64,000 nucleotides of DNA, from assembly GCF_027889715.1 (NCBI RefSeq), contig NZ_JAPJZH010000002.1, positions 124,001 through 188,000 of the forward strand, written 5' to 3'. The notes beneath the pieces are model-generated. The model was not told the DNA's origin. It saw only the letters and a program-made list of their open reading frames with translations, and did not search any database. Position 1 is the stretch's first letter, and each line of letters begins with the position of its first letter. The stretch comes from Allohoeflea poritis (GTDB lineage: Bacteria; Pseudomonadota; Alphaproteobacteria; Rhizobiales; Rhizobiaceae). Shown here piece by piece: positions 1-64,000 of the stretch. The position numbers and the translations under genes are program-made.

Positions 1-21
1 CACTCAACAGGGGAACGAACC

Positions 22-780
22 ATGCGCGGATTGAAAGGAAAGCGGGTCATCGTAACCGGCGGAGGCAGCGGCATCGGCGCGGCCACATGTCGGCGGTTCG
101 GAGAAGAAGGCGCTCACGTCCTCATTTTCGATGTCGATATCGAAAAGGCGCGGCAGACCGCGCGGGATATTGCGGCGGGCGGCGGACAGGCGGAGGCTTT
201 CGACGTGGATATCACCGACCGCGACACCATCTCGGCAGCCCTGTCGGAAATCGGTCCGGGCGGCATCGACGCCCTCGTCAACAATGTCGGGTGGGACAGG
301 CTCGTTCCCTTCGTGGATTCCGATACGGAGCTATGGACCAGGGTCATCGATATCAATCTCTACGGCCCCCTGCACATGCACCACGCCGTGCTGCCGGTCA
401 TGATCGCGCAGGGCCACGGGCGCGTGGTCAATATCGCCTCGGATGCGGGACGGGTCGGATCGTCCGGCGAAGCCGTCTATTCGGCCTGCAAGGGCGGAAT
501 CATAGCGTTCACCAAGACCATGGCCCGTGAGCTTGCGAAAACCGGCATACAGCTCAACGCGGTCTGCCCGGGACCGACGGATACGCCGCTATTCGCAAGC
601 TTTGCCGAAGGCGGCTCGGGTGAACGCATCAAGGCGGCGCTTGAAAAGGCGATCCCGATGGGCCGACTCGCGAGTCCGGACGATTTTCCGGGCATTATCT
701 GCTTTCTGGCCAGCGACGATGCCGGCTTTATCACCGGGCAGACGATATCGGTATCCGGCGGCCTGACGATGAGCGGCTAG
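22..780 (+). CDS. SDR-family dehydrogenase, BadH-like (2-hydroxycyclohexanecarboxyl-CoA dehydrogenase type)
   Basis: A 252-residue short-chain dehydrogenase. The nucleotide-binding glycine motif TGGGSGIG is at residues 12-19 and the catalytic triad is S140, Y153 and K157. The stretch around the active site (VGSSGEAVYSACKGG) and the C-terminal FITGQ..SVSGGLTM ending resemble BadH of Rhodopseudomonas palustris, which oxidises 2-hydroxycyclohexane-1-carbonyl-CoA with NAD. That likeness is from memory, so the exact substrate is inferred; a generic 3-hydroxyacyl-CoA dehydrogenase is the alternative. A GGGGAA ribosome site sits just before the ATG. The gene converges on the crotonase gene downstream, and an AliA-like ligase 1.7 kb away supports an alicyclic or branched acyl-CoA pathway. 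Confidence 0.85.
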   Translation: MRGLKGKRVIVTGGGSGIGAATCRRFGEEGAHVLIFDVDIEKARQTARDIAAGGGQAEAFDVDITDRDTISAALSEIGPGGIDALVNNVGWDRLVPFVDSDTELWTRVIDINLYGPLHMHHAVLPVMIAQGHGRVVNIASDAGRVGSSGEAVYSACKGGIIAFTKTMARELAKTGIQLNAVCPGPTDTPLFASFAEGGSGERIKAALEKAIPMGRLASPDDFPGIICFLASDDAGFITGQTISVSGGLTMSG

Positions 781-793
781 AACAAATTCTGAG

Positions 794-1603
794 CTAGACC
801 GGACAGTCCGGATTGAAGTTCGGCTTGCGCTTCTCGCGCAGCGACGCAACGCCCTCACGCACATCCGGCCCCATGAATCCGAGCATCTCCAGCGCCGTCG
901 ATGTATCGAAGATCGGCCCGGCCGAGCGCAGCCAGTTGTTCAGCGAATATTTGGTCCAGCGGATGGCGCTCTGCGAGCCGGTTGCGAGGTCCGACGCGAT
1001 ACCGAGTACGGTTTCCTGGAGTTCATCGTCATCGACACACAGCGAGACGAGACCGATACGCTCGGCTTCCTCGCCGGTCAGCGGCTTGCCGGTCAGCAGA
1101 TAATATTTCGACTTGGCCATGCCGCACAGAAGCGGCCAGATGATCGCCGCCACATCGCCGGCGGCAACGCCGAGCCGCGGATGGCCGTCGACGATGCGTG
1201 CCGCCTTGCCCGCCACCGAGATATCGGCGAGCAGGCCGACCACGAGACCCGCGCCGGCGGCCGGTCCGTTGATCGCCGAGATGATCGGCTTGTTGCAGTT
1301 CACGATGTTGTAGACGAGGTCCTTCGCCTCCTTCCACACCCGCATCAGCACATCGTAATCGCCGGCCATTTCCTCGATCAGGCCAAAATCCCCGCCCGAC
1401 GAGAACGCCTTGCCTTCGCCCGTGACGATCACCGCATTGGTTTGCGGATCGCGATCGATTTCGCGCCAGATATCGGTCAGCTGGCCATGGGTTTCGCCGT
1501 CGACGGAATTGTAGCTCGACGGATTGGAGAAGGTGATGCGCAATATCCGCTCGGCCGGGCGATCAAGCTTCAGTTTGCCGTAGGCGGCATAGCGGTCGGT
1601 CAT
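794..1603 (-). CDS. Enoyl-CoA hydratase/isomerase (crotonase) family protein
   Basis: A 269-residue crotonase-fold protein. Oxyanion-hole elements are visible as FSSGGDF near residue 70 and GPAAGAG near residue 115, and the C-terminal [14 protein letters not shown] tail is typical of the family. The first classical hydratase glutamate (the PE of the PEILLG-type motif) is replaced by PR, while the second acidic position is an Asp in AAGD, as in many uncharacterised members. It may therefore be a hydratase, an isomerase or a hydrolase acting on an acyl-CoA thioester. AAGGA precedes the ATG. The transglutaminase-like gene lies directly upstream on the same strand, so the two are probably co-transcribed. 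Confidence 0.85.
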
Positions 1604-1623
1604 GGATGTATTCCTTGTTTTTG

Positions 1624-2334
1624 TCAGGCGGAGCCGGAAAAGGCTTCATCTTCCACCCGCAGGCCCCGCTCCCCTTGCGCCTCCGCATGGGCGGCCAGGT
1701 TTGGATAGAATTCGCGAAAATCGGACAGGATCTGCTCCATCGGTGCTTCCTGGAAAATACCCCTGTCCCTGACATATTCCATATGCCGCCGGTTCTTTGT
1801 ATCGAATTCGTGAAAGAGCGCATCGCCGGTCCCGTCGAACTCCAGCGGCTTGACCCCGAATTTCCCGCACAGCTCACTGTTGAAAGCCGGGGTTACCTTG
1901 AAGGATCGGTCGCCAAGCCACAGTTGCACATAGCCGTGATAGATAAACAGGTCGGTCTGCATCATCTCCGACAATTTCGGCGAATTAAGGTGGTTGCGCA
2001 CATCCGCAAATCCCACCGCCGCGGGAATGCCGACCGCACGCAGGCAGGCTGTCAGGAGGATGGCCTTTGGCACGCAATAAGCGGATTTGAAGCCGGCGAT
2101 CGCACTGGCGGTGTAATCTTCCGGCCGAAGCGAGAAGGCGTAGGGATCGTATCGGATATCGTCCCGGACCGCGTGAAAAAGCCTGACGGCCTTCTGTGTC
2201 TCGGACTGTTCATCTGACGCCGCCAGCGCCCTTTCTACAAATGCGCGAACCGCCTCCGAATCGCTGTCGATAAAGCGGGTCGGCTGCAGATAGCCGTCGA
2301 TGTCCGCCGGGAGCTGCCCGTTTGCTTCGCTCAC
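1624..2334 (-). CDS. Transglutaminase-like cysteine-protease-fold protein
   Basis: The reading frame is open further upstream, but I place the start at the GTG at 2334 because AGGAGG precedes it by about 7 bases; this gives 236 residues. The core has a transglutaminase-like arrangement: Cys87 in SAYCVPKA at the start of a helix, His133 in YHGYVQLWL and Asp142 in LGD. This family includes peptidases, amidases and proteins of unknown role. No signal peptide or membrane segment is visible, so it is probably cytoplasmic. It is transcribed divergently from the acyl-CoA ligase and lies upstream of the crotonase gene. Why such a protein is in an acyl-CoA cluster is not evident. Confidence 0.75.
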
Positions 2335-2372
2335 CTGCCACCTCCTGCACGCTTCGGAAATTCGATATGATT

Positions 2373-2390
2373 TTCTAACGACCGTTAGAA
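2373..2390. promoter_or_regulatory. Perfect inverted repeat, probable operator
   Basis: Arms TTCTAACG (2373-2380) and CGTTAGAA (2383-2390) are exact complements around a 2-base spacer. The site lies between the divergent transglutaminase-like gene (start 2334) and acyl-CoA ligase gene (start 2499). The size and symmetry suit a TetR-type or similar dimeric repressor. No TetR gene is present in the window, so the regulator would be encoded elsewhere. A direct repeat TTCATTT at 2431-2437 and 2451-2457 lies in the same AT-rich gap. Confidence 0.6.
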
Positions 2391-2498
2391 TATTGGCGCC
2401 CAAAAACAGTGTCAATCGACCGCCGGAGCGTTCATTTAAAAAAACTAACATTCATTTGTTTTTTGTGTAACATCGCCCCGCTGATTTCGGAGGCGCGC

Positions 2499-4016
2499 AT
2501 GATGTACGAACCATCGGCCCTGTCCGGCCGGTCCACCGTTTATGGCCTGTTTCGCGCTCGGGCACGCGTCGCACCCGACATGCCGGCACTGCGCCAGCGC
2601 GACATCGAAATCTCATACGGAGCGCTTCTGTCCCGGACAAACAGGCTTGCCAACGGTTTGCGGGGAAATGGTATCGGGCGTGGCGATCGTATCGCCATCC
2701 TGTCCCGCAACCGGACGGAATATATTGAACTGGAACTGGCAGCAGCCGCAATCGGCACCATCGTCTGCTGCCTGAACTGGCGCCTTGTCGAAGACGAGCT
2801 GGCGCACTGCATATCGCTGGTGGAACCGTCTCTGATCATCGCCGAGGAGGCGCTGGCATCCGGCCTGCCCGGGGATGGCGGCGCGCCGGTCCTCAAATTG
2901 GGCAAACCCTATGAGGCGCTTCTGGCAGGCTCTTCAAGCACCGACGTGGAAGGCGACGTCGAGCCCGAGGACGGTTTGATTATCCTTTATACCAGCGGCA
3001 CCACCGGTCTGCCGAAAGGCGCGGTCATCAGCCACCGCGCCATGATCGCGCGGTCGCTGGTGTTCTCATCGGAATGGGCGCTGGCGCCGGATGATGGCTT
3101 TGTGGCCTGGGCGCCGCTGTTTCATATGGCCTCAACCGATCACGCCCTCTCGACCCTGATGCGCGGCGGTCTTGTCTCAATTGTCGACGGCTACAATGCG
3201 GACGAGATCATCGCGGCGATCGAAAGGCACAAGATCGGCTGGCTGGTGCTCATACCGGGCATGATCGAGGATTTCATCGCAGCGGGCAAAGCAGCCGGCG
3301 TCAAGCCGGTGGGCATCGTGATCTGCGGCGCCATGGCCGACCTTGTGCCGCCGCAGCAGATTGCCGAGGTGACCCGCATTCTGGATACGCCTTACGCAAA
3401 CTCCTTCGGCGCCACGGAGACTGGCCTTGCACCGGCGTCGCGCGGCAAAATCCAGCCCGGGGAATTTCCTGAAAGCCTCTCGAAGCAGCAGACCGCATTC
3501 TGCGAGGTCCGCCTGGTCGATCCGGACGACAAGGATGTCGCCGATGGCGAGCCGGGAGAACTGGCCCTGCGCGGGCCGACCCTGTTTTCCGGATACTGGA
3601 ATGCCGACGCGGCCAATGCCGAGTGTTTTCGCGGCGGCTGGTTTCACATGGGCGATGTTTTCCGCCGCAACCCGGACGGAACGCTGGATTTCGTCGACCG
3701 CGCGAAATATCTCATCAAGACAGGTGGCGAAAATGTATATCCCGCCGAGATCGAGCGCGTCCTGCTGGCCGATCCGGGGGTCAGCGACGCCGCCGTCGTT
3801 CGTACCGGCCATGAGAAATGGGGCGAGGTTCCGGTCGCTTTCGTTTCGGTTTCGGATGAAACCCTGACGGAAGAAGCCCTGTTGCAGCGCTGCTCGCAAT
3901 CGCTTGCCCGGTACAAGCGGCCGAGCCGGATACGATTTATCGCCTTTGACGATTTTCCGCGCTCGACCAGTGGAAAGATCCAGCGGCATCTGCTTGAACA
4001 GATGATTGACGAATAG
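2499..4016 (+). CDS. AMP-dependent acyl-CoA synthetase, AliA-like (cyclohexanecarboxylate-CoA ligase type)
   Basis: An ANL-superfamily adenylating enzyme that converts a carboxylic acid, ATP and CoA to the acyl-CoA. The start is ATG 2499 (or the next codon, 2502) after CGGAGG, giving 505 residues; the frame is open further upstream without a ribosome site. The P-loop YTSGTTGLPKGA begins near residue 164, the hinge motif KTGGENVYPAEIER is present, and the catalytic lysine is K493 in STSGKIQR. The substrate segment WAPLFHMASTDH and overall likeness suggest AliA of R. palustris, but substrate choice cannot be read from sequence. It is followed after 21 bases by a hydrolase gene and regulated from the palindrome-bearing divergent gap. 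Confidence 0.88.
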   Translation: MMYEPSALSGRSTVYGLFRARARVAPDMPALRQRDIEISYGALLSRTNRLANGLRGNGIGRGDRIAILSRNRTEYIELELAAAAIGTIVCCLNWRLVEDELAHCISLVEPSLIIAEEALASGLPGDGGAPVLKLGKPYEALLAGSSSTDVEGDVEPEDGLIILYTSGTTGLPKGAVISHRAMIARSLVFSSEWALAPDDGFVAWAPLFHMASTDHALSTLMRGGLVSIVDGYNADEIIAAIERHKIGWLVLIPGMIEDFIAAGKAAGVKPVGIVICGAMADLVPPQQIAEVTRILDTPYANSFGATETGLAPASRGKIQPGEFPESLSKQQTAFCEVRLVDPDDKDVADGEPGELALRGPTLFSGYWNADAANAECFRGGWFHMGDVFRRNPDGTLDFVDRAKYLIKTGGENVYPAEIERVLLADPGVSDAAVVRTGHEKWGEVPVAFVSVSDETLTEEALLQRCSQSLARYKRPSRIRFIAFDDFPRSTSGKIQRHLLEQMIDE

Positions 4017-4037
4017 CCGCCCCAATAAGGAGGTCCC

Positions 4038-4832
4038 ATGCACAACAAAGTGTCGGTCGGAGATTATGAGCTGGCTTACAGCTTCAACGGCGTCGAACCC
4101 GTCGGAGAAGGCCCGGTCATCGTGCTGGTCCACGGTGCCGGCGGCCAGATGGCCGACTGGCCGATGGCATGGCGCGGCAATGCCAAGGGCTGCCTTGCAA
4201 AATTCCCGTGCTACGCCATCGACCTGCCCGGGCACGGCCAGTCGGGCGGCACGAGCCAACGCACGGTGGACGACTATGCGCAGGCGGTCGCCGCCTTTCT
4301 GGAGGCGCTTGATCTCAACAACGTCTTCCTTGCGGGCCATTCCATGGGCGCCGGGATCGCCCTCACGCTCGCCGTCGCAGGCAATCCGCGTCTGTGCGCG
4401 ATCGCCATTGTCGCGGGATCCAGCAAACTCTCCGTCAGCCCGGCAATCCTCGAAGGTCTTCAGAACAATTTCGAGGCGACCGTCGACAACATCGTCAAAT
4501 ATTCATGGCACCGCGACACGTGCGATGCCTTCAGGCAGGAAGGCCGCAAGCGGCTGATCGAGGCCGGCCCGGAGGTTGTCCATGACGATTTCTTTGCCTG
4601 CAGCAACTATGACCTCTCCGACAGGCTGGACAAGGTAGGCATTCCCGTTCTCGTCCTGGCCGCCACCGCCGACAAGATGGTGCCCGCCGACAAGAGCGAA
4701 GCCTTGGCCGGCAAACTGAAGCGTGCCAGTTTTGTCGCGCTCGACGGCTGCGGACATTATCTGCAGATCGAGCAGACCGAAGCCGCCGGACAGACGTTTT
4801 CCGACTTTCTGACCAAAGAGATCGCGCGTTAG
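4038..4832 (+). CDS. Alpha/beta hydrolase
   Basis: A 264-residue alpha/beta-fold hydrolase. The nucleophile elbow is GHSMGAG, the oxyanion strand HGAGG lies near residue 35, the acid is in ATADKMVP and the catalytic histidine in GCGHYLQIE near the C-terminus. An optimal AAGGAGG precedes the ATG, and only 21 bases separate it from the acyl-CoA ligase, so the two form an operon. Likely roles are ester, thioester or carbon-carbon bond hydrolysis in the same pathway. The exact substrate is unknown; no lid-domain signature points to one subfamily. Confidence 0.88.
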   Translation: MHNKVSVGDYELAYSFNGVEPVGEGPVIVLVHGAGGQMADWPMAWRGNAKGCLAKFPCYAIDLPGHGQSGGTSQRTVDDYAQAVAAFLEALDLNNVFLAGHSMGAGIALTLAVAGNPRLCAIAIVAGSSKLSVSPAILEGLQNNFEATVDNIVKYSWHRDTCDAFRQEGRKRLIEAGPEVVHDDFFACSNYDLSDRLDKVGIPVLVLAATADKMVPADKSEALAGKLKRASFVALDGCGHYLQIEQTEAAGQTFSDFLTKEIAR

Positions 4833-5151
4833 GGGCCGGGAACGCGATCTGAACACCGCGACCACGCGCCAAGCCTGTATTTTCAGGTCGCCGGCCGGCC
4901 TGCACCCGATGGTGCAAATCACGGCCAGCGACCTGCCTCTGGAGCGCCTTTGCGGCACCCTCGCAAAGGTCCCCTCTGGACCTGCACAGAACATTGCAAG
5001 CTCTATGCCAGATTTTCGAGAGAAGATTTAGATTATTTAATTCAATGAATTACGCCGATTTCTTTATTCTTTTTGACCGGCGAGCTGGACCTTCAGAAGT
5101 GAATAAGCAGGCAGCCGGCTCAAAATTTGTGCACCGCACCGTTCCGAATGA
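4833..5151. other. Convergent intergenic region with AT-rich island
   Basis: This 319-base gap separates two converging genes. The first half holds a hairpin (separate entry). The second half, about 4990-5120, is much richer in A and T than its surroundings and contains the short palindrome TAATTC-AAT-GAATTA (5038-5052). A 78-codon open frame starting at 4994 has no ribosome site and no recognisable content, so I do not call it a gene. I see no RNA gene here. Confidence 0.5.
4947..4969. terminator. Hairpin after the ligase-hydrolase operon
   Basis: Arms CCTTTGCG (4947-4954) and CGCAAAGG (4962-4969) pair perfectly around a 7-base loop. It lies about 115 bases past the hydrolase stop and is not followed by a T run, so it is only a weak terminator candidate or an RNA-stabilising hairpin. 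Confidence 0.4.
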
Positions 5152-5745
5152 TCAGAACTTCGACAGGATTTTTTCGACCTTCCCGAGAAATCGCGCGCGG
5201 GCGCGGTCGTCGGCATGGTCCATATCGTAGAGCTGCAGCCAGGTCGTCCTGCAGGTCGGGCTGAACATGATACGCATGCCGCGCATCAGGAAATTGCGCC
5301 CCGGATCGCGCACGATCCGCAACCACCAGCGCGGCGAGCCGGACGTCGTGATCACGCAGAACCGCCTGATATTCTTCAGCTTTCCAACGATACGCGCATT
5401 CTTCTCCGGCGCCACCTCGAATGCAACGCCCGGAAGACTCACCCGCTCCAGCCAGCCCTTGAGCATGGCCGGTGGGCCATACATCCAGGTCGGAAAGATC
5501 AGCACCAGCCCTTCGGCCCAGGCAAGGGCCTCCGCATAGCGCTTTACCGCCTCGATGTTCTTTTCCGGCGTGCTGAAATAGGAAAGCCACTCTTCACGGC
5601 CCAGAACCGGATCGAACTCTTCCTTGTACAGGTCAATAACCCGAACCTCGTGCCCGCCCGCCTCAAGCGTCGATACCGCGCGCCCATGAACCGAGGCCAC
5701 AAAGCTTTCTTCGCACGGATGGCAGTAGATGATCAGCAGGCGCAC
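5152..5745 (-). CDS. Flavodoxin-fold NAD(P)H dehydrogenase (quinone) family protein
   Basis: A 197-residue flavodoxin-like oxidoreductase of the NQO/MdaB/KefF type. The start is GTG 5745, directly after GGGGAGG; an ATG 45 bases further upstream lacks a ribosome site. The N-terminal strand and phosphate loop LLIIYCHPCEESF, and the PTWMYGPPAMLKGWLERV segment that binds flavin and builds the dimer, are characteristic. Such enzymes reduce quinones or other acceptors by two electrons using FMN or FAD. It is oriented toward the preceding hydrolase and follows the AraC-type regulator gene on the same strand, with 116 bases between them. Its partner substrate is unknown. Confidence 0.85.
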   Translation of the reverse strand: MRLLIIYCHPCEESFVASVHGRAVSTLEAGGHEVRVIDLYKEEFDPVLGREEWLSYFSTPEKNIEAVKRYAEALAWAEGLVLIFPTWMYGPPAMLKGWLERVSLPGVAFEVAPEKNARIVGKLKNIRRFCVITTSGSPRWWLRIVRDPGRNFLMRGMRIMFSPTCRTTWLQLYDMDHADDRARARFLGKVEKILSKF

Positions 5746-5861
5746 GTGCCCTCCCCGGTTCCCGTTTGACCGACAATCAGTTAAACGCAATTTCAGCGCA
5801 AGTCACTCGCCACCGACGACCTGTCGTGTGCAAGAGGAGCACTGGCTCCGGTCCGATGCGT

Positions 5862-6782
5862 TCAGCAGAGGCCGCGCATGGCCGAGGGTGTCATGCCGAA
5901 TTCGCGCGAGAAGCAGCGCGAGAAATGACTGGGGCTCTGGAAGCCCGCCTCCAGGCCGATCTCGACAATCGGACGCTGCGGGTTCAGCAGAAGCGCGATG
6001 CGCGCCTTGCGCAGCCGGCTGCGCAGAAGAAACTGTCCGAAGCTGATGCCCGAGCGGGCGAAAAGTTTGTGCAGGTGTCGGGTGGAAATGCGGAAATGCG
6101 CTGCCACCGTGCCAGGCGACATGGCGGGATCGCTGCAATTGCCGGCGACAAACCGCTTGATATGCCGCAAATGCCGGTCGGCAAGCGCATCGGCGCGACC
6201 GTCGCCAAGACTCAGCCGCAGCAGATGCACCAAATGATCGGGCGATCCTTCCGTGTCCTCCTCATCGATAATGGCATCGACACTGTCGAGCAGCGCCGCC
6301 CCGAAGACGTCGCCCCGCCCGACCGGCCTTGCCACGGCCATCTCCGGATTGAAACCGTGCCCGTCCAGCAGGTGCATCGGCAAATGCATGCAGACCTGCC
6401 TGAAATTTCCGTCAAAACGCATGTCGAAGGGCTGGCGTGCATCCAGCATGACGAAGCTGCCGGGCTCCAGTTTTGCCTCCACGCCGCACTGGCGCACAGC
6501 GCTTGTACCCGACACCTGGATATTGACGAAGACGGCATCGCATGGCCGGTCTTCCACATCGCGCCTGCGCCGCTGAACAAGTTGCGGGCTTGCGGTGATT
6601 CTGGAGAAGGTACCTGTTTGCCCGAAGGGCGAAAGCCGTATTTCTCCGGCAAACCGGCCGTCCGAAATGCGTTCGGGCGTCAGCTTGGTAAAGGCCTGAC
6701 AAACGACTTCTCGCCAATGGGCGAACGTATCGTTCCGCCCGACCGTAGACCAGACATTCGATCCTGACGGCACCGCTCCCAT
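5862..6782 (-). CDS. AraC-family transcriptional regulator
   Basis: The C-terminal 100 residues are a double helix-turn-helix of AraC type, ending in EIGLEAGFQSPSHFSRCFSR and GMTPSAMR. The N-terminal 190 residues look like the AraC-binding-like sensor domain (SRITASPQLVQRRRRDVE followed by a beta-rich core). I choose ATG 6782, giving 306 residues; the frame is open further but then runs into the divergent flavoprotein gene. No strong ribosome site is visible at this start. It is divergent from the nitronate monooxygenase-family gene, the obvious target, and may also control the quinone-reductase gene downstream. Confidence 0.85.
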   Translation of the reverse strand: MGAVPSGSNVWSTVGRNDTFAHWREVVCQAFTKLTPERISDGRFAGEIRLSPFGQTGTFSRITASPQLVQRRRRDVEDRPCDAVFVNIQVSGTSAVRQCGVEAKLEPGSFVMLDARQPFDMRFDGNFRQVCMHLPMHLLDGHGFNPEMAVARPVGRGDVFGAALLDSVDAIIDEEDTEGSPDHLVHLLRLSLGDGRADALADRHLRHIKRFVAGNCSDPAMSPGTVAAHFRISTRHLHKLFARSGISFGQFLLRSRLRKARIALLLNPQRPIVEIGLEAGFQSPSHFSRCFSREFGMTPSAMRGLC

Positions 6783-6923
6783 CGCGAAAATATGGCACCG
6801 AACCGCCTCATGGGCAACGGGCGCGGACAAGAGTGCACTTTCAGGCAAGGCGGGGTCACGCTGGGGCAAGCGCCACGATTTGCCTTCATCTACGGTTTTC
6901 GAATTCAGATCCGGGAGCCGACA

Positions 6924-7943
6924 ATGAACGACCGCCTTGCAACACGCCTTACCGAAAAATATGGCCTGTCGACACCCATCGTGCAGGCAGGCATGGCCTT
7001 TGCCGGCATGACGCCGCCGCTGTGCATCGCCGTCAGCGAAGCCGGAGCGCTGGGCTCGATCGCCGGTGTCGGCATCATCCCGCCGGAGGGCGTGCAAATG
7101 CTTGTCGGCGGCGTGCAGGCCGGAACGTCGCGCCCGTTCCACGTCAATTTCATCACCTGCTACACGACCGACGCCCACATAGACCTGATGTGCGACATGA
7201 AGCCGGCCGCCGTATCGTTCCATTGGGGCCGCCCATCGTCCGCCTGGATCGGCAAGCTGCACGATGCCGGCATCGATGTGATCGAACAGGTCGGCTCGGT
7301 CGAGGACGCGAAATCAGCGGCGGATGCCGGCGTCGACATCATCGTCGCGCAGGGAACGGAGGCCGGCGGACACAATTACGGGACCGCCGGCACCATGGCG
7401 TTGACGCCGGCCGTGGTCGATGCGGTCGGGGACCGGGCGCTTGTCCTGGCCTCCGGCGGGATCGCCGACGGACGCGGCCTGGCGGCGGCGCTGATGCTCG
7501 GCGCGGACGGTGTCTGGGTGGGGACCCGGTTTGTCGCGACAGCCGAGAGCGCCGTCGCCGAGGATTATAAAAACCGCATCGTATCCTCCGGCACCGCCGA
7601 CACCGTTCTCACTCACGTTTTCGGGCGTCATCACCCGGAATTCAATCCCATCCGCGTGCTCAGGAACCGCGTGGTGTCCGAGTGGCAGGACCGGGTTGCT
7701 GAAATCCCGGCCGACAATTCGGGTGAGCCGGTGGTCGGCCAGATGGATCTGCTCGGCGAGGCAACGCCTCTGCTCAAATTCACGAACCTTGTGCCCATGG
7801 CCGGCGCCAGTGGCGATTTCGAGGAAATGCCGCTTCTGGCCGGCGAAGGGCTGGGGCTCGTCAACGATCTGCCATCCGCAGCCGATGTCGTGCAGCGCAT
7901 GACCGATGAGGCCCGTTCGGCGTTTGCCGGACGCCGGGCGTAG
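6924..7943 (+). CDS. Nitronate monooxygenase-family flavoprotein (NMO/FabK-like)
   Basis: A 339-residue FMN TIM-barrel protein of the 2-nitropropane dioxygenase family. The start is ATG 6924 after CGGGAG. Family landmarks are the N-terminal PIVQAGMAF, the central VAQGTEAGGHNYG loop and the phosphate-binding LASGGIADGRGLAAAL-LGADGVWVGTRF region. Members oxidise nitronates or act as enoyl reductase-like flavoenzymes; many are misannotated, so the substrate here is open. It is divergent from the AraC-type gene and is followed after about 10 bases by an NmrA-like gene, probably as an operon. Confidence 0.88.
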   Translation: MNDRLATRLTEKYGLSTPIVQAGMAFAGMTPPLCIAVSEAGALGSIAGVGIIPPEGVQMLVGGVQAGTSRPFHVNFITCYTTDAHIDLMCDMKPAAVSFHWGRPSSAWIGKLHDAGIDVIEQVGSVEDAKSAADAGVDIIVAQGTEAGGHNYGTAGTMALTPAVVDAVGDRALVLASGGIADGRGLAAALMLGADGVWVGTRFVATAESAVAEDYKNRIVSSGTADTVLTHVFGRHHPEFNPIRVLRNRVVSEWQDRVAEIPADNSGEPVVGQMDLLGEATPLLKFTNLVPMAGASGDFEEMPLLAGEGLGLVNDLPSAADVVQRMTDEARSAFAGRRA

Positions 7944-7953
7944 GGCCGGAAAG

Positions 7954-8820
7954 TTGGCCCGCATCCTTGTCACCGCCGCCACCGGCCGCGTCGGCTCCGA
8001 GCTGGCGCAAAGGCTGATTGCGGCAGGCCACGATGTGTCGGCCGTCACAAGCCGGCCGGAAAACGCCGACGCGCTTCGCGATGCCGGCGCAACCCCGGTC
8101 ATTGCCGATCTGCAAGAGCCGGAAACCTTCCGGCAACCGGCGGAGGGAATGGATGCGATCTTTCTCGCGACGCCGGATGACCCCAGACAGGATGTCATGG
8201 AGGGCAATCTGATCGCCCTTTTCGCGGCAGCCGGCAAACCGCATATCGTCAAGCTGTCCGCCCAGTCCGCGGGGCTCGATCCGCCGGTCAGTTTCGGAGC
8301 CTATCATCGACGCTCGGAGGAGGCGCTGGAAGCAAGCGGCCTGCCCCACACCGTGCTGCGACCGACCTTTTTCCAACAGTCGCTGTTGCTCTTTGCGCAG
8401 GACGTTGCGCGCAAGCGAAAAATCACCGCGCCCGTCGGCAAGGGTCGGATCGCCATGGTGGATGTCGCCGATGTCGCGACAGCCGCGGAAGCCGTGATCT
8501 GCAGTGACCGCCATTTCGGTGAAACCTACACGCTGACCGGGCCGTCAGCACACAGCTTTGACGACATTGTCGGCCTTCTCTCGGATCGGCTTGGCCATAA
8601 GATAGGCTTTTCCAGCCCGCCGGCCTTCGCCGCACGGATCGTATTGCCGCTGGTGACCGGAATGCCCCGCTGGCAATCAGGCCTTGTCGTCGATCTTCTG
8701 TCGGCTCTCAAGGCCGGTGCGCAACAGGAAACAAACGGCGATGTCGAGCGGCTGACCGGCCGCCCGCCCCGATCCATCGAGGATTTCATCACCCACAATC
8801 TCCACGCCTTCGGCGGTTGA
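7954..8820 (+). CDS. NmrA-like NAD(P)-binding protein (atypical SDR)
   Basis: An atypical short-chain dehydrogenase of the NmrA/QorB group. The nucleotide-binding motif TAATGRVG sits at the extreme N-terminus when translation begins at TTG 7954; an ATG at 7906 in frame would add 16 residues and overlap the previous gene by 38 bases. Neither has a good ribosome site. FLATPDD and the HTVLRPTFFQQ segment fit the family, which contains redox sensors and NADPH quinone reductases and usually lacks the classical catalytic tyrosine. Its pairing with the flavoprotein gene suggests a role in handling reduced or quinone intermediates, but this is inference. Confidence 0.82.
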   Translation: MARILVTAATGRVGSELAQRLIAAGHDVSAVTSRPENADALRDAGATPVIADLQEPETFRQPAEGMDAIFLATPDDPRQDVMEGNLIALFAAAGKPHIVKLSAQSAGLDPPVSFGAYHRRSEEALEASGLPHTVLRPTFFQQSLLLFAQDVARKRKITAPVGKGRIAMVDVADVATAAEAVICSDRHFGETYTLTGPSAHSFDDIVGLLSDRLGHKIGFSSPPAFAARIVLPLVTGMPRWQSGLVVDLLSALKAGAQQETNGDVERLTGRPPRSIEDFITHNLHAFGG

Positions 8821-8831
8821 GGAAGCAAGGC

Positions 8832-9080
8832 TCACGCAGCGGAGCGGGCCACGAACCAGCGCCGAAGCGCAATCACCGACCAGATCCCCTCGGCAACGAC
8901 AAAGGGATAGGAGTGGATCAGGACGGCATAGAACGCCGCGAGGGCGCAGCCTCCTGAAAAGATGGCTATGAAAATCGGGTGGCGATGTTCCAGCGCATAG
9001 CTGGTCACCATGATGATCACCGCCACGATGCCGATTGTCTCTGTTCCAACCATGGTGCCCTCAGCTTCCAAAACAGACAT
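8832..9080 (-). CDS. Small membrane protein
   Basis: An 82-residue protein, or 73 residues if the internal ATG at 9053 is used. Three hydrophobic segments are visible: TIGIVAVIIMVTSYAL, PIFIAIFSGGCALAAFYAVL and PFVVAEGIWSVIA. It ends in a basic RRWFVARSAA tail. It resembles small uncharacterised inner-membrane proteins, and I cannot assign a function. It is convergent with the NmrA-like gene and 19 bases downstream of the MaoC-like gene on the same strand, so it may be transcribed with it. Confidence 0.6.
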   Translation of the reverse strand: MSVLEAEGTMVGTETIGIVAVIIMVTSYALEHRHPIFIAIFSGGCALAAFYAVLIHSYPFVVAEGIWSVIALRRWFVARSAA

Positions 9081-9099
9081 TGACGCCTGGCAGGATCAG

Positions 9100-9963
9100 T
9101 CATGACCAGTACGCCGTTGCTTCCATCGCAGCCGGACCGCCCTCCCGCGCCGTCCATAGATGCAGAACGTCGCCGTCTTGCGCTGCATGGAGGATAAAAT
9201 CGCCGTCATCGAACAATGGCGCTTTGCTGCGAAAGGTGAAGCGTGACGGCGACCGGCCGGCATTCAGTTCCGCGGCGAAGTGCAGGAGCAGTGTCGCCTG
9301 CAGCGGGCCGTGCACGACGAGGCCCGGATAACCTTCCGTGCCGGTCGCGTAAGCCCGGTCGTAATGAATGCGATGCCCGTTGAACATCAGCGCCGAATAG
9401 CGAAAGAGGAGCGGCGCGGTGACGCGGATGCGCCTGCTATGCTCGCCGGATTTCGCGGGCTGCGGCGAGCCAGCTCCGCGCGACGGATCGCTCGGGCCAC
9501 GATAGACGATGTTCTGGATCTCGGTCAGCACCGGCCTTGCATCGACTGAAATCCTGTGCTCGACCGTTACGAAACACAAGGCGCCGCTGCGGCCCTGCTT
9601 GACCGCGATATCGGCCACACGCGAGTGCCGCTCGACCCGGTCGCCGATCCGAAGATCATCGAAGAATTCCAGTTCACCGCCTGCCCACATGCGGCGCGGC
9701 AGCGGTACCGGTGGCACGAAATCGCCGCGCGGCGGGTGACCGTCCGGACCGAGTTCGCCGGTCGCGGCAACCGACGGAGCGAGGCACAGATGGACAAGCA
9801 GCGGCGCCGGCGCTCCGATCTCCGGTGGTGGCGCACCAATGTCGAGGGTCGCGTTGAAGCGGCGCACCAGTTCCGGTGTCACCACATCCGAGACGGTCTC
9901 CTCGCGCCCGATCCATCCGTTCAGATAATCCAGATCCAATTCTTCAGACCTATCGTCAGGCAC
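9100..9963 (-). CDS. FAS1-like/MaoC-family acyl-CoA dehydratase (HTD2 or mesaconyl-C4-CoA hydratase type)
   Basis: A double-hotdog hydratase of 287 residues, starting at GTG 9963 behind CCGGAGG. The N-terminal half carries the FAS1-like dehydratase pattern (PPVPLPRRMWAGGELEFFDDLRIGD) and the C-terminal half the MaoC-like HRIHYDRAYA...YPGLVVHGPLQATLLLHF segment with the Asp/His dyad. Close relatives hydrate mesaconyl-C4-CoA, 3-methylfumaryl-CoA or act as 3-hydroxyacyl-thioester dehydratases. It is divergent from the CoA-transferase gene, sharing a 160-base control region, and fits an acyl-CoA degradation pathway. The frame is open upstream to 10167 but overlaps the transferase gene. Confidence 0.85.
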   Translation of the reverse strand: MPDDRSEELDLDYLNGWIGREETVSDVVTPELVRRFNATLDIGAPPPEIGAPAPLLVHLCLAPSVAATGELGPDGHPPRGDFVPPVPLPRRMWAGGELEFFDDLRIGDRVERHSRVADIAVKQGRSGALCFVTVEHRISVDARPVLTEIQNIVYRGPSDPSRGAGSPQPAKSGEHSRRIRVTAPLLFRYSALMFNGHRIHYDRAYATGTEGYPGLVVHGPLQATLLLHFAAELNAGRSPSRFTFRSKAPLFDDGDFILHAAQDGDVLHLWTAREGGPAAMEATAYWS

Positions 9964-10002
9964 GTTGCGTCCTCCGGCTTGCTTCCCAAAGACATGGCAG
10001 GT

Positions 10003-10019
10003 TTTTCCCGATCGGAAAA
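10003..10019. promoter_or_regulatory. Inverted repeat in the divergent hydratase/CoA-transferase control region
   Basis: Arms TTTTCC (10003-10008) and GGAAAA (10014-10019) flank the 5-base spacer CGATC. The site lies between the starts at 9963 (minus) and 10124 (plus). A TATAAG hexamer follows near 10057 and could be a -10 element for the CoA-transferase operon, although no matching -35 is clear. The cognate regulator is unknown. Confidence 0.4.
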
Positions 10020-10123
10020 GACCGCGCATGCGGGCTGTTTCGCAGAACAGATTGCTCCTATAAGAAATGCGTACCGCTTGCCGCCGGTGAGCCTGAGGCC
10101 CGCATGCTGACGGAGACCGTTTC

Positions 10124-11254
10124 ATGACCGCCATGCTTGATCGTGAACTTGAGGGCATGACCGCCATATCGCTGGAACAGGCCGTCGCCGCGCCCTATTG
10201 CGGCCTGCTTCTGGCCGATGCCGGCGCGCGGGTCATCAAGGTCGAGCGTCCGGACGGCGATTTCGCGCGCCTCTACGACCATGGCGCGGACGGCGAGAGC
10301 GTCTGGTTTGCCTGGCTCAACCGCGGCAAGGAGTCCATTGCCGTCGACCTCAACAACCCGGACGACGCGGCCTTGCTGCACCGGCTCATCGACAAAGCCG
10401 ACATCTTCCTTCACAACCTTGCGCCCGGCGCATTGGAGCGGCGCGGCTTCGGCGGCGAGGCCCTGCGGCAAACCAATGCCGGGCTGATCACCTGCCAGAT
10501 TTCCGGCTATGGCGATCATGGCACCGCCGCGCAGATGAAGGCCTATGACACACTCGTCCAGGCCGAGAGCGGCATCTGTTCCGTCACCGGAACGCCGGAA
10601 CAGCCGTCACGGGCCGGTGTCTCGATCTGCGACATCGCTACCGGCTTGACAGCCTTCTCGGCAATCCTGCGCGCCCTGATCCAGCGCGGCCGAACGGGAA
10701 GCGGCCTCGATCTGTCCGTCTCCCTCTTCGATGTCATGGCGGACTGGATGAACATGCAGATGCTGGTCTACCGCTACCTCGGTCACGCGCCCGCGCGTAC
10801 CGGCCTCACGCATCCGGTGATTGCGCCCTACGGACCCTACGAAACCTCCGACGGCCAGATCATGATCGCCATTCAGAGCAATCACGAGTGGCAGAATTTC
10901 TGCAAAACGGTGCTCGAACGCCCGGAACTCGGCGCAGATCCGAGATTCGTCGACAACACGGCACGCGTTGAAAACCGTCCCGTCATGGACGAGGCGATCA
11001 ATGCGGTGTTTTCGAAGCGAGGCCGCGACGAACTGATGGCAATCCTTCGCGAGCACAAGATCGCCTGCGCGAGGATCTCCAGCGTCGAGGACCTTTCCAA
11101 TCACGAATTCCTGCGGCAAACGCAGATCCATTTCGGCAATGCCGAGCTGATGGCCGCCGACCTGCCGGTCCTGACCGCCGGGCCGCGTCGCTCCCATGTC
11201 CCCAAACTCAACGAGCACGGAACGGCCATCCGGCGCGAATTCGCCGAAGGCTGA
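10124..11254 (+). CDS. Class III CoA-transferase (CaiB/BaiF family)
   Basis: A 376-residue family III CoA-transferase, which moves CoA between carboxylates through an aspartyl-CoA anhydride. The N-terminal VAAPYCGLLLADAGARVIKVE and FAWLNRGKESIAVDL blocks, the RRGFGG segment and the catalytic aspartate in the SICDIATGLTAF block are all present. It starts at ATG 10124 after CGGAGA. The next gene, an acyl-CoA dehydrogenase, follows after 18 bases, so the pair and the MmgE/PrpD gene behind them form an operon. The donor and acceptor acids cannot be named; pathway context suggests a dicarboxylic or branched acid. Confidence 0.9.
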   Translation: MTAMLDRELEGMTAISLEQAVAAPYCGLLLADAGARVIKVERPDGDFARLYDHGADGESVWFAWLNRGKESIAVDLNNPDDAALLHRLIDKADIFLHNLAPGALERRGFGGEALRQTNAGLITCQISGYGDHGTAAQMKAYDTLVQAESGICSVTGTPEQPSRAGVSICDIATGLTAFSAILRALIQRGRTGSGLDLSVSLFDVMADWMNMQMLVYRYLGHAPARTGLTHPVIAPYGPYETSDGQIMIAIQSNHEWQNFCKTVLERPELGADPRFVDNTARVENRPVMDEAINAVFSKRGRDELMAILREHKIACARISSVEDLSNHEFLRQTQIHFGNAELMAADLPVLTAGPRRSHVPKLNEHGTAIRREFAEG

Positions 11255-11272
11255 CCGTGCGATGGAAACGTC

Positions 11273-12430
11273 ATGAGATACGAAACCGGAAATGAGGACA
11301 TTCGCGAGGGCGTGCGCCGCCTGTGCACCGATTTTCCGGATGCCTACTGGCGGCAATGCGACCGCGAACAGGCCTATCCGAAGGATTTTGTCGACGCGCT
11401 GACGAAGGCGGGCTACCTCGCGGCACTGATACCGCAGGACTATGGCGGCTCCGGCCTGACCATCTCCGCCGGCGCGGCAATTTTGGAAGAGATTCACAGA
11501 TCTGGCGGCAATGCCGCCGCCTGCCATGCGCAGATGTATACGATGGGCACGGTCCTGCGCCACGGATCGGACGAGCAGAAAAAAGCCTATCTGCCGGCCA
11601 TTGCCTCCGGCGAACTTCGGCTTCAGGCCTTCGGCGTGACGGAACCGACCAGCGGGACCGATACCGGATCGCTGCGCACCACCGCGCGGCGCGAAGGAGA
11701 CACCTATTTCGTCAACGGCCAGAAGATCTGGACGTCGCGCGCCGAGCACTCGGACCTCATGGTGCTTCTGTGTCGCACGACACCGCATGAAGAAGTCGCG
11801 AAAAAGACCGACGGGCTTTCGGTGCTCCTGGTCGATATGCGCGAGGTCCGGGACAAATCGCTGACCATCCGGCCGATCCGAACCATGATGAACCATTCGA
11901 CGACGGAGATCTTCTTCGACAACATGCCCGTGCCTGCCGAGAACCTGATCGGCGAGGAAGGCAAGGGTTTCCGTTACATCCTGTCGGGCATGAACGCCGA
12001 GCGCATCCTGATCGCCGCAGAATGCATCGGCGATGCCAAATGGTTCATCGAAAAGGCGGCGAGCTACGCAAGCGATCGCGTGGTCTTCGACCGGCCGATC
12101 GCCCGGAACCAGGGCATCCAGTTTCCCATCGCAAAGGCCTATGCGCAAATGCGCGCGGCCGAACTGATGCTGCGCGAGGCGATCCGCCTTTATGAAGCCG
12201 GCAACAATCCCGGGGAAGAGGCCAACCTTGCCAAGATGCTGGCGGCCGACGCGTCCTGGGCTGCTGCCGAAATGTGCCTGCAGACCCATGGCGGCTTCGG
12301 CTTCGCCGAGGAATATGATGTCGAACGCAAATTCAGGGAAATACGGCTCTACCAGGTCGCGCCGATTTCCACGAACCTGATCCTGAGCTACCTTGCGGAA
12401 CATGTTCTGGGACTGCCCCGCTCCTTTTGA
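11273..12430 (+). CDS. Acyl-CoA dehydrogenase
   Basis: A 385-residue FAD flavoenzyme that introduces an alpha-beta double bond into an acyl-CoA. FAD and substrate-binding blocks are visible: AFGVTEPTSGTDTGSLRTTA, FVNGQKIWTSRA and the C-terminal CLQTHGGFGFAEEYDVER. The usual C-terminal EGT catalytic glutamate of the MCAD type is absent, with QVAPISTN there instead. A glutamate at residue 243 in GMNAERILIAA occupies the position used by isovaleryl-CoA dehydrogenase. This suggests a branched or bulky substrate. The gene lies between the CoA-transferase and MmgE/PrpD genes in one operon. Confidence 0.9.
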   Translation: MRYETGNEDIREGVRRLCTDFPDAYWRQCDREQAYPKDFVDALTKAGYLAALIPQDYGGSGLTISAGAAILEEIHRSGGNAAACHAQMYTMGTVLRHGSDEQKKAYLPAIASGELRLQAFGVTEPTSGTDTGSLRTTARREGDTYFVNGQKIWTSRAEHSDLMVLLCRTTPHEEVAKKTDGLSVLLVDMREVRDKSLTIRPIRTMMNHSTTEIFFDNMPVPAENLIGEEGKGFRYILSGMNAERILIAAECIGDAKWFIEKAASYASDRVVFDRPIARNQGIQFPIAKAYAQMRAAELMLREAIRLYEAGNNPGEEANLAKMLAADASWAAAEMCLQTHGGFGFAEEYDVERKFREIRLYQVAPISTNLILSYLAEHVLGLPRSF

Positions 12431-12453
12431 AGGCCGATCACAGGGAAAAACCA

Positions 12454-13818
12454 ATGTCTCGCACGGATGCGCCGCCGAACCGGACAGAACAGATCTCGCC
12501 GCGAATTGCCGAATTTGCCGTCGCCCTGCCTGCAGCGGACATTACCGAGAGCGCCCGCCAAATCATGCGCCTTTCCCTGCTCGACTGGGCAACCGTCGCG
12601 ATCTGCGGCCGCGACGAACCGGTCGCCCGCAAGCTGCGCGGCCTGGTCGCAGGCGAAGGCGGCACCGCCGAAGCGTCGGTGATCGGACTGGACACCCGGC
12701 TGCCGGCACGGGCGGCGGCGCTTTCAAACGGCACCACGTCCCACGCGCTCGACTATGACGACACCCATTTTATCCACGTCGGCCACACCAGCGTCGTCGT
12801 TGTCTCCGCCGCCCTCGCGGCGGCGCAGAAGACCGGTGCAAATGGCGGCGCGTTCCTCGATGCCGCGCTGATCGGCGCCGAGACCGCCTGCCGCATCGGC
12901 GACTGGCTCGGCCGAAAACACTATGATGCCGGCTTCCACCAGACCGCGACCGCCGGCGCCTTCGGTGCCGCGATGGCCTGCGCCCGGCTTCTCGGGCTGG
13001 ACGCGACGAAGGCACAACACGCCCTCGGGATTGTCTCGACCCGCGCTTCGGGGCTGAAATCCCAGTTCGGGACCATGGGCAAACCATATAATGCGGGGAT
13101 CGCCGCATCCAATGGCGTCGAGGCGGCCCTGCTCGCAGATGCCGGCTTTGTTTCCCGCCCGGACGGACTTGAACGCCAGCAGGGTTTTGCGGAAACCCAT
13201 GCCGGCGCGTTTCGCGATCCAAACACCGTTCTGGCCGGCCTCGGAGAACACTTCGTCTTTGAAGCCGTCCAGCACAAGTTCCACGCCTGCTGTCATGGTC
13301 TGCACGCCATGCTCGAGGCGCTCACCGAAATGCGTATGCAGGATTCGCCCTCACCGGACAGTATTGCGGAAATCGTCGTGACAACGAATCCGCAGTGGCT
13401 TCGCGTGTGCAATCAGGCAGAGCCGCAAACCGGGCTTGAGGCGAAATTCAGCTACCGGCTGACGGCGGCCATGGCGCTGTGCGGAATCGACACCGGCGCG
13501 CTGGCCTCCTTCACCGACGCGATCTGCGGCGACGAGCGGCTGGTCCGGCTGCGCGACCGGGTCCGCGTCGAAACCGACGATCGCCTCGCGGAAACGGCAA
13601 GCCGTGTTTCCGTCACGCTCGATTCCGGTGCCGTCCTGTCCAGGGAGCACGACCTGAGCGCACCGCTGCCCATGCACGTGCGGGAAGACAAGATCCGCGC
13701 CAAGGCAGCAAAATTGCTGGGCGCCGATGAAAGCGCCGAACTCTGGCGGATCGTGTGTTCACTCCATGCCACAAATCTCGATGATTTCACGGGCTTTCTC
13801 GGCCGGTACACAATCTGA
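12454..13818 (+). CDS. MmgE/PrpD-family protein
   Basis: A 454-residue member of the family that contains 2-methylcitrate dehydratase (PrpD), cis-aconitate decarboxylase and iminodisuccinate epimerase. The start is ATG 12454 after CAGGGA. Landmarks are the DWATVAICG N-terminal helix, SNGTTSHALDYDDTHFIHVGHTS, the YDAGFHQTATAGAFGAAMACARLLGLD block and KFHACCHGLHAMLEAL. It closes the operon with the CoA-transferase and the acyl-CoA dehydrogenase. Dehydration or epimerisation of a polycarboxylate is the likely chemistry; nothing in the sequence fixes the substrate. Confidence 0.88.
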   Translation: MSRTDAPPNRTEQISPRIAEFAVALPAADITESARQIMRLSLLDWATVAICGRDEPVARKLRGLVAGEGGTAEASVIGLDTRLPARAAALSNGTTSHALDYDDTHFIHVGHTSVVVVSAALAAAQKTGANGGAFLDAALIGAETACRIGDWLGRKHYDAGFHQTATAGAFGAAMACARLLGLDATKAQHALGIVSTRASGLKSQFGTMGKPYNAGIAASNGVEAALLADAGFVSRPDGLERQQGFAETHAGAFRDPNTVLAGLGEHFVFEAVQHKFHACCHGLHAMLEALTEMRMQDSPSPDSIAEIVVTTNPQWLRVCNQAEPQTGLEAKFSYRLTAAMALCGIDTGALASFTDAICGDERLVRLRDRVRVETDDRLAETASRVSVTLDSGAVLSREHDLSAPLPMHVREDKIRAKAAKLLGADESAELWRIVCSLHATNLDDFTGFLGRYTI

Positions 13819-13874
13819 AAATACGAGAGGCCGCATGCGCCCCCGTGCATGCCCACCATACCGTCCGAACAAAA

Positions 13875-13944
13875 ACCGGACCGGAGGACGGCCCCGCCCT
13901 GCCCTTCCGGTTCCGGTATTGGGCCGCCCTTGCGGCACCGGCCC
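13875..13944. terminator. Paired hairpins between convergent genes
   Basis: Two stem-loops follow one another between the stops at 13818 and 14010. The first pairs ACCGGACCGGA (13875-13885) with TCCGGTTCCGGT (13906-13917) with one bulge. The second pairs GGGCCG (13921-13926) with CGGCCC (13939-13944) and is followed by a short T-rich stretch (ATCTTTTTC). Their placement suits termination in both directions. Confidence 0.55.
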
Positions 13945-14009
13945 CGTGTCGATCTTTTTCGGACGCCAGCGATTTGGGAGCAATGCCGGGCAGACATAGG
14001 ACGCCAATA

Positions 14010-15026
14010 TCAGCCGATATGCACCGTCTCGCCTTCCTCTGCCGAGCGGGCAATTGCCTCGAGAACCTCGATATTGTGAACCAGTTCCTCGGACGTGTAG
14101 GGATAGACCGCTTCGCCGCGTATGGCGGCGGCGAACGCCTCCAGATTGGCAACAACCGTATCGGTCCATTCATAGCGCTCGACAGCGTGTGGCGAACCGG
14201 TGCGCGACAGCACAAGCTCCGCTATGCCGCCCGGCGTGTCGGGATGCGTATCGTTGCGCACCTCGACCCACTGTTCGGAACCGAAGACATGGAATCGGAT
14301 GAAATGCGGGGTCGCCAGCACGGCACTCAGGCTTGCCGTCATGCCGGCCTCGAAGCCGAGCTGAACGGTGACGACGTCGCCCGTCTCCCAGCCCAGTATC
14401 CGGTTCGCTGTCAACGCCTGCACCGTGCGCACACGGCCGAATAGCGAGATGTAGAGATCGGTCAGATGGATGCCCATCGCCGTCATGCCGGCAGCCGGCG
14501 ACACGGCTTTCGACGTGCGCCAGTCGCCGGCCGGCACATTGATGAGCTTGTCGTGGCTGAAGGCCGCTTCGGCGTGCATCACGGTTCCGAGTTCGCCCTC
14601 TTCCACAAGTGCGCGAACCTTCACGAGCGCCGGCTCGAAACGGCGTTCGTGACCGATACCAAGCACGACGCCAGCGGCTTCGCACGCGTCGACCGAGCGG
14701 CGCGCGCTCGCGCCGGTCAGGCCGAGCGGCTTTTCGCAAAAGACATGTTTGCCGGCGCCCGCAGCCGCCACCACCTGCGCCTCGTGCATCGTGTTTGGCG
14801 TCGTCAGGACGACGGCTGTGATCTGTGGGTCGGCAAGGGCGGCATCGAAATCGGCCGTCGTGCGTACGCCCTGCTCGCCGGCAAGCTTGCGCCGCTCCGC
14901 ATCGGGATCGATGACCAGCAATGGACGTATGTTTTGATTTTCCGACAGACGCCGGACCATGTGCTGGCCCCACCAGCCATAGCCGGCAATTGCGATATTG
15001 ACCGTTTCGGATTGACCGTCCGGCAT
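14010..15026 (-). CDS. Gfo/Idh/MocA-family oxidoreductase
   Basis: A 338-residue NAD(P)-dependent dehydrogenase. The Rossmann motif IAIAGYGWWGQ begins at residue 10, and the family EKPLG motif appears as HVFCEKPLGLTG near residue 95. The GIHLTDL segment supplies the catalytic-region histidine and aspartate. Members oxidise sugars, inositols or other polyols, and some act on aromatic diols. It is followed 41 bases away, on the same strand, after the flavin reductase gene, and converges on the MmgE/PrpD gene. The substrate is unknown. Confidence 0.88.
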   Translation of the reverse strand: MPDGQSETVNIAIAGYGWWGQHMVRRLSENQNIRPLLVIDPDAERRKLAGEQGVRTTADFDAALADPQITAVVLTTPNTMHEAQVVAAAGAGKHVFCEKPLGLTGASARRSVDACEAAGVVLGIGHERRFEPALVKVRALVEEGELGTVMHAEAAFSHDKLINVPAGDWRTSKAVSPAAGMTAMGIHLTDLYISLFGRVRTVQALTANRILGWETGDVVTVQLGFEAGMTASLSAVLATPHFIRFHVFGSEQWVEVRNDTHPDTPGGIAELVLSRTGSPHAVERYEWTDTVVANLEAFAAAIRGEAVYPYTSEELVHNIEVLEAIARSAEEGETVHIG

Positions 15027-15067
15027 TGCGCCCCCGTTTGTTGCGTGTCGGATGTTCTCCGCCGGCC

Positions 15068-15577
15068 TCAGGCGGCGGCTTCGGAAAGATGTGAAAACTG
15101 GCCGCGATGGAACACCAGCGGCTGTTTTTCATAGGTCGAGATGCCGACCACCTCGCCAAGGTAGATTTCGTGGTCGCCGCCCTCGTGGCGCCGGTAGGTA
15201 CGGCACTCCAGCTGTGCATGGACACCGTCGATCAGCGGCACATTCTCGATCCCCGGCCGGAAAGCCACGTTGCAGAATTTGTCGTCCGACGGCCGGGCGA
15301 ACTGCATGCACAGATCGCGCTGATCGCTGGCCAGGATGTTGATGGCGAAACTGTTGTAGTTGCGGAACGCATCGAAACTCGGCGCCGTGCACGCAAGGCT
15401 CCACAGGATCAGCGGCGGCGAAAGGGAAACGGAGTTGAACGAGTTGATCGTCAGGCCGACCGGCGCCCCGCCGTCGCCCACCGTTGTGACCACGGCAACG
15501 CCGGTGGCGAAGTGGCCGAGCGCGTCGCGCAGCATGTTCCGGTCTATCGGGACCATATTCGGGATCGTATCACTCAT
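15068..15577 (-). CDS. Flavin reductase domain protein (two-component monooxygenase partner)
   Basis: A 169-residue flavin reductase-like protein. I take ATG 15577, giving an N-terminus MSDTIPNMVPIDRNM that matches the family; the frame is open upstream. The core LRDALGHFATGVAVVTTVGDGGAPVGLTINSFNSVSLSPPL is the classical HpaC/RutF-type sequence, with later blocks CTAPSFDAF and FAINILASDQ. It would supply reduced flavin to an oxygenase. The divergent luciferase-like monooxygenase gene at 15801 is the obvious partner. Gfo/Idh lies directly downstream on the same strand. Confidence 0.88.
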   Translation of the reverse strand: MSDTIPNMVPIDRNMLRDALGHFATGVAVVTTVGDGGAPVGLTINSFNSVSLSPPLILWSLACTAPSFDAFRNYNSFAINILASDQRDLCMQFARPSDDKFCNVAFRPGIENVPLIDGVHAQLECRTYRRHEGGDHEIYLGEVVGISTYEKQPLVFHRGQFSHLSEAAA

Positions 15578-15667
15578 ATTCACCGCCGATTGTTGTTGCA
15601 GATTGCGGATTGGGCACAAAATAGGTGAGCCCGCAAAAGCGAACAAATTATTTTGCTTTATGCCGGT

Positions 15668-15705
15668 CATCAGCACTTCTGAAGCCCGGCCATCAGCAGC
15701 GCTGA
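15668..15705. promoter_or_regulatory. Two tandem operator-like palindromes
   Basis: Two related dyads sit 23 bases apart between the divergent flavin reductase and monooxygenase genes. The first is TCAG-cactt-CTGA (15670-15682) and the second TCAG-cagcg-CTGA (15693-15705); both are preceded by CA, giving direct repeats of CATCAGCA at 15668 and 15691. The spacing, close to two helical turns, suits cooperative binding of a dimeric regulator. Confidence 0.5.
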
Positions 15706-15800
15706 ACGCGCCAATAAGCCAAAATCATTACGCTTTCCCGCCCGGGAACCATATGCTCAAAAGCGTTCCCTTCAACCGGAAAAACCAGTGGGATTAAGCG

Positions 15801-16907
15801 ATGGATGTCTCGTTTTTCACCATGCCGATCCATCCGGTCGGCAAGCCGATTGCGCAGTCGCTGCGCGAGGACCGCGAGGCATTCCTTCTGGCCGACAGGC
15901 TGGGTTTCAAGGAAGGATATATCGGCGAACACACGACGGACCTTGCCGAAAACGTCACATCCTGCGTCGCCTTCGTCGCAAGCCTCGCCTACGCGACCGA
16001 GAATATTCGCCTCGGAACCGGAACCGTCAACCTGCCGAACAGCCACCCGGCCGCCGTCGCCGGCCAGATCGCCATGCTCGACCACATGCTGGAAGGCCGC
16101 TTCAATTTCGGCATCAGTCCCGGCGGACTTCTGTCCGATGCCGAAGTCTTCGGCAATCTGGAAGCCGACCGCAACGCCATGTTCGTCGAATGCATCAACA
16201 TGATCCTCGACATCTGGGCCGGTGAAGCGCCCTATAACCTGAAGGGCGACTACTGGCAGATCACCACACAAAAGACCATGATGCCGGAGATCGGCCAGGG
16301 CACGGTCATCAAGCCCTTCCAGGATCCGCATCCGCCGATCGTCGGCACTGCGGTCGCCCCGTTCTCCAAAGGCGTAACGGCCATGGCCGCGCGGGGATGG
16401 GAGCCGATTTCGGCCAACTTCCTTTTGCCCAAATGGGTCGCCAGCCACTGGCCGAAATATGCCGAAGGATGCGAACTCGGCAACCGCCCGGCCGATCCGG
16501 ATAACTGGCGCGTCGCCAAGAGCATCTTCGTCGCCGATGACGAGGAGACTGCACGGCGCTATGCAACCGATCCGAACGGACCCTATGTGTCCTATTACCG
16601 CTCGATCGTCACCAAGATGCGGCGCGGCGGCCGGCTCAACCTGTTCAAGGAAGACCAGAACATGCATGACGACCAGGTCACGCTGGAAAATGTCTGCGAT
16701 CAGCTCATCATCTACGGCACGCCCGAAAGTGTTACGGACCAGATCCTCGCCTTCCGCGAGCAGGTCGGCGATTTCGGACACCTGGTCTACGCCGGTCACG
16801 ACTGGGCCGACCAGGAACTCGGCCGGCGGTCCATGGTGCTCATGGCTGAAAAGGTCATCCCGGCCATCAACGAGGCCACCAAGATGCCAGCGGCCGTGGC
16901 ACAGTAG
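15801..16907 (+). CDS. LLM-class flavin-dependent monooxygenase (luciferase-like)
   Basis: A 368-residue bacterial luciferase-like monooxygenase. The N-terminal strand with MPIHPVGKP, the block LAYATENIRLGTGTVNLPNSHPAAVAGQIAMLDHMLEGRFNFGISPGG and a C-terminal FLLPKWVASHW are family hallmarks. Such enzymes use free reduced flavin and oxygen to hydroxylate or perform Baeyer-Villiger reactions on cyclic ketones, sulfonates or long-chain substrates. The divergent flavin reductase gene supplies the second component. The hydrolase gene starts on the base after this stop codon, so oxygenation followed by ester or lactone hydrolysis is a reasonable inference. Confidence 0.9.
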   Translation: MDVSFFTMPIHPVGKPIAQSLREDREAFLLADRLGFKEGYIGEHTTDLAENVTSCVAFVASLAYATENIRLGTGTVNLPNSHPAAVAGQIAMLDHMLEGRFNFGISPGGLLSDAEVFGNLEADRNAMFVECINMILDIWAGEAPYNLKGDYWQITTQKTMMPEIGQGTVIKPFQDPHPPIVGTAVAPFSKGVTAMAARGWEPISANFLLPKWVASHWPKYAEGCELGNRPADPDNWRVAKSIFVADDEETARRYATDPNGPYVSYYRSIVTKMRRGGRLNLFKEDQNMHDDQVTLENVCDQLIIYGTPESVTDQILAFREQVGDFGHLVYAGHDWADQELGRRSMVLMAEKVIPAINEATKMPAAVAQ

Positions 16908-17711
16908 ATGACATCAGGAAAGATCAAGGTCGGCGCGCACGAACTCCAATGCCGGATCGAAGGCGAAGCCGGCAATCCCTGGCTCATCCTTTCGAATTCG
17001 CTGGCCACCGACCATGCGATGTGGCAGCCGCAGATCGACACCCTCACCCGGACCCACCGGGTCTTGCGCTACGACACGCGCGGTCACGGCGAAAGCGCAG
17101 CCCCTGCCGGCCCTTATGCGTTCGACGATCTTGTATCCGACGTCATAGGACTGATGGACGCGCTCGAGATCGAAAAAGCGACATTCATGGGCCTCTCGCT
17201 GGGCGGCATGACAGCGCTCGGCCTGGCGCTCGATCATCCGGACCGCATCGAACGCATCCTGTGCTGCGACGCGCGCGCAGACGCGCCTGATCTCTACAAG
17301 CAGATGTGGCCGGCGATGATCAAAAAAGCCCGTGAGGAAGGTATGGACGCCCTGGTCGCACCGACGCTGGAGCGCTGGTTCAGCACGAATTTCCGCACCA
17401 ACCCCACCAATCGGCCGGCGCTGGAGGCAACAGGCGACATGATCCGGCGTACCGCCGTGGAGGGTTATGCAGGCTGCGCCTCGGCGCTCATGCGTCTCGA
17501 CTACCTGCCGCGCCTTTCGCAGATTGCAATCCCTGCGCATTTCATCGTCGGCGAACATGATCCGGCAGCTCCGCCGAACGTTATGCGTGAGATGGCCGCC
17601 GCAACACCGGGTGCAGATTTCACGGTGATTCCAGGCGCCGCACACCTGTCGAATGTCGAACGGCCGGATGTTTTCAACGACATCGTCGCAACCTGGCTGG
17701 CCCGCTCTTGA
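16908..17711 (+). CDS. Alpha/beta hydrolase, PcaD-like (enol-lactonase/esterase)
   Basis: A 267-residue hydrolase similar in layout to 3-oxoadipate enol-lactonase. The strand ILSNSLATDHAMW, the nucleophile elbow MGLSLGGM (serine near residue 97), the acid in VGEHDPAAPP and the histidine in GAAHLSNVERP are visible. Its ATG directly abuts the stop codon of the monooxygenase gene, so translation is coupled. A Baeyer-Villiger lactone or ester produced by the oxygenase would be a fitting substrate, but this is inference. A six-base gap separates it from the convergent LysR gene. Confidence 0.88.
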   Translation: MTSGKIKVGAHELQCRIEGEAGNPWLILSNSLATDHAMWQPQIDTLTRTHRVLRYDTRGHGESAAPAGPYAFDDLVSDVIGLMDALEIEKATFMGLSLGGMTALGLALDHPDRIERILCCDARADAPDLYKQMWPAMIKKAREEGMDALVAPTLERWFSTNFRTNPTNRPALEATGDMIRRTAVEGYAGCASALMRLDYLPRLSQIAIPAHFIVGEHDPAAPPNVMREMAAATPGADFTVIPGAAHLSNVERPDVFNDIVATWLARS

Positions 17712-17717
17712 ACCGCT

Positions 17718-18665
17718 CTAACCCGCGATCGCGTCCGCTGCCCCGAGCTTGCTGTTGCAGAAGGTGCAGGTCGTGCGGATTTCCTTGACGATCTCGTCTG
17801 CGAAGAGTTCCGCCGCCTGGGTCTTCGACTGCGAGGCCGGCTCGATGAAGACATAATCGACAACCAGGGGCGGATTGACGATGGGATGCAGCTTGCGGCG
17901 CGGATCGTCGATATCCGGCAGGCAAAGGCAGCCCGGCAGGATCGTCGTCCAGTCGCTGCGCGACACCAGGTCGAGCGTCGCCATCATCGTATCGAGTTCC
18001 ATGATGGAATCGATCGGCACCTGGTAGGTTTCCAGATAGGTATCGATCTTCTCGCGCCGCGCGTTTCCGGGCCCCGGAAGCGCCAGTTTCAGCGGCTTGT
18101 TCTTGGAAAGATCGACGGGTTCGAGATGGGTGCGCTTGGTGTTCGGCGACGTGACGAACACCTCGACATCGGTCGCCAGATGCTCCGCCTTCAATCCCGG
18201 CACCATCTTGCCGGAGGGCACCACCGCCATGTCCAGCTGGCCATTGGTGACCGCTTCGCACAAAACCGCGCTGTAGGCCTCGGTGACCTTGATCTCGACA
18301 TTGGGATAATGCCGGGCGAAACGCTCCAGCACCGGCGCGAGCACAGCGCGGGCAAAGGTCGGCATCATGCCGACCTGCACGCGTCCGCTGACCTGGCCGG
18401 AGAGCGTCTGAACATCATTCTCGATGGCGCTGACCTCCCGCAGGATGCGGGTCGCGCGCTCATAGAGACGGTCGCCGGCTGTCGTCGGCGTCACGCCCGT
18501 CGAGGAGCGGTCGAAAAGCCGCAGACCCAACCGCTCTTCGAGTTCCTTGATCTGCATGCTCAGCCCCGACTGCGTCGCATTGACCCGGCGGGCCGCGGCC
18601 GTGAAAGAACGCTCCTCGTGAATGGCGACGAGAAAGCGCAACTGGCGGAGATTCACATAAATCAT
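17718..18665 (-). CDS. LysR-family transcriptional regulator
   Basis: A 315-residue LysR-type regulator. The winged helix at residues 5-65 is clear (LRQLRFLVAIHEERSFTAAARRVNATQSGLSMQIKELE), and is followed by the linker helix and a substrate-binding domain from about residue 95 (GRVQVGMMPTF). It sits downstream of the AEC transporter gene on the same strand and converges with the hydrolase gene. It may sense an intermediate of the monooxygenase pathway or the AEC substrate. A dyad upstream (18692-18708) is a candidate binding site. Confidence 0.9.
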   Translation of the reverse strand: MIYVNLRQLRFLVAIHEERSFTAAARRVNATQSGLSMQIKELEERLGLRLFDRSSTGVTPTTAGDRLYERATRILREVSAIENDVQTLSGQVSGRVQVGMMPTFARAVLAPVLERFARHYPNVEIKVTEAYSAVLCEAVTNGQLDMAVVPSGKMVPGLKAEHLATDVEVFVTSPNTKRTHLEPVDLSKNKPLKLALPGPGNARREKIDTYLETYQVPIDSIMELDTMMATLDLVSRSDWTTILPGCLCLPDIDDPRRKLHPIVNPPLVVDYVFIEPASQSKTQAAELFADEIVKEIRTTCTFCNSKLGAADAIAG

Positions 18666-18691
18666 GCGATCGTATGGCTATCCCTGATTGT

Positions 18692-18708
18692 TATCATTAT
18701 TACTGATA
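18692..18708. promoter_or_regulatory. Candidate LysR box upstream of the lysR gene
   Basis: TATCA (18692-18696) and TGATA (18704-18708) form a dyad with a 7-base spacer, giving a T-N11-A core of the type bound by LysR proteins. It lies 27 bases before the lysR start, where autoregulation would be expected. Confidence 0.45.
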
Positions 18709-18746
18709 TCCCTTACAGCACCTCCGGGACTTGCGCAACGCCGGAC

Positions 18747-19646
18747 TCATTGCGGCAACTGGCCGGAAACCGCATAGGCGGACCAAAGAAGCGCCGGCAA
18801 CAGCGCGAATGTCAGCAGAGTCGAGACCACAACCGCACCGGCGACCTGCCGCGAATCCTCGCGATAGCGTTCGGCAAAGACGTAGTTGACGATCGCCGTC
18901 GGCATCATCGCCAGCAAAAAGACCGTTCCCGCCTCGACACCGCTCAGCGACAGGGCCGCAATCACGATGAGGCTGGCCGGCAGGCCGATACACAGGCGGG
19001 CTATGGCAATCGTAATTGCCGGTTTGAGATCGGACACCGAGAGCCGGGCGAGCGACGTACCGAGCAGGATCAGCATCGCCGGGATCATCATGCCGCCAAG
19101 AAGTTCGGTGGTCGATGCGATGATGACGGGCACCTCGATGCCGGTAACGGCCACGACGCCGACAAGCAGGATGGAATAGATCAGCGGCTGATTTGCCAGA
19201 TCCCTGAACCGGTACTGGCCCGACGAAATCGCCGCGCCCACCGTATATTGCAGCAGGGCGATGACGAAGAAGTAGGAAATCCCCAGCGCCAGACCGGTTT
19301 CGCCAAACGCAAGCAGCACCAGGGGCAATCCGATATTGCCCGAATTCGGCATCATAAGGCTGGGCAGGAATGTCCGGTAGGACATGCCGGCGAGCTTCAG
19401 AACGGCGAGCCCGAGCAGCGCCGCGATCGAGACGCACAACACGGCGGACAGCGCCATCTTCGCGACTGTCTCTCCGCTGATGTCGAGCGAGGTCAGCGTC
19501 GAAAATATCAGGCAGGGCGTTGCGACAAGCAGAACCAGCGAACTGATCGTGGCGCTGTCGAGCTGCAGCTTGGAGCGGCCGAGCACATAGCCCACGAACG
19601 TCATGACGAATATCGGACCAACCACGTTCAATATCTGACCGTACAT
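18747..19646 (-). CDS. AEC-family (auxin efflux carrier-like) membrane transporter
   Basis: A 299-residue polytopic membrane protein of the AEC/bile-acid-arsenite-riboflavin superfamily. About ten hydrophobic segments can be counted, beginning ILNVVGPIFVMTFVGYVLG, and the central MMPNSGNIGLPLVLLAFG motif is diagnostic. Family members such as MdcF and MleP move malonate or other carboxylates. AAGG precedes the ATG. It follows the MarR gene on the same strand after 306 bases and precedes the LysR gene. Its substrate is probably a carboxylate of this island, by context only. Confidence 0.87.
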   Translation of the reverse strand: MYGQILNVVGPIFVMTFVGYVLGRSKLQLDSATISSLVLLVATPCLIFSTLTSLDISGETVAKMALSAVLCVSIAALLGLAVLKLAGMSYRTFLPSLMMPNSGNIGLPLVLLAFGETGLALGISYFFVIALLQYTVGAAISSGQYRFRDLANQPLIYSILLVGVVAVTGIEVPVIIASTTELLGGMMIPAMLILLGTSLARLSVSDLKPAITIAIARLCIGLPASLIVIAALSLSGVEAGTVFLLAMMPTAIVNYVFAERYREDSRQVAGAVVVSTLLTFALLPALLWSAYAVSGQLPQ

Positions 19647-19952
19647 CGCAAAACCTTGGGTGTGGATCGGCCGGATGGCGTTTCATCATGCCAATGGAAT
19701 CATACCTTTAGATACAGGACCTATACGCAACCGGCCTCTGGAATAACCCGAAAGCACCTCGAGCCGGCATCCGGAGCTGGGGCGCAATCAGAAGAATCTA
19801 GCCTGAAGGTTTGCTGTTCACAACGGGGTCCGGCAATCAGGATTCCTGATACTGGCCATCGCGAACGGTGATCGTCGAACGGGTGGAGACCGCCAAGTTG
19901 GGCGCTTGCGATTCGTCCGACTGAAGATCCCGCACGGAGATTGCGTAAACGC
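19647..19952. other. Intergenic region upstream of the AEC transporter gene
   Basis: This 306-base gap lies between the stop of the marR gene and the start of the AEC gene, both on the minus strand. It contains an inverted repeat ATCAGG-ATT-CCTGAT (19836-19850), whose neighbourhood recurs near 23403. No open frame with a ribosome site or RNA gene is evident. It should carry the AEC promoter, although I cannot pick convincing -35 and -10 elements. Confidence 0.5.
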
Positions 19953-20399
19953 CTACAAACGAACGAGCGTTGCGTTCTCGCCCTCGGTCAAGCGGTCGAT
20001 CGCGCGCATGAAATCCTCGTAAGCCCGCGGTTCGAGCTTGCCGGAAAAATGCGTATTGAGTTCCTTGACCAGCCGGTGGCAGGCCCGCATCTTGCCCCGC
20101 CCCTTGTCGGTCAGGTGCACCTCCGTCACGCGCCCGTCGGTATCGATCCCGTTGCGCACAAGCAGCCCCTGCTCTTCCATCGTCTTCAGCAGCCGCGATA
20201 TCGCCGGCCGCGCAATACCGATATAGCTGGCCAGCGCTGACGGCGTGGTGACATTCTCCATGCCGACCCCGCGCAACACGCACCACATGAGCCGTGTAAT
20301 ACCGTGCTCGCCGATCCGTTTTTCAAGACGAACCTCCATCAGCCGGGCCAGCCGTGTGACCTTGTAGCCAATGCGGTTATGCAGCGTGAAGTCTTTCAT
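19953..20399 (-). CDS. MarR-family transcriptional regulator
   Basis: A 148-residue winged-helix regulator. The start is ATG 20399 behind AAGGGG; the open frame upstream lacks a start signal. The helix-turn-helix and wing are seen in TPSALASYIGIARPAISRLLKTMEEQGLLVRNGIDTDGR, followed by VHLTDKGRG, the standard MarR ending of the wing. MarR proteins are usually repressors relieved by phenolic or carboxylate ligands. It is divergent from the TRAP transporter operon, whose promoter region holds a 16-base palindrome suitable as its operator. Confidence 0.9.
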   Translation of the reverse strand: MKDFTLHNRIGYKVTRLARLMEVRLEKRIGEHGITRLMWCVLRGVGMENVTTPSALASYIGIARPAISRLLKTMEEQGLLVRNGIDTDGRVTEVHLTDKGRGKMRACHRLVKELNTHFSGKLEPRAYEDFMRAIDRLTEGENATLVRL

Positions 20400-20430
20400 G
20401 ACGGCCCCTTTGGCAGGCTTAACTCTCCAG

Positions 20431-20459
20431 TTGACAGTGAATCGGCCACAGTCCACAAT
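20431..20459 (+). promoter_or_regulatory. Sigma70-type promoter for the TRAP operon
   Basis: TTGACA (20431-20436) is a consensus -35 element and CACAAT (20454-20459) a fair -10, with the ideal 17-base spacer. Transcription would start near 20466, about 65 bases before the dctP start codon. Confidence 0.6.
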
Positions 20460-20476
20460 TTTGCGCAATAGATAAC

Positions 20477-20492
20477 ATCGATAATTATCAAT
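20477..20492. promoter_or_regulatory. Probable MarR operator
   Basis: ATCGATAA (20477-20484) and TTATCAAT (20485-20492) form a 16-base palindrome with a single mismatch, centred on a perfect GATAATTATC. It lies just downstream of the predicted TRAP transcription start, where bound MarR would block elongation, and between marR and dctP. Confidence 0.6.
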
Positions 20493-20530
20493 ATTAACCA
20501 GATTGCCGATTGAGTTCTGGGAGGGACGAC

Positions 20531-21550
20531 ATGAAATCCATACACCGTGTGAAATGCGCCGTGTTCGCGGTCGCCGTGGTTGCGGCTTCAGCAATACTGC
20601 ACACCCCGGGAACCGCTTCCGCCAAGGAGCTGAAGGCCGCGCACTTCATGCCGCCGATGCACCCGATGGATCGCGGCGTGATGACACCGCTTGCCGAGGA
20701 ACTCAACGCAGCGACCGGCGGCAAACTGACCATTCGCATCTATCCGGCCGGAGAACTCGGCAAGGGTCCTGTCCAGCAATACAAGCGCGTTGTGACCGGC
20801 GTCGCGGACATCGCCTTCGGCATCCCCGCTTACACGCCCACCCAGTTCGGCAAGACGGTGCTGGTCCACATGCCCGGCCTGTTTGCCAGTGGCGAGGAGG
20901 CAACCAACGCGCTATGGGACAATCTGACGGCCATCGAGGACGAATATGCCGAGACCAAGCTGCTTGGTCTTTGGGCCAACAACCCGTCGGTGCTGATCAC
21001 CGCCGAGAAGCCGGTCCGCACACTGGCCGACATCGAAGGCCTCAAGGTCCGCACACCCAATCCGGTCATGGCGGAAGTGGTCAAGGCCTGGGGCGGCATA
21101 CCCGTGTCGATGCCGACGCCGGACATCTACAACGCCATGAATACCGGCGTGATCGACGCCGTGATGATCGGGCCGTCCGGCATCCGCTCCTACAAGCTCA
21201 ACGAGATCGGCAAACACGCCACCGTCAACATCCCCTCGGCGGTCGACAGTTTCTACCTGCTGATGAACCGCAATAGCTGGGACGCGCTCAGCGATGAACA
21301 CAAGGCCAAGCTCGACGAGCTGGCCGGCCGCGGCCTCAGCCTGCGCGGCGCCAAGGCGTTCTACGATGCCGGCCAGGCCGGGATCCAGCTTGCCCGCGAC
21401 AGCGGCGTGGAAATCATCGAAATAGACGAAGCAGCGGATGCCGAGTTCCGGGCCGCGATGGCCGAGGCCCTTGAGGCGCTGGTCGACAAGACCTCGAAGG
21501 AAACCGGCGCCGATGCCCGCGCGATCATTTCAGGATTTTCAGGGCAATAG
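20531..21550 (+). CDS. TRAP transporter solute-binding protein (DctP family)
   Basis: A 339-residue periplasmic binding protein. The start is ATG 20531 after GGGAGGG. A signal peptide covers about residues 1-31, ending AVVAASAILHTPGTASA. Family landmarks are HFMPPMHPMDRGVMTPLAEELNAATGGKLTIRIYPAGELG and the carboxylate-binding region GLKVRTPN..., with Arg in KVRTP, followed by STPDIYNAMNTGVIDA-like text. It delivers a carboxylate to the DctQM membrane pair encoded immediately downstream. The exact ligand is unknown. Confidence 0.92.
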   Translation: MKSIHRVKCAVFAVAVVAASAILHTPGTASAKELKAAHFMPPMHPMDRGVMTPLAEELNAATGGKLTIRIYPAGELGKGPVQQYKRVVTGVADIAFGIPAYTPTQFGKTVLVHMPGLFASGEEATNALWDNLTAIEDEYAETKLLGLWANNPSVLITAEKPVRTLADIEGLKVRTPNPVMAEVVKAWGGIPVSMPTPDIYNAMNTGVIDAVMIGPSGIRSYKLNEIGKHATVNIPSAVDSFYLLMNRNSWDALSDEHKAKLDELAGRGLSLRGAKAFYDAGQAGIQLARDSGVEIIEIDEAADAEFRAAMAEALEALVDKTSKETGADARAIISGFSGQ

Positions 21551-21552
21551 GC

Positions 21553-22059
21553 ATGTCCGATGAGGATAGCGAGAGCGCCGGCCGACCGGTATCGGCAGAC
21601 GGCTGGCGGCGCTGGATCGAAGCGCCGCTGACCGCTTGCGGCGCTCTTGCCGTCTTTGCCATGATGTTCCTGTCCGTCGGCGACGCGCTGCTGCGCTCAC
21701 TGTTCGATGCGCCGATCTTCGGCGCCAACGACTATACCCAGATCATCCTGTCGATCGCCGTGTCGATAAGCCTGCCGCTATGCGTGCTGGCCGGCCGGGT
21801 GATCGCCATCGACACGCTGGTGGCGCTCCTTTCGGCCGGCTTACGGCGACCGATCGATATAGCGGTTTCGCTCGCCGGAGCGGTGATGATGGCCTATCTC
21901 GCCTGGCGGGCCCTGCTCAACGCCCGTGAAGCAGCCCGCTTTGCCGAAACGACCCTGCTGCTGCAATTGCCGCTCGATATCTCCTATTATGCCCTTGCCG
22001 CCGGCAGTGCCTTGTCCGCGCTGTTGCTGCTGACCGAAAGCAGGACCCATGAGTCCTGA
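21553..22059 (+). CDS. TRAP transporter small permease (DctQ family)
   Basis: A 168-residue four-helix membrane protein. Hydrophobic segments begin APLTACGALAVFAMMFLSVGDALLRSLF, followed by the DctQ signature FGANDYTQIILSIAVSISLPLCVLAGRVIAID, then two more spans. It forms the Q subunit of the TRAP transporter and stabilises the M subunit. The gene starts two bases after dctP and overlaps the start of dctM by 11 bases, so the three are translationally linked. Confidence 0.9.
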   Translation: MSDEDSESAGRPVSADGWRRWIEAPLTACGALAVFAMMFLSVGDALLRSLFDAPIFGANDYTQIILSIAVSISLPLCVLAGRVIAIDTLVALLSAGLRRPIDIAVSLAGAVMMAYLAWRALLNAREAARFAETTLLLQLPLDISYYALAAGSALSALLLLTESRTHES

Positions 22060-23353
22060 ACTGCTTGGCGTCGCCGGCTTTGCCGTGCTGTTTGCGCTGA
22101 TGGCGCTCGGCACGCCCGTCGCCATCGCCCTGCTGATCGTCGGTTTCTGCGGCACGATCCTACTGTCGGGCTTCCAGGCGGCCGCCTATACGCTGAGCGG
22201 CCAGGCCTTCGCCACCATCACGATCTATGAGCTTTCGATCATTCCGCTCTTCATCCTGATGGGCAATCTTGCGTCCGCCGCCGGGCTCAGCCGCGACCTG
22301 TTTGACGCCGCCTACCGGCTGATCGGCCATTTGCGCGGCGGGCTTGCGGCCGCAACCATTCTGGGCTGCGCCGGATTTTCCGCGCTGTCCGGCTCGTCCA
22401 TCGCATCAGCCGTGACCATGGGAAAGGTCGCCTATCCTGAAATGCGCCGCTACGGCTATGGTCCGCGGCTCGCGACCGGTTCGATCGCCGCCGGCGGCAC
22501 GCTCGGCATTCTCATTCCGCCGTCCACGGGCTTCGTCATCTATGCGGTGCTGACCGAAGAATCGATCGGACGCCTGTTCATGGCGGGCGTTCTGCCGGGC
22601 CTGATGCTGACAGGCCTTTTCCTTGTGGCAATCGCCGCGATCACATTCTTCACGCCCGAGGAAGGCCCGAGAGGTCCGACCTTCGACCTGCGGGAAAAGC
22701 TGTCGAGCCTTGTGCGCTCTACCGGCATCGTCACCATCATCGTGATTACGATCGGCGGCATCTATACGGGCTTCTTCACCCCGGTCGAGGCGGCCGGGGT
22801 CGGCGCCTGTTTCGCCCTCCTGATGCTGATCATCCGGGGCAAATGCACGCCGCACACATTGTGGGTCGCCAGTGCCGACACGTTGCGGACAACAGGCATG
22901 GCGTTCTTCATCCTGATCGGCGCCAACGTCTTCGCGCCCTTCGTAGCCCTGTCGCATCTTCCGGAGACCATCGCGAACGGCATGTCGGGGCTGGCGCTTG
23001 GCGCCTACGGAACGCTTGCCGTCATCCTGCTCGGCTATGTGGTGCTGGGCATGTTTATCGAGGGTCTGTCCCTGCTTGTCATTACCCTGCCGATCGTCTT
23101 CCCGCTGATTGTCTCCCTGGGCTTCGACCCGATCTGGCTCGGCGTGGTCATGGTTATCGTACTTGAGATGGGCCTTATTTCACCGCCCATCGGCGTCAAT
23201 GTCTTCGTCGTCAAGAGCATCGTTCCGGACGTGAAGATGGAAACGATTTTTGCCGGCATCATGCCCTTCTGGCTGGCCATGGCCGTCGCCCTGTTGTTCC
23301 TGGTGCTGGTGCCGGATATCGCCCTGTTGTTGCCCAACGCGATGTTTGACTGA
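22049..23353 (+). CDS. TRAP transporter large permease (DctM family)
   Basis: A 434-residue polytopic protein with about 12 membrane spans. Family motifs include ELSIIPLFILMGNLASAAGLSRDLFDAAYRL, the GCAGFSALSGSSIASAVTMGKVAYPEMRRYGY block and SIAAGGTLGILIPPSTGFVIY. A second pseudo-symmetric half contains LISPPIGVNVFVVKSI. It catalyses sodium-coupled translocation of the acid delivered by DctP. It ends the TRAP operon; a 263-base gap follows. Confidence 0.93.
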   Translation: MSPELLGVAGFAVLFALMALGTPVAIALLIVGFCGTILLSGFQAAAYTLSGQAFATITIYELSIIPLFILMGNLASAAGLSRDLFDAAYRLIGHLRGGLAAATILGCAGFSALSGSSIASAVTMGKVAYPEMRRYGYGPRLATGSIAAGGTLGILIPPSTGFVIYAVLTEESIGRLFMAGVLPGLMLTGLFLVAIAAITFFTPEEGPRGPTFDLREKLSSLVRSTGIVTIIVITIGGIYTGFFTPVEAAGVGACFALLMLIIRGKCTPHTLWVASADTLRTTGMAFFILIGANVFAPFVALSHLPETIANGMSGLALGAYGTLAVILLGYVVLGMFIEGLSLLVITLPIVFPLIVSLGFDPIWLGVVMVIVLEMGLISPPIGVNVFVVKSIVPDVKMETIFAGIMPFWLAMAVALLFLVLVPDIALLLPNAMFD

Positions 23354-23616
23354 CCCGTAGTCTCGCAACATGCGGCAATCCGCAATTCGCATCCCGCGGC
23401 GCTTCAGCAATCAGCTTTCTTGATATGCGCCATAGTGACATATGATCACCGGAGCGACTTTTCTCGTCGAAATCTGCGGCATGAGCCCGTATCCTCGAAT
23501 CTGGGTTCGTAAGTGGATGGCGACGCGCCCTATACGCCCCGCGAATGAACAGACAACAAGAATTCTGCCGTACCAACGGCGGAGCGAGCGAAGGCGCCTG
23601 CCTGGGAGGGATCGGA

Positions 23617-24198
23617 ATGTCGCATGTCGAGCCGTTGAGCATCGAGGAAACGGACGCGGCAAAGGCCGACATCGAACAACTCGCCTCCGCGACCGGTTTC
23701 GTCGCCAATTCGATGCTGCTGCTTGCAAGACGTCCGGAAATCGCCCGCGCCGTGCTCGGCCTTATTCGCGCCGTCGTCCGCAATCCGGACGGCACGGTGG
23801 ATCCGGCGCTGCGCTGGATGGTTGCCCATGTCACAAGCCGCGCCAACGGCTGCACCTACTGTTCGGCGCATACATTCAAGAACGGCGCAGACAACGGCGT
23901 TCCGGACGAGAAGCTGGCGGCGATCTGGGAGTTCGAGACGAGTCCGGTCTTTACCGATGCCGAGCGCGCCGCATTGCGCATCGCCGTGACGGGCGGACAA
24001 TGCCCGTCCTACGCGACGCCGGAGGACATGGCCGAACTGCGCCGGCATTTTTCGGAAGAACAGATCATCGAGATCGGCTCGGTCATCGCGCTCTTCGGCT
24101 TCAACAATCGCTGGAACGCACTGATGGCAACCGATCTGGAGCCGGAGGTCACGGACTTTCTGGCCGGAAAATCACTTTCAGGGGAGCAGAACAACTAG
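23617..24198 (+). CDS. AhpD-like/carboxymuconolactone decarboxylase-family protein
   Basis: A 193-residue helical protein of the CMD/AhpD family. The start ATG 23617 follows GGGAGGG by 6 bases. The redox motif NGCTYCSAHTF supplies the CxxC plus downstream His typical of peroxidase-related AhpD-like enzymes. Many such genes sit with organic-acid catabolism, either for peroxide defence or as decarboxylases. The gene lies between the TRAP and TTT transporter operons and is followed by a terminator-like hairpin. The role here is uncertain. Confidence 0.85.
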   Translation: MSHVEPLSIEETDAAKADIEQLASATGFVANSMLLLARRPEIARAVLGLIRAVVRNPDGTVDPALRWMVAHVTSRANGCTYCSAHTFKNGADNGVPDEKLAAIWEFETSPVFTDAERAALRIAVTGGQCPSYATPEDMAELRRHFSEEQIIEIGSVIALFGFNNRWNALMATDLEPEVTDFLAGKSLSGEQNN

Positions 24199-24203
24199 CC
24201 ATT

Positions 24204-24225
24204 CCGGATGCAGATCCGGCTTTTT
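24204..24225 (+). terminator. Rho-independent terminator
   Basis: CCGGAT (24204-24209) pairs with ATCCGG (24214-24219) around the loop GCAG, followed by CTTTTT. It directly follows the AhpD-like gene and separates it from tctC, which begins at 24240. Confidence 0.7.
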
Positions 24226-24239
24226 GAGTGGAGGAGAAA

Positions 24240-25355
24240 ATGGCAAAAACCAAAGGGAACGCAATCGCCGCGATCGATCGCAGGACGTTTCTAGCCGGAT
24301 CGGCGGCAACCATGGCGGCTCTGTCGATCACGATCCCGGCCGGCAAGGCGCGGGCAGCCGGTTATCCGGAGCGCGCCATAACGCTCGTCGTCATGTATGG
24401 CGCCGGCGGCGGCACGGACACGATCATGCGCAAGCTTGCCGAGGAAATGGCGAATTCGCGCGGCTGGAAGATCAACGTCATCAACAAGCCGGGCGCCGTC
24501 GGCGGCGTCGCGACGCAATATGTCCACGGCCAGGCCTCGGACGGCTACACGGTTCTTGGCGGCGCCAACTACAACAAATTCGTGCGCGTCATGGGCCATG
24601 TCGATTTCGTGCCCTGGGACGAATGGGTGTTCTTCCAGGCGGCGACCGCCAATGCCAGCTGGTCGGTGCCCGTCGACTCGCCCTTCAAGACCTTCGATGA
24701 TGTTGTCGCCGCGGCCAAGGCCGACCCGGGCAAGATCACCATCTCGACATCCGGCACCGGCGGCCTGTGGCACGAGCTTGCCCTCATCGTCGGCTCCTTC
24801 GCCGATATCAGCCTGAAATACGTGCCCTACAAGGGCGGCAAGGCGGCGACGCTCGCCGGCCTGCAGGGTGAGGTCGATATTGCCGGCGGCGGCGTCCATG
24901 AGCATGTCGATCTGGTCCGCGCCGGAAAGCTGCGCTGCCTGCAGCAGACCTCGACCGCCGACATAGACCTCGGCGACGGCAAGGTCATGCCGACGATCGG
25001 CGGACCTTTGCCCGCAATCAAACCCTTCCTGCCGATCGGCGGCACCTATAACTTCATCATGAAGCGGGACACGCCGACGGAGGTGCTGGAGGAAGTCAGC
25101 AAGGCCTTTGTCGAGGCCGCGAATTCCGACGGCTTCCAGGACATGGTCAAGAGCAAGTTCTTCCAGACCGACATCCGCACCGGCGAAGAGGCGGACAAGC
25201 GCGCCGCGCTGCTTGAGGTGGTTACCGTGGACACGTTCAACAAGTTCTCGGACCAGATCGGTGCTGACGTGGTGACTGCCGAGGATCTCGGCCTGCCCAA
25301 GCCGGCCGATTTCGAGGCCTGGTGGCCGCCGGCGGGATACAAGCCGCGTATCTGA
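24240..25355 (+). CDS. Tripartite tricarboxylate transporter solute-binding protein (TctC family)
   Basis: A 371-residue periplasmic binding protein. The start is ATG 24240 after GGAGGAG. The N-terminus carries a twin-arginine-like signal (DRRTFLAGSA followed by a hydrophobic stretch, cleavage after GKARA), so export may use Tat. Family features are YPERAITLVVMYGAGGGTDTIMR near residue 41 and the later HELALIVGSFADISLKYVPYKGG segment. It binds a carboxylate for the TctBA membrane components encoded next. It is preceded by a terminator, so it may start its own operon. Confidence 0.9.
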   Translation: MAKTKGNAIAAIDRRTFLAGSAATMAALSITIPAGKARAAGYPERAITLVVMYGAGGGTDTIMRKLAEEMANSRGWKINVINKPGAVGGVATQYVHGQASDGYTVLGGANYNKFVRVMGHVDFVPWDEWVFFQAATANASWSVPVDSPFKTFDDVVAAAKADPGKITISTSGTGGLWHELALIVGSFADISLKYVPYKGGKAATLAGLQGEVDIAGGGVHEHVDLVRAGKLRCLQQTSTADIDLGDGKVMPTIGGPLPAIKPFLPIGGTYNFIMKRDTPTEVLEEVSKAFVEAANSDGFQDMVKSKFFQTDIRTGEEADKRAALLEVVTVDTFNKFSDQIGADVVTAEDLGLPKPADFEAWWPPAGYKPRI

Positions 25356-25362
25356 TTGCCAG

Positions 25363-25380
25363 GACGGGCAAATGCCCGTC
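25363..25380 (+). repeat. Hairpin 1 between tctC and tctB
   Basis: GACGGGCA (25363-25370) and TGCCCGTC (25373-25380) are perfect complements with only two bases between them. It lies 8 bases after the tctC stop and is the first of two strong hairpins there. Confidence 0.6.
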
Positions 25381-25394
25381 GAATGAACCGACAA

Positions 25395-25426
25395 GGCGGA
25401 ACCGGAATCGTAGCTCCGGTTCCGCC
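25395..25426 (+). terminator. Hairpin 2 between tctC and tctB (attenuator or mRNA-stabiliser)
   Basis: A perfect 12-base stem, GGCGGAACCGGA (25395-25406) with TCCGGTTCCGCC (25415-25426), closes an 8-base loop. No T run follows. Such hairpins after binding-protein genes usually let the binding protein be made in excess over the membrane subunits, by partial termination or 3' end protection. Confidence 0.6.
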
Positions 25427-25452
25427 ACCATTCGACATCTGGAAAGAGCGGC

Positions 25453-26001
25453 ATGAGCGAACAGCACAAATTCGCCGGCGAAGACGAGCACGCCGGCTTT
25501 GCGACACCCGTACAGGACTTGATCGCGGCGGCGTTCCTGATTGCGCTGTCGCTGTGGATCATGGTCGAAAGCGTACGCCTGACCAACCCCGGATCGCTTT
25601 CGACGACGCCAGGCCTGCTGCCGTTCCTGACGGCCGGCAGCCTGTGCGTCATGGCGCTGATCCTCGGCACCATGGCGCTCCGCCGCCGGGCCGCTGGCGC
25701 GACCGCCGCCGAAGACGATGAAAAGCCCGAACATGTGCGCACCGCGATGCTTGCGGCCTTTATCGGCGCCTATCTCCTGGCGCTGCAATATCTGAACTTC
25801 GAATATTCGGCGACGATCGCCGGCATGGAGCTCGGCTATGGCGGCTTCGAGGTCATCACCATCGTCTTCCTCACGGTCATCCTGGCGATCTTCTGGACCG
25901 GGGTCCTGTGGAAATGCCTCCTCGTCTCGGCGGTTTGGATCACGCTGCTTGCCGCAGCGTTCCGCTACGTGTTCGCCATTCCGTTACCGGGCTCGCTCTG
26001 A
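25453..26001 (+). CDS. Tripartite tricarboxylate transporter small subunit (TctB family)
   Basis: A 182-residue protein with four hydrophobic segments (DLIAAAFLIALSLWIMVESV, LLPFLTAGSLCVMALILGTMAL, AMLAAFIGAYLLALQYL and a C-terminal pair IVFLTVILAIFW-LLAAAFRYVFAI). The layout matches TctB. GGAAAGAG precedes the ATG. The tctA gene starts three bases after its stop. It supports the large permease in uptake of the acid bound by TctC. Confidence 0.87.
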   Translation: MSEQHKFAGEDEHAGFATPVQDLIAAAFLIALSLWIMVESVRLTNPGSLSTTPGLLPFLTAGSLCVMALILGTMALRRRAAGATAAEDDEKPEHVRTAMLAAFIGAYLLALQYLNFEYSATIAGMELGYGGFEVITIVFLTVILAIFWTGVLWKCLLVSAVWITLLAAAFRYVFAIPLPGSL

Positions 26002-26004
26002 CCC

Positions 26005-27501
26005 ATGATGCTGGAATCCATCCTTCAGGCGCTGACGCCTTACATTCTTCTGGTCACCCTTGCCGGCGTGTCGCTCGGTATCGTGTGGGGCGCAATGCCG
26101 GGCCTTTCGACGACTATGGCGATGGCCCTGCTCATCGGCCTTTCGGCCAGCATGGACCAGGCAACCGCCATCTCCTTCATGCTCGGCGTCTACACCGGCA
26201 GCGTCTTCGGCGGCGCGATCTCGGCGGTGCTCATCAATATTCCGGGAACGCCCGACGCCGTTCCGACCATGATCGAGGGGCACCAGCTTGCAAGGAGAGG
26301 CGAAGGCGGCAAGGCGCTGGGCATGGCCATCGGCGCCTCGTTCATCGGCAACTGGGTCGGCATTCTGCTGCTCATCGGTTTCATTCCGCTGATCCTCGCC
26401 TTCGCCCTGCATTTCCGGTCATGGGAAATGTTCCTGCTCGCGGTCATCGGCATCACCGTCAGCGGCTCGATGTCCGCCGGCAGCCTGCCGCTCAAGGGCT
26501 GGATCGCCGGCTGGCTCGGCCTGCTCGTCGCCTTTGTCGGCATCGATCCCATCCACGGCGTACCGCGCTTCACCTTCGGCACGCTCGAGCTGATGGACGG
26601 CATCAACTATGTCGCGGTGCTCATCGGCCTGTTCGGTCTTGCCGAAGTTCTTCGTGTGCTGCCGCAGCGCCAGCACTACTCCATTCCCTCAGAGGTCGGC
26701 CGTGTCATGCCGTCGCTGGGCATGCTGCTGCGCTATTTCCGCACCGCCGTCCGATCCGGCATTATCGGCACCCTGATCGGCGCGATCCCCGGTGCCGGTG
26801 CCAATGTGGCATCGTTCCTGTCCTACGATATCGGCCGGCGCAGGGCCAAACCCGAGGAGCGCAAGAAATGGGGCAAGGGCAGCTATGAGGCGATTGTCAG
26901 TTCGGAAGTCGCCAACAACGCCAATATCGGCGGATCCATGCTGCCCATGCTGGCGCTGGGCATTCCGGGCAATGCCGCCGCGGCCGCGCTGCTCGCCGCC
27001 CTCACCCTGAAGAACATCGTGGTCGGACCGACCATCGAGATCGATCATCCGGGCCTGATCTACTTCATCTATTCGGCGCTGATTGTCGCCAATATCCTGA
27101 TGTACGGGGCGGCGATCGCGCTGATCAAACCCTGCGTGAAACTGTTCAGCCTGCCGCGCGGGTTGCTTCTGCCGCTCATCATCCCGATCTGCGTCATCGG
27201 TGCCTACGCGGTGCGGCTCAGCATGTTCGACGTGTGGATCATGTTCGGCGCCGGCATTGCCGGCTACATCCTGCATGCATTCCGCTTCCCGACGGCTCCG
27301 GTCGTTCTCGGCGTCATTCTCGGGCCCCTTGCCGACGAGAATTTGCGCCGCGCCATGCTGCTCTTCGAGGACAAGTCCTTCGGCTTCGTCCTGTCGCAAT
27401 ATTTCGGCACATTCCTGCTTATCGCCCTTTGCGTCATCTTCGCCGAGGGCCTCATCCGCGCACGGCGCAACAGAAACCCGGTTGGAGGTGTTGGTGACTG
27501 A
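26005..27501 (+). CDS. Tripartite tricarboxylate transporter large permease (TctA family)
   Basis: A 498-residue polytopic protein. Diagnostic blocks are LGIVWGAMPGLSTTMAMALLIG, YTGSVFGGAISAVLINIPGTPDAVPTMIEGH, a mirrored GTLIGAIPGAGANVASFLSYDIGRR and EVANNANIGGSMLPMLALGIPGNAAAAALLAAL. These glycine/proline-rich loops are the pseudo-repeat that defines TctA. It transports the ligand delivered by TctC. Its last 8 bases overlap the following dehydrogenase gene, linking uptake and metabolism. Confidence 0.93.
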   Translation: MMLESILQALTPYILLVTLAGVSLGIVWGAMPGLSTTMAMALLIGLSASMDQATAISFMLGVYTGSVFGGAISAVLINIPGTPDAVPTMIEGHQLARRGEGGKALGMAIGASFIGNWVGILLLIGFIPLILAFALHFRSWEMFLLAVIGITVSGSMSAGSLPLKGWIAGWLGLLVAFVGIDPIHGVPRFTFGTLELMDGINYVAVLIGLFGLAEVLRVLPQRQHYSIPSEVGRVMPSLGMLLRYFRTAVRSGIIGTLIGAIPGAGANVASFLSYDIGRRRAKPEERKKWGKGSYEAIVSSEVANNANIGGSMLPMLALGIPGNAAAAALLAALTLKNIVVGPTIEIDHPGLIYFIYSALIVANILMYGAAIALIKPCVKLFSLPRGLLLPLIIPICVIGAYAVRLSMFDVWIMFGAGIAGYILHAFRFPTAPVVLGVILGPLADENLRRAMLLFEDKSFGFVLSQYFGTFLLIALCVIFAEGLIRARRNRNPVGGVGD

Positions 27502-28624
27502 GAAACGGAAGGAAATCGGCCTGGCGATCATCGGCTGCGGCACGATCGGACGCATTCGCGCGGAACTGGCCCGCGCCTATCCCGGTGTCGGCTGGATCGG
27601 CTTGTGCGACATCAAGTCCGATATCGGCGAAAAACTGCGCGACGATGTCAAAGCCGATTTCTTCACCACCGATTTCCGCGAGCTGCTCGCCCGCCCGGAA
27701 GTGACCGCCGCGATCATCGCGACGGACGAGAACTTCCACACCGACCCGACACTCGCCGCCGTCGAGCGCGGCCTTGACCTCTTCATCGAAAAACCGCTGG
27801 CGACCGACGCACGCCAGTCGCAGCAGATCCTCGACGCAATCAATGCCGCCGGCGTCGATGCCGTCGTCGGCTATACGCAGCGTTTCCGCCGCCGCTTCCT
27901 GGCGGTCAAGGAGCGGCTGGTGACCGGCCAGATCGGCGACGTGACATCGGTCGTTACGCGCGCCTTCATGAACCGCATGGTGCCCATCGCAACTGTCAGC
28001 CGCACCCAGGACCGGGCGAACCTGACACCGATGGTCGTCTCCGGCACCCATAGCCTCGACATGTGCATGTGGCTGATGGAAGGCAAGAAGCCGGTCTCGG
28101 TCTATGCCCAGTCCTGCGATGCGGCGCTCGGCAAATGGGGCACCAAGGATTCCACCTTCGGCATCTTCACCATGGATGACGGCACAATCTGGAGCATGAA
28201 CATCTCCTGGGCCCTGCCGGTTGTCTGGCCCGGCGCGGTCTACGGCATCGAGATCGGCATTGTCGGCACCAAGGGCGTCATCGATATCGAGGACACGCAC
28301 CGCGATGTGGTTCTGGCGACGGAGGTGGCGCAGGGCGCCGGCTACGCGCCGGAAGGCTTCGATCCCGGCGCGCCGCGCCACGTCGACTTCCTGACCAGCT
28401 ATCCGCCCGGCGACCTGCATGACAACCAGCTCTGGGGGCCGATGCGCGAGGAAACCAATGCCTGGTACCAGCGCGTCTATACCGGCCAGCGCACGCCGCA
28501 CGCCACGGCAACGGACGGCCACAACAACCTGCTCCTGACCATGGCGATGGACCTTTCGGCCAAGCGCGGACGGCCGGTCGAACTTCCCGCCGATCCGGAC
28601 GAGTTGATGCGGGAACTCGTCTGA
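27494..28624 (+). CDS. Gfo/Idh/MocA-family oxidoreductase
   Basis: A 376-residue NAD(P)-dependent dehydrogenase. The start is GTG 27494 with GGAGG five bases upstream, and overlaps the tctA stop by 8 bases. The Rossmann motif LAIIGCGTIGRIRAE begins near residue 9, and the EKPLATDA motif near residue 97 supplies the conserved lysine. SGTHSLDMCMW gives the expected histidine/aspartate pair. Translational coupling to the transporter suggests that it oxidises the imported compound or its derivative; inositol-2-dehydrogenase-like chemistry is possible. Confidence 0.88.
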   Translation: MTEKRKEIGLAIIGCGTIGRIRAELARAYPGVGWIGLCDIKSDIGEKLRDDVKADFFTTDFRELLARPEVTAAIIATDENFHTDPTLAAVERGLDLFIEKPLATDARQSQQILDAINAAGVDAVVGYTQRFRRRFLAVKERLVTGQIGDVTSVVTRAFMNRMVPIATVSRTQDRANLTPMVVSGTHSLDMCMWLMEGKKPVSVYAQSCDAALGKWGTKDSTFGIFTMDDGTIWSMNISWALPVVWPGAVYGIEIGIVGTKGVIDIEDTHRDVVLATEVAQGAGYAPEGFDPGAPRHVDFLTSYPPGDLHDNQLWGPMREETNAWYQRVYTGQRTPHATATDGHNNLLLTMAMDLSAKRGRPVELPADPDELMRELV

Positions 28625-29559
28625 TGGCAGCAATCCCGCTGAAATTCGGCGGTTATCAAGGGCCGGCCTCGGTACACACCCGAGGGGGACATGTTTTCGG
28701 CAACGCCCTGTCCGAGGAACTCGGCGGATCGATCGATTTCTCCTTCGACAGCAATATCGTGGAACGCGGGCAAAAGGCCTCGGACCTTCTTTCCATGGTG
28801 GAATCCGGCACGCTCGACGCCTGCTACTTCTCCTCCAGCTACCTGGCCTCGCGGGTGCCGGAACTTGGCATTTTCGACCAGCACTTCATCGTGCCGGACC
28901 GGACCCGCGCCTATGCGGTGCTCGACGGCGCGCTGGGCCTAGAACTGGCCGGGCTGATGCAGGAAAAGACCGGATTTGCGGTGCTCGATTTCTGGGACAA
29001 TGGCTTTCGCCATATCTCGAATGGCAAAGGACCGCTCCTCGCCCCGCAGGATTGCGCGGGCCTCCAGATCCGAACGCTCGCCAACGACAATCACCAGCGC
29101 GTCTTCCGCGCCCTCGGCTTCGAACCGAAAACCATCGACGTGCGCGACCTGCCGGCTGCGGTGGCGGACGGAACAGTGGACGCGCAGGAAAACCCGCTGA
29201 CCAACATCTACAATTTCGGCCTTCACAAACACCACAAGCATATCACGCTGACCCGCCACCTGATCGGCGTCGCGATGGTGCTCTTCAACAAGGACGCGGT
29301 GAATGCCTGGCCCTCGGACTTCAGGGAAGGCGTTCAGCGGGCGCTGCGCAAGGCAACGCTTGCCCAGCGTGGCTTCGCGGAAGAGGATGATGTCGTCTGC
29401 GCGGAAAAACTTATCGCCGAGGGCGTCGAGATCAGCGAACTCGGCGGTGACCAAAGGCGCGCCTTTGTCGATGCGACAGCCGACGAGGTGGCGAAAACGC
29501 GCGCGCAATTCGATGCAAGGTTGATCGGCCTGTTCGACGAGGACCTAGCGGGCAGGTAA
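28624..29559 (+). CDS. DctP-like solute-binding protein without signal peptide
   Basis: A 311-residue protein with the fold signature of TRAP binding proteins: GLQIRTLANDNHQRVFRALGFEPKTIDVRDLPAAVADGTVDAQENPLTNIYNFGLHKHHKHITLTRH. Unlike the protein encoded at 20531, it starts at once with MAAIPLKFGGYQG and has no signal peptide or lipobox, so it should stay in the cytoplasm. Its ATG overlaps the TGA of the dehydrogenase gene by one base (TGATG), so the start is firm. It may be an enzyme or a ligand sensor, or an exported protein whose signal was lost. No DctQM genes are beside it. Confidence 0.8.
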   Translation: MAAIPLKFGGYQGPASVHTRGGHVFGNALSEELGGSIDFSFDSNIVERGQKASDLLSMVESGTLDACYFSSSYLASRVPELGIFDQHFIVPDRTRAYAVLDGALGLELAGLMQEKTGFAVLDFWDNGFRHISNGKGPLLAPQDCAGLQIRTLANDNHQRVFRALGFEPKTIDVRDLPAAVADGTVDAQENPLTNIYNFGLHKHHKHITLTRHLIGVAMVLFNKDAVNAWPSDFREGVQRALRKATLAQRGFAEEDDVVCAEKLIAEGVEISELGGDQRRAFVDATADEVAKTRAQFDARLIGLFDEDLAGR

Positions 29560-29591
29560 GGCATCCCCCACCGGCTCGGGCATGCCGGCGT

Positions 29592-30128
29592 TCAGGCGTC
29601 TGCCATCCAGCGGCTCACCGCCCTGCCCCAATCGACAACCGCATCCGCCTCGGCCGGCAGCAGGGCCGCCAGATCGCCGGCGAATTCCTCGAAGGCCGGC
29701 TCATAGGTGTCGCGCACGGCGGTCAGCACCGGTATGCCGCGCTCGAGCGCCTTTTCGATGACAACGCGGAAACCGTGACCATCGGATTCGCCCTTGCCGA
29801 AGCGGTTGAGGACGAGAAGATCGACATTCTCTTCCAGCGTGCCGACGAGATCGCCGCATACACCGGCAAGCGCCTGCGGATCGAGCTTGCATCCGCGCGA
29901 GCCGGCACCGAGCGCCTGCGAAATCCGGTGCCGTTGACCCGTTTCGATATCTTCCAGATAGGTGATGTCGCAACAGGTGCTGGGATCCGGTGTCTCCCGC
30001 TGCACGTAGCCGGCAATGCGCAGGCCCTCCGCGCGCAACGCGGCAATCGCCGCGTCGAACACGCCGTCCACATGAAAATCCTTGCCGAAACGGATGGCCG
30101 CCAGTCGCCGCGCGGTCTTGTCTGTCAT
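29592..30128 (-). CDS. DUF2478-family protein
   Basis: A 178-residue protein of the DUF2478 family, often found near molybdenum transport or molybdoenzyme genes. It shows a ferredoxin- or P-loop-like pattern, LAAIRFGKDFHVDGVF, then DLLVLNRFGKGESDGHGFRVVIEKALERGIPVLTAV and a C-terminal EEFAGDLAALLP. The TCCDITYLEDI segment and GAGSRGCKLDP are conserved in the family. It lies 81 bases after the carbonic anhydrase gene and appears to be the last gene of the nitrate reductase operon. A role in molybdenum handling for NarG is plausible but unproven. Confidence 0.8.
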   Translation of the reverse strand: MTDKTARRLAAIRFGKDFHVDGVFDAAIAALRAEGLRIAGYVQRETPDPSTCCDITYLEDIETGQRHRISQALGAGSRGCKLDPQALAGVCGDLVGTLEENVDLLVLNRFGKGESDGHGFRVVIEKALERGIPVLTAVRDTYEPAFEEFAGDLAALLPAEADAVVDWGRAVSRWMADA

Positions 30129-30209
30129 TGGAAACTCCGTTGCATCACAACAGCTTACACATTTGCGCGCAAAGGCAAATGGGCCAAATTGCCGCCGATC
30201 GATAAAGGC

Positions 30210-30854
30210 TCAGGCATGACCCTGCCCAACCCAGTCGCTGTCCGCTTCGCCCGTCGCACCAGAAAGTCCCTTGCATCCGCATTCCAGGTCACGCAACAGC
30301 CCGTCATTGAGTCCGTAGACCCAGCCATGGATGGCCAGTTCCTTGCCGCGGCTCCAGGCCGAGCGAATGATCGGCGTCCGCGACAGGCTTTCCACCTGCG
30401 CCGCGATGCTCATCTCGCAAAGCCTGTTGAGGCGCGTATCGGGGTCGCCGATCTTCTCCAGTTCCTCGGCACATTGATCGGCCGTGTCCCGCACCGGCTG
30501 AAGCCAGTGGTCGATTATGCCGTGCCGGTGTCCGTCCATGGCCGCGCGCACGCCGCCGCAGCCATAATGCCCGCACACGATTATATGTTTTATTTCAAGG
30601 CTTTCCACCGCGTATTCAAGAACCGACAGCAGGTTGATATCGCCCCGGTGCACAAGGTTCGCGACATTGCGGTGCACGAACACCTCGCCCGGCTCCAGGC
30701 CGGTGATCACATTGGCCGGCACACGGCTGTCCGAACAGCCGATCCACAGATAATCCGGGCGCTGCAAGGCCGAAAGCCGACTGAAATAATCCGGGTCCTG
30801 TCGTTGTTTTTCGGTGGCCCATTGGATGTTGTGATCGAGCAGGTCAGACAGCAT
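30210..30854 (-). CDS. Beta-class carbonic anhydrase
   Basis: A 214-residue beta carbonic anhydrase, which interconverts carbon dioxide and bicarbonate. Zinc ligands are in IGCSDSRVP (Cys, and the Asp of the Asp-Arg dyad) and in HIIVCGHYGCGGV (His and Cys). The start is ATG 30854 after GGAGAAG; it overlaps the end of the hemerythrin-like gene by 11 bases. The frame is open upstream but lies inside that gene. Co-transcription with nar suggests a link to bicarbonate supply or pH balance during nitrate respiration. Confidence 0.92.
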   Translation of the reverse strand: MLSDLLDHNIQWATEKQRQDPDYFSRLSALQRPDYLWIGCSDSRVPANVITGLEPGEVFVHRNVANLVHRGDINLLSVLEYAVESLEIKHIIVCGHYGCGGVRAAMDGHRHGIIDHWLQPVRDTADQCAEELEKIGDPDTRLNRLCEMSIAAQVESLSRTPIIRSAWSRGKELAIHGWVYGLNDGLLRDLECGCKGLSGATGEADSDWVGQGHA

Positions 30855-31425
30855 GTTTCTTCTCCGGATAGTCGATACCGCGGCGCGCCGCCATGCGGCG
30901 CCCCAGATTGCGCAGGTCGTCATCGTTCAGACGCGCCCTGGCGAGTGGCATGACAATAGCATTTTCGACGATCAGATGCCTCCTTTCACCTGCGGCGAAG
31001 CGCTTGAGGAGCGCCGCGAACTCCGCGTCCGGAAAATCCGCGCGCCTCGTTTCAAGGGCCTGTGCCAATCCCTCGACAATCCGTTCCGCGTCGTCGTGGT
31101 CCGAAGCGTGTTCGAGGCTCAAGGCGCCAAGCACCATGTTTATGTCGTCCTCGGGAAGCGCCCGTCGGCGCAGCAATGGAAACAGGTCCTCTTCCTCATC
31201 GATGACGTGGAGGCCGAAATCGGATTTCATGAAACGCAGAACCGCTTCGGCCATCTCGCGATCGAAATCGTCCGCGTTGGCCAGGTCCTCCACCGCCTTG
31301 CAGAGGGAGCGCTGCCGGAAATGATCGGACAGGATGTAGTCAAGCGGCGCAAGAAGCTGTGCGACAGGCGGCGGCTCGCCGAGTGCGGCGATTGCCAGCT
31401 TGCGTGCTTGAGCCAGCCTGTCCAT
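30844..31425 (-). CDS. Hemerythrin HHE cation-binding domain protein
   Basis: A 193-residue four-helix protein of the hemerythrin-like HHE family. Likely diiron ligands are in DYILSDHFRQR, LHVIDEEEDLFPLL, LEHASDHDDAERIV and AGERRHLIVENAIVMPLA. Similar proteins act in oxygen or nitric oxide sensing, iron-sulfur cluster repair (YtfE/DnrN) or iron handling. AGGA precedes the ATG. It follows the isomerase gene after 10 bases and overlaps the carbonic anhydrase gene, within the nar operon. Protection against nitric oxide made from nitrite is the favoured guess. Confidence 0.88.
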   Translation of the reverse strand: MDRLAQARKLAIAALGEPPPVAQLLAPLDYILSDHFRQRSLCKAVEDLANADDFDREMAEAVLRFMKSDFGLHVIDEEEDLFPLLRRRALPEDDINMVLGALSLEHASDHDDAERIVEGLAQALETRRADFPDAEFAALLKRFAAGERRHLIVENAIVMPLARARLNDDDLRNLGRRMAARRGIDYPEKKHAV

Positions 31426-31435
31426 GCATCATGTC

Positions 31436-32353
31436 CTATTGAACCAGCGGCCCCTCGCCGGCCTTGAGGCTGACACCTTTAATGTCGGCCTTGCCGGCCA
31501 GAATGGCGATATATTGCGATACGGCCTTTGACCATGCAGCGGCTTCCAGCCAAGTGGCGATGCGTTCACGTACAAGCTCAAAGGGCAGCAACTCGCCCGG
31601 TTCCCTGCGGCCGAGTGCGATGATGTGGTAGCCGAACCGGCTTTCCACCGGAACCGGCGAGATCGCGCCTGGTTTCATCCGTTCGATCGCCCGTTCGAAT
31701 TCGGGCACGGTGCTGCCGCGAGTCAACTGCCCGAGATTGCCGCCCTGTTCGCGGGACGGACAGGCGGAATGCTCCCGTGCCAGGTCGGCAAAATCTTGCC
31801 GCCTGTCCGCGAGGTGGTCGCAGAGCCGCTGTGCCAGCGCAGATGCTGCCTTCCGCGCCGCGCCGTCTTCGGGCGCCGCTGCCAGCAGAATATGCCGCGC
31901 CTCGACGATCGGCTGCGACGAAAACCGGTCCGGGTTCTGTTCATAGAAACGCCGGCACTCCGCCTCACCCGCCGAGGGCACGTCCACTTCCCGGTCGATC
32001 AGAAGACGTATGGCTGCGTCCCGCTCGGTTTCCGGGCGCCCGTCCTTGTCGCGATCCGGTTCGACGGCAATCCCGAGACGCCGGGCTTCCTGCCAGAGGA
32101 GCTCGCGCACCACCAGGGCGCGGGCCGCTTCCGCGAGCGCGCCGCCCGGATTTTCCGCCGGATGGTTCTGGGCCTCGGCCAGGAGCTCGGTCTCGGCGAT
32201 CGCAACCCCGTTGACGCTGATCTCGCGCGTCACCGGTCCCGCCTTGGGCGGGATCGACGTGTCCGGTTCCTGATAGCTCGTGTAACCCTCGCCGTCCGGC
32301 CGCGGCGCAACCGCGGCCGGTTCGATGGACGGATTCCTGTAGACGATCGCCAT
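31436..32353 (-). CDS. Parvulin-type peptidylprolyl isomerase, nar-associated (NifM-like)
   Basis: A 305-residue protein. The rotamase domain occupies about residues 150-250, with VEARHILLAA, then GGNLGQLTRGSTVPEFERAIERMKPGAISPVPVESRFGYHIIALGRR. The N-terminal half is a helical SurA/NifM-like region (ISVNGVAIAETELLAEAQNHP). No signal peptide is evident, so it is expected in the cytoplasm. The ATG 32353 lies four bases after the narI stop, and a GTG directly before it could also be used. Isomerases in this position accompany nar operons in several proteobacteria and are thought to help NarGHI fold. Confidence 0.88.
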   Translation of the reverse strand: MAIVYRNPSIEPAAVAPRPDGEGYTSYQEPDTSIPPKAGPVTREISVNGVAIAETELLAEAQNHPAENPGGALAEAARALVVRELLWQEARRLGIAVEPDRDKDGRPETERDAAIRLLIDREVDVPSAGEAECRRFYEQNPDRFSSQPIVEARHILLAAAPEDGAARKAASALAQRLCDHLADRRQDFADLAREHSACPSREQGGNLGQLTRGSTVPEFERAIERMKPGAISPVPVESRFGYHIIALGRREPGELLPFELVRERIATWLEAAAWSKAVSQYIAILAGKADIKGVSLKAGEGPLVQ

Positions 32354-32356
32354 CAC

Positions 32357-33076
32357 TTACTCCGCCGGTATGCGGTTTGGCGCTTCGCGCCGGTTGCGCT
32401 CGCGCACCACCTGGTATCCCGGCCGCCACATGTAACGAACGGGCACACTCAGCATGTGTACGAGCCGTGAGAACGGGAAGATCAGGAAGATCGTCAGTCC
32501 AAGCAGGATATGCACCTGATAGGGCCAGGCCTGCGCGGCGACGAGCTCGGCGGTCCCGTCAATGCGGAGCGTGAGAATGCGCTGCGCCCATTCGGACAGC
32601 GCCAGCATGACCGATCCGTCCGTATGCTGCAGCGAATAAGGTACCGTGATCAGGCCAAGCGTGAGCTGTATCCACAAGATCACCAGGATCGCATTGTCGG
32701 CAAAGGTGGAGGTTGCGCGGATGCGCGGATCGAAGAACCTCCGGTGTATCAGCATTGTCAGCCCGATGAAGCAGACGATACCGGCGATCGATCCGGCGAT
32801 GATTGCCAGCAACTGCTTGGCCTCGGCCGAAATGAAGTGTTCGTAGACAAAGTGTGGGGTCAAAAGACCGACGAAATGGCCGAAAAACAGGAACAGCACG
32901 CCCACATGGAACAGCACCGAGCCCCAGACAAGCTGCCGCCGGCGCAGCAGCTGCGATGAACCCGACCGCCAGCTATAGGGCTCGCGTTCATAGCGCAGGA
33001 CGGAGCCGACGATCATGATCGCCAGCGCCACATAAGGGTAGACGGTAAAGAGCAGCGTATTGAGATAGTCCGACAT
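32357..33076 (-). CDS. narI: Respiratory nitrate reductase gamma subunit (cytochrome b)
   Basis: A 239-residue membrane cytochrome b that takes electrons from quinol and passes them to NarH. Five hydrophobic segments are visible, beginning YPYVALAIMIVGSVLRYERE. Heme-ligating histidines fall in HVGVLFLFFGHFVGLLTPH near the second segment and in YQVHILLGLTIFLIFPFSRLVHML at the end. GGAGG precedes the ATG. It lies 12 bases after narJ and directly before the isomerase gene. Confidence 0.95.
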   Translation of the reverse strand: MSDYLNTLLFTVYPYVALAIMIVGSVLRYEREPYSWRSGSSQLLRRRQLVWGSVLFHVGVLFLFFGHFVGLLTPHFVYEHFISAEAKQLLAIIAGSIAGIVCFIGLTMLIHRRFFDPRIRATSTFADNAILVILWIQLTLGLITVPYSLQHTDGSVMLALSEWAQRILTLRIDGTAELVAAQAWPYQVHILLGLTIFLIFPFSRLVHMLSVPVRYMWRPGYQVVRERNRREAPNRIPAE

Positions 33077-33088
33077 GAAAGCCTCCGT

Positions 33089-33802
33089 TCAGGCGTTCGG
33101 CGCGGCAGCACCGCTGTCCGGCTTGCGTTGATGGGCGCGTAACTGACGTTGCAGGCGGTCCGGGCCGCAGGCATTCTCGCCGGCATTGCCGCCGAAGGTG
33201 ACAACCTCTTCTTCCCAGACCCGGTCGAGTGCCTCCAGGTCGTCCGGATCATCCAGTGGCTCATTCAGAAGATCGTCGAGCAACGCCCGGTCGGGCTTTC
33301 CCCCGGCAATCAGCTCCAGCGCCGCGAAGGCGTTGGCGTAGATCGACTTGCGCTTCTTCAGCCGCTCGCGGAGAGCCGTCAGAATATGCGCCGTCTGCCC
33401 GAGGAGTTCGCAGGCCTCCGCCTCCGGTTTGGTCGACAGGAATTCCAGGAACATCGGCAGGTAATCCGGCAGTTCCTTGACGCCGATCTCGAAGCCGGCC
33501 TTGCGGTACATGTCCATCAGGTCGACCATGGCGCCGCCCCGGTCACGGCTTTCGCCATGCACATGTTCGAACAGATGCAGCGAAAGGGTCCGCGTGCGGT
33601 CGAAAAGATGGACGTAACGCTCCTGCGCGTCATAGAGATCGCGCCCGGCGATATCGTCACACAACCGCTTGAGAAACAGTTTCTCGCGATCCCCGAGGCC
33701 GGTATCGCCCATGACGGCGGCCTTCAGTTCGGGAATAGCGTCGACCAGTTCCTGCGTCGGATAGGTCAGCAGCAGCGAAATGACTTTGAGGGTTCTGTTC
33801 AT
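33089..33802 (-). CDS. narJ: Nitrate reductase molybdenum cofactor assembly chaperone
   Basis: A 237-residue TorD-like chaperone that binds the NarG N-terminus and aids insertion of the molybdenum cofactor and iron-sulfur cluster. ATG 33802 overlaps the narH TGA by one base. Family features include KVISLLLTYPTQELVDAIPEL at the N-terminus, SLHLFEHVHGESRDRGGAMVDLMDMYRKAGFEIGVKELPDYLPMFLEFLS in the centre. The protein is not part of the final enzyme. Confidence 0.95.
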   Translation of the reverse strand: MNRTLKVISLLLTYPTQELVDAIPELKAAVMGDTGLGDREKLFLKRLCDDIAGRDLYDAQERYVHLFDRTRTLSLHLFEHVHGESRDRGGAMVDLMDMYRKAGFEIGVKELPDYLPMFLEFLSTKPEAEACELLGQTAHILTALRERLKKRKSIYANAFAALELIAGGKPDRALLDDLLNEPLDDPDDLEALDRVWEEEVVTFGGNAGENACGPDRLQRQLRAHQRKPDSGAAAPNA

Positions 33803-35340
33803 CAGACCTGCTCCTTGAAACGATCGGTCGGTGTCTGCGTGGTGCGCGTGCGTTTGACACCGAAGAGATCGGACTCCGCCGGGCCGACCGTGCACCCGTT
33901 GCCGAAGGAAAAGCCGCAGGAGCCGCGCACGTCATAGGCGTCTTCGCTGATTTCGCGGTGCGTCGTCGGAATGACGAAGCGATCCTCGTAATTGGCGATC
34001 GCCATGATCCGGTACATGTCCTCGATCATCGCGCCGGTCAGGCCGACCTTTTCGGCCACCACCTCGTCGATGACGCCGTCGATCGTCTTGGCCCGCATAT
34101 AGGCGCGCATGGCAAGCATGCGCTCCAGCGCTGAAACAACCGGCGCTTCCTTGCCGGCGGTCAGGAGATTGGCGAGGTAACGCACCGGAATGCGCAACGA
34201 CTTGACGTCGGGCATCTCACCATCGACGCCGATCTTGCCGGCTTCCGCCGCGGACTGCAGCGGCGACAGCGGCGGGATGTACCAGACCATCGGCAGCGTC
34301 CGGTATTCCGGATGCAGCGGGAACGCCACTTTCCAGTCCATCGCCATCTTGTAGACAGGCGATTTCTTCGCTGCTTCCAGCCAGTCGTCCGGAACACCGT
34401 CCTTCCTGGCCTGTTCGATGACCTTCGGATCGTTCGGATCGAGGAAGACTTTCAGTTGTTCTTCGTAAAGATCCCGCTCGTCGGAGGTTGCCGCCGCATC
34501 GCCGATCCGGTCTGCATCGTAGAGCACGACGCCAAGATAACGGATGCGCCCGACGCAGGTTTCGGAACACACGGTCGGCTGTCCGCTCTCGATGCGCGGA
34601 TAGCAGAACACGCATTTTTCGGATTTGCCGGAAGACCAGTTGTAGTAGATCTTCTTGTATGGACAGCCCGAGACGCACATGCGCCAGCCGCGGCATTTCT
34701 CCTGGTCGATCAGCACGATGCCGTCATCCTCGCGCTTGTAGATCGCACCCGATGGACAGGCCGCGACGCAGGCCGGGTTGAGACAGTGCTCGCACAGCCG
34801 CGGCAGATACATCATGAAGGTGTTCTCGAATTCGCCGTAGATTTCCTTCTCGACGCCCTCGAAATTGGTGTCCTTCGACCGCTTGGAGAACTCGCCGCCG
34901 AGGATTTCCTCCCAGTTCGGCCCCCACTCGATCTTCTCCATGCGCTCGCCGCTGACCATGGAGCGCGGCCGCGCCGTGGGCATGGTCTGGCTTTCGCCGG
35001 CGGTCTGCAGATGGCCGTAGTCGAAATCGAAGGGCTCGTAGTAGTCGTCGATCTCCGGCAGGTCCGGATTGGCGAAGATCTTCGCGAGAATGCGCCATTT
35101 CGGGCCCATCTTCGGCTGGATCTTGCCGTTGGCCTTGCGTTCCCAGCCACCGTTCCACTTCTTCTGGTTTTCCCATTCCTTGGGATAGCCGACGCCGGGC
35201 TTGGTCTCGACATTGTTGAACCAGGCGTATTCGACGCCCTCGCGGTTCGTCCAGACATTCTTGCAGGTGACGGAGCAGGTGTGGCACCCGATGCATTTGT
35301 CGAGGTTCAGCACCATGCCGATTTGTGCGCGGATTTTCAT
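33802..35340 (-). CDS. narH: Respiratory nitrate reductase beta subunit (4 Fe-S clusters)
   Basis: A 512-residue electron-transfer subunit. Four cysteine groups are visible: CIGCHTCSVTCKNVW near residue 16, CEHCLNPACVAACP near residue 184, CRGWRMCVSGCPYKK with a tryptophan in place of one cysteine as usual for the 3Fe-4S cluster, and CVFCYPRIESGQPTVCSETC. It relays electrons from NarI to NarG on the cytoplasmic face. It overlaps both narG and narJ by a few bases. Length and motifs are normal for the family. Confidence 0.97.
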   Translation of the reverse strand: MKIRAQIGMVLNLDKCIGCHTCSVTCKNVWTNREGVEYAWFNNVETKPGVGYPKEWENQKKWNGGWERKANGKIQPKMGPKWRILAKIFANPDLPEIDDYYEPFDFDYGHLQTAGESQTMPTARPRSMVSGERMEKIEWGPNWEEILGGEFSKRSKDTNFEGVEKEIYGEFENTFMMYLPRLCEHCLNPACVAACPSGAIYKREDDGIVLIDQEKCRGWRMCVSGCPYKKIYYNWSSGKSEKCVFCYPRIESGQPTVCSETCVGRIRYLGVVLYDADRIGDAAATSDERDLYEEQLKVFLDPNDPKVIEQARKDGVPDDWLEAAKKSPVYKMAMDWKVAFPLHPEYRTLPMVWYIPPLSPLQSAAEAGKIGVDGEMPDVKSLRIPVRYLANLLTAGKEAPVVSALERMLAMRAYMRAKTIDGVIDEVVAEKVGLTGAMIEDMYRIMAIANYEDRFVIPTTHREISEDAYDVRGSCGFSFGNGCTVGPAESDLFGVKRTRTTQTPTDRFKEQV

Positions 35341-38300
35341 TCTGCCGCCTCCGTATTCGGTGAAACCGGACCCGCATAAGGCCCTTCCATCCAGTCGACC
35401 TTGTCGAGCTTGTGCACGACGACGAACTCGTCGCGGTTGGCGCCGACCGTGCCGTAGTAGTTGAAGCCGTAGGACTGCTGGGCGTAGCCGCCGATCATGT
35501 GCGTCGGCTTGGTAATCGCCCGCGTGACGGAATTGTGGATGCCGCCGCGCTGCCCTGTGAGCTGTGAGCCGGGCGTGTTCACGATCTTCTCCTGGGCGTG
35601 GTACATGAAGATGGTTCCATCCTTCATGCGCTGCGAGACCACGGCCCTGGCGACGATCGCGCCATTGACGTTGAACACCTCGACCCAGTCATTGTCGACA
35701 ATGTCGGCCTTCTTCGCATCGGTTTCGGAAATCCACACGACCGGACCGCCGCGATTGAGCGTCAGCATCATCAGATTGTCCGAATAGGTCGAATGGATGC
35801 CCCATTTCTGGTGCGGGGTGATGAAGTTCAGCACCACCTGCGGCTTGCCCGAGGATTTCGCCTCGATCACCGGATTGATCGTCTTGGTGTCGATAGGCGG
35901 GCGGTAGAGGCAGAAGGCCTCGCCGAAGGCCCGCATCCACAGATGATCCTGGTAGAGCTGCTGGCGGCCGGTGATGGTGCGCCATGGGATCAGTTCGTGG
36001 ACATTGGTATAGCCGGCATTGTAGCAGACCTTCTCCGATTCCAGGCCCGACCAGGTCGGCGAGGAGATGATCTTGCGCGGCTGCGAGACGACATCCCGGA
36101 AGCGGATCTTCTCGTCTTCCTTGGGCATGGCGAGATGGGTGTGGTCGCGGCCGGTGTTCTTCGACAGCGCTTCCCAAGCCTTGACCGCCACTTCGCCATT
36201 CGTCTCCGGCGCCAGCGACAGGATCACTTCCGTCGCGTCGATGTCGGTCTCGATCTTGGGCCGGCCCTTTGTCGGCCCCTCATCATCGACCACGCCGTTG
36301 AGACGGCCGAGCAGATCGACCTCGTGCTCGGTGTTCCAGGAAATGCCCTTGCCGCCATTGCCGAGCTTGTCCATCAACGGGCCGAGCGCCGTGAAACGCT
36401 TGTAAAGATTGGGATAATCCCGCTCGACGACGGCCACCGCCGGCATGGTCTTGCCGGGCACGGGCTCGGCCTCGTCCTTCTTCCAGTCCTTGACATCGAG
36501 CGGCTGGGCAAGTTCGCCCGGCGTATCGTGCAGGATGGGGACCAGAACGACATCCTTTTCAACGCCGAGAATCTCGGGCGCAACTTCCGAGAACTTCTCG
36601 GCAATGCCCTTGAAGATGTCCCAGTCGCTGCGCGCGTCCCAGGCGGGATCCGCCGCGCTGGTCAGCGGATGGATGAACGGATGCATGTCCGACGTGTTGA
36701 GGTCGTTCTTCTCGTACCAGGTGGCCGTCGGCAACACGATGTCCGAATAGACGCAGGTCGTCGACATGCGGAAATCGAGCGTGACCAGCAGGTCGAGCTT
36801 TCCTTCCGGCGCCTCGTCGTGCCAGACCGCTTCCTTCGCGCGCTGGCGCCCCTCGTCGCCAAGGTCCTTGCCCATGACGCCGTGGCTGGTGCCAAGCAGG
36901 TGCTTGAGGAAATACTCATGCCCCTTGCCGGACGAGCCGAGCAGGTTGGAGCGCCAGACGAAGAGGTTGCGCGGCCAGTTGGCTGCATCGTCCGGGTCCT
37001 CGCAGGACATGTGCAGCCGGCCGGATTTCAGTTCCTCGGCCACATAGTCCTTGGCCTCCTTGCCGGCCTCGCCCGCGGCCTTGGCGACCTCCAGCGGATT
37101 GGTCCTGAGCTGCGGCGCCGACGGCAGCCAGCCCATGCGCTCGGCACGGATATTGTAGTCGATCAGCGTACCGTCCCACGGACCTTCCGGTGCCGTCGGC
37201 GACAGGATTTCCTCCACCTGCAGCGTCTCGTAGCGCCACTGGTCGGTATGCGCATAGAAGAACGAGGTCGAGTTCATCTGCCTCGGGGGGCGGCCCCAGT
37301 CGAGGGCAAATGCGAGCGGCAACCAGCCGGTCTGCGGGCGCAGCTTTTCCTGGCCGACATAGTGGCTCCAGCCACCGCCGGACTGGCCGACACAGCCGCA
37401 CATGACCAGGAGATTGATGATCCCCCGGTAGTTCATGTCCATGTGGTACCAGTGGTTCAGGCCCGCCCCGAGAATGACCATGGACCTGCCATTGGTCTTT
37501 TCCGCGTTTCTTGCGAATTCGCGCGCGACCGTGATGATCTGCTCACGCGGCACGCCGGTAATCTTCTCGGCCCATGCCGGGGTGTAAGGCAGCTCGTCGT
37601 CGAAGGACTTCGCTGAATTGCTGTCTTCAAGACCCCGGTCGAGACCGTAATTGGCAACGAACAGGTCGAAGACCGTGGCGACCAGCGTTTCGCCCTCGGC
37701 GAGCTTCAGTTTCCTGGCCGGAACCGAACGCACGAGGACGCTGTCATGGTCCGTGCCTTCGAAATGGTCGTGCTCGCGGTTGCCGAAATAGGGAAACGCG
37801 ACATTGGCGATCTGGTCGTGGTCGGTGTCGAGGATCAGGCTCATGCCGAGTTCGACATCCCTGCCCTTGCCGTCCTTGGCCTCGAGGTTCCACTTGCCCT
37901 GTTCGCCCCAACGGTAGCCGATCGAGCCGTTCGGAGCGACGACCTCGCCGGTCTTCTCGTCGATGGCGACCGTCTTCCATTCCGGATTGTTTTCCTCGCC
38001 CAGACCGTCCTTGAAATCGGACGCGCGGACCAGCCGCTCCGGCACATAGTTGCCGTCCTTCTTCACCAGACGCACCAGCATCGGCATGTCGGTGTAGCGC
38101 CGGCAGTAATCCTCGAAATATTCGGCCTGGCGGTCGAGATGGAACTCGCGCAGGATCACATGGCCCATCGCCATGGCGAGCGCCGCGTCGGTGCCCTGCT
38201 TGGGATGCAGCCACATGTCGGAGAATTTCGCCGCTTCCGAATAATCCGGCGACACGACCACGGATTTGGCGCCCTTGTAGCGCACCTCCGTGTAGAAATG

Positions 38301-39095
38301 CGCATCGGGCGTGCGCGTCTGCGGAACGTTCGAGCCCCACAGCATCAGGAAACCGGAATTGTACCAGTCGGCCGATTCGGGAACGTCGGTCTGCTCGCCC
38401 CAGGTCATCGGCGACGACGGCGGCAGGTCGCAATACCAGTCATAGAACGACATGCACACGCCGCCGAGCAGCGACAGGTAGCGCGAGCCGGCAGCGTAGG
38501 AAATCATCGACATGGCCGGGATCGGCGAGAAACCGATCACCCGGTCCGGGCCCCAGCGCCGCGCCGTATAGGCGTTGGCCGCGGCGATCATCTCGTTGAC
38601 CTCGTCCCAGGTGGCGCGAACGAAACCGCCCAGTCCGCGCATGCGGACATATTCCGCTCGCTTGGCCGGATCTTCCTGGATCGCCGCCCAGGCGCCCACC
38701 GGCGTCTTCAGCGTCCGCTCCCTGCGCCACAGCTTCAGCAGTCTGGAGCGGATCAGCGGATGTTTCACGCGGTTGGCCGAATACATGTACCAGCTGTAGC
38801 TGGCGCCGCGCGAGCAGCCGCGCGGCTCGTGATTGGGAAGGTCCGGCCGGGTGCGCGGATAGTCCGTCTGCTGGGTCTCCCAGGTGACGATCCCGCCCTT
38901 CACGTAGATTTTCCAGGAACATGATCCGGTGCAGTTGGCACCGTGTGTGGAGCGCACGACCTTGTCGTGCTGCCAGCGCGCCCGGTAGCTGTCCTCCCAG
39001 TCGCGGGATTCATTGGTGGTGACGCCATGGCCGTCGGAAAACGTGCCTGTTTTCGTCGGCGCCAGGAAATTCAGCCGGTCAAGGAGATGGCTCAT
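35337..39095 (-). CDS. narG: Respiratory nitrate reductase alpha subunit (molybdopterin)
   Basis: A 1252-residue catalytic subunit that reduces nitrate to nitrite on bis-MGD molybdenum. The N-terminal Fe-S motif with HGANCTGSCSWK is near residue 50; the molybdenum-ligand region with YDWYCDLPPSSPMTWGEQTD near residue 220 contains the aspartate ligand equivalent to Asp222 of E. coli NarG. The TRTPDAHF and PDYSEAAKFSDMWLHPKQGTDAALAMAMGH blocks follow. It overlaps narH by 4 bases. The 65-base gap from narK2 contains an inverted-repeat-like GC-rich stretch (GGCGGGCACGCC) but no FNR site. Confidence 0.98.
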   Translation of the reverse strand: MSHLLDRLNFLAPTKTGTFSDGHGVTTNESRDWEDSYRARWQHDKVVRSTHGANCTGSCSWKIYVKGGIVTWETQQTDYPRTRPDLPNHEPRGCSRGASYSWYMYSANRVKHPLIRSRLLKLWRRERTLKTPVGAWAAIQEDPAKRAEYVRMRGLGGFVRATWDEVNEMIAAANAYTARRWGPDRVIGFSPIPAMSMISYAAGSRYLSLLGGVCMSFYDWYCDLPPSSPMTWGEQTDVPESADWYNSGFLMLWGSNVPQTRTPDAHFYTEVRYKGAKSVVVSPDYSEAAKFSDMWLHPKQGTDAALAMAMGHVILREFHLDRQAEYFEDYCRRYTDMPMLVRLVKKDGNYVPERLVRASDFKDGLGEENNPEWKTVAIDEKTGEVVAPNGSIGYRWGEQGKWNLEAKDGKGRDVELGMSLILDTDHDQIANVAFPYFGNREHDHFEGTDHDSVLVRSVPARKLKLAEGETLVATVFDLFVANYGLDRGLEDSNSAKSFDDELPYTPAWAEKITGVPREQIITVAREFARNAEKTNGRSMVILGAGLNHWYHMDMNYRGIINLLVMCGCVGQSGGGWSHYVGQEKLRPQTGWLPLAFALDWGRPPRQMNSTSFFYAHTDQWRYETLQVEEILSPTAPEGPWDGTLIDYNIRAERMGWLPSAPQLRTNPLEVAKAAGEAGKEAKDYVAEELKSGRLHMSCEDPDDAANWPRNLFVWRSNLLGSSGKGHEYFLKHLLGTSHGVMGKDLGDEGRQRAKEAVWHDEAPEGKLDLLVTLDFRMSTTCVYSDIVLPTATWYEKNDLNTSDMHPFIHPLTSAADPAWDARSDWDIFKGIAEKFSEVAPEILGVEKDVVLVPILHDTPGELAQPLDVKDWKKDEAEPVPGKTMPAVAVVERDYPNLYKRFTALGPLMDKLGNGGKGISWNTEHEVDLLGRLNGVVDDEGPTKGRPKIETDIDATEVILSLAPETNGEVAVKAWEALSKNTGRDHTHLAMPKEDEKIRFRDVVSQPRKIISSPTWSGLESEKVCYNAGYTNVHELIPWRTITGRQQLYQDHLWMRAFGEAFCLYRPPIDTKTINPVIEAKSSGKPQVVLNFITPHQKWGIHSTYSDNLMMLTLNRGGPVVWISETDAKKADIVDNDWVEVFNVNGAIVARAVVSQRMKDGTIFMYHAQEKIVNTPGSQLTGQRGGIHNSVTRAITKPTHMIGGYAQQSYGFNYYGTVGANRDEFVVVHKLDKVDWMEGPYAGPVSPNTEAAE

Positions 39096-39160
39096 GGGTG
39101 TTCTCCGGTTTCGATTGCGGCGGGCACGCCTCCGCGCCCGCCGGGTAGCATTTCGTCAGC

Positions 39161-40768
39161 TCACGGGTTCTTCACGTAGGCATTCTTGCGCAGGTAGAAC
39201 CACCAGTTGATGATGATGCAGACCATGTAGAAGGCGGCGAAGCCGTAGAGCGCCAGTTCGGGCGTCGCCAGCTTGATCTGCTCGCCCAGCACCTTCGGGA
39301 TGATGAAGGCGCCGTAGGCGGCAACCGCCGAGGTCCAGCCAAGAACCGGACCGGCCTGCTCCTTGTCGAACACGACAGCGATGGTGCGGAAGGTCGAACC
39401 GTTTCCGATGCCGGTGGCCGTGAACAGGATCAGGAACAGGATCAGGAAGGGAACGAAATAGTCTTCCGGCGTAGCCGAGGCATAGGCCTGCTGCATGAAG
39501 TAGGCGACGCCCAGCGCGCTGGCGACCATGACGACCGAGATGATCTGGGTCACCTTCGCGCCGCCGATCTTGTCGGAGATCGATCCGCCGATAGGCCGGA
39601 TCAGCGCGCCGATGAACGGCCCCATCCAGGCATACATGAGCGCGCTCGGCCCGTTGGGATTGACGGTATCGTGCGTCATCACGCCGTCGACCATGATGTG
39701 CTGGAAGCCGAAGATGACCTTGATGGCAAGCGCGAAGGCCGCCGAGTAACCGATGAACGATCCGAAGGTCATCGTGTAGATGACGGTCATCGCCCATGTG
39801 TGCTTGTTACCGAAGATCCGGTACTGGTGCTGCAGGTTCTTGCCGACCTGGCCCGGGATCATCCGCAGCAGCAGCACCGTCGCGGCGATGACGAGCGGCA
39901 GGACGATCCATTTGCTGACATCGAACCCCGATCCGCCGACATTTTCCGGCAGCATCAGCCACAGGCCGCAGGCGGCTGTGAACAGGCCGATAACCAGCAT
40001 AAAGACAATGATGCCAAAGGCGCTGAACGGGTTGCCGATATCGGGTGAAACATGCTCGTCACGGATATTGTTCATGCCGAACCAGCCGGCAAAGGCGAGC
40101 GGGATCAGGAAGACCAGCCAGATGAAGCCGGCATTCTGGATGTAGGTGACGGTGCCGGCGGGGATCTTGCCGATCAGCGTGCCGGACGTGTTCTGAAGCA
40201 CCATGCCCTCGCCGCCGAAGATGCCCATGGTCATGGCCAGCGGCACCAGGATCTGCATGGTGGTGACGCCGAAATTGCCGAGACCGGCATTCATGCCGAG
40301 CGAATAGCCCTGCATCTTCTTCGGAAAGAAGAAGCTGATATTGGACATGGACGAGGCGAAATTGCCGCCGCCGATGCCGGACAGGAAGGCAAGGATCTGA
40401 AACTGCCACAACGGCGTGTTCGGGTCCTGCAGCGCAAGGCCGGCGCCCGCCGCCGGGATCATCAGCAGTGCCGTGGTGAAGAAGATCGTATTGCGCCCGC
40501 CGGCAATGCGGATGAAGAAGGTGCTCGGGATACGCAGCGTCGCGCCGGTCAGGCCGGCGATCGCCGCAAGGGTAAAGAGTTCGGACTTTTCGAACGGAAA
40601 GCCCAGATTGAGCATCTGAACGGTGATGATGCCCCAGTAGAGCCACACGGCAAAGCCGCACAAAAGGCTGGGAATGGATATCCAGAGGTTCCTGTTCGCG
40701 ATGGCTTTTCCGTCGCTTTTCCAGAACGCCTCATCTTCCGGGTTCCAGTTGCGTAAATCTTGTCCCAC
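39161..40768 (-). CDS. narK: Nitrate/nitrite antiporter, NarK2 type
   Basis: A 535-residue MFS transporter with 12 or more membrane spans. The start is GTG 40768 after GGAGATG. The nitrate signature regions are GFPFEKSELFTLAAIAGLTGATLRIP and, in the second half, a motif around NAGLGNFGVTTMQ. It is of the NarK2/NarU type, which exchanges nitrate for nitrite. It lies 70 bases after the NarK1-type gene, so the two make a tandem pair, like the fused NarK1-NarK2 protein of Paracoccus. Confidence 0.9.
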   Translation of the reverse strand: MGQDLRNWNPEDEAFWKSDGKAIANRNLWISIPSLLCGFAVWLYWGIITVQMLNLGFPFEKSELFTLAAIAGLTGATLRIPSTFFIRIAGGRNTIFFTTALLMIPAAGAGLALQDPNTPLWQFQILAFLSGIGGGNFASSMSNISFFFPKKMQGYSLGMNAGLGNFGVTTMQILVPLAMTMGIFGGEGMVLQNTSGTLIGKIPAGTVTYIQNAGFIWLVFLIPLAFAGWFGMNNIRDEHVSPDIGNPFSAFGIIVFMLVIGLFTAACGLWLMLPENVGGSGFDVSKWIVLPLVIAATVLLLRMIPGQVGKNLQHQYRIFGNKHTWAMTVIYTMTFGSFIGYSAAFALAIKVIFGFQHIMVDGVMTHDTVNPNGPSALMYAWMGPFIGALIRPIGGSISDKIGGAKVTQIISVVMVASALGVAYFMQQAYASATPEDYFVPFLILFLILFTATGIGNGSTFRTIAVVFDKEQAGPVLGWTSAVAAYGAFIIPKVLGEQIKLATPELALYGFAAFYMVCIIINWWFYLRKNAYVKNP

Positions 40769-40838
40769 AAGTCATCTCCTGGTTAAGTTCAATGCGTGGA
40801 CCTGGCGAGCGGAGGGCGTGTTCGCCCTCCACCGGTGT

Positions 40839-42254
40839 TCATTGCGCCGGTTCACGGGTCTTTTCCTGTCGGCTCCTGATGACGGCCATACCTTCTTCGA
40901 ACTCCTTCATGGCCTTGTCGGCACGGGCACGAAGGGTCTCGATATTGGCCTCCACGAAGTTGGCTTTCTCTTCCTCTTCCTGTTCCGGGCTGAACCGGAC
41001 GAAGAAAGCGAGGAAAGACGCGACGGTCACCACCATGCCGAGGATCAGGAACGCATCGTTCCAGTCGATGGCACCCTTGAACAGGAAGCCGGCAAGGACC
41101 GCTCCGGCGTTGCCGCCCGCGCCGACCACGCCTGCGACCGCGCCCAGCGCCTTCTTGTTGATGAAGGGAACGACCGAGTAGGTGGCGCCTTCAGCCATCT
41201 GGGTGAACAGCGAGAAGACGATCAGGGACGGAAGCGCCAGAAACAGGACGTTCATGCGTGAGAACAGCATGAGCGCGAGGCCCTCGCAGAACAGGCAGAT
41301 AAACAGCCAGAACGCGCGGCCGCGCAGTCCCCAGAGCGCGCCGTAATTGTCGCCGAAAATGCCGCCAAGCGTTCTGGCGAAGATGTTCATCAGGCCGAAG
41401 CAGGCGGCCATCAGGCCGGCCTCGACGAGACCCAGATCAAAATAGTCGGCGAAATAGAGCGCGGCGGTGTTGTTGACGGTCAGTTCGATGCCGAAGCACG
41501 CGCCATAGATGACGAACAGGATCCAGACCCGGCCATCGGCCAGAGCCCGCCAGTAATTGCCCGTCACCGTCTTCTTGGCCGGCATCAGGCCCTTGGCGCG
41601 CAGTTCGCTGAAATTGCCGTCGGGCGCATCCTGTGTCCAGAAGTAGTAGGCAATGCCGGTACAGAAGATCGCCGCGCCGACAACCATCATCGACAGGCGC
41701 CAGCCGATCGCTTCGGAAAAGCCGAAGCCGAGCACGAAGACCGAGAAGATCAGCGGCATGACGAACTGCGTGACGCCGCCGCCGAGATTGCCCCAGCCGG
41801 CAGACGTGGCATTTGCCTGCCCGACCACATTGGGAGCGAACATGACGGAGGTATGGTACTGGGTGATGACGAAGGAGGCGCCGATGGCGCCGATCGCCAG
41901 GCGGAACAGCAAAAACGTCTCGAAATTATGGGCCAGGCCGATACCCATGACCGGGAAGGCGCCGAGCATAAGCAGGCCGGTATAGGTCAGCCTCGGCCCG
42001 ATCCGGTCGCAAAGCCATCCGATAAGCAGGCGCGCGAAAATCGTGATGGCGACCGAACCGATGATCGTCCAGCCGACCTGATCCTTGGTAAGCTGCAGTT
42101 CGTCGCGAACCACTTTCATAAGCGGTGCAATGCCGAACCACGCGAAGAAGCAGAGAAAAAACGCGAACCACGTCATGTGGAACGTTCTGATTTGAACCAT
42201 CGTCACCTTGAAGAAGTTTCCCCAAAGGCTCGTGGCTTTGTGCTGCAGTTCCAT
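40839..42254 (-). CDS. Nitrate/proton symporter, NarK1 type
   Basis: A 471-residue MFS transporter. About 12 spans are seen; the N-terminal FHMTWFAFFLCFFAWFGIAPLMKVVRDELQLTKDQVG and AGWGNLGGGVTQFVMP are nitrate signature motifs of the NarK1/NrtP group, which brings nitrate in with protons to start respiration. A C-terminal basic-acidic tail follows residue 430. GGGGGA precedes the ATG. It is the first gene of the nar operon; the FNR-type site 42358-42371 and the likely promoter lie immediately upstream. Confidence 0.9.
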   Translation of the reverse strand: MELQHKATSLWGNFFKVTMVQIRTFHMTWFAFFLCFFAWFGIAPLMKVVRDELQLTKDQVGWTIIGSVAITIFARLLIGWLCDRIGPRLTYTGLLMLGAFPVMGIGLAHNFETFLLFRLAIGAIGASFVITQYHTSVMFAPNVVGQANATSAGWGNLGGGVTQFVMPLIFSVFVLGFGFSEAIGWRLSMMVVGAAIFCTGIAYYFWTQDAPDGNFSELRAKGLMPAKKTVTGNYWRALADGRVWILFVIYGACFGIELTVNNTAALYFADYFDLGLVEAGLMAACFGLMNIFARTLGGIFGDNYGALWGLRGRAFWLFICLFCEGLALMLFSRMNVLFLALPSLIVFSLFTQMAEGATYSVVPFINKKALGAVAGVVGAGGNAGAVLAGFLFKGAIDWNDAFLILGMVVTVASFLAFFVRFSPEQEEEEKANFVEANIETLRARADKAMKEFEEGMAVIRSRQEKTREPAQ

Positions 42255-42328
42255 CGAAGTCCCCCGATGAAGTCGGATAATTGTCCCAGAACGGCCCGTG
42301 CAAAAACCTGATGCAGGGCTGCAGGGCG

Positions 42329-42334
42329 TAGAAT
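42329..42334 (-). promoter_or_regulatory. Putative -10 element of the nar operon
   Basis: On the minus strand the hexamer reads TTCTAC, a modest match to TATAAT. It would place the transcription start near 42322, which puts the FNR box centre at about -42, the standard class II activation spacing. This fit is the main support. Confidence 0.4.
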
Positions 42335-42357
42335 TTACCCGCGCCTATTCTCTGGAA

Positions 42358-42371
42358 TTGATCTAAATCAA
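42358..42371. promoter_or_regulatory. Perfect FNR/Anr-type binding site
   Basis: TTGAT-CTAA-ATCAA is an exact match to the FNR-family consensus TTGAT-N4-ATCAA. It sits between the divergent narK1-type gene (start 42254) and the Crp/Fnr regulator gene (start 42519). Distance favours activation of the nar operon under low oxygen or nitric oxide; it may also affect the regulator. Confidence 0.85.
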
Positions 42372-42518
42372 CGGCTTGGACGCTTGCCGAAGAAACAAGA
42401 ACCGCGCGAACAAGCCGCAAGGCAACCGCGAAAACAGGTCAACGAAGCCGATTGCGGTTGCCGGCACGGGCTGCTAATTACGTCAATCGAACTCTTGATT
42501 TTTATTAAGGATCGATAC

Positions 42519-43217
42519 GTGCGTTCTTCCGACCTGCCTGAGGTCCGCTCGCTTGAACTCTTCGAAAGCATGAGCGACTCGAACTTTGAAGCGCTCATGC
42601 AGGCCGCCTATCTGCAGACCTTTCCAGCACAGCTCGAACTGATCACCGAAGGCGATCCGGCGGACTTTCTCTACGTCGTTATCGAGGGTTGTGTGGAACT
42701 GTTTGCGCGCACGAATGGACGCGAATCGACCATGGGCATGGTTCGCCCGGTCGGAACCTTCATCCTGGCGGCTGTATTGAAGGATGCCGTTTACCTGATG
42801 TCGGCGCGCACATGCCAGCGCTCGAAGCTGCTGATGGTGCCATCGGAAAACATCCGCGACATCTTCCAGCGCGATGAGGCCTTTGCCCGGGCCATCGTGG
42901 TCGAACTGGCCAATTGCTATCGAACCGTCGTCAAGGAACACAAGGACCTGAAGCTGCGCACCGCTGTCGAACGCCTCGCCAACCGCCTGCTGCGCTACCA
43001 CACCGATCAGGGCGGCACCGGGATGCTCGAATTGCCGCAAGACAAGCGCACTCTCGCCTCGTTGCTCGGCATGACCCCGGAAAACCTGTCGCGCGCCTTC
43101 AACACGCTCAAACCCTACGGCGTCGTTGTCCGCGGCAACAAGATCAGCCTTGACGATCTTGAGGCCCTGTCCACGCTCGCCAAGCCCAACCCCCTTATCG
43201 ACGGTCGTGATACCTGA
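42519..43217 (+). CDS. Crp/Fnr-family regulator, Dnr/NarR-like
   Basis: A 232-residue regulator with an N-terminal cyclic-nucleotide-binding-like domain (AQLELITEGDPADFLYVVIEGCVELFAR), a long dimerisation helix and a C-terminal HTH. The start is GTG 42519, about 8 bases after AAGG; the open frame further upstream lacks a signal. The four cysteines of FNR's Fe-S cluster are absent, as in Dnr, NnrR and NarR. The recognition helix TPENLSRAF keeps the E-x-x-S-R pattern that reads TTGAT half-sites. It is divergent from the nar operon with the FNR box between, so control of nar is likely. Confidence 0.88.
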   Translation: MRSSDLPEVRSLELFESMSDSNFEALMQAAYLQTFPAQLELITEGDPADFLYVVIEGCVELFARTNGRESTMGMVRPVGTFILAAVLKDAVYLMSARTCQRSKLLMVPSENIRDIFQRDEAFARAIVVELANCYRTVVKEHKDLKLRTAVERLANRLLRYHTDQGGTGMLELPQDKRTLASLLGMTPENLSRAFNTLKPYGVVVRGNKISLDDLEALSTLAKPNPLIDGRDT

Positions 43218-43287
43218 CACACCGTTTCCGCTGCCCGCGGGACAAACCGTTACGGATATGACCTCGCACTGAAAGGATACGCCCGCC

Positions 43288-44034
43288 ATGAGCGAAGCAA
43301 AAAAGTCGATCATCATCACCGGCGCCGGCTCCGGTATCGGCAGGTCTTGCGCGGAGGTTTTTCTTGCTCACGGCTATCGGGTGGGGCTCGTCGGCCGCAG
43401 GGTCGCTCCGCTCAAGGAGGCCGCCGACGGGCACGCGGATGCGCTTGTGCTGCCCGGTGACGTGACCGACCCCCGGCAGGTGGAGGACATGTTCCAGAGG
43501 GCTTTCGACAAATGGGGTCGGATCGACGTCCTGTTCAACAATGCCGGCATCTCCAAGCCGGGCCGCCCGATCGACGAAATCGCCGTCGAGGACTGGCTCG
43601 AAACAGTCAATGTCAACCTGACCGGTGCCTTTCTGTGCGCGCGGCAGGCATTCAAGATCATGCGCGAGCAAACACCGCAAGGCGGGCGCATCATAAACAA
43701 CGGCTCCATATCGGCCTATGTGCCGCGTCCGGGTTCGGTTCCCTACACGGCGACCAAACACGCAATCACCGGCCTTACGCGAACGATTTCCCTGGACGGA
43801 CGCCCCTTCAACATCGCCTGCGGGCAGATCGATATCGGCAACGCGCTCACCGAAATGGCCGCGCCGATGACCAAGGGCGTTCCGCAGGCAGACGGCTCCG
43901 TCCAGGCCGAGGCAACCATGGATGTCGCCAATGTCGCCTCATCTGTCCTGCACATGGCCGAATTGCCGCTCGATGCCAATGTGCAGTTCATGACAGTGAT
44001 GGCGACGGCCATGCCCTATATCGGGCGCGGATAG
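43288..44034 (+). CDS. SDR-family oxidoreductase
   Basis: A 248-residue short-chain dehydrogenase. The nucleotide-binding motif TGAGSGIG is at residues 11-18, NNAG in VLFNNAGIS, and the catalytic Ser-Tyr-Lys is in [32 protein letters not shown] precedes the ATG. It lies between the Crp/Fnr gene and the GlxA-type gene, whose stop is adjacent on the opposite strand. There is no clear functional link to either. The substrate is unknown; a broad-specificity ketoacyl or alcohol dehydrogenase is likely. Confidence 0.87.
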
Positions 44035-44994
44035 CTATTGACGCCTTGACGACGGCGAACGCCCGAACTTGCGGCGATAGCTGTCGGAGAAATGCGCCGA
44101 ATTGGCAAAACCCGTCGCCAGCGCCACGTCGGTCACGTTCAGCGTCGATTGCGAAAGCAGATTGTCCGCCTTGTCCAGCCGCAGGCCGCGGTAATAGGCC
44201 ATTGTGCTGCAACCGAGCTTTGCCCGGAAAAGCCGGTTGAGCTGGCGCGCGCCGAGATTGCATAATTTCGCCAGTTGGTCGAGCGCCAGCGGATCGGCGA
44301 TATGGTTCTCCATCAGCTCAATGGCCTGCAACACGGACGGGTTGGAAGTGCCGTAGCGCTCGACCGGCCCCGCCCTTTGCGGCCCGCCCGCCGGGCGGAT
44401 TTCAGTGTGCACGAACCAGTCGCTGACCTGTCTGGCGAAATCGGCCCCGTGATGATCCGTGATCAGGGCGTGCATCATGTCCAGCGCGGCCGTGCCCCCG
44501 GCGCAGGTCAGCCGGTCCCGGTCGATGACATAAAGATCGCGCTCCAGAAGCAGCGCCGGATCGAGTTCCGCCAGAACGGGCGCATGTTCCCAGTGCACCG
44601 TCATGCGCCGTCCGGCCATGACGCCTGCACGCGCCAGCACGACCGGTCCGCCCGATACGCCGCCGATCAGCACCCCGCGGCGGGCAAGGTGCCGCAGCCA
44701 CTGGAAAATCCTCTGATCGGAAAAGCGAGCCGGGTCGCCCCCTGCCACGACCATTATCAGATCGAAATCCACCCGCTCGCCAAGATGCGACGTCGCCCGG
44801 ATAATCGCGCCGCTTGAGCTCACCGACTGACCGCCGACCACCGGAAGATGGTCAATGGTGTAGAGCGCACGCCCGGCCAGGAGATTGGCCGCCCGCAGCG
44901 GCTCGACCGCCGCCGAATAGGACATCAGCGCAAAACCGTCGATGAGCAGAAAGCCGACCCGGAATGGCCTGCCTGTTGAGCGAGATTTGTCCAT
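44035..44994 (-). CDS. GlxA-type AraC-family regulator (DJ-1/PfpI + AraC HTH), GbdR/SouR-like
   Basis: A 319-residue regulator from ATG 44994; a further ATG at 45033 would add 13 residues, and neither has a good ribosome site. Residues 10-170 form the DJ-1/PfpI amidotransferase-like sensor (VGFLLIDGFALMSYSAAVEPLRAANLLAGR, then LIGGVSGGPVVLARAGVMAGRRMTVHWEH). The C-terminal AraC HTH includes VALATGFANSAHFSDSYRRKFGRSP. The N-terminal sequence is close to regulators of glycine betaine, carnitine and sarcosine catabolism. It is divergent from the sox operon, which it probably activates. Confidence 0.9.
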   Translation of the reverse strand: MDKSRSTGRPFRVGFLLIDGFALMSYSAAVEPLRAANLLAGRALYTIDHLPVVGGQSVSSSGAIIRATSHLGERVDFDLIMVVAGGDPARFSDQRIFQWLRHLARRGVLIGGVSGGPVVLARAGVMAGRRMTVHWEHAPVLAELDPALLLERDLYVIDRDRLTCAGGTAALDMMHALITDHHGADFARQVSDWFVHTEIRPAGGPQRAGPVERYGTSNPSVLQAIELMENHIADPLALDQLAKLCNLGARQLNRLFRAKLGCSTMAYYRGLRLDKADNLLSQSTLNVTDVALATGFANSAHFSDSYRRKFGRSPSSRRQ

Positions 44995-45080
44995 TATTCG
45001 AAAAAATACGACTGTTTCAGGAAAGTCAATCACATGGCCCGGCCGGATGATGCGGCCGGCGACGAGGGGAGCGAACCAGT

Positions 45081-46331
45081 ATGCGTTACTCCGGTATGAA
45101 AGTGTTGTGGGAAGGGCTGACCGGCAACCGCGGCTGGAAGCCTGTCTGGCGCGAGCCGGAACCCAAGAAATCCTATGACATCGTCATTGTCGGCGGCGGC
45201 GGTCACGGGCTTTCGACCGCCTACTATCTCGCTAGGGAATTCGGGCTGTCCAACATTGCTGTGCTGGAAAAGGGCTGGCTCGGCTCCGGCAATATCGGCC
45301 GCAACACGACCATTATCCGCTCCAATTATCTGCTGCCCGGAAACGAGCCCTTCTACGAGCTGTCCATGAAGCTCTGGGAAAACCTGGAGCAGGACTTCAA
45401 CTACAATGCGATGGTCTCCCAGCGCGGCATCATCAATCTCTACCATTCGGATTCCCAGCGCGACGCCTTTGCGCGGCGCGGAAACGCCATGATCATGGCC
45501 GGCGCGGACGCCGTCCTGCTCGATCGTGCAGGCCTTGAGAAACAGTGTCCGTTTCTCGATTTCGACAATGCGCGCTTTCCGATCCAGGGCGGCCTGTGGC
45601 AGCCGCGCGCCGGAACCGCCCGCCACGATGCCGTGGCCTGGGGCTATGCGCGCGGTGCAGACATGCATGGCGTCGATCTGATCCAGAACTGCGAGGTCAC
45701 CGGTTTCCTGATCGAGGATGGCGTATGCAAAGGCGTCGAGACCTCGCGCGGCGCGATCCTGGCAAGGAAGACGGCCGTGTGCGTCGCCGGATCTTCCGGC
45801 CGCGTCATGTCGAAGGCGGGTATGCGCCTGCCCATCGAAAGCCATGCACTCCAGGCATTTGTCTCGGAAGGCCTGAAGCCGGTCATTCCCGGCGTGATCA
45901 CTTTCGGCGCGGGGCATTTCTACATCTCCCAGTCCGACAAGGGCGGTCTCGTCTTTGGCGGCGACATCGACGGCTACAACACCTATGCCCAGCGCGGCAA
46001 TCTTCCGGTCGTGGAGGATGTCTGCGAGGGCGGCATGGCCATCATGCCCATGATCGGCCGCGCCCGGCTGCTGCGCATGTGGGGCGGCGTCATGGACATG
46101 TCCATGGATGGATCGCCCTTCATCGACCGCACCCATATTGACGGTCTCTATTTCAATGGCGGTTGGTGTTATGGCGGCTTCAAGGCAACGCCGGCATCGG
46201 GCTTCTGCTATGCGCATCTGCTGGCACGGGACGAGCCGCATCCGACCGCTGCCGAATACCGCCTCGACCGCTTCATCAGCGGCCGCATGATTGATGAGCG
46301 CGGCGCCGGCGCCCAGCCGAACCTTCATTGA
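45081..46331 (+). CDS. soxB: Sarcosine oxidase beta subunit
   Basis: A 416-residue FAD-dependent oxidoreductase subunit. The dinucleotide motif IVGGGGHGLSTAYYLA begins near residue 36, and the GNIGRNTTIIRSNYL segment contains the usual flavin-contact region. It carries the demethylating FAD/FMN site of heterotetrameric sarcosine oxidase, which converts sarcosine to glycine with hydrogen peroxide and 5,10-methylene-THF. GAGGGGAG precedes the ATG. The order soxB-soxD-soxA-soxG is the canonical one. Other N-methyl compounds remain possible substrates. Confidence 0.93.
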   Translation: MRYSGMKVLWEGLTGNRGWKPVWREPEPKKSYDIVIVGGGGHGLSTAYYLAREFGLSNIAVLEKGWLGSGNIGRNTTIIRSNYLLPGNEPFYELSMKLWENLEQDFNYNAMVSQRGIINLYHSDSQRDAFARRGNAMIMAGADAVLLDRAGLEKQCPFLDFDNARFPIQGGLWQPRAGTARHDAVAWGYARGADMHGVDLIQNCEVTGFLIEDGVCKGVETSRGAILARKTAVCVAGSSGRVMSKAGMRLPIESHALQAFVSEGLKPVIPGVITFGAGHFYISQSDKGGLVFGGDIDGYNTYAQRGNLPVVEDVCEGGMAIMPMIGRARLLRMWGGVMDMSMDGSPFIDRTHIDGLYFNGGWCYGGFKATPASGFCYAHLLARDEPHPTAAEYRLDRFISGRMIDERGAGAQPNLH

Positions 46332-46341
46332 GGACTGGCCA

Positions 46342-46629
46342 ATGATCATCAATCATCCCCTGCTCGGCCCGCGTGATGCTTCAGAATTCGTCTATCTTGG
46401 CGATGCGTCACTGATCGACCGGCCCGACTGGCAGGCCAAGGACGCGCAGCAGCAGTTCCATGACTATCTCTATCTGCGCGACAACCCGGCGGGTGCGCAC
46501 CGGGAACTGTGGTTCCATGAACAGGGCGACCGGTCCTGGCTCGTCGTCACCCGCGATACGATCACCCACGAGATAACGAACGTCGAACTGGCAAGGGACG
46601 TCGCTTTGCAGAGGGGGCGCGGACGATGA
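46342..46629 (+). CDS. soxD: Sarcosine oxidase delta subunit, zinc-site variant
   Basis: A 95-residue delta subunit, identified by GPRDASEFVYLGDA, the RPDW segment and TRDTITHEI near the C-terminus. The start is ATG 46342, 10 bases after soxB. The usual zinc ligands of this subunit are two cysteines in a CPxCG motif, a histidine and a cysteine. Here the first pair is HPLLG (H5, L8), the histidine is kept (H59), and the last cysteine is replaced by D63. The metal site is therefore probably absent or altered. It overlaps soxA by 4 bases. Confidence 0.88.
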   Translation: MIINHPLLGPRDASEFVYLGDASLIDRPDWQAKDAQQQFHDYLYLRDNPAGAHRELWFHEQGDRSWLVVTRDTITHEITNVELARDVALQRGRGR

Positions 46630-49574
46630 GCCAGACTCATCGCATCGACGGCGGCCTTCTCGACCGGTCCAGGGCGCTCCGGTTCACCTTCAACGGCACC
46701 AGCCTGGAAGGCTACGCGGGCGACACGCTCGCCTCCGCACTGATCGCCAATGGCGTGAAGCTTGTCGGCAGGTCATTCAAATACCACCGCCCGCGCGGCA
46801 TCTTCACGGCGGGCTCCGAGGAGCCCAACGCGCTCGTCACACTGCGACGCGACGGCCATGGCGAGCCGAACACACGGGCCACGGTCACCGAGCTCTTCGA
46901 CGGGCTTGTCGCAAGCAGCCAGAACCACCGCGGGCCATTGCGCTACGATCTCATGGCCGTCAACGACTATCTCGCGCCCTTCCTATCCGCCGGCTTCTAC
47001 TACAAGACATTCATGTGGCCGAAGGCCTTCTGGGAAAAGCTCTACGAGCCTGTCATCCGTTCCTCCGCCGGCCTCGGACGGCTGTCGGGCAAGGCCGACC
47101 CGGACATCTACGACAAGGGCTTCCTGCACTGCGATATCCTGATTATCGGCGCCGGGCCAGCCGGGCTTTGCGCCGCATTGTCGGCGGCCCGCTCCGGCGC
47201 GCGCGTTATCCTCGCCGACGAGGATTTCCGCTTCGGCGGCCGGCTCAACACCGAGACCATGGCGGTCGCCGGCACCAGCGGCGCGGACTGGGCACAACAG
47301 GCGGTCGCGGAACTGGCCTCCATGGACAATGTGCGCCTGATGCCGCGCACGACAATCTATGGCGCCTACGATCATGGCATTTACGGCGCGCTGGAGCGCA
47401 GGACGGATCACCTCGCGGAAAGCGCCGGCAAACCGCGACAGGTTCTGTGGCGCATCTATTCGAAACGCGCGATCCTGTGCGCCGGAGCAACGGAGCGGTC
47501 GATCGCCTTCGGCAACAATGACCGCCCCGGCATCATGCTCGCAGGCAGCGTGCGCGCCTACGCCAACCGCTGGGCAGCCCTGCCCGGCAAGCGCATCGCG
47601 GTCTTCACCAACAATGACGATGGCTGGCGCACCGCCTCCGATCTTGCCGCGCATGGCGCCGATATTGCTGCTATTGTCGACACGCGCGACCGCGCGCCGC
47701 TTGAGGCGCCGGCCGGCGCGACGGTTGCGATGGGGGCATACGTAACGGACACGAAGGGCCGTCACGGCCTCAAGAGCATCACCCTTTCCAACGGCACGAC
47801 AATCGAATGCGACTGCCTCGCCGTTTCCGGCGGCTGGAGCCCCAATGTGCACCTGACCTGCCACCAGCGCGACAAGCCGCAATGGCGGGATGACATCGCC
47901 GGTTTCGTGCCGGGCCCGGACCTGCCGGTCGGAATGCGCGTGGCCGGGGCCGCCAATGGCGCCCTGACACTCGCGGCTGCCCTGCGCGAAGGACATGAGC
48001 AGGCCCATGCAGCGGCCGAGGAGCTCGGCTTCAAACCGGCATCCATCGCCCTCCCCGCAGCGGAGGACGAAGCCGTCGAAACCAGTGCTTTCTTCCATGT
48101 AAAGGCGGATGGCCCGCGCGCCTGGATCGATCTGCAGAACGACGTGACGGCAAAGGACGTCAAGCTTTCCCATCAGGAAGGCTTCCGCTCCGTCGAACAC
48201 CTTAAACGTTACACCACGCTCGGCATGGCGACGGATCAGGGAAAGACCGCCAATCTTCTCGGTCTCTCCGTCATGGCTGAATGCAACGGCCGCTCAATTC
48301 CCGAAACCGGGACGACCATTTTCAGACCGCCCTACACGCCCGTCGCGATCGGCGCCCTCGCCGGCCGTTCGCGCGGCAAGGCGTTTCGCCCCACAAGGCT
48401 GACGACGAGCCACAAATCGGCAGAGGAACGCGACGCGGTCTTCGTGGAGGCCGGCCAGTGGCTGCGCGCGCAATGGTTTCCCGAAAAGGGAGAGACACAC
48501 TGGCGCGAAAGTGTCGACCGCGAAGCTGTCAGGGTACGGGAATCGGTCGGCATCTGCGACGTGACGACACTCGGCAAGATCGACATCCAGGGACGCGATG
48601 CGGCCGAATTCCTCAATCGCGTCTATTCCAACGGCTTTGCCAAACTACCCGTTGGCAAGGTGCGCTACGGTCTGATGCTGCGCGAAGACGGCATGGTCAT
48701 GGATGACGGGACGACCGCGCGGCTCGGCGAGAACCATTTCGTCATGACAACGACCACGGCCAACGCGGTCAGCGTATTCCGTCACCTGGAGTTCTGCCGC
48801 CAGTGCCTTTGGCCGGGTCTCGACGTGCATCTGATATCGGCGACGGAACAGTGGGCTCAGTTCGCTGTTGCCGGCCCCCATTCGCGCGATCTTCTGCGCA
48901 AGGTGGTCGATCCGGAGTTCGATTTATCCAACGAAGCCTTTCCATTCATGGCCTGCGGCGAAGTCACGGTCTTCGACGGAACCCCGTCGCGGCTGTTCCG
49001 CATCTCCTTTTCCGGCGAACTGGCCTACGAGATCGCGGTTCCGGCCCGTTATGGCGATGCGATGATCCGCGCATTGATGGATGTCGGCGAGGAATTCGGT
49101 GTCGTTCCTTACGGCACCGAGGCGCTCAGCGTGCTGCGCATCGAGAAAGGCCATCCGGTGGCCAATGAACTGTGCGGACAGACAACGGCGCGCGACCTCG
49201 GTCTGGAGCGCATGGTTTCGAAGAAAAAAGACTGTATCGGCAACACCTTGTCGGAGCGATCGCATCTCAATCGTGAAGACGGGCTGGCACTGATGGGTTT
49301 CGCTCCGGTCATGCGCAATGAGCATCTCTCGGCCGGCGCGCATTTCACCAGCCGCGACAAGCCGGCAACAACCGAGAACGACGAAGGCTGGATGACTTCC
49401 GTCGCCTATTCCCCGACGCTCGGCCATTCCATCGGACTGGGATTCATCGCCCGTGGCCGGGACCGTGTGGGAGAGATCGTTCAGGCGGCCGATCCGCTGC
49501 GCGGCAAAACCATCGAGGTCAGGATCGTATCGCCGCATTTCGTCGATCCGGAAGGAGAACGCCAGCGTGCCTAG
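46626..49574 (+). CDS. soxA: Sarcosine oxidase alpha subunit
   Basis: A 982-residue subunit. The N-terminal 100 residues are the 2Fe-2S-like domain without a cluster (LRFTFNGTSLEGYAGDTLASALIANG, FKYHRPRG). An NAD-binding fold follows with DILIIGAGPAGLCAALSAA at about residues 170-188, then FGGRLNTETM. The C-terminal region from about residue 590 is a GCV_T-like folate domain, including VGICDVTTLGKIDIQGRDAAEFLNRVY and SLFRISFSGELAYEIAVPA-like text. It binds NAD and tetrahydrofolate and hands the methyl-derived carbon to THF. It starts in an ATGA overlap with soxD. Confidence 0.95.
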   Translation: MSQTHRIDGGLLDRSRALRFTFNGTSLEGYAGDTLASALIANGVKLVGRSFKYHRPRGIFTAGSEEPNALVTLRRDGHGEPNTRATVTELFDGLVASSQNHRGPLRYDLMAVNDYLAPFLSAGFYYKTFMWPKAFWEKLYEPVIRSSAGLGRLSGKADPDIYDKGFLHCDILIIGAGPAGLCAALSAARSGARVILADEDFRFGGRLNTETMAVAGTSGADWAQQAVAELASMDNVRLMPRTTIYGAYDHGIYGALERRTDHLAESAGKPRQVLWRIYSKRAILCAGATERSIAFGNNDRPGIMLAGSVRAYANRWAALPGKRIAVFTNNDDGWRTASDLAAHGADIAAIVDTRDRAPLEAPAGATVAMGAYVTDTKGRHGLKSITLSNGTTIECDCLAVSGGWSPNVHLTCHQRDKPQWRDDIAGFVPGPDLPVGMRVAGAANGALTLAAALREGHEQAHAAAEELGFKPASIALPAAEDEAVETSAFFHVKADGPRAWIDLQNDVTAKDVKLSHQEGFRSVEHLKRYTTLGMATDQGKTANLLGLSVMAECNGRSIPETGTTIFRPPYTPVAIGALAGRSRGKAFRPTRLTTSHKSAEERDAVFVEAGQWLRAQWFPEKGETHWRESVDREAVRVRESVGICDVTTLGKIDIQGRDAAEFLNRVYSNGFAKLPVGKVRYGLMLREDGMVMDDGTTARLGENHFVMTTTTANAVSVFRHLEFCRQCLWPGLDVHLISATEQWAQFAVAGPHSRDLLRKVVDPEFDLSNEAFPFMACGEVTVFDGTPSRLFRISFSGELAYEIAVPARYGDAMIRALMDVGEEFGVVPYGTEALSVLRIEKGHPVANELCGQTTARDLGLERMVSKKKDCIGNTLSERSHLNREDGLALMGFAPVMRNEHLSAGAHFTSRDKPATTENDEGWMTSVAYSPTLGHSIGLGFIARGRDRVGEIVQAADPLRGKTIEVRIVSPHFVDPEGERQRA

Positions 49575-50130
49575 ACTTGCACCAAGCTCGCCGCTCAACG
49601 GCTTCCGGCAGGAATTCGACAGGCTTGAAATCACCGAAATAACAGACCTTGCCCTTGTCTCCATCGCCTCACCGCAGGGCCGCGAGGCTGAACTGGCGAG
49701 CGCGGTTTCCGGTGCCTACGGGATCGCGCTCCCGCCGGTGGGTTCCTCGGTCGAAGCCGACGCCGGTGAACCGCGCTTTCTGGGGCTCCAGCCGGGCCAG
49801 TGTTTCGCACTGTTCGAGCGACAGGACGAAGGGCCGGTGGACATAATAGCCCGCAAGCTCAGCGACGCCGGCTATTACACCGATCAGTCCGACAGCTGGG
49901 CGGTGCTGCGGGTTTCCGGAACCCGGTGCCGCGAAGCGCTGGAGCGCATCTGTCCACTGGACCTGCATCCCCAGACATTCGTGACCGGCGCCGTCGCGCG
50001 CACGGTCATGGAACATCTCGGTGTCATCATTTTTCGCGACGGCGAAGACTCTTTCCTGCTGCTTTCGGCGCGCTCGTCCGCGCCATCATTCCTGCACGCC
50101 GTCGTGACGTCGGCAAAGAACATTCAATGA
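49567..50130 (+). CDS. soxG: Sarcosine oxidase gamma subunit
   Basis: A 187-residue gamma subunit, related to the folate-binding aminomethyltransferase fold. The start is GTG 49567 behind AGGAG, overlapping the soxA stop by 8 bases; the frame is open far upstream inside soxA and should not be used. Typical segments are [46 protein letters not shown] and [19 protein letters not shown]. It completes the sarcosine oxidase heterotetramer. It lies 40 bases before fhs. Confidence 0.92.
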
Positions 50131-50170
50131 CAAGATCCCGGGCATGACCGGGCAATTGGAGAAGACAGAT

Positions 50171-51847
50171 ATGGCACACAAGTCCGATATTGAAATCGCC
50201 CGAGAAGCGAACAAGAAGCCAATCCAGGAGATTGGCGGGAAGCTCGGCATCCCGAATGAAAGCCTGCTTCCCTATGGCCATGACAAGGCAAAAGTCTCGG
50301 CTGAATTCATCGCGGCGCAGAAGGGCAGGAATGACGGCAAGCTGATCCTCGTCACCGCCATCAATCCGACACCGGCAGGCGAAGGCAAGACGACCACCAC
50401 CGTCGGTCTCGGCGACGGCCTCAACCGCATCGGCAGGAAAGCTGCTATCTGTATCCGCGAGGCCTCGCTCGGCCCCTGCTTTGGCATGAAGGGCGGCGCC
50501 GCCGGCGGTGGCTATGCGCAGGTCGTGCCCATGGAAGACATGAACCTGCATTTCACCGGCGACTTCCACGCCATCACCTCGGCGCACAATCTTCTGTCGG
50601 CGATGATCGACAATCACATCTATTGGGGCAACGCGGAAGACATCGACATCCGCCGTGTGACGTGGCGCCGAGTCATGGACATGAACGATCGGGCATTGCG
50701 CGAGATCGTTTGCTCATTGGGCGGCGTTGCCAACGGTTTCCCCCGCGAGGCCGGCTTCGACATCACCGTTGCGTCCGAGGTCATGGCGATCCTTTGCCTG
50801 GCAAACGATCTCGAAGATCTGGAAAAGCGGCTCGGCGACATTATCGTTGCCTATCGCCGCGACCGCTCGCCGGTCACCTGCCGTGACATCAAGGCCGATG
50901 GCGCCATGGCGGTTCTGTTGAAGGACGCGATGCAGCCCAACCTCGTTCAGACGCTGGAGAACAATCCGGCCTTCGTGCATGGCGGCCCATTCGCCAATAT
51001 CGCCCATGGCTGCAATTCCGTGGTTGCCACCAAAACCGCATTGAAGCTTGCCGACTACGTCGTGACGGAAGCCGGTTTCGGCGCAGACCTCGGCGCCGAG
51101 AAGTTCATGGACATCAAATGCCGAAAGGCCGGCATTGCGCCCGACGCCGTCGTCATCGTCGCCACGGTGCGCGCCATGAAGATGAATGGCGGGGTAAAGA
51201 AGGAAGATCTCGGCACGGAGGATGTCGAAGCCGTGCAGCGCGGTTGCGCCAATCTCGGCCGCCATATCGAGAACGTCAAATCCTTCGGTGTACCGGCGGT
51301 CGTCGCCATCAACCACTTCGTCACCGACACCGATGCGGAAATCGCCGCCGTCAAGGATTATGTGGCAAGCCTCGGCTCCGAGGCGGTTTTGTGCAAGCAC
51401 TGGGCGCAGGGCTCGGAAGGCATCACGGAACTCGCGGAACGCATCGCCGAAATCGCCGACAGCGGCATGGCGCAGTTTTCAACACTCTATCCCGACGACA
51501 TGCCGCTGTTCGAAAAGATCGAGACCATTGCCAAGCGGATCTACCGGGCCGACGAGGTTCTGGCGGACAAGAAGATCCGCGACCAGCTTCGCCAGTGGGA
51601 AGACGCCGGTTTCGGAGACCTGCCGGTCTGCATGGCAAAGACGCAATACTCGTTTTCGACCGATCCGAACCTGCGCGGCGCGCCGACCGGCCACAGCGTA
51701 CCGGTCCGCGAGGTGCGCCTGTCGGCGGGCGCCGGCTTCATCGTCGTCATCTGCGGCCAGATCATGACCATGCCGGGTCTGCCGAAAACGCCATCGGCGG
51801 AAGCGATCCGCCTCAATGATGACGGCCTGATTGAAGGCCTGTTCTGA
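50171..51847 (+). CDS. fhs: Formate-tetrahydrofolate ligase
   Basis: A 558-residue ATP-dependent enzyme that forms 10-formyl-THF from formate, ATP and THF. ATG 50171 follows GGAGAAG; an ATG at 50144 has no ribosome site. The P-loop [23 protein letters not shown] is near residues 65-87, and [42 protein letters not shown] and [18 protein letters not shown] are near-invariant in the family. Formaldehyde and formate from demethylation enter the folate pool through this enzyme, so its place behind sox makes sense. Confidence 0.97.
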
Positions 51848-51861
51848 TTGCTGCCGCGAGA

Positions 51862-51889
51862 CCGGGATGCGGAACTTCCGGCATCCCGG
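51862..51889 (+). terminator. Terminator-like hairpin after fhs
   Basis: CCGGGATGC (51862-51870) and GCATCCCGG (51881-51889) pair perfectly, with an inner GGAA-C-TTCC extension of the stem. It lies 15 bases past the fhs stop. No T run follows, so termination may be rho-assisted or the hairpin may protect the transcript end. Confidence 0.6.
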
Positions 51890-51968
51890 CATTCACGGAA
51901 GCTGTGTTTGAAATCCGGGTGGTTTGAAATAAAGTCCGGGCCGAATCCAACTCGGGGCCGCGCACCGG

Positions 51969-52952
51969 ATGAATACGACAATACTGAAACAACACACGAG
52001 CGCCGCAGATCAGCCGCCAGCCGGCAATGAAATCATCTGCGCAATCGACAATGTGTCGAAAACCTATACCGGCGGCTCCGTCGCGCTTGATGCGGTGTCT
52101 CTCGATATACGAAAGGGCGAGATACTTGCCCTGCTCGGCCCCAACGGCGCCGGCAAGACAACGCTTATCTCCATCATCTGCGGTATCGTCAATGCAAGCG
52201 GCGGCAAGGTCACCGTGGGCGGTTACGATGTCGTGGACAATTACCGCCAGAGCCGCGGCCTGATCGGCCTGGTACCCCAGGAAGTCAATCTGGAGCCCTT
52301 CGAGACGGTCAACAACACCGTCACCTTCTCGCGCGGCCTGTTCGGAAAGCCCCGTAATCCGGGCACCATCGAGCAGGTCCTGCGCAAACTGTCGCTCTGG
52401 GACAAGCGCGACAGCCAGATCGTCACCCTGTCTGGCGGCATGAAACGGCGCGTGCTGATTGCCAAGGCGCTGTCGCACGAGCCGCGTGTCCTGTTCCTTG
52501 ACGAGCCGACGGCGGGTGTCGATGTCGAATTGCGCAAGGATATGTGGGAGACCGTGCGCGCACTGCAGGCCGACGGGGTCACCATCATTCTGACGACCCA
52601 TTATATCGAGGAGGCCGAGGCGATCGCCGACCGCATCGGTGTCATCGACAAGGGCAGGTTGATGCTGGTCGAGGACAAGGCGACGCTGATGCAACGCCTC
52701 GGCACCAAGCAGATCCGCATCGAACTTCAGGACCCGCTGGGCCGCATCCCGGACGCGCTGTCCAAATACGAGCTGGAAATCGCGACAAGCGGCAACGCGC
52801 TCATCTACACCTATGACCCGACCGGTGGGCGCACCGGCATCACATCGCTCTTTTCGGATCTCAAATCCGCCGGCCTCGTCCTGTGCGACGTGCAGACACA
52901 CGAAAGCTCGCTGGAAGAGATCTTCGTCAATCTGATCAAGGGTGAGGCATGA
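51969..52952 (+). CDS. ABC-2 type transporter ATP-binding protein
   Basis: A 327-residue ATPase of the NodI/DrrA type. Walker [10 protein letters not shown] is near residue 57, the signature LSGGMKRR near residue 155 and Walker [13 protein letters not shown] follows. A C-terminal domain after the NBD, from about residue 235, is typical of the ABC-2 export group. It drives export through the permease encoded in the next gene. That gene overlaps its stop by 4 bases (ATGA). The cargo may be a polysaccharide, lipid or drug; nothing here tells which. Confidence 0.9.
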
Positions 52953-53710
52953 ACTTTCACGCGATAAAGGCGATCTACCTGTTCGAGATGTCGCGGACAT
53001 TCCGCACGCTTCTGCAAAGCGTCGTCTCGCCCGTGCTTTCGACCGCCCTCTATTTCGTCGTTTTCGGCGCCGCGATCGGCTCGCGTTTCGCCGATGTCGA
53101 GGGCGTCAGCTACGGCACCTTCATCGTGCCCGGCCTCATCATGCTCACCGTGCTGACCCAGAGCGTTTCCAACGCCTCCTTCGGCATCTACTTCCCGCGC
53201 TTCATCGGCACCATCCAGGAAATCCTCTCCGCGCCGATCTCCAGCATCGAAATCGTTGTCGGCTATGTCGGAGCGGCGGCCACCAAATCATTCGCCATCG
53301 GCATCATCATCCTGCTCACCGCCACGCTGTTCGTTCCGCTGCGCATCGATCATCCTGTCTGGATGCTCGGATTCCTGGTGCTGACCTGCGTTTCCTTCAG
53401 CCTGTTCGGCTTCATCATCGGCATCTGGGCGAAGAATTTCGAGCAGTTGCAGCTGGTGCCGTTGCTGGTGATCACGCCGCTGGTGTTTCTCGGCGGCAGT
53501 TTCTATTCGATCAACATGCTGCCGCCGCTGTGGCAGAACATCACGCTCTTCAACCCGGTGGTCTATCTGATCTCCGGCTTCCGCTGGAGCTTCTTCAGCC
53601 AGGGTGACGTCGCGGTCGGCCTCAGCCTTGCCATGATCACCCTGTTCCTGGCGATCTGCCTCGGCACCATCATGTGGATCTTCAAGACAGGCTACCGGAT
53701 CAGGAACTAG
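52949..53710 (+). CDS. ABC-2 type transporter permease
   Basis: A 253-residue polytopic protein with about six hydrophobic segments: [34 protein letters not shown], a central pair, [25 protein letters not shown] and a C-terminal [17 protein letters not shown]. The [12 protein letters not shown]...[15 protein letters not shown] segment is a good ABC-2 (NodJ/DrrB) hallmark. With the ATPase it forms an exporter. Its stop codon overlaps by 4 bases that of the convergent sugar ABC ATPase gene. Confidence 0.9.
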
Positions 53711-54465
53711 CCAACGCCGGTAATCATCGAGACGATCTCGTTCTTGTCCGTCTTTGCGGTTTCGCGCACGCCGATCTGTATGCCCCGCCGCAGCACGCAG
53801 ATGCGGTCGGACAGACGGAAAACCTGATCGAGACTGTGGCTGATGATCAGGATGGCGATATTGCGTTCGCGCAGCGTCCTGACGATATCCTCGACCTTTG
53901 CCGTTTCAGCCACCCCCAGAGCAGCCGTCGGCTCGTCCAGCAGAATGAGCTTCCTGGCCCAATGGGTCGCGCGGGCGATTGCCACACCCTGCCGCTGCCC
54001 GCCCGAAAGGTCGCGGATGATCGCTTTCGCCGAGGGAATGCGCACATCCAGTTCATCGACAAGGGCCTGGGTCTCGCGCATCATTGCCTTGCGGTCGAGC
54101 AAATTCAGCGGGCCGCGCACCGTTTCCCGGCCCAGGAACATATTCATGTAAACCGGTTGCTGGTCTGCCAGGGCCAGATCCTGGTAGACGACTTCGATAC
54201 CGTGTGCCCGCGCGACGCTGGCGTCCGAGAAGGAAACCGCCTCGCCGTCGAGGCGGATCGTGCCTGAACTCGGCGCATGCACGCCGGATATCATCTTCAC
54301 CAGCGTTGATTTCCCGGCGCCGTTGTCGCCCACCAGCGCAACGATTTCACCGGCTCGAAGCTCCAGCGAAAAATCCTCCACGGCAACAACGCCGCCGAAC
54401 GCCTTGTGAATATTATCCAGCGCGAGCACGGGCGCGTCGGAGCCGCCATGGACGGTCGTTTTCAT
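53707..54465 (-). CDS. Sugar-type ABC importer ATP-binding protein (FrcA-like, single NBD)
   Basis: A 252-residue single-domain ATPase with Walker [10 protein letters not shown] near residue 37, the signature LSGGQRQG and Walker [13 protein letters not shown]. Unlike RbsA or XylG, it has one nucleotide-binding domain, as in FrcA-type rhizobial importers. It must dimerise to power the permease encoded two genes upstream. It is the last gene of the operon and starts one base over the stop of the YhfX-like gene (TGATG). Confidence 0.92.
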
Positions 54466-55670
54466 CAGCGCAGCTCCGGCCAGGTTTCGGTGCCGCCGAA
54501 AATATTCTCGATTGATGCCACCTGCGGATCCCCGGTCGATATCCCCGAAATACCGACGGTGAAAGCCCGGGTGACGAAGGCCTGTCCACGGAAACCGAAT
54601 ACGACACTGTCGCCAGGACGCGGGCTGGCCGGGCCGGAGGTGTCGATCATGCCGTAATAGTCGATGGCCGAGGGCGGCGGGATCTCGACACGCGCCAGTG
54701 CCGTTTCCTCCGTCGTCGGCTCACGTGCGACAACCGCCTTCACATCGTAATCCGGAAACACGGGATCGATATACAGCCCACCGCCGAAGCAATAGGCCCG
54801 CCAGCCATGCATGTGCGAAACCTCGCTGAGATAAACCACCGCGGGACGTTCCGGAAGATCCTCAAGCGCATGCAGCGGCGTTGTCCCGTGCAACCCGTTC
54901 CCGGGCTCGCACTGTGTCGCACCGGCATCGGCAAGCGCGTCGAGCACCACGGAGGAGGTCGTGCCGGGCGCATTGATCTCGATCCCCGACCGCCCCGCTG
55001 CGGCCAGTTTTTCCGCCGCCTTTGTAAGCGTCGCAAGGTTCGGCGTCGGCTTTACCTTGCGCGTCTCGTTGTCAAACAGCAGCGCAGGAAATGTCGTGAT
55101 TCCGGCAAAGCGCCCGCCGGAAAGCCCGTCGATCATATCCGCCGCCGCGACAACATCCTCCGCCGGAAAACCGCCTTCATGGCCGCGATAGAAGATGTCG
55201 CCCTGTGTCTGGATCCGGGCCATGAGCCCTTGCTCGCGGCCCGCTGCATCCGATGCCTCGGCGGCCTCCCGCGCCTTTTCTTCGCTGAAGACCGTCCAGT
55301 AATCCGGCCTTATGTTCCTCGCCGCCGGCGCCGCCTCGAAGCGCGGCACCTGAACGAGGTGCCCCAGGTGACCGATGCTCATGCCGGCGCGCGCGCAGGC
55401 CACGGCACAGGCCATGTCCACCGCGACGGCACGATCGACACCGCCCCGCACAAGCGCGTGACAGAAGGCGCTGTTGCGCCCCACCTGCTTGGTCATGGCG
55501 AAGACCTTGAGGCCGCGCTTGTCGGCCTCGGCCTTGAAAAGGCGCGCATTATCCTCGACCGCGTCGAGATCCAGCACATAGGCGTTGGCCGGAATGCGGC
55601 CCTGCTGATGCAGCGCGATCGCCGCTTCGATCAGCTTCGGATTGCGTCGTCTCAAAACATCCAGAAACAT
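54465..55670 (-). CDS. YhfX-like PLP-dependent protein (alanine racemase fold)
   Basis: A 401-residue protein related to E. coli YhfX. The likely PLP lysine is K61 in FAMTKQVGRN; downstream landmarks are GHLVQVPRFE, FPALLFDNETRKVKPTPNL, INAPGTTSSVVLDAL, a CEPGNGLHGTTPLHA loop and YLSEVSHMHG. A fold of alanine-racemase N-terminal plus beta domains is expected. Racemisation, decarboxylation or aldolase-like chemistry on an amino acid or amino sugar is possible; YhfX itself has no well-established activity. AAGGAGG precedes the ATG. It lies 10 bases after the permease gene and overlaps the ATPase gene, inside the importer operon. Confidence 0.85.
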   Translation of the reverse strand: MFLDVLRRRNPKLIEAAIALHQQGRIPANAYVLDLDAVEDNARLFKAEADKRGLKVFAMTKQVGRNSAFCHALVRGGVDRAVAVDMACAVACARAGMSIGHLGHLVQVPRFEAAPAARNIRPDYWTVFSEEKAREAAEASDAAGREQGLMARIQTQGDIFYRGHEGGFPAEDVVAAADMIDGLSGGRFAGITTFPALLFDNETRKVKPTPNLATLTKAAEKLAAAGRSGIEINAPGTTSSVVLDALADAGATQCEPGNGLHGTTPLHALEDLPERPAVVYLSEVSHMHGWRAYCFGGGLYIDPVFPDYDVKAVVAREPTTEETALARVEIPPPSAIDYYGMIDTSGPASPRPGDSVVFGFRGQAFVTRAFTVGISGISTGDPQVASIENIFGGTETWPELR

Positions 55671-55680
55671 GTGTGCCTCC

Positions 55681-56634
55681 TTACCGGGCCGGATCGCGCA
55701 GCGATATCGCCACGGCGATCAATATGATCAGCCCCCGCACGATCATCTGATCGGATACCGAAAGGCCCATCAGAATGAGCCCGTTATTGAGCATGCCCAT
55801 CAGCAAGGACCCGACCAGGGCGCCGATGACGGAGCCCTTGCCGCCATTGAGCGCGGTGCCGCCGACGATCACGGCGGCGATGACCGTCATCAGATCGCTC
55901 TCGCCGAGCGTGTAGCGCGCCGCCTGCAACCGGCCCGCATAGAGCAGCCCGGCCAGCCCGGCACAGCCGCCGCTGATCATCAGGACGGCAAGCCGGATGC
56001 GCGGCACCTTGATGCCTGAGACCTGCGCGGCGCCGGCATTGTCGCCGGTCGCAATCACATGGGCACCGAAACGTGTCTCCCGATAGACCACATGCCCGAC
56101 AACAACCGCGCCGATGGTCCACAAAATAAGGGAAGGAATGCCGAACAACGACCCGGACCCGAAAAAACCGGTAAAGGCGTCATTGATCACCGGAATGGAG
56201 CGCAGATCGGTCATTGACCTGGCAACGCCTGCAAACAGGCCGAGCGTCGCCAGCGTGACCAGGAATGACGGCAGGCGCAAATAGGCGACCAAGAAGCCGT
56301 TGAACCAGCCGATCGCGAGACCAACGCCCAGGCCGGCGGCAATGCCAGCCACCATCGGATAATCCTGCATCACCACGGCGCCCGAAAGCGCTGAAACCGC
56401 AACGATCGAGCCGAATGAAAGATCGATCTCACCCGCCGACAGCACGAAGACGAAGCCGATCGCCATGATCGTCGCCGGCGCCGTCTGCAGGACGATGTTT
56501 GAAAGATTGCGGGTCGTCAGGAAGCCGTCATCGCTCAGCGTAATGGCGAAGAACAGGAAGATGGCAAGAAAGCCGAGATAAACGACATATTGCTGCAGAT
56601 CGAAAGTCTGCCTGGCGGATCTCAGCCAATCCAT
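55681..56634 (-). CDS. Sugar ABC importer permease (RbsC/FrcC-like)
   Basis: A 317-residue permease with about nine or ten hydrophobic spans, starting YVVYLGFLAIFLFFAITLSDDG and continuing IVLQTAPATIMAIGFVFVLSAGEIDLSFGSIVAV, the usual RbsC signature. The C-terminal DLMTVIAAVIVGGTALNGGKGSVIGALVGSLLMGMLNNGLILMGLS block is also diagnostic. It forms the membrane channel for the binding protein encoded upstream. GGGGAG precedes the ATG by 9 bases. A strong hairpin separates it from the binding-protein gene. Confidence 0.92.
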   Translation of the reverse strand: MDWLRSARQTFDLQQYVVYLGFLAIFLFFAITLSDDGFLTTRNLSNIVLQTAPATIMAIGFVFVLSAGEIDLSFGSIVAVSALSGAVVMQDYPMVAGIAAGLGVGLAIGWFNGFLVAYLRLPSFLVTLATLGLFAGVARSMTDLRSIPVINDAFTGFFGSGSLFGIPSLILWTIGAVVVGHVVYRETRFGAHVIATGDNAGAAQVSGIKVPRIRLAVLMISGGCAGLAGLLYAGRLQAARYTLGESDLMTVIAAVIVGGTALNGGKGSVIGALVGSLLMGMLNNGLILMGLSVSDQMIVRGLIILIAVAISLRDPAR

Positions 56635-56669
56635 GGCCTGCGGCTCCCCTGAGAACGGTTGATTGAAAA

Positions 56670-56692
56670 CCGGCCGGCTGAACGCCGGCCGG
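56670..56692 (-). terminator. Hairpin between binding-protein and permease genes
   Basis: CCGGCCGGC (56670-56678) and GCCGGCCGG (56684-56692) pair perfectly around TGAAC. In the minus-strand transcript a short GTTTTC stretch follows, so partial termination is likely. It would lower expression of the permease relative to the binding protein. Confidence 0.6.
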
Positions 56693-56706
56693 AAGTGGAA
56701 GGAAGA

Positions 56707-57765
56707 TTACTTCCCGGCGTTCTTGACGCTGTCGGGCGCTTCGCGGTGCAGGGATTGCTTCCACCCGGCCTCGACATTGTCCGGCGTCACCGTGACCGCC
56801 GGCGCAACAACGAAGGGCGGCGTTTCCTCGCCCGCCAGTGCGCGGGCGCCGGCCGCGGCCATTGCACGGCCCAGCTCATAGGCCTCATCGGCAACGATCG
56901 CCGTCACATTGCCGCCCTTGACCATGTCGAGCGCCACCGGCTCTGACAGATCGAGCGTCACCACTTTCGTCGTCTTGTTTCCATTGGCGCGAAGCGCGGC
57001 AAGAACACCTTCCGCCGGCCCTGCCCAGGTCACGTAGATGCCGCCAAGATCGGGATTCTTGAGCAGCATCGCATTGGCGATGTCCTCGGCCCGGGCCGGA
57101 TCGCTGATGCCCTGCTCGGCGACGATCTCGATATCCGGATAGTCGTTCTCGATGGTCGTCTTGAAGGCGTTGTCGCGCTGGTTGGTGACATAGTAATTGG
57201 CATCGTGGAAGATCCAGCCGACCGTACCCTTGCCGCCCATGCCCTTGGCCAGCGCATCGGCGGCCTGCTTTCCCATCTGGAAGAGGTCATCGGTCACGAT
57301 CGCCGCATAGTCCGTCGGATGCTGATAGTCCTGCGGCAGGTTGGACAGGAACACCAATTTCACGCCCTCGGCCTTGGCTTCCTTGAAGGCGGCAGCCGAT
57401 GTGACCGGATCGAGCGGCAAAGACAGGATGATGTTCGGCTTTTTCGCCAGTGCCGTTTCGATATCGCTGCGCTGTTTCGCGGCATCGAAGCCGGCGCTTG
57501 TGGTGGCAACCACTTCAATACCGAGCCGGTTGAATTCGTCCGTGGCTCCGGCCGTCACCGCGTTCACGAAATCGGACTGATCGTGCCAAAGCAGCGCCGC
57601 GCGATAATTGCCCTCCTTGAGCATCGATACCTTGTCATCGTCCACCTTCACCGTCTTTGAAGGTGTCGCGGTTTCGCCCTGGGGACCGACAGTCTCGGCC
57701 TGGGCAAGTCCACCCAACAGCATCAGCGCCACCGAAGCTGTGGTCATCATTCTGGTAAATCGCAT
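56707..57765 (-). CDS. Sugar ABC importer substrate-binding protein
   Basis: A 352-residue periplasmic binding protein of the ribose/galactose (Peripla_BP_4) type. The start is ATG 57765 after GGAGGAAC, with a signal peptide of about 23 residues ending MLLGGLAQA. Features are YRAALLWHDQSDFVNAVTAGATDEFNRLGIEVVATTSAGFDAAKQRSDIETALAKKPNIILSLPLDP and the GIYVTWAGPAEGVLAALRANG hinge segment. Ligands of the family are sugars, but inositols, purines and related small molecules are also bound. It belongs to the operon with the M20 hydrolase, permease, YhfX-like protein and ATPase. Confidence 0.9.
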   Translation of the reverse strand: MRFTRMMTTASVALMLLGGLAQAETVGPQGETATPSKTVKVDDDKVSMLKEGNYRAALLWHDQSDFVNAVTAGATDEFNRLGIEVVATTSAGFDAAKQRSDIETALAKKPNIILSLPLDPVTSAAAFKEAKAEGVKLVFLSNLPQDYQHPTDYAAIVTDDLFQMGKQAADALAKGMGGKGTVGWIFHDANYYVTNQRDNAFKTTIENDYPDIEIVAEQGISDPARAEDIANAMLLKNPDLGGIYVTWAGPAEGVLAALRANGNKTTKVVTLDLSEPVALDMVKGGNVTAIVADEAYELGRAMAAAGARALAGEETPPFVVAPAVTVTPDNVEAGWKQSLHREAPDSVKNAGK

Positions 57766-57799
57766 AACGGGTTCCTCCCTTGCTTTTTGCTGCGGCGGG

Positions 57800-59059
57800 T
57801 CACTGACCGACGACGCCGCACTGGTTTGCAATGAACGCGGCAAACGCAACGACGCCGGCCACGTATTCTTCGACATTCACGCGTTCTTCGAGCGTGTGGC
57901 AGTTGGTGATGTCTCCCGGAGCGCAATAGACTGCCGGGCATCCGATCTGATCGATCAGGAACGGGATCTCCGACCAGTAGGGCGCGCCTTCGATGCGGCC
58001 GCGGCCGGGCAACGCGGCCCCAAGAATTTCAGCGAGATCATGGATCTGCGGAAGATCCTCGCTGACTTCGGATGGCGAACCGCCAAAACGATGATCCCGC
58101 CCGGCCGGGTAGTCGATTTCAATGGAAATGCCATCCTGCACCTGCGCGCCCCGCACGGCCGCCTCGAATTCGGCAACGGCATCATCCAGCGCTTCGCCGG
58201 GAAGCAGCTTGCGGATCAGCGACAGGCGGCATTCCCCCGGAACGGCGATATAGCCGCCGCCGCTCATCTCCGTCACCAGCGCGAAGGCGCGGCCCACGAG
58301 GCTGTGGCTGTCACGCGCGGAAATCGCGTCCGAGTGCGCCCATATGGCGGAAGCCACGGCATGCGCGGCTTTCAGAGCATCCACGCCCTGTTCCGGCACG
58401 CCGAAATAGGCGGATTTTCCGGCAATCGCGAGGTCGGCGATAAAAAAGCCCATCTGCGCCGGAAACACGGAAAGCCGCGTCGGCTCCACATAGATTGCAA
58501 AATCCGGCTTCTCGATCTCTCCGGAAAGCACGCGCTGGGTATAGTCCTTGATGCCGGCACTGACGCCGGTGCCCGGTTCGCCGCTCTCTTCGTCCCCGAC
58601 AAAGGCGAATGCGACGTCGCCCTTCAGTTCCACGCCGGCCCTGTCCAGCAATTGCACGGCGGCAAGCGCCGAACAGATGCCGGCCTTGAGGTCTCCGGCG
58701 CCGCGCGCCCAGATCTCGCCGTCGATCTCCGGCGCTGCGAACGGGTCCTCGCGCTCAGTGCCCCGCCAGCGCTCCTTCCAGCCCCGGACATGCACGGTGT
58801 CGGTGTGGCCCACGAACAGCAGTCGCGGGCCATCGCCCCTTCCCTTGCGCGCGCCCCAGATATTGGGCCGCCCGGGCAGGAAATCCGCCTGCTGCGGATC
58901 GAGGCCCAGATCGGCCATCTGCCGGTTCAGGAAGGCGACGAAGTTGGCTTCGTTGCCTGTGATGCTTTCATGCGAGACCGCGGCCTTAAGCAGTGCGACG
59001 ACCGCATCGCGGTCAACCAACCGCGCAAACCGTTCGACTATGGGCGCGTGCGCCGTCAT
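57800..59059 (-). CDS. M20-family metallohydrolase (ArgE/DapE/carboxypeptidase-like)
   Basis: A 419-residue zinc amidohydrolase. Ligands and catalytic residues are in FVGHTDTVHV (His-x-Asp), ARGAGDLKAGICSAL (Asp), FVGDEESGEPGTG (Glu-Glu) and the C-terminal TNCHTLEERVNVEEYV (His). A dimerisation domain lies in the centre. Members deacylate N-acyl amino acids or cleave dipeptides. ATG 59059 overlaps the ROK stop in an ATGA. Placing a deacylase beside an importer and a PLP enzyme suggests that an N-acylated amino acid or amino sugar is imported and processed. The reaction is not proven. Confidence 0.88.
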   Translation of the reverse strand: MTAHAPIVERFARLVDRDAVVALLKAAVSHESITGNEANFVAFLNRQMADLGLDPQQADFLPGRPNIWGARKGRGDGPRLLFVGHTDTVHVRGWKERWRGTEREDPFAAPEIDGEIWARGAGDLKAGICSALAAVQLLDRAGVELKGDVAFAFVGDEESGEPGTGVSAGIKDYTQRVLSGEIEKPDFAIYVEPTRLSVFPAQMGFFIADLAIAGKSAYFGVPEQGVDALKAAHAVASAIWAHSDAISARDSHSLVGRAFALVTEMSGGGYIAVPGECRLSLIRKLLPGEALDDAVAEFEAAVRGAQVQDGISIEIDYPAGRDHRFGGSPSEVSEDLPQIHDLAEILGAALPGRGRIEGAPYWSEIPFLIDQIGCPAVYCAPGDITNCHTLEERVNVEEYVAGVVAFAAFIANQCGVVGQ

Positions 59060-60270
59060 GCCCTCGCCCCGCCGAATTTCACAACATCCCTTGGCGGCAG
59101 CGCGATGGCAGCGCCGGGTACGCCACCGGAAAACAGCGTTGCGTGCAGATGGCTGAGCCCAACCGCTGCCGCACCGACAATCGCGGCTTGCGTTCCAAGC
59201 GATGACACGGCGATATCGATCTCGCGCGGGAAGCACAGCCTGGCGAATTCCCGAACGCGATCGGCGATCTCGTCGCGGCTGCCGATCGATCCGCCGAGCA
59301 CAACCCGGCCCGGACCCGTCACGGCACAGATCGCGGCGACCGCCCGCGCGACAAGCTTTGCCGTCTCATCGAGAACGGTCAGCGCTGCGGCGTCGCCACT
59401 GGCGGCGGCATCGAAAATACCGGGTACGTCTTCATCTTTTCCGGTCAGTTGCCTGTATCGGTCGCGCATACCGAACGTGGCTGTGACACGCTCAAGTGCG
59501 CCGACACGCAACGATTCCGGTTCGAACGGATCGGCGCCGAAGGGCAGGAAACCGAGCTCGCCCGCCGCATGCGCGCTGCCGCGAACGAGTTCTCCGCCGA
59601 CCATGATGCCGGCGCCGATGCCGGTTCCGAGCGCGACATAGGCGAGGTCATCGACCCCGGAACCGGTTCCGATCCAATGCTCACCGAGAACGGCCAGATT
59701 GACGTCGTTCTCGACGAACACATCCCGGCCCAGCTCCTGCCTGAGCTTATCGACGACATCGAATGTCTCGATATCCGCGATATTGGGTGCCATCAATACG
59801 CGACCGGTATCGGGGTCCGGCACGCCCGGCACACCGATGACAGCAAGGCGCACCTTTTCAAAGTCGATGTCATTGTGCCGCGCCACATCGCGACACATGC
59901 GGGCGATCTGCCGGACGACGTGAACGCCGCCCTTCTCGTCCGTCGGCTCGACAAGCTCGGCAAGAACGTTGCACGACAGATCGGCGATCGCGGCGCGGGC
60001 CTTGGTCCCGCCAAGGTCCACCGCCGCGATGCAAGCCGCGTCTGGCACGATTTCGTAGGTGACGGCGCTGCGCCCGACATGGCCGCTGGTCCGGCCGGTC
60101 TCGCGGATCCAGCCGTCATTTTCCAGCAGGCGGGCGATCTCGGAGATCGTCTGTTTGGAAAGGCCCGTCTGCTTCGCCACGCTGGCTCGCGAGATCGGGC
60201 CGGAATGCACGATCGTTTCCATGACAGCGCAAAGCGAAAGTTGTCGTGATATGCGCGAGGCGTCGCTCAA
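59056..60270 (-). CDS. ROK-family transcriptional regulator
   Basis: A 404-residue ROK protein. An N-terminal winged helix (ISRASVAKQTGLSKQTISEIARLLENDGWIRE) precedes a sugar-kinase-like domain with IAAVDLGGTKARAAIADL and GTGIGAGIMVGGELVRGSAHAAGELGFLPFG. The usual zinc motif of ROK proteins, CxCGxxGC, is absent from the position after FLPFG. The start is TTG 60270, 6 bases after AGGA. It leads the importer operon and probably represses it at the palindrome just upstream; the kinase site may bind a phosphorylated sugar ligand. Confidence 0.9.
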   Translation of the reverse strand: MSDASRISRQLSLCAVMETIVHSGPISRASVAKQTGLSKQTISEIARLLENDGWIRETGRTSGHVGRSAVTYEIVPDAACIAAVDLGGTKARAAIADLSCNVLAELVEPTDEKGGVHVVRQIARMCRDVARHNDIDFEKVRLAVIGVPGVPDPDTGRVLMAPNIADIETFDVVDKLRQELGRDVFVENDVNLAVLGEHWIGTGSGVDDLAYVALGTGIGAGIMVGGELVRGSAHAAGELGFLPFGADPFEPESLRVGALERVTATFGMRDRYRQLTGKDEDVPGIFDAAASGDAAALTVLDETAKLVARAVAAICAVTGPGRVVLGGSIGSRDEIADRVREFARLCFPREIDIAVSSLGTQAAIVGAAAVGLSHLHATLFSGGVPGAAIALPPRDVVKFGGARA

Positions 60271-60280
60271 GGTGCATCCT

Positions 60281-60307
60281 ATTAGTTCGTTCTGTTACCG
60301 AACTAAT
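60281..60307. promoter_or_regulatory. Inverted repeat upstream of the ROK operon, probable ROK operator
   Basis: ATTAGTTCG (60281-60289) and CGAACTAAT (60299-60307) are perfect 9-base arms around a 9-base spacer. It begins 11 bases upstream of the ROK start codon, where autorepression of the operon is expected. ROK/NagC-type proteins bind dyads of similar TTAGTTCG-like sequence. Confidence 0.7.
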
Positions 60308-60428
60308 TACATGGAACCCGCCCATCCGTCAACCTGTCCAGCCGGGCCGTGCGGACCGGACGGCCATGCGCTGCCGCGCAACCGTGTGAAAATGCGATTA
60401 TTGCGCCTGACCACAACGCGCCAACAAA

Positions 60429-60457
60429 CTGCAAGAAAACTATCACAGAACTGCAAC
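60429..60457 (+). promoter_or_regulatory. Candidate Pho box
   Basis: Three 7-base units spaced by 4 bases repeat every 11 bases: CTGCAAG (60429-60435), CTATCAC (60440-60446) and CTGCAAC (60451-60457). The PhoB consensus unit is CTGTCAT or CTGTCAC with the same 11-base period. The middle and last units each match 5 of 7 bases. It lies 60 bases before the phosphoesterase start codon. Confidence 0.4.
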
Positions 60458-60516
60458 TCCCGGGTCACAGCGGTCGTCGAATCTGGCACCCTCACCCCAA
60501 TTGAAGGAGCGGTCTG

Positions 60517-62454
60517 ATGCTATCTCGGAAATTATTGACGACCCTTGCCGTGCTGCTCGCCGGCACGGCCATGGCCCACGCCAAGGATGCGACCTATGTC
60601 GGGTCCGTCGAAACCATAAGCGGCGATGCGGGCGGAAAGGCGCGCGGCACCGTCTTTCTCGACGCGAACCGCAATTCCAGGCTTGATAATGGCGAGTCCG
60701 GCATTGAGGGCGTCATGGTTTCCAACGGTCGCGAGGTCGTCCTCACCGGCGCCGACGGCAAATATGAATTGCCCGCCTATGATGACATGAACCTGTTCGT
60801 CACCAAGCCGGCGGGCCATGCCACACCGGTCGACAAGGACATGATCCCCCAGTTCAACTACATCCACAAAGTCGCCGGCTCCCCCGATCTGCGCTTCGGC
60901 GGCATCAAGCCGACCGGCCCCCTGCCCGCACAAATCAACTTCCCGCTGATTGCCGACGGCTCCGGCTCCAGCTTCGATTGCCTGATTTTCGGCGATGTCC
61001 AGGCCTACACGAACCGGGAGCTCGGCTATGTACGCGAGACGGTCGGAAAGATGCTGGCCAACCGGGACAACCAGAAGACCGAATGCCTGATCTACGCAGG
61101 CGACGTTGCCGGTGACGACCTGTCGCTGTATCCGCGCATCAAGGCCATCGGCGCGGTCGGCCGCGTGCCGCAATACTGGGTCGGCGGAAACCACGATCTC
61201 GATTTCGACGCAAAAAGCGATGCCGATTCCTTCGACACGTTCCGCACCGAATGGGGACCCGAATATTATTCCTTCGATATTGGCAACGTGCATTTCGTGA
61301 CGCTCGACAATGTGCGCTATCCCTGCAACGGCGTCGATCCGCACCCCTTCTGTTCGCCCGACAAGAAGTCGACCTATAACGGCGTCATCTCGGACAGGCA
61401 GCTTGAATGGCTCGCCAACGATCTCGCCAATGTTCCGCAGGACAAGCTGATCGTCATCAGCGCCCATATCCCTTTCCAGACTTTCACGGACAATACGGCC
61501 GCCAAGCACCAGACGGACAATTTCGACAAACTCGCCGCGCTGCTCGAAGGCCGGCCCGCGCTTGGCCTGTCGGGCCACACGCACACGACCGAGAACATCC
61601 TGCCCGGCGAAGATTACGAAGGATGGGAGAAGAACACCAAGGTGCCGTCAGCACCCTTCCACCAGATCGTTACCGGCGCGGTGTCCGGCTCCTGGTGGGC
61701 CGGCGACGTAAACGACGACGGCGTTCCGCGCTCCACACAGCGTCTCGGCTCGCCGCGCGGTTATTACCAGATCGCTTTTGACGGCTCCGATTATGTCGAC
61801 ACCTACCTCAAATTCGGCGGCGAAGAAAACGAGCAGATGCATGCCTCCTTCAATTCGCCGCGGTTCCGCGATTGGGCCAAGGACCTGCTCGCCTATGTCG
61901 ACCTTTACGGCGCGCCCTCGGATGTGCTTCCGCCGGTCACCGTCAACGACCTTTTCGACCAGAACATGCTGACGCGGGCCGATCTTCAGGGCGGCACATG
62001 GGTCGCGGTCAATGTCTGGAACGGCTCGAAGGAAAGCAAGGTCAGCATCTCGATCAACGGCAGCGAACCCATTGCCGCCAAACGCACCCAGGACGGAACC
62101 GGCGAAGCCAAGCGGTCAGGCGTCGAATATGCCGATCCGCTGGCGCTCGCTCAACAGTCCACGAACGGCAGCATGGCTTTCAAATCGGCGAAGAATGGAG
62201 AGGCAACGGACGGTTTCAACACCTGGACCGGCGTCGAGTGGCGCGGCGTTCCCGGCCCGCTCCAAAGCTGGATGCTGACGAAGAACTCCCAACACCTATG
62301 GCGCGCCGACCTGCCCGCGGACCTTCCAGCCGGCGTGCACACACTGACGGCACAGACCACGGACCGCTACGGTCGCACCTTTGATCACACCATCACCTTC
62401 GAGGTGGTCGAACAAATGCCACAGATGACCTGGCAGAAAGATTTGTGGGATTAG
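60517..62454 (+). CDS. Exported calcineurin-like metallophosphoesterase
   Basis: A 645-residue secreted phosphoesterase. A signal peptide covers about residues 1-22 (TLAVLLAGTAMAHA). Residues 40-95 resemble a prealbumin-like domain (GTVFLDANRNSRLDNGESGIEGVMVSNGREVVLTGADGKY). The catalytic core from about residue 150 has the metal motifs CLIFGDVQAY, LIYAGDVAGD, GGNHDLDF, VISAHIPF and GLSGHTHT. A C-terminal domain of about 200 residues follows (YDVDTYLKFGG-like text then a beta-rich end). AGGAG precedes the ATG. Phosphate scavenging in the periplasm is likely, and a Pho-box-like array lies upstream. Confidence 0.9.
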   Translation: MLSRKLLTTLAVLLAGTAMAHAKDATYVGSVETISGDAGGKARGTVFLDANRNSRLDNGESGIEGVMVSNGREVVLTGADGKYELPAYDDMNLFVTKPAGHATPVDKDMIPQFNYIHKVAGSPDLRFGGIKPTGPLPAQINFPLIADGSGSSFDCLIFGDVQAYTNRELGYVRETVGKMLANRDNQKTECLIYAGDVAGDDLSLYPRIKAIGAVGRVPQYWVGGNHDLDFDAKSDADSFDTFRTEWGPEYYSFDIGNVHFVTLDNVRYPCNGVDPHPFCSPDKKSTYNGVISDRQLEWLANDLANVPQDKLIVISAHIPFQTFTDNTAAKHQTDNFDKLAALLEGRPALGLSGHTHTTENILPGEDYEGWEKNTKVPSAPFHQIVTGAVSGSWWAGDVNDDGVPRSTQRLGSPRGYYQIAFDGSDYVDTYLKFGGEENEQMHASFNSPRFRDWAKDLLAYVDLYGAPSDVLPPVTVNDLFDQNMLTRADLQGGTWVAVNVWNGSKESKVSISINGSEPIAAKRTQDGTGEAKRSGVEYADPLALAQQSTNGSMAFKSAKNGEATDGFNTWTGVEWRGVPGPLQSWMLTKNSQHLWRADLPADLPAGVHTLTAQTTDRYGRTFDHTITFEVVEQMPQMTWQKDLWD

Positions 62455-62462
62455 TCCAAACC

Positions 62463-62488
62463 GGCCCTTCCCGGAAACGGGAGGGGCC
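62463..62488. terminator. Bidirectional terminator hairpin
   Basis: GGCCCTTCCCG (62463-62473) pairs with CGGGAGGGGCC (62478-62488) around the tetraloop GAAA, with one G-T pair. It sits between the convergent stops at 62454 and 62495 and should end both transcripts. A GNRA-type tetraloop adds stability. Confidence 0.7.
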
Positions 62489-62494
62489 AACGCA

Positions 62495-63400
62495 TCACGT
62501 ATCGAAGTTCAGCCGCTTGAACTGCCGCTCCACGACGCTCAGGAACAGGTGCTTGACCGGATCGATGGCGGTCGTGCCGGATATGATCAGACCGATCTTG
62601 TATTCGCTCAACGCCTTGTGCGACAGTTTGACGAACTTCAGCTCGCCACGCGCGATCTCATCCATGAAACCCATCTTGGTATAGATGCCGACCACCTGCT
62701 TGGACAGGATCGCCTGCTTGGCGATCACCAGCGCATTGGTGAAGATGTGCGTTGAAAGATGCACCGATAGCGATGCCATCTCCTGGTCGAGCAGGGAATG
62801 CCCGGCCCGCGCGTCGATGGTCCTGACCAGCGGATAACCCTCGATATCGTCGACGGTGACGCTGTTTCTTTCAGCCAGCGGATGATCGGGACGCAGGATC
62901 ACCCCGAACGGCGCGGCCTTCTCCGCAAAGACCCGCACGTCCGGGTGCACATAATTGCTGAAGCTGATGCCGATATCGGTATCGCCGGAAACGACAGAAT
63001 TGACGATCGATTCCGGCTGGTCGGTGGTGACCGAAAGGGAGATGCCGGGATAGCGCTCGCCATATTCGGCAAGTACATGCGGCAGGATGCCGAAGGTCAC
63101 TGAATCCAGCGTCTGAATGTTGAGATGTCCGGTCCGCAGGTCCCGGATGTCGTCGATCATCGCCTTGATCCGGTCGAAATCGTAGAGGGTCTTGCGGCAG
63201 TGCTCGAGCACCAGCTTGCCTGCCGGCGTGATCTCGACACCCTCCGGTGAGCGGTCGAGCAGCCGGATCCCGAGCATTTCCTCGATATTGATGATCTTGC
63301 GGTTGACGGATGTCGAAGACACATTGAGCAGGTTCGCCGCCTTGCGGATCGACCCTTGCCTTGCGACCTCGTCCAGATAGCGCAGAAAGACCGTATGCAT
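62495..63400 (-). CDS. LysR-family transcriptional regulator
   Basis: A 301-residue LysR-type protein. ATG 63400 follows GAGAGGG; the frame is open upstream into the divergent gene's control region. The winged helix MHTVFLRYLDEVARQGSIRKAANLLNVSSTSVNRKIINIEEMLGIRL opens the protein, followed by a binding domain from about residue 85 (GHLNIQTLDSVTFGILPHVL). It is divergent from the ABC binding-protein gene at 63554, its probable target, and a LysR-type dyad lies between the two genes. Confidence 0.9.
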   Translation of the reverse strand: MHTVFLRYLDEVARQGSIRKAANLLNVSSTSVNRKIINIEEMLGIRLLDRSPEGVEITPAGKLVLEHCRKTLYDFDRIKAMIDDIRDLRTGHLNIQTLDSVTFGILPHVLAEYGERYPGISLSVTTDQPESIVNSVVSGDTDIGISFSNYVHPDVRVFAEKAAPFGVILRPDHPLAERNSVTVDDIEGYPLVRTIDARAGHSLLDQEMASLSVHLSTHIFTNALVIAKQAILSKQVVGIYTKMGFMDEIARGELKFVKLSHKALSEYKIGLIISGTTAIDPVKHLFLSVVERQFKRLNFDT

Positions 63401-63414
63401 TGTGCCCTCTCGAG

Positions 63415-63435
63415 GTGGTGCATTTTTTGCACCAC
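63415..63435. promoter_or_regulatory. LysR-type operator in a divergent promoter region
   Basis: GTGGTGCA (63415-63422) and TGCACCAC (63428-63435) are perfect 8-base arms around TTTTT. The dyad core T-N11-A spans 63419-63431 (TGCA-TTTTT-TGCA). It lies 15 bases from the lysR start and 119 from the binding-protein start. Confidence 0.75.
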
Positions 63436-63553
63436 TGTTGGCTAATTTTGCTCCTTCTTGCCTCACCTGAATCATGGCTAAAGTCAAGTCGGGAGGAACG
63501 GGTCCTGCCGTTCGCGCTGCGATCGGCCCATGACCCCAAATTTGGAGACACGA

Positions 63554-64000
63554 ATGACAAACAGGGTGAACACGAACATTCAACGCCGCACGCTTCTGAA
63601 GGGAATGGGCGTTGCCGCCGGAGCGGCCTTTACCGGCACGATGATCAGCATCGACAAGGCGGCCGCCGCGGACGAATTCAAGGTGACCATGCAGCTCGGC
63701 TGGCTGGCCTCGAACGGTATCCTCGGCGAAGTCGCCGCCGACAAGCTCGGCTATTACAAGGAAGAGGGCCTGAGCCTCGAGATCGTTCCGGGCGGCCCGA
63801 ATATCGACGGCGTTGCCTCCGTCGCCTCAGGCCGTGCCAATCTCGGCTCAATCTCGTCGAGCCCGTCGCTGATGCTGGCCCGCGCTGCCGGTATTCCGAT
63901 CAAATGTATTGCCGCCGGCTACCAGCAGCACCCCTTCACCTATTTCTCGCTGACCGACAATCCGGTCAGGGCTCCGAAGGATCTCGTCGGCAAGAAGGTC
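63554..64000 (+). CDS. NMT1/SsuA-like ABC transporter substrate-binding protein (truncated by window end)
   Basis: The frame is open from ATG 63554 to the window edge, 149 codons, with GGAG upstream of the start. The N-terminus has a twin-arginine-like signal (NIQRRTLLKGMG, then a hydrophobic segment ending IDKAAAADE), so export by Tat is likely. The mature part begins FKVTMQLGWLASNGILGEVAADKLGYYKEEGLSLEIVPGG, the typical nitrate/taurine/thiamine-precursor (NMT1/SsuA) binding-protein start. It should be the first gene of an ABC importer continuing past the window. The ligand is unknown. Confidence 0.88.
   Translation, partial: MTNRVNTNIQRRTLLKGMGVAAGAAFTGTMISIDKAAAADEFKVTMQLGWLASNGILGEVAADKLGYYKEEGLSLEIVPGGPNIDGVASVASGRANLGSISSSPSLMLARAAGIPIKCIAAGYQQHPFTYFSLTDNPVRAPKDLVGKKV

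Follow-up and report, generated by a model that had tools for sequence, protein, structure and literature searches.

Among described systems, the Escherichia coli operon yhfSTU-php-yhfWXYZ (gene order seen in MG1655) shares with the locus studied here a homologue of YhfX, a protein whose structure has been solved (4kbx). Unlike the window (i.e., the whole stretch of 64,000 nucleotides that was analysed), this operon has YhfT, a PTE-like protein, YhfS and YhfW, and no ROK regulator, M20 hydrolase or RbsABC-type importer. An earlier note on this DNA had described YhfX as a protein without established activity in E. coli, and we likewise found no paper on the operon or on YhfX activity in the open-licence PMC literature.

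Two amino-sugar pathways offer further comparisons. The end reaction of the nag pathway (NagK, NagA, NagB) is expected in those relatives of our locus that carry NagB-I or NagB-II, and a NagK-like kinase occurs in Lachnospiraceae-type loci. The locus differs, however, in its extra PLP protein and in that the NagA of the window's genome matched 0 of 115 stretches; that genome has NagA, NagB-II and a NagK-like kinase in a separate nag cluster. For the ong pathway of Pseudoalteromonas prydzensis, which degrades GlcNAc1A, the source describes deacylation before phosphorylation and then a fold-type III PLP enzyme acting on the free amine, with a D-aminoacylase-like OngB, SSS-type transport, a MurR/RpiR-type regulator (OngR) and KDG as product (PMC9537276). 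The likeness lies in early deacylation and in a fold-type III PLP enzyme proposed to act on a free amine, whereas the window's operon has M20, an ABC importer and ROK, and its relatives add hexosamine-6-phosphate deaminase homologues. Of the two ong-type markers (D-aminoacylase-type deacetylase, KDG kinase), the former has M20 in its place here, and for the latter the two PfkB kinases scanned are not matched best by KDG kinase.

A predicted six-gene operon conserved beyond one strain

Open reading frames and a profile search of the window placed six genes in one minus-strand run (Table 1), each protein scoring above its Pfam cut-off for the family listed. These results bear out the order, position and strand given in the earlier note, together with the two overlaps (4 nt between the ROK and M20 genes, with the M20 start inside it, and 1 nt between the YhfX and ATPase genes) and the perfect dyad 5' of ROK. 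The remaining gaps measure 34, 72 and 10 nt. From spacing, overlaps and conservation we infer that the six genes form an operon.

Table 1. Features of the candidate operon, with positions counted from the first letter of the window.
Feature	Position	Strand	Details
Probable operator dyad	60281..60307	-	ATTAGTTCG-n9-CGAACTAAT, perfect, 10 nt 5' of ROK start
ROK-family regulator	59056..60270	-	404 aa, TTG start; PF00480 2.6e-43; HTH_24 1.1e-4
M20 (ArgE/DapE-like) metallo-amidohydrolase	57800..59059	-	419 aa; PF01546 1.4e-24
Sugar-type periplasmic binding protein	56707..57765	-	352 aa, signal-like N-terminus; PF13407 1.4e-42
ABC permease, RbsC/AraH/GguB-like	55681..56634	-	317 aa; PF02653 1.1e-39
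YhfX-like fold-type III PLP protein	54465..55670	-	401 aa; PF21279 9.7e-24; PF01168 7.2e-15
Single-NBD ABC ATPase	53707..54465	-	252 aa; PF00005 1.8e-30

Searching with the YhfX of the window itself yielded 72 loci; genes were counted by tblastn because a simple gene caller missed some (in only 36 of the 72 loci did it assign a gene to its M20 cluster). Near-duplicates (L050, L051, L070, L103, L107, L115, L117) and fragments (L092, L096, L179) were left out of the tree and the counts, and group-A counts also exclude L174 and L175. Counting the window, 66 loci had sufficient flank, and in these the binding protein was found in 66, the ATPase and the permease in 65 each, ROK in 62 and M20 in 61, the five without M20 being L027, L071, L078, L081 and L173. 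The earlier note had regarded confinement to one strain as grounds for abandoning its proposal; each gene is instead kept in 61–66 of 66 loci. Conservation of the predicted operon extends over two phyla and to some extent a third: it occurs in Alphaproteobacteria and Actinomycetota, and in Bacillota in a version that lacks M20. The YhfX tree splits these window-type operons from yhf-type ones.

Importer and M20 hydrolase

All three importer families (Peripla_BP_4, BPD_transp_2 and ABC_tran) were matched in Pfam, the binding-protein and permease families being those of RbsABC-type importers. The nearest PDB chain to the binding protein is 2ioy, a periplasmic sugar-binding protein (1.4e-18), and all NCBIfam matches of the permease fall under their equivalog cut-offs. 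The ATPase, by contrast, is half the size of its RbsABC-type counterpart: Pfam and NCBIfam found one ABC_tran domain in place of the two fused NBDs expected of that type, aligning with the N-terminal half of the ~500-aa YtfR/XylG/AraG models. In L078, L081 and L173 the ATPase is about double in length.

The M20 model (AF2, pLDDT 95.4) has its best fold match in DapE (7uoi, TM 0.79), and the protein scores 146.3 bits against TIGR01910, under the cut-off of 217.6. Residues H85, D123, E157/E158, E192 and H388, which we take to be the metal ligands, are invariant in the 28 sequences chosen for alignment. At the position of the dimerisation-domain histidine, present in the solved homologues 7uoi, 7rsf, 3pfo and 4o23, all 28 have a tyrosine (Tyr218), as does L179. 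A hexosamine lacks the carboxylate that sits next to the amide in most known M20 substrates.

YhfX resembles D-threonine aldolase without two of its motifs

YhfX scored 84.2 bits against the PF21279 C-terminal domain (cut-off 27) and 55.7 bits against the PF01168 barrel (cut-off 24.1), and matched the E. coli YhfX structure 4kbx at 3e-72 (TM 0.89); its AF2 model has a pLDDT of 92.8. K61, invariant in all 32 sequences chosen, aligns with a lysine of D-threonine aldolase (4v15) that we take to be the PLP lysine, making K61 the candidate in YhfX.

After 4kbx, the nearest solved folds are those of the D-threonine aldolase family (D-threonine aldolase, D-serine dehydratase, beta-hydroxyaspartate aldolase; TM 0.64–0.70), and a barrel-only profile matched 6qkb (6.4e-5) and 4v15 (2.2e-4); same-fold PLP decarboxylases reach TM 0.60–0.66. 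Unlike these aldolase-type relatives, YhfX has no PF14031 domain (no match up to E 1), and the EEHG and HxC/HxD motifs were absent from the compared columns in 32 of 32 YhfX sequences, in a profile alignment against 13 of 20 PF14031 relatives where the aligner left both motifs opposite gaps and we placed IDYYG and FRxQ there by eye. Both motifs have a metal role in the relatives. Since H286 is kept in all 32 sequences and C294 in at least 90%, YhfX may hold another metal site. The earlier note had foreseen neither this kinship without the two motifs nor the tyrosine in M20.

We considered alanine racemase as a model for YhfX and set it aside: in the rows listed its TM-scores are 0.57–0.62 against 0.64–0.70 for D-threonine aldolase, and no Ala_racemase_C domain was found (Pfam matches are PF01168 and PF21279 only), although the E-values are close (1.9e-15 for alanine racemase, ranked ninth; the top-scoring D-threonine aldolase has 1.2e-16).

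Deaminase and kinase genes beside the operon

By tblastn, 29 of 76 loci have a homologue of glucosamine-6-phosphate deaminase in the next slot, drawn from two unrelated families (NagB-II in 19 and NagB-I in 10); the other 47, the window's among them, have no deaminase there. Among widened group-A loci drawn from sampled genomes, 5 of 20 have one. Among the copies scanned, NagB-I exceeded the equivalog cut-off of 236.9 bits in L034 (265 bits) and was also over it in L093, and the SIS protein fitted NagB-II better than any other family while staying under that family's cut-off (265 bits in L095 and 250 in L076 vs 430). In trees that were built quickly and have long branches, the NagB-II copies of Alphaproteobacteria, 21 in number, group together in a single clade with L116, L177 and L076 outside it, and NagB-I requires two changes on the YhfX tree; on these grounds the deaminase was probably recruited several times. 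A YhfX relative also adjoins NagB-I in 2 of 21 yhf-type loci (L093 and L161).

Kinases are found in some of these neighbourhoods. Throughout the actinobacterial clade, in all eight loci, the order is ATPase-kinase-NagB-I, the kinase of L085 reaching 226.7 bits, under the PPGK cut-off of 250; L177, which comes from the actinobacterial sample but falls outside the clade, has NagB-II and no kinase on its 5.8-kb contig. In L078, L081 and L173 the genes for ROK and the binding protein flank a BadF kinase (NagK-like, under cut-off where scanned). Three kinase queries had no match in the alphaproteobacterial group-A neighbourhoods except a PfkB in L071, and L175 combines M20, a PfkB kinase and an aldolase with no deaminase match.

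A proposed route and its rivals

We propose, with a probability of roughly 40%, that the operon serves the uptake and breakdown of an N-acylated hexosamine through deacylation, PLP-dependent rearrangement, phosphorylation and deamination to fructose-6-phosphate. The binding protein and ABC transporter would bring the substrate in, and M20 would strip the acyl group before phosphorylation, replacing NagA. YhfX, needing a free amine for the external aldimine, would then isomerise the amino sugar; in the simplest case the C2 proton would pass to the other face (e.g., mannosamine to glucosamine). In the actinobacterial clade and in Lachnospiraceae-type loci, a kinase encoded next to the operon would make the 6-phosphate; in the window's genome the NagK-like candidate of the separate nag cluster would do so. 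NagB-I or NagB-II (in the window's genome, the NagB-II of that cluster) would yield fructose-6-phosphate and ammonia. C2 epimerisation seems the most likely step for YhfX, as a guess from chemistry, and to our knowledge no PLP enzyme epimerises a free amino aldose. In favour of the proposal are the conserved gene set, the deaminase homologues and kinases near it, the lack of NagA matches, the two yhf-type operons with NagB-I, the missing PF14031 domain and motifs of YhfX, and the separate nag cluster of the window's genome. Against it are the 47 of 76 loci with no deaminase in the next slot, the origin of 72 loci in a search with a single YhfX, the count of 5 of 20 in sampled genomes, the single alphaproteobacterial kinase match (three queries), the five loci without M20, the arrangements in L177 and L175, the carboxylate of most M20 substrates, and the kept H286 and C294 of YhfX. 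The full reading of YhfX as a PLP-dependent, probably metal-independent epimerase of free amino sugars in a deacylate-first, NagA-bypassing route appears unlikely.

The best rival is an N-acetylglucosaminate route like ong, in which M20 would deacetylate GlcNAc1A or a similar N-acyl amino aldonate and YhfX would deaminate the product to 2-keto-3-deoxygluconate. It would suit the classic M20 substrates, N-acyl alpha-amino acids, the placing of YhfX nearest the D-threonine aldolase group by fold and barrel profile, and the presence in both L071 and L175 of a PfkB kinase not far from YhfX. Yet KDG kinase is a poorer match for the two PfkB proteins than ribose-phosphate or IolC kinases are, YhfX has neither motif of the compared relatives, and the deaminase homologues and the NagK-like and ROK-type kinases would be left unexplained; moreover, OngB is D-aminoacylase-like, not M20 (PMC9537276). 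We regard this route as somewhat unlikely. Import of an amino sugar that carries an amide-linked amino acid would also give M20, a racemase-type fold and NagB a role each: M20, which has peptidases among its relatives by fold, would split the conjugate, YhfX would racemise the amino acid, and the sugar would pass to NagB. The near-equal E-value of alanine racemase is in keeping with this idea, but TM-scores prefer D-threonine aldolase, and among the neighbours met in an unsystematic look none points to amino-acid breakdown, which makes it rather improbable.

The tyrosine in M20 and the presence of 5-nitroanthranilate aminohydrolase among its nearest folds (TM up to 0.77) raise the question whether M20 is an aminohydrolase or other hydrolase, with YhfX acting on a different intermediate; its metal ligands and overall fold are nevertheless those of DapE/ArgE, and we find such a role improbable. 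Import of an N-acyl amino acid or dipeptide with no sugar involved is compatible with an M20 family member beside a PLP protein, but is made very improbable by the sugar-type binding protein and permease, ROK, and the kinase and NagB neighbours. The earlier note had suggested an uptake and processing system for an N-acylated amino acid, dipeptide or amino sugar. Its set of transport, deacylase-family and PLP genes holds as a conserved unit, while its pathway keeps its conditional standing; among its substrates the amino sugar is now favoured over the other two, because homologues from two unrelated deaminase families occupy the next slot in 29 of 76 loci and sugar kinases accompany the actinobacterial and Lachnospiraceae-type versions.

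If true, the hexosamine route would mean that amino-sugar catabolism can proceed in a further order of steps and involve a PLP enzyme at an unexpected point, and the epimerase reading of YhfX would place the E. coli yhf operon in amino-sugar metabolism too. With the YhfX structure solved, the conserved operon and its deaminase and kinase neighbours narrow the question of function to amino-sugar chemistry and point to proteins that could be assayed jointly against a few ligands, a concrete lead on the possible role of YhfX.

Regulator and candidate operator

The ROK protein combines a winged HTH with a ROK domain in Pfam and has a dyad upstream, as in ROK transcriptional regulators; with DNA binding predicted from sequence, it is likely a local repressor and the dyad its probable operator, which it would leave on binding the pathway sugar. 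ROK might also be the missing kinase: its END motif, unchanged in each of the 19 proteins aligned, is equally so in actinobacterial loci with a separate kinase and thus cannot separate kinase from sensor. A wider regulon was considered and rejected. The dyad core TTAGTTCG-n9-CGAACTAA has a single perfect copy genome-wide, and at up to 3 mismatches 5 genomic sites compare with 16 for a backward-read control, so that the perfect copy alone stands out. Across loci with ROK above 150 bits and 100 nt upstream (excluding L076, L078, L081, L083, L173 and L178), a copy of the core that departs from it at no more than 3 of 16 positions and starts 28–63 bp before ROK is present in 60 of 65, compared with 0.05% of 6,500 letter-shuffled upstream stretches.

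Organisation and conservation of the operon

The minus-strand operon proposed in the earlier note (ROK regulator, M20 hydrolase, sugar-type binding protein, permease, YhfX-like PLP protein and single-NBD ATPase, with a perfect upstream dyad) is present as described, including the ROK/M20 (ATGA) and YhfX/ATPase (TGATG) gene overlaps. Pfam named all six genes with scores above cut-off; among the NCBIfam matches listed, none of the six passed an equivalog cut-off, and YhfX had no NCBIfam match whatsoever. The ORF list gives a longer M20 frame (478 aa), and we took the ATG at 59059 as its start because many relatives have a start codon at the ROK stop (the one closest to the window's being picked in each). 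The ATPase gene overlaps an ABC-2 exporter permease gene tail-to-tail by 4 nt. A divergent calcineurin-like phosphoesterase (MetallophosN and MetallophosC) shares the intergenic region that holds the ROK operator; among the loci compared, it was matched only in L025 and the window's own genome (L001).

Features of the operon and its flanks
Feature	Position	Strand	Basis
Six-gene run	53707-60270	minus	ORF calls and Pfam
Perfect dyad, 9-n9-9	60281-60307		sequence
ABC-2 exporter permease gene	52949-53710	plus	
Overlap of ATPase and exporter permease genes	53707-53710		
Calcineurin-like phosphoesterase	60517-62454		

A scan seeded with the window's YhfX yielded 72 loci. Of 397 genomes from the source genome's order, 18 had PF21279, as did 11 of 398 from its phylum (samples with some genomes in common), 15 of 398 from the phylum of the L078 genome and 5 of 396 from that of the L079 genome. 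In a quick YhfX tree of 105 proteins (from 115, after removal of 7 near-duplicates and 3 fragments), 82 belonged to loci with the window-type gene set (group A) and 21 to operons of the E. coli yhf type, which have YhfX in common with the window's operon; L174 and L175 stood beside group A. We then considered the 66 group-A loci, including the window, whose flanks exceeded 6.5 kb before YhfX and 1.5 kb after the ATPase gene. The binding protein was encoded on the same strand in all 66, the ATPase and the permease in 65 each, ROK in 62 and M20 in 61. The operon is real and conserved, and no description of it was found in the literature searched. ROK lies on the opposite strand in L067, and M20 is missing from all three Lachnospiraceae-type loci (L078, L081, L173). 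The window's operon has one binding-protein gene; 25 of the 66 loci (e.g., L026, L030, L102) have two, the second in tandem before the permease and its product 48-58% identical to the window protein (nine loci). By length only, the ATPase frames of L078, L081 and L173 (at least 490 aa) are about double the window's; that of L107 is 380 aa.

Regulation

In 60 of 65 loci tested, the operator core stood 28-63 bp ahead of ROK and differed at no more than 3 of 16 positions (an equal match occurred in 0.05% of letter-shuffled stretches); the five exceptions were all actinobacterial. The window's genome has one perfect copy. ROK is naturally read as a putative local, self-regulated repressor. In actinobacterial L079, L080, L082, L085 and L086 the TTAGTTCG operator is absent upstream of ROK, and these loci have in common another dyad-like sequence, TTTGTAAGGTAATGTTACTAA, ~40 bp before ROK.

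Predicted chemistry of YhfX and M20

The YhfX structure model, which is confident (pLDDT 92.8), was closest to E. coli YhfX (TM 0.89), followed by D-threonine aldolases, beta-hydroxyaspartate aldolase and D-threo-3-hydroxyaspartate dehydratase (0.64-0.70), with D-serine dehydratase at 0.65, PLP decarboxylases at 0.60-0.66 and alanine racemases at 0.57-0.62 (one ranking ninth by E-value). Profile matches to 6qkb (6.4e-5) and 4v15 (2.2e-4) covered the barrel only (residues 23-238). When the profile was aligned to 13 PF14031 relatives (probability 96.7), their EEH and PxHxC/HxD stretches, which we take to bind metal, were left facing gaps; judged visually, the corresponding places in YhfX are taken by IDYYG and FRxQ. 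Across the 32 sequences chosen, columns 334-372 held no conserved His or Cys, and invariant residues included H104, Q107, Y161, N233, Y300, D337, Y338, R361 and Q363. Metal-free chemistry, e.g., epimerisation, is favoured, although another metal site may exist, given the invariant H286 and almost invariant C294.

M20 has the DapE/ArgE fold (7uoi, TM 0.79), with invariant metal ligands in the 28 sequences chosen. The dimerisation-domain His of 7uoi, 7rsf, 3pfo and 4o23, a residue with an active-site role, is replaced by Tyr218 in all 28 sequences and by Tyr in L179, which marks a subfamily whose active site is altered. L175 has a distant M20 that retains His at this position.

Deaminase and kinase neighbours and the proposed route

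Of the 76 group-A loci whose sequence extends far enough downstream, 29 have a glucosamine-6-phosphate deaminase homologue (19 NagB-II, SIS fold; 10 NagB-I) in the slot that follows the operon. As two unrelated folds occupy one slot, a shared activity is indicated. Alignment ends of ATPase and deaminase lie 3-132 bp apart, except in the actinobacterial clade (800-932 bp, with a ROK-type kinase in between); in L076, where the ATPase had no match, the deaminase comes after YhfX. The YhfX tree (79 loci) requires 2 changes for NagB-I and 13 for NagB-II; some of the 13 may be losses, since a single clade unites 21 alphaproteobacterial NagB-II copies (L116, L177 and L076 fall outside). In sampled genomes the deaminase was less frequent: of 20 widened group-A loci, 5 had it (L102, L104, L116, L177, L178), and four of those that lacked it are repeats from the 72-locus scan. 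L078, L081 and L173 carry a NagK-like BadF kinase, below the family cut-off where scanned. In the window's genome no deaminase adjoins the operon; NagA (above cut-off), NagB-II and NagK (best families, scores below cut-off) are encoded elsewhere on its contig, in a cluster of their own. With this NagA as single query (E up to 1e-5), none of the 115 stretches of 4.6-21 kb gave a match, a search that divergent or distant NagA could escape.

An amino-sugar route is likely: an N-acylated hexosamine would be imported, deacylated, rearranged by YhfX, phosphorylated and deaminated, and this five-step chain is the shortest to use every conserved gene. Family function and neighbourhood suggest import, deacylation, phosphorylation and deamination; the PLP rearrangement is proposed purely from chemistry, as C2 of an open-chain amino sugar is acidic once in aldimine with PLP. 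Deacylation would precede it because PLP requires a free amine. The best rival is a sugar-acid route like the ong pathway (PMC9537276), which has the same order, a deacetylase and then a fold-type III PLP enzyme, but acts on a sugar acid. Such a route would give no account of the NagB and kinase neighbours. Outside group A, two of the 21 yhf-type loci (L093 and L161, Firmicute-side) carry NagB-I after their yhf genes.

Two variants were also observed. In the Acetobacteraceae locus L071 (7572-9958), where M20 had no match, YhfX is preceded by a PfkB kinase and by a 496-aa protein that resembles polysaccharide deacetylases weakly and below cut-off. At L175:733-9904, a divergent YhfX adjoins an ABC importer, M20 and a PfkB kinase, together with a class II aldolase and a 1-phosphofructokinase-like kinase.
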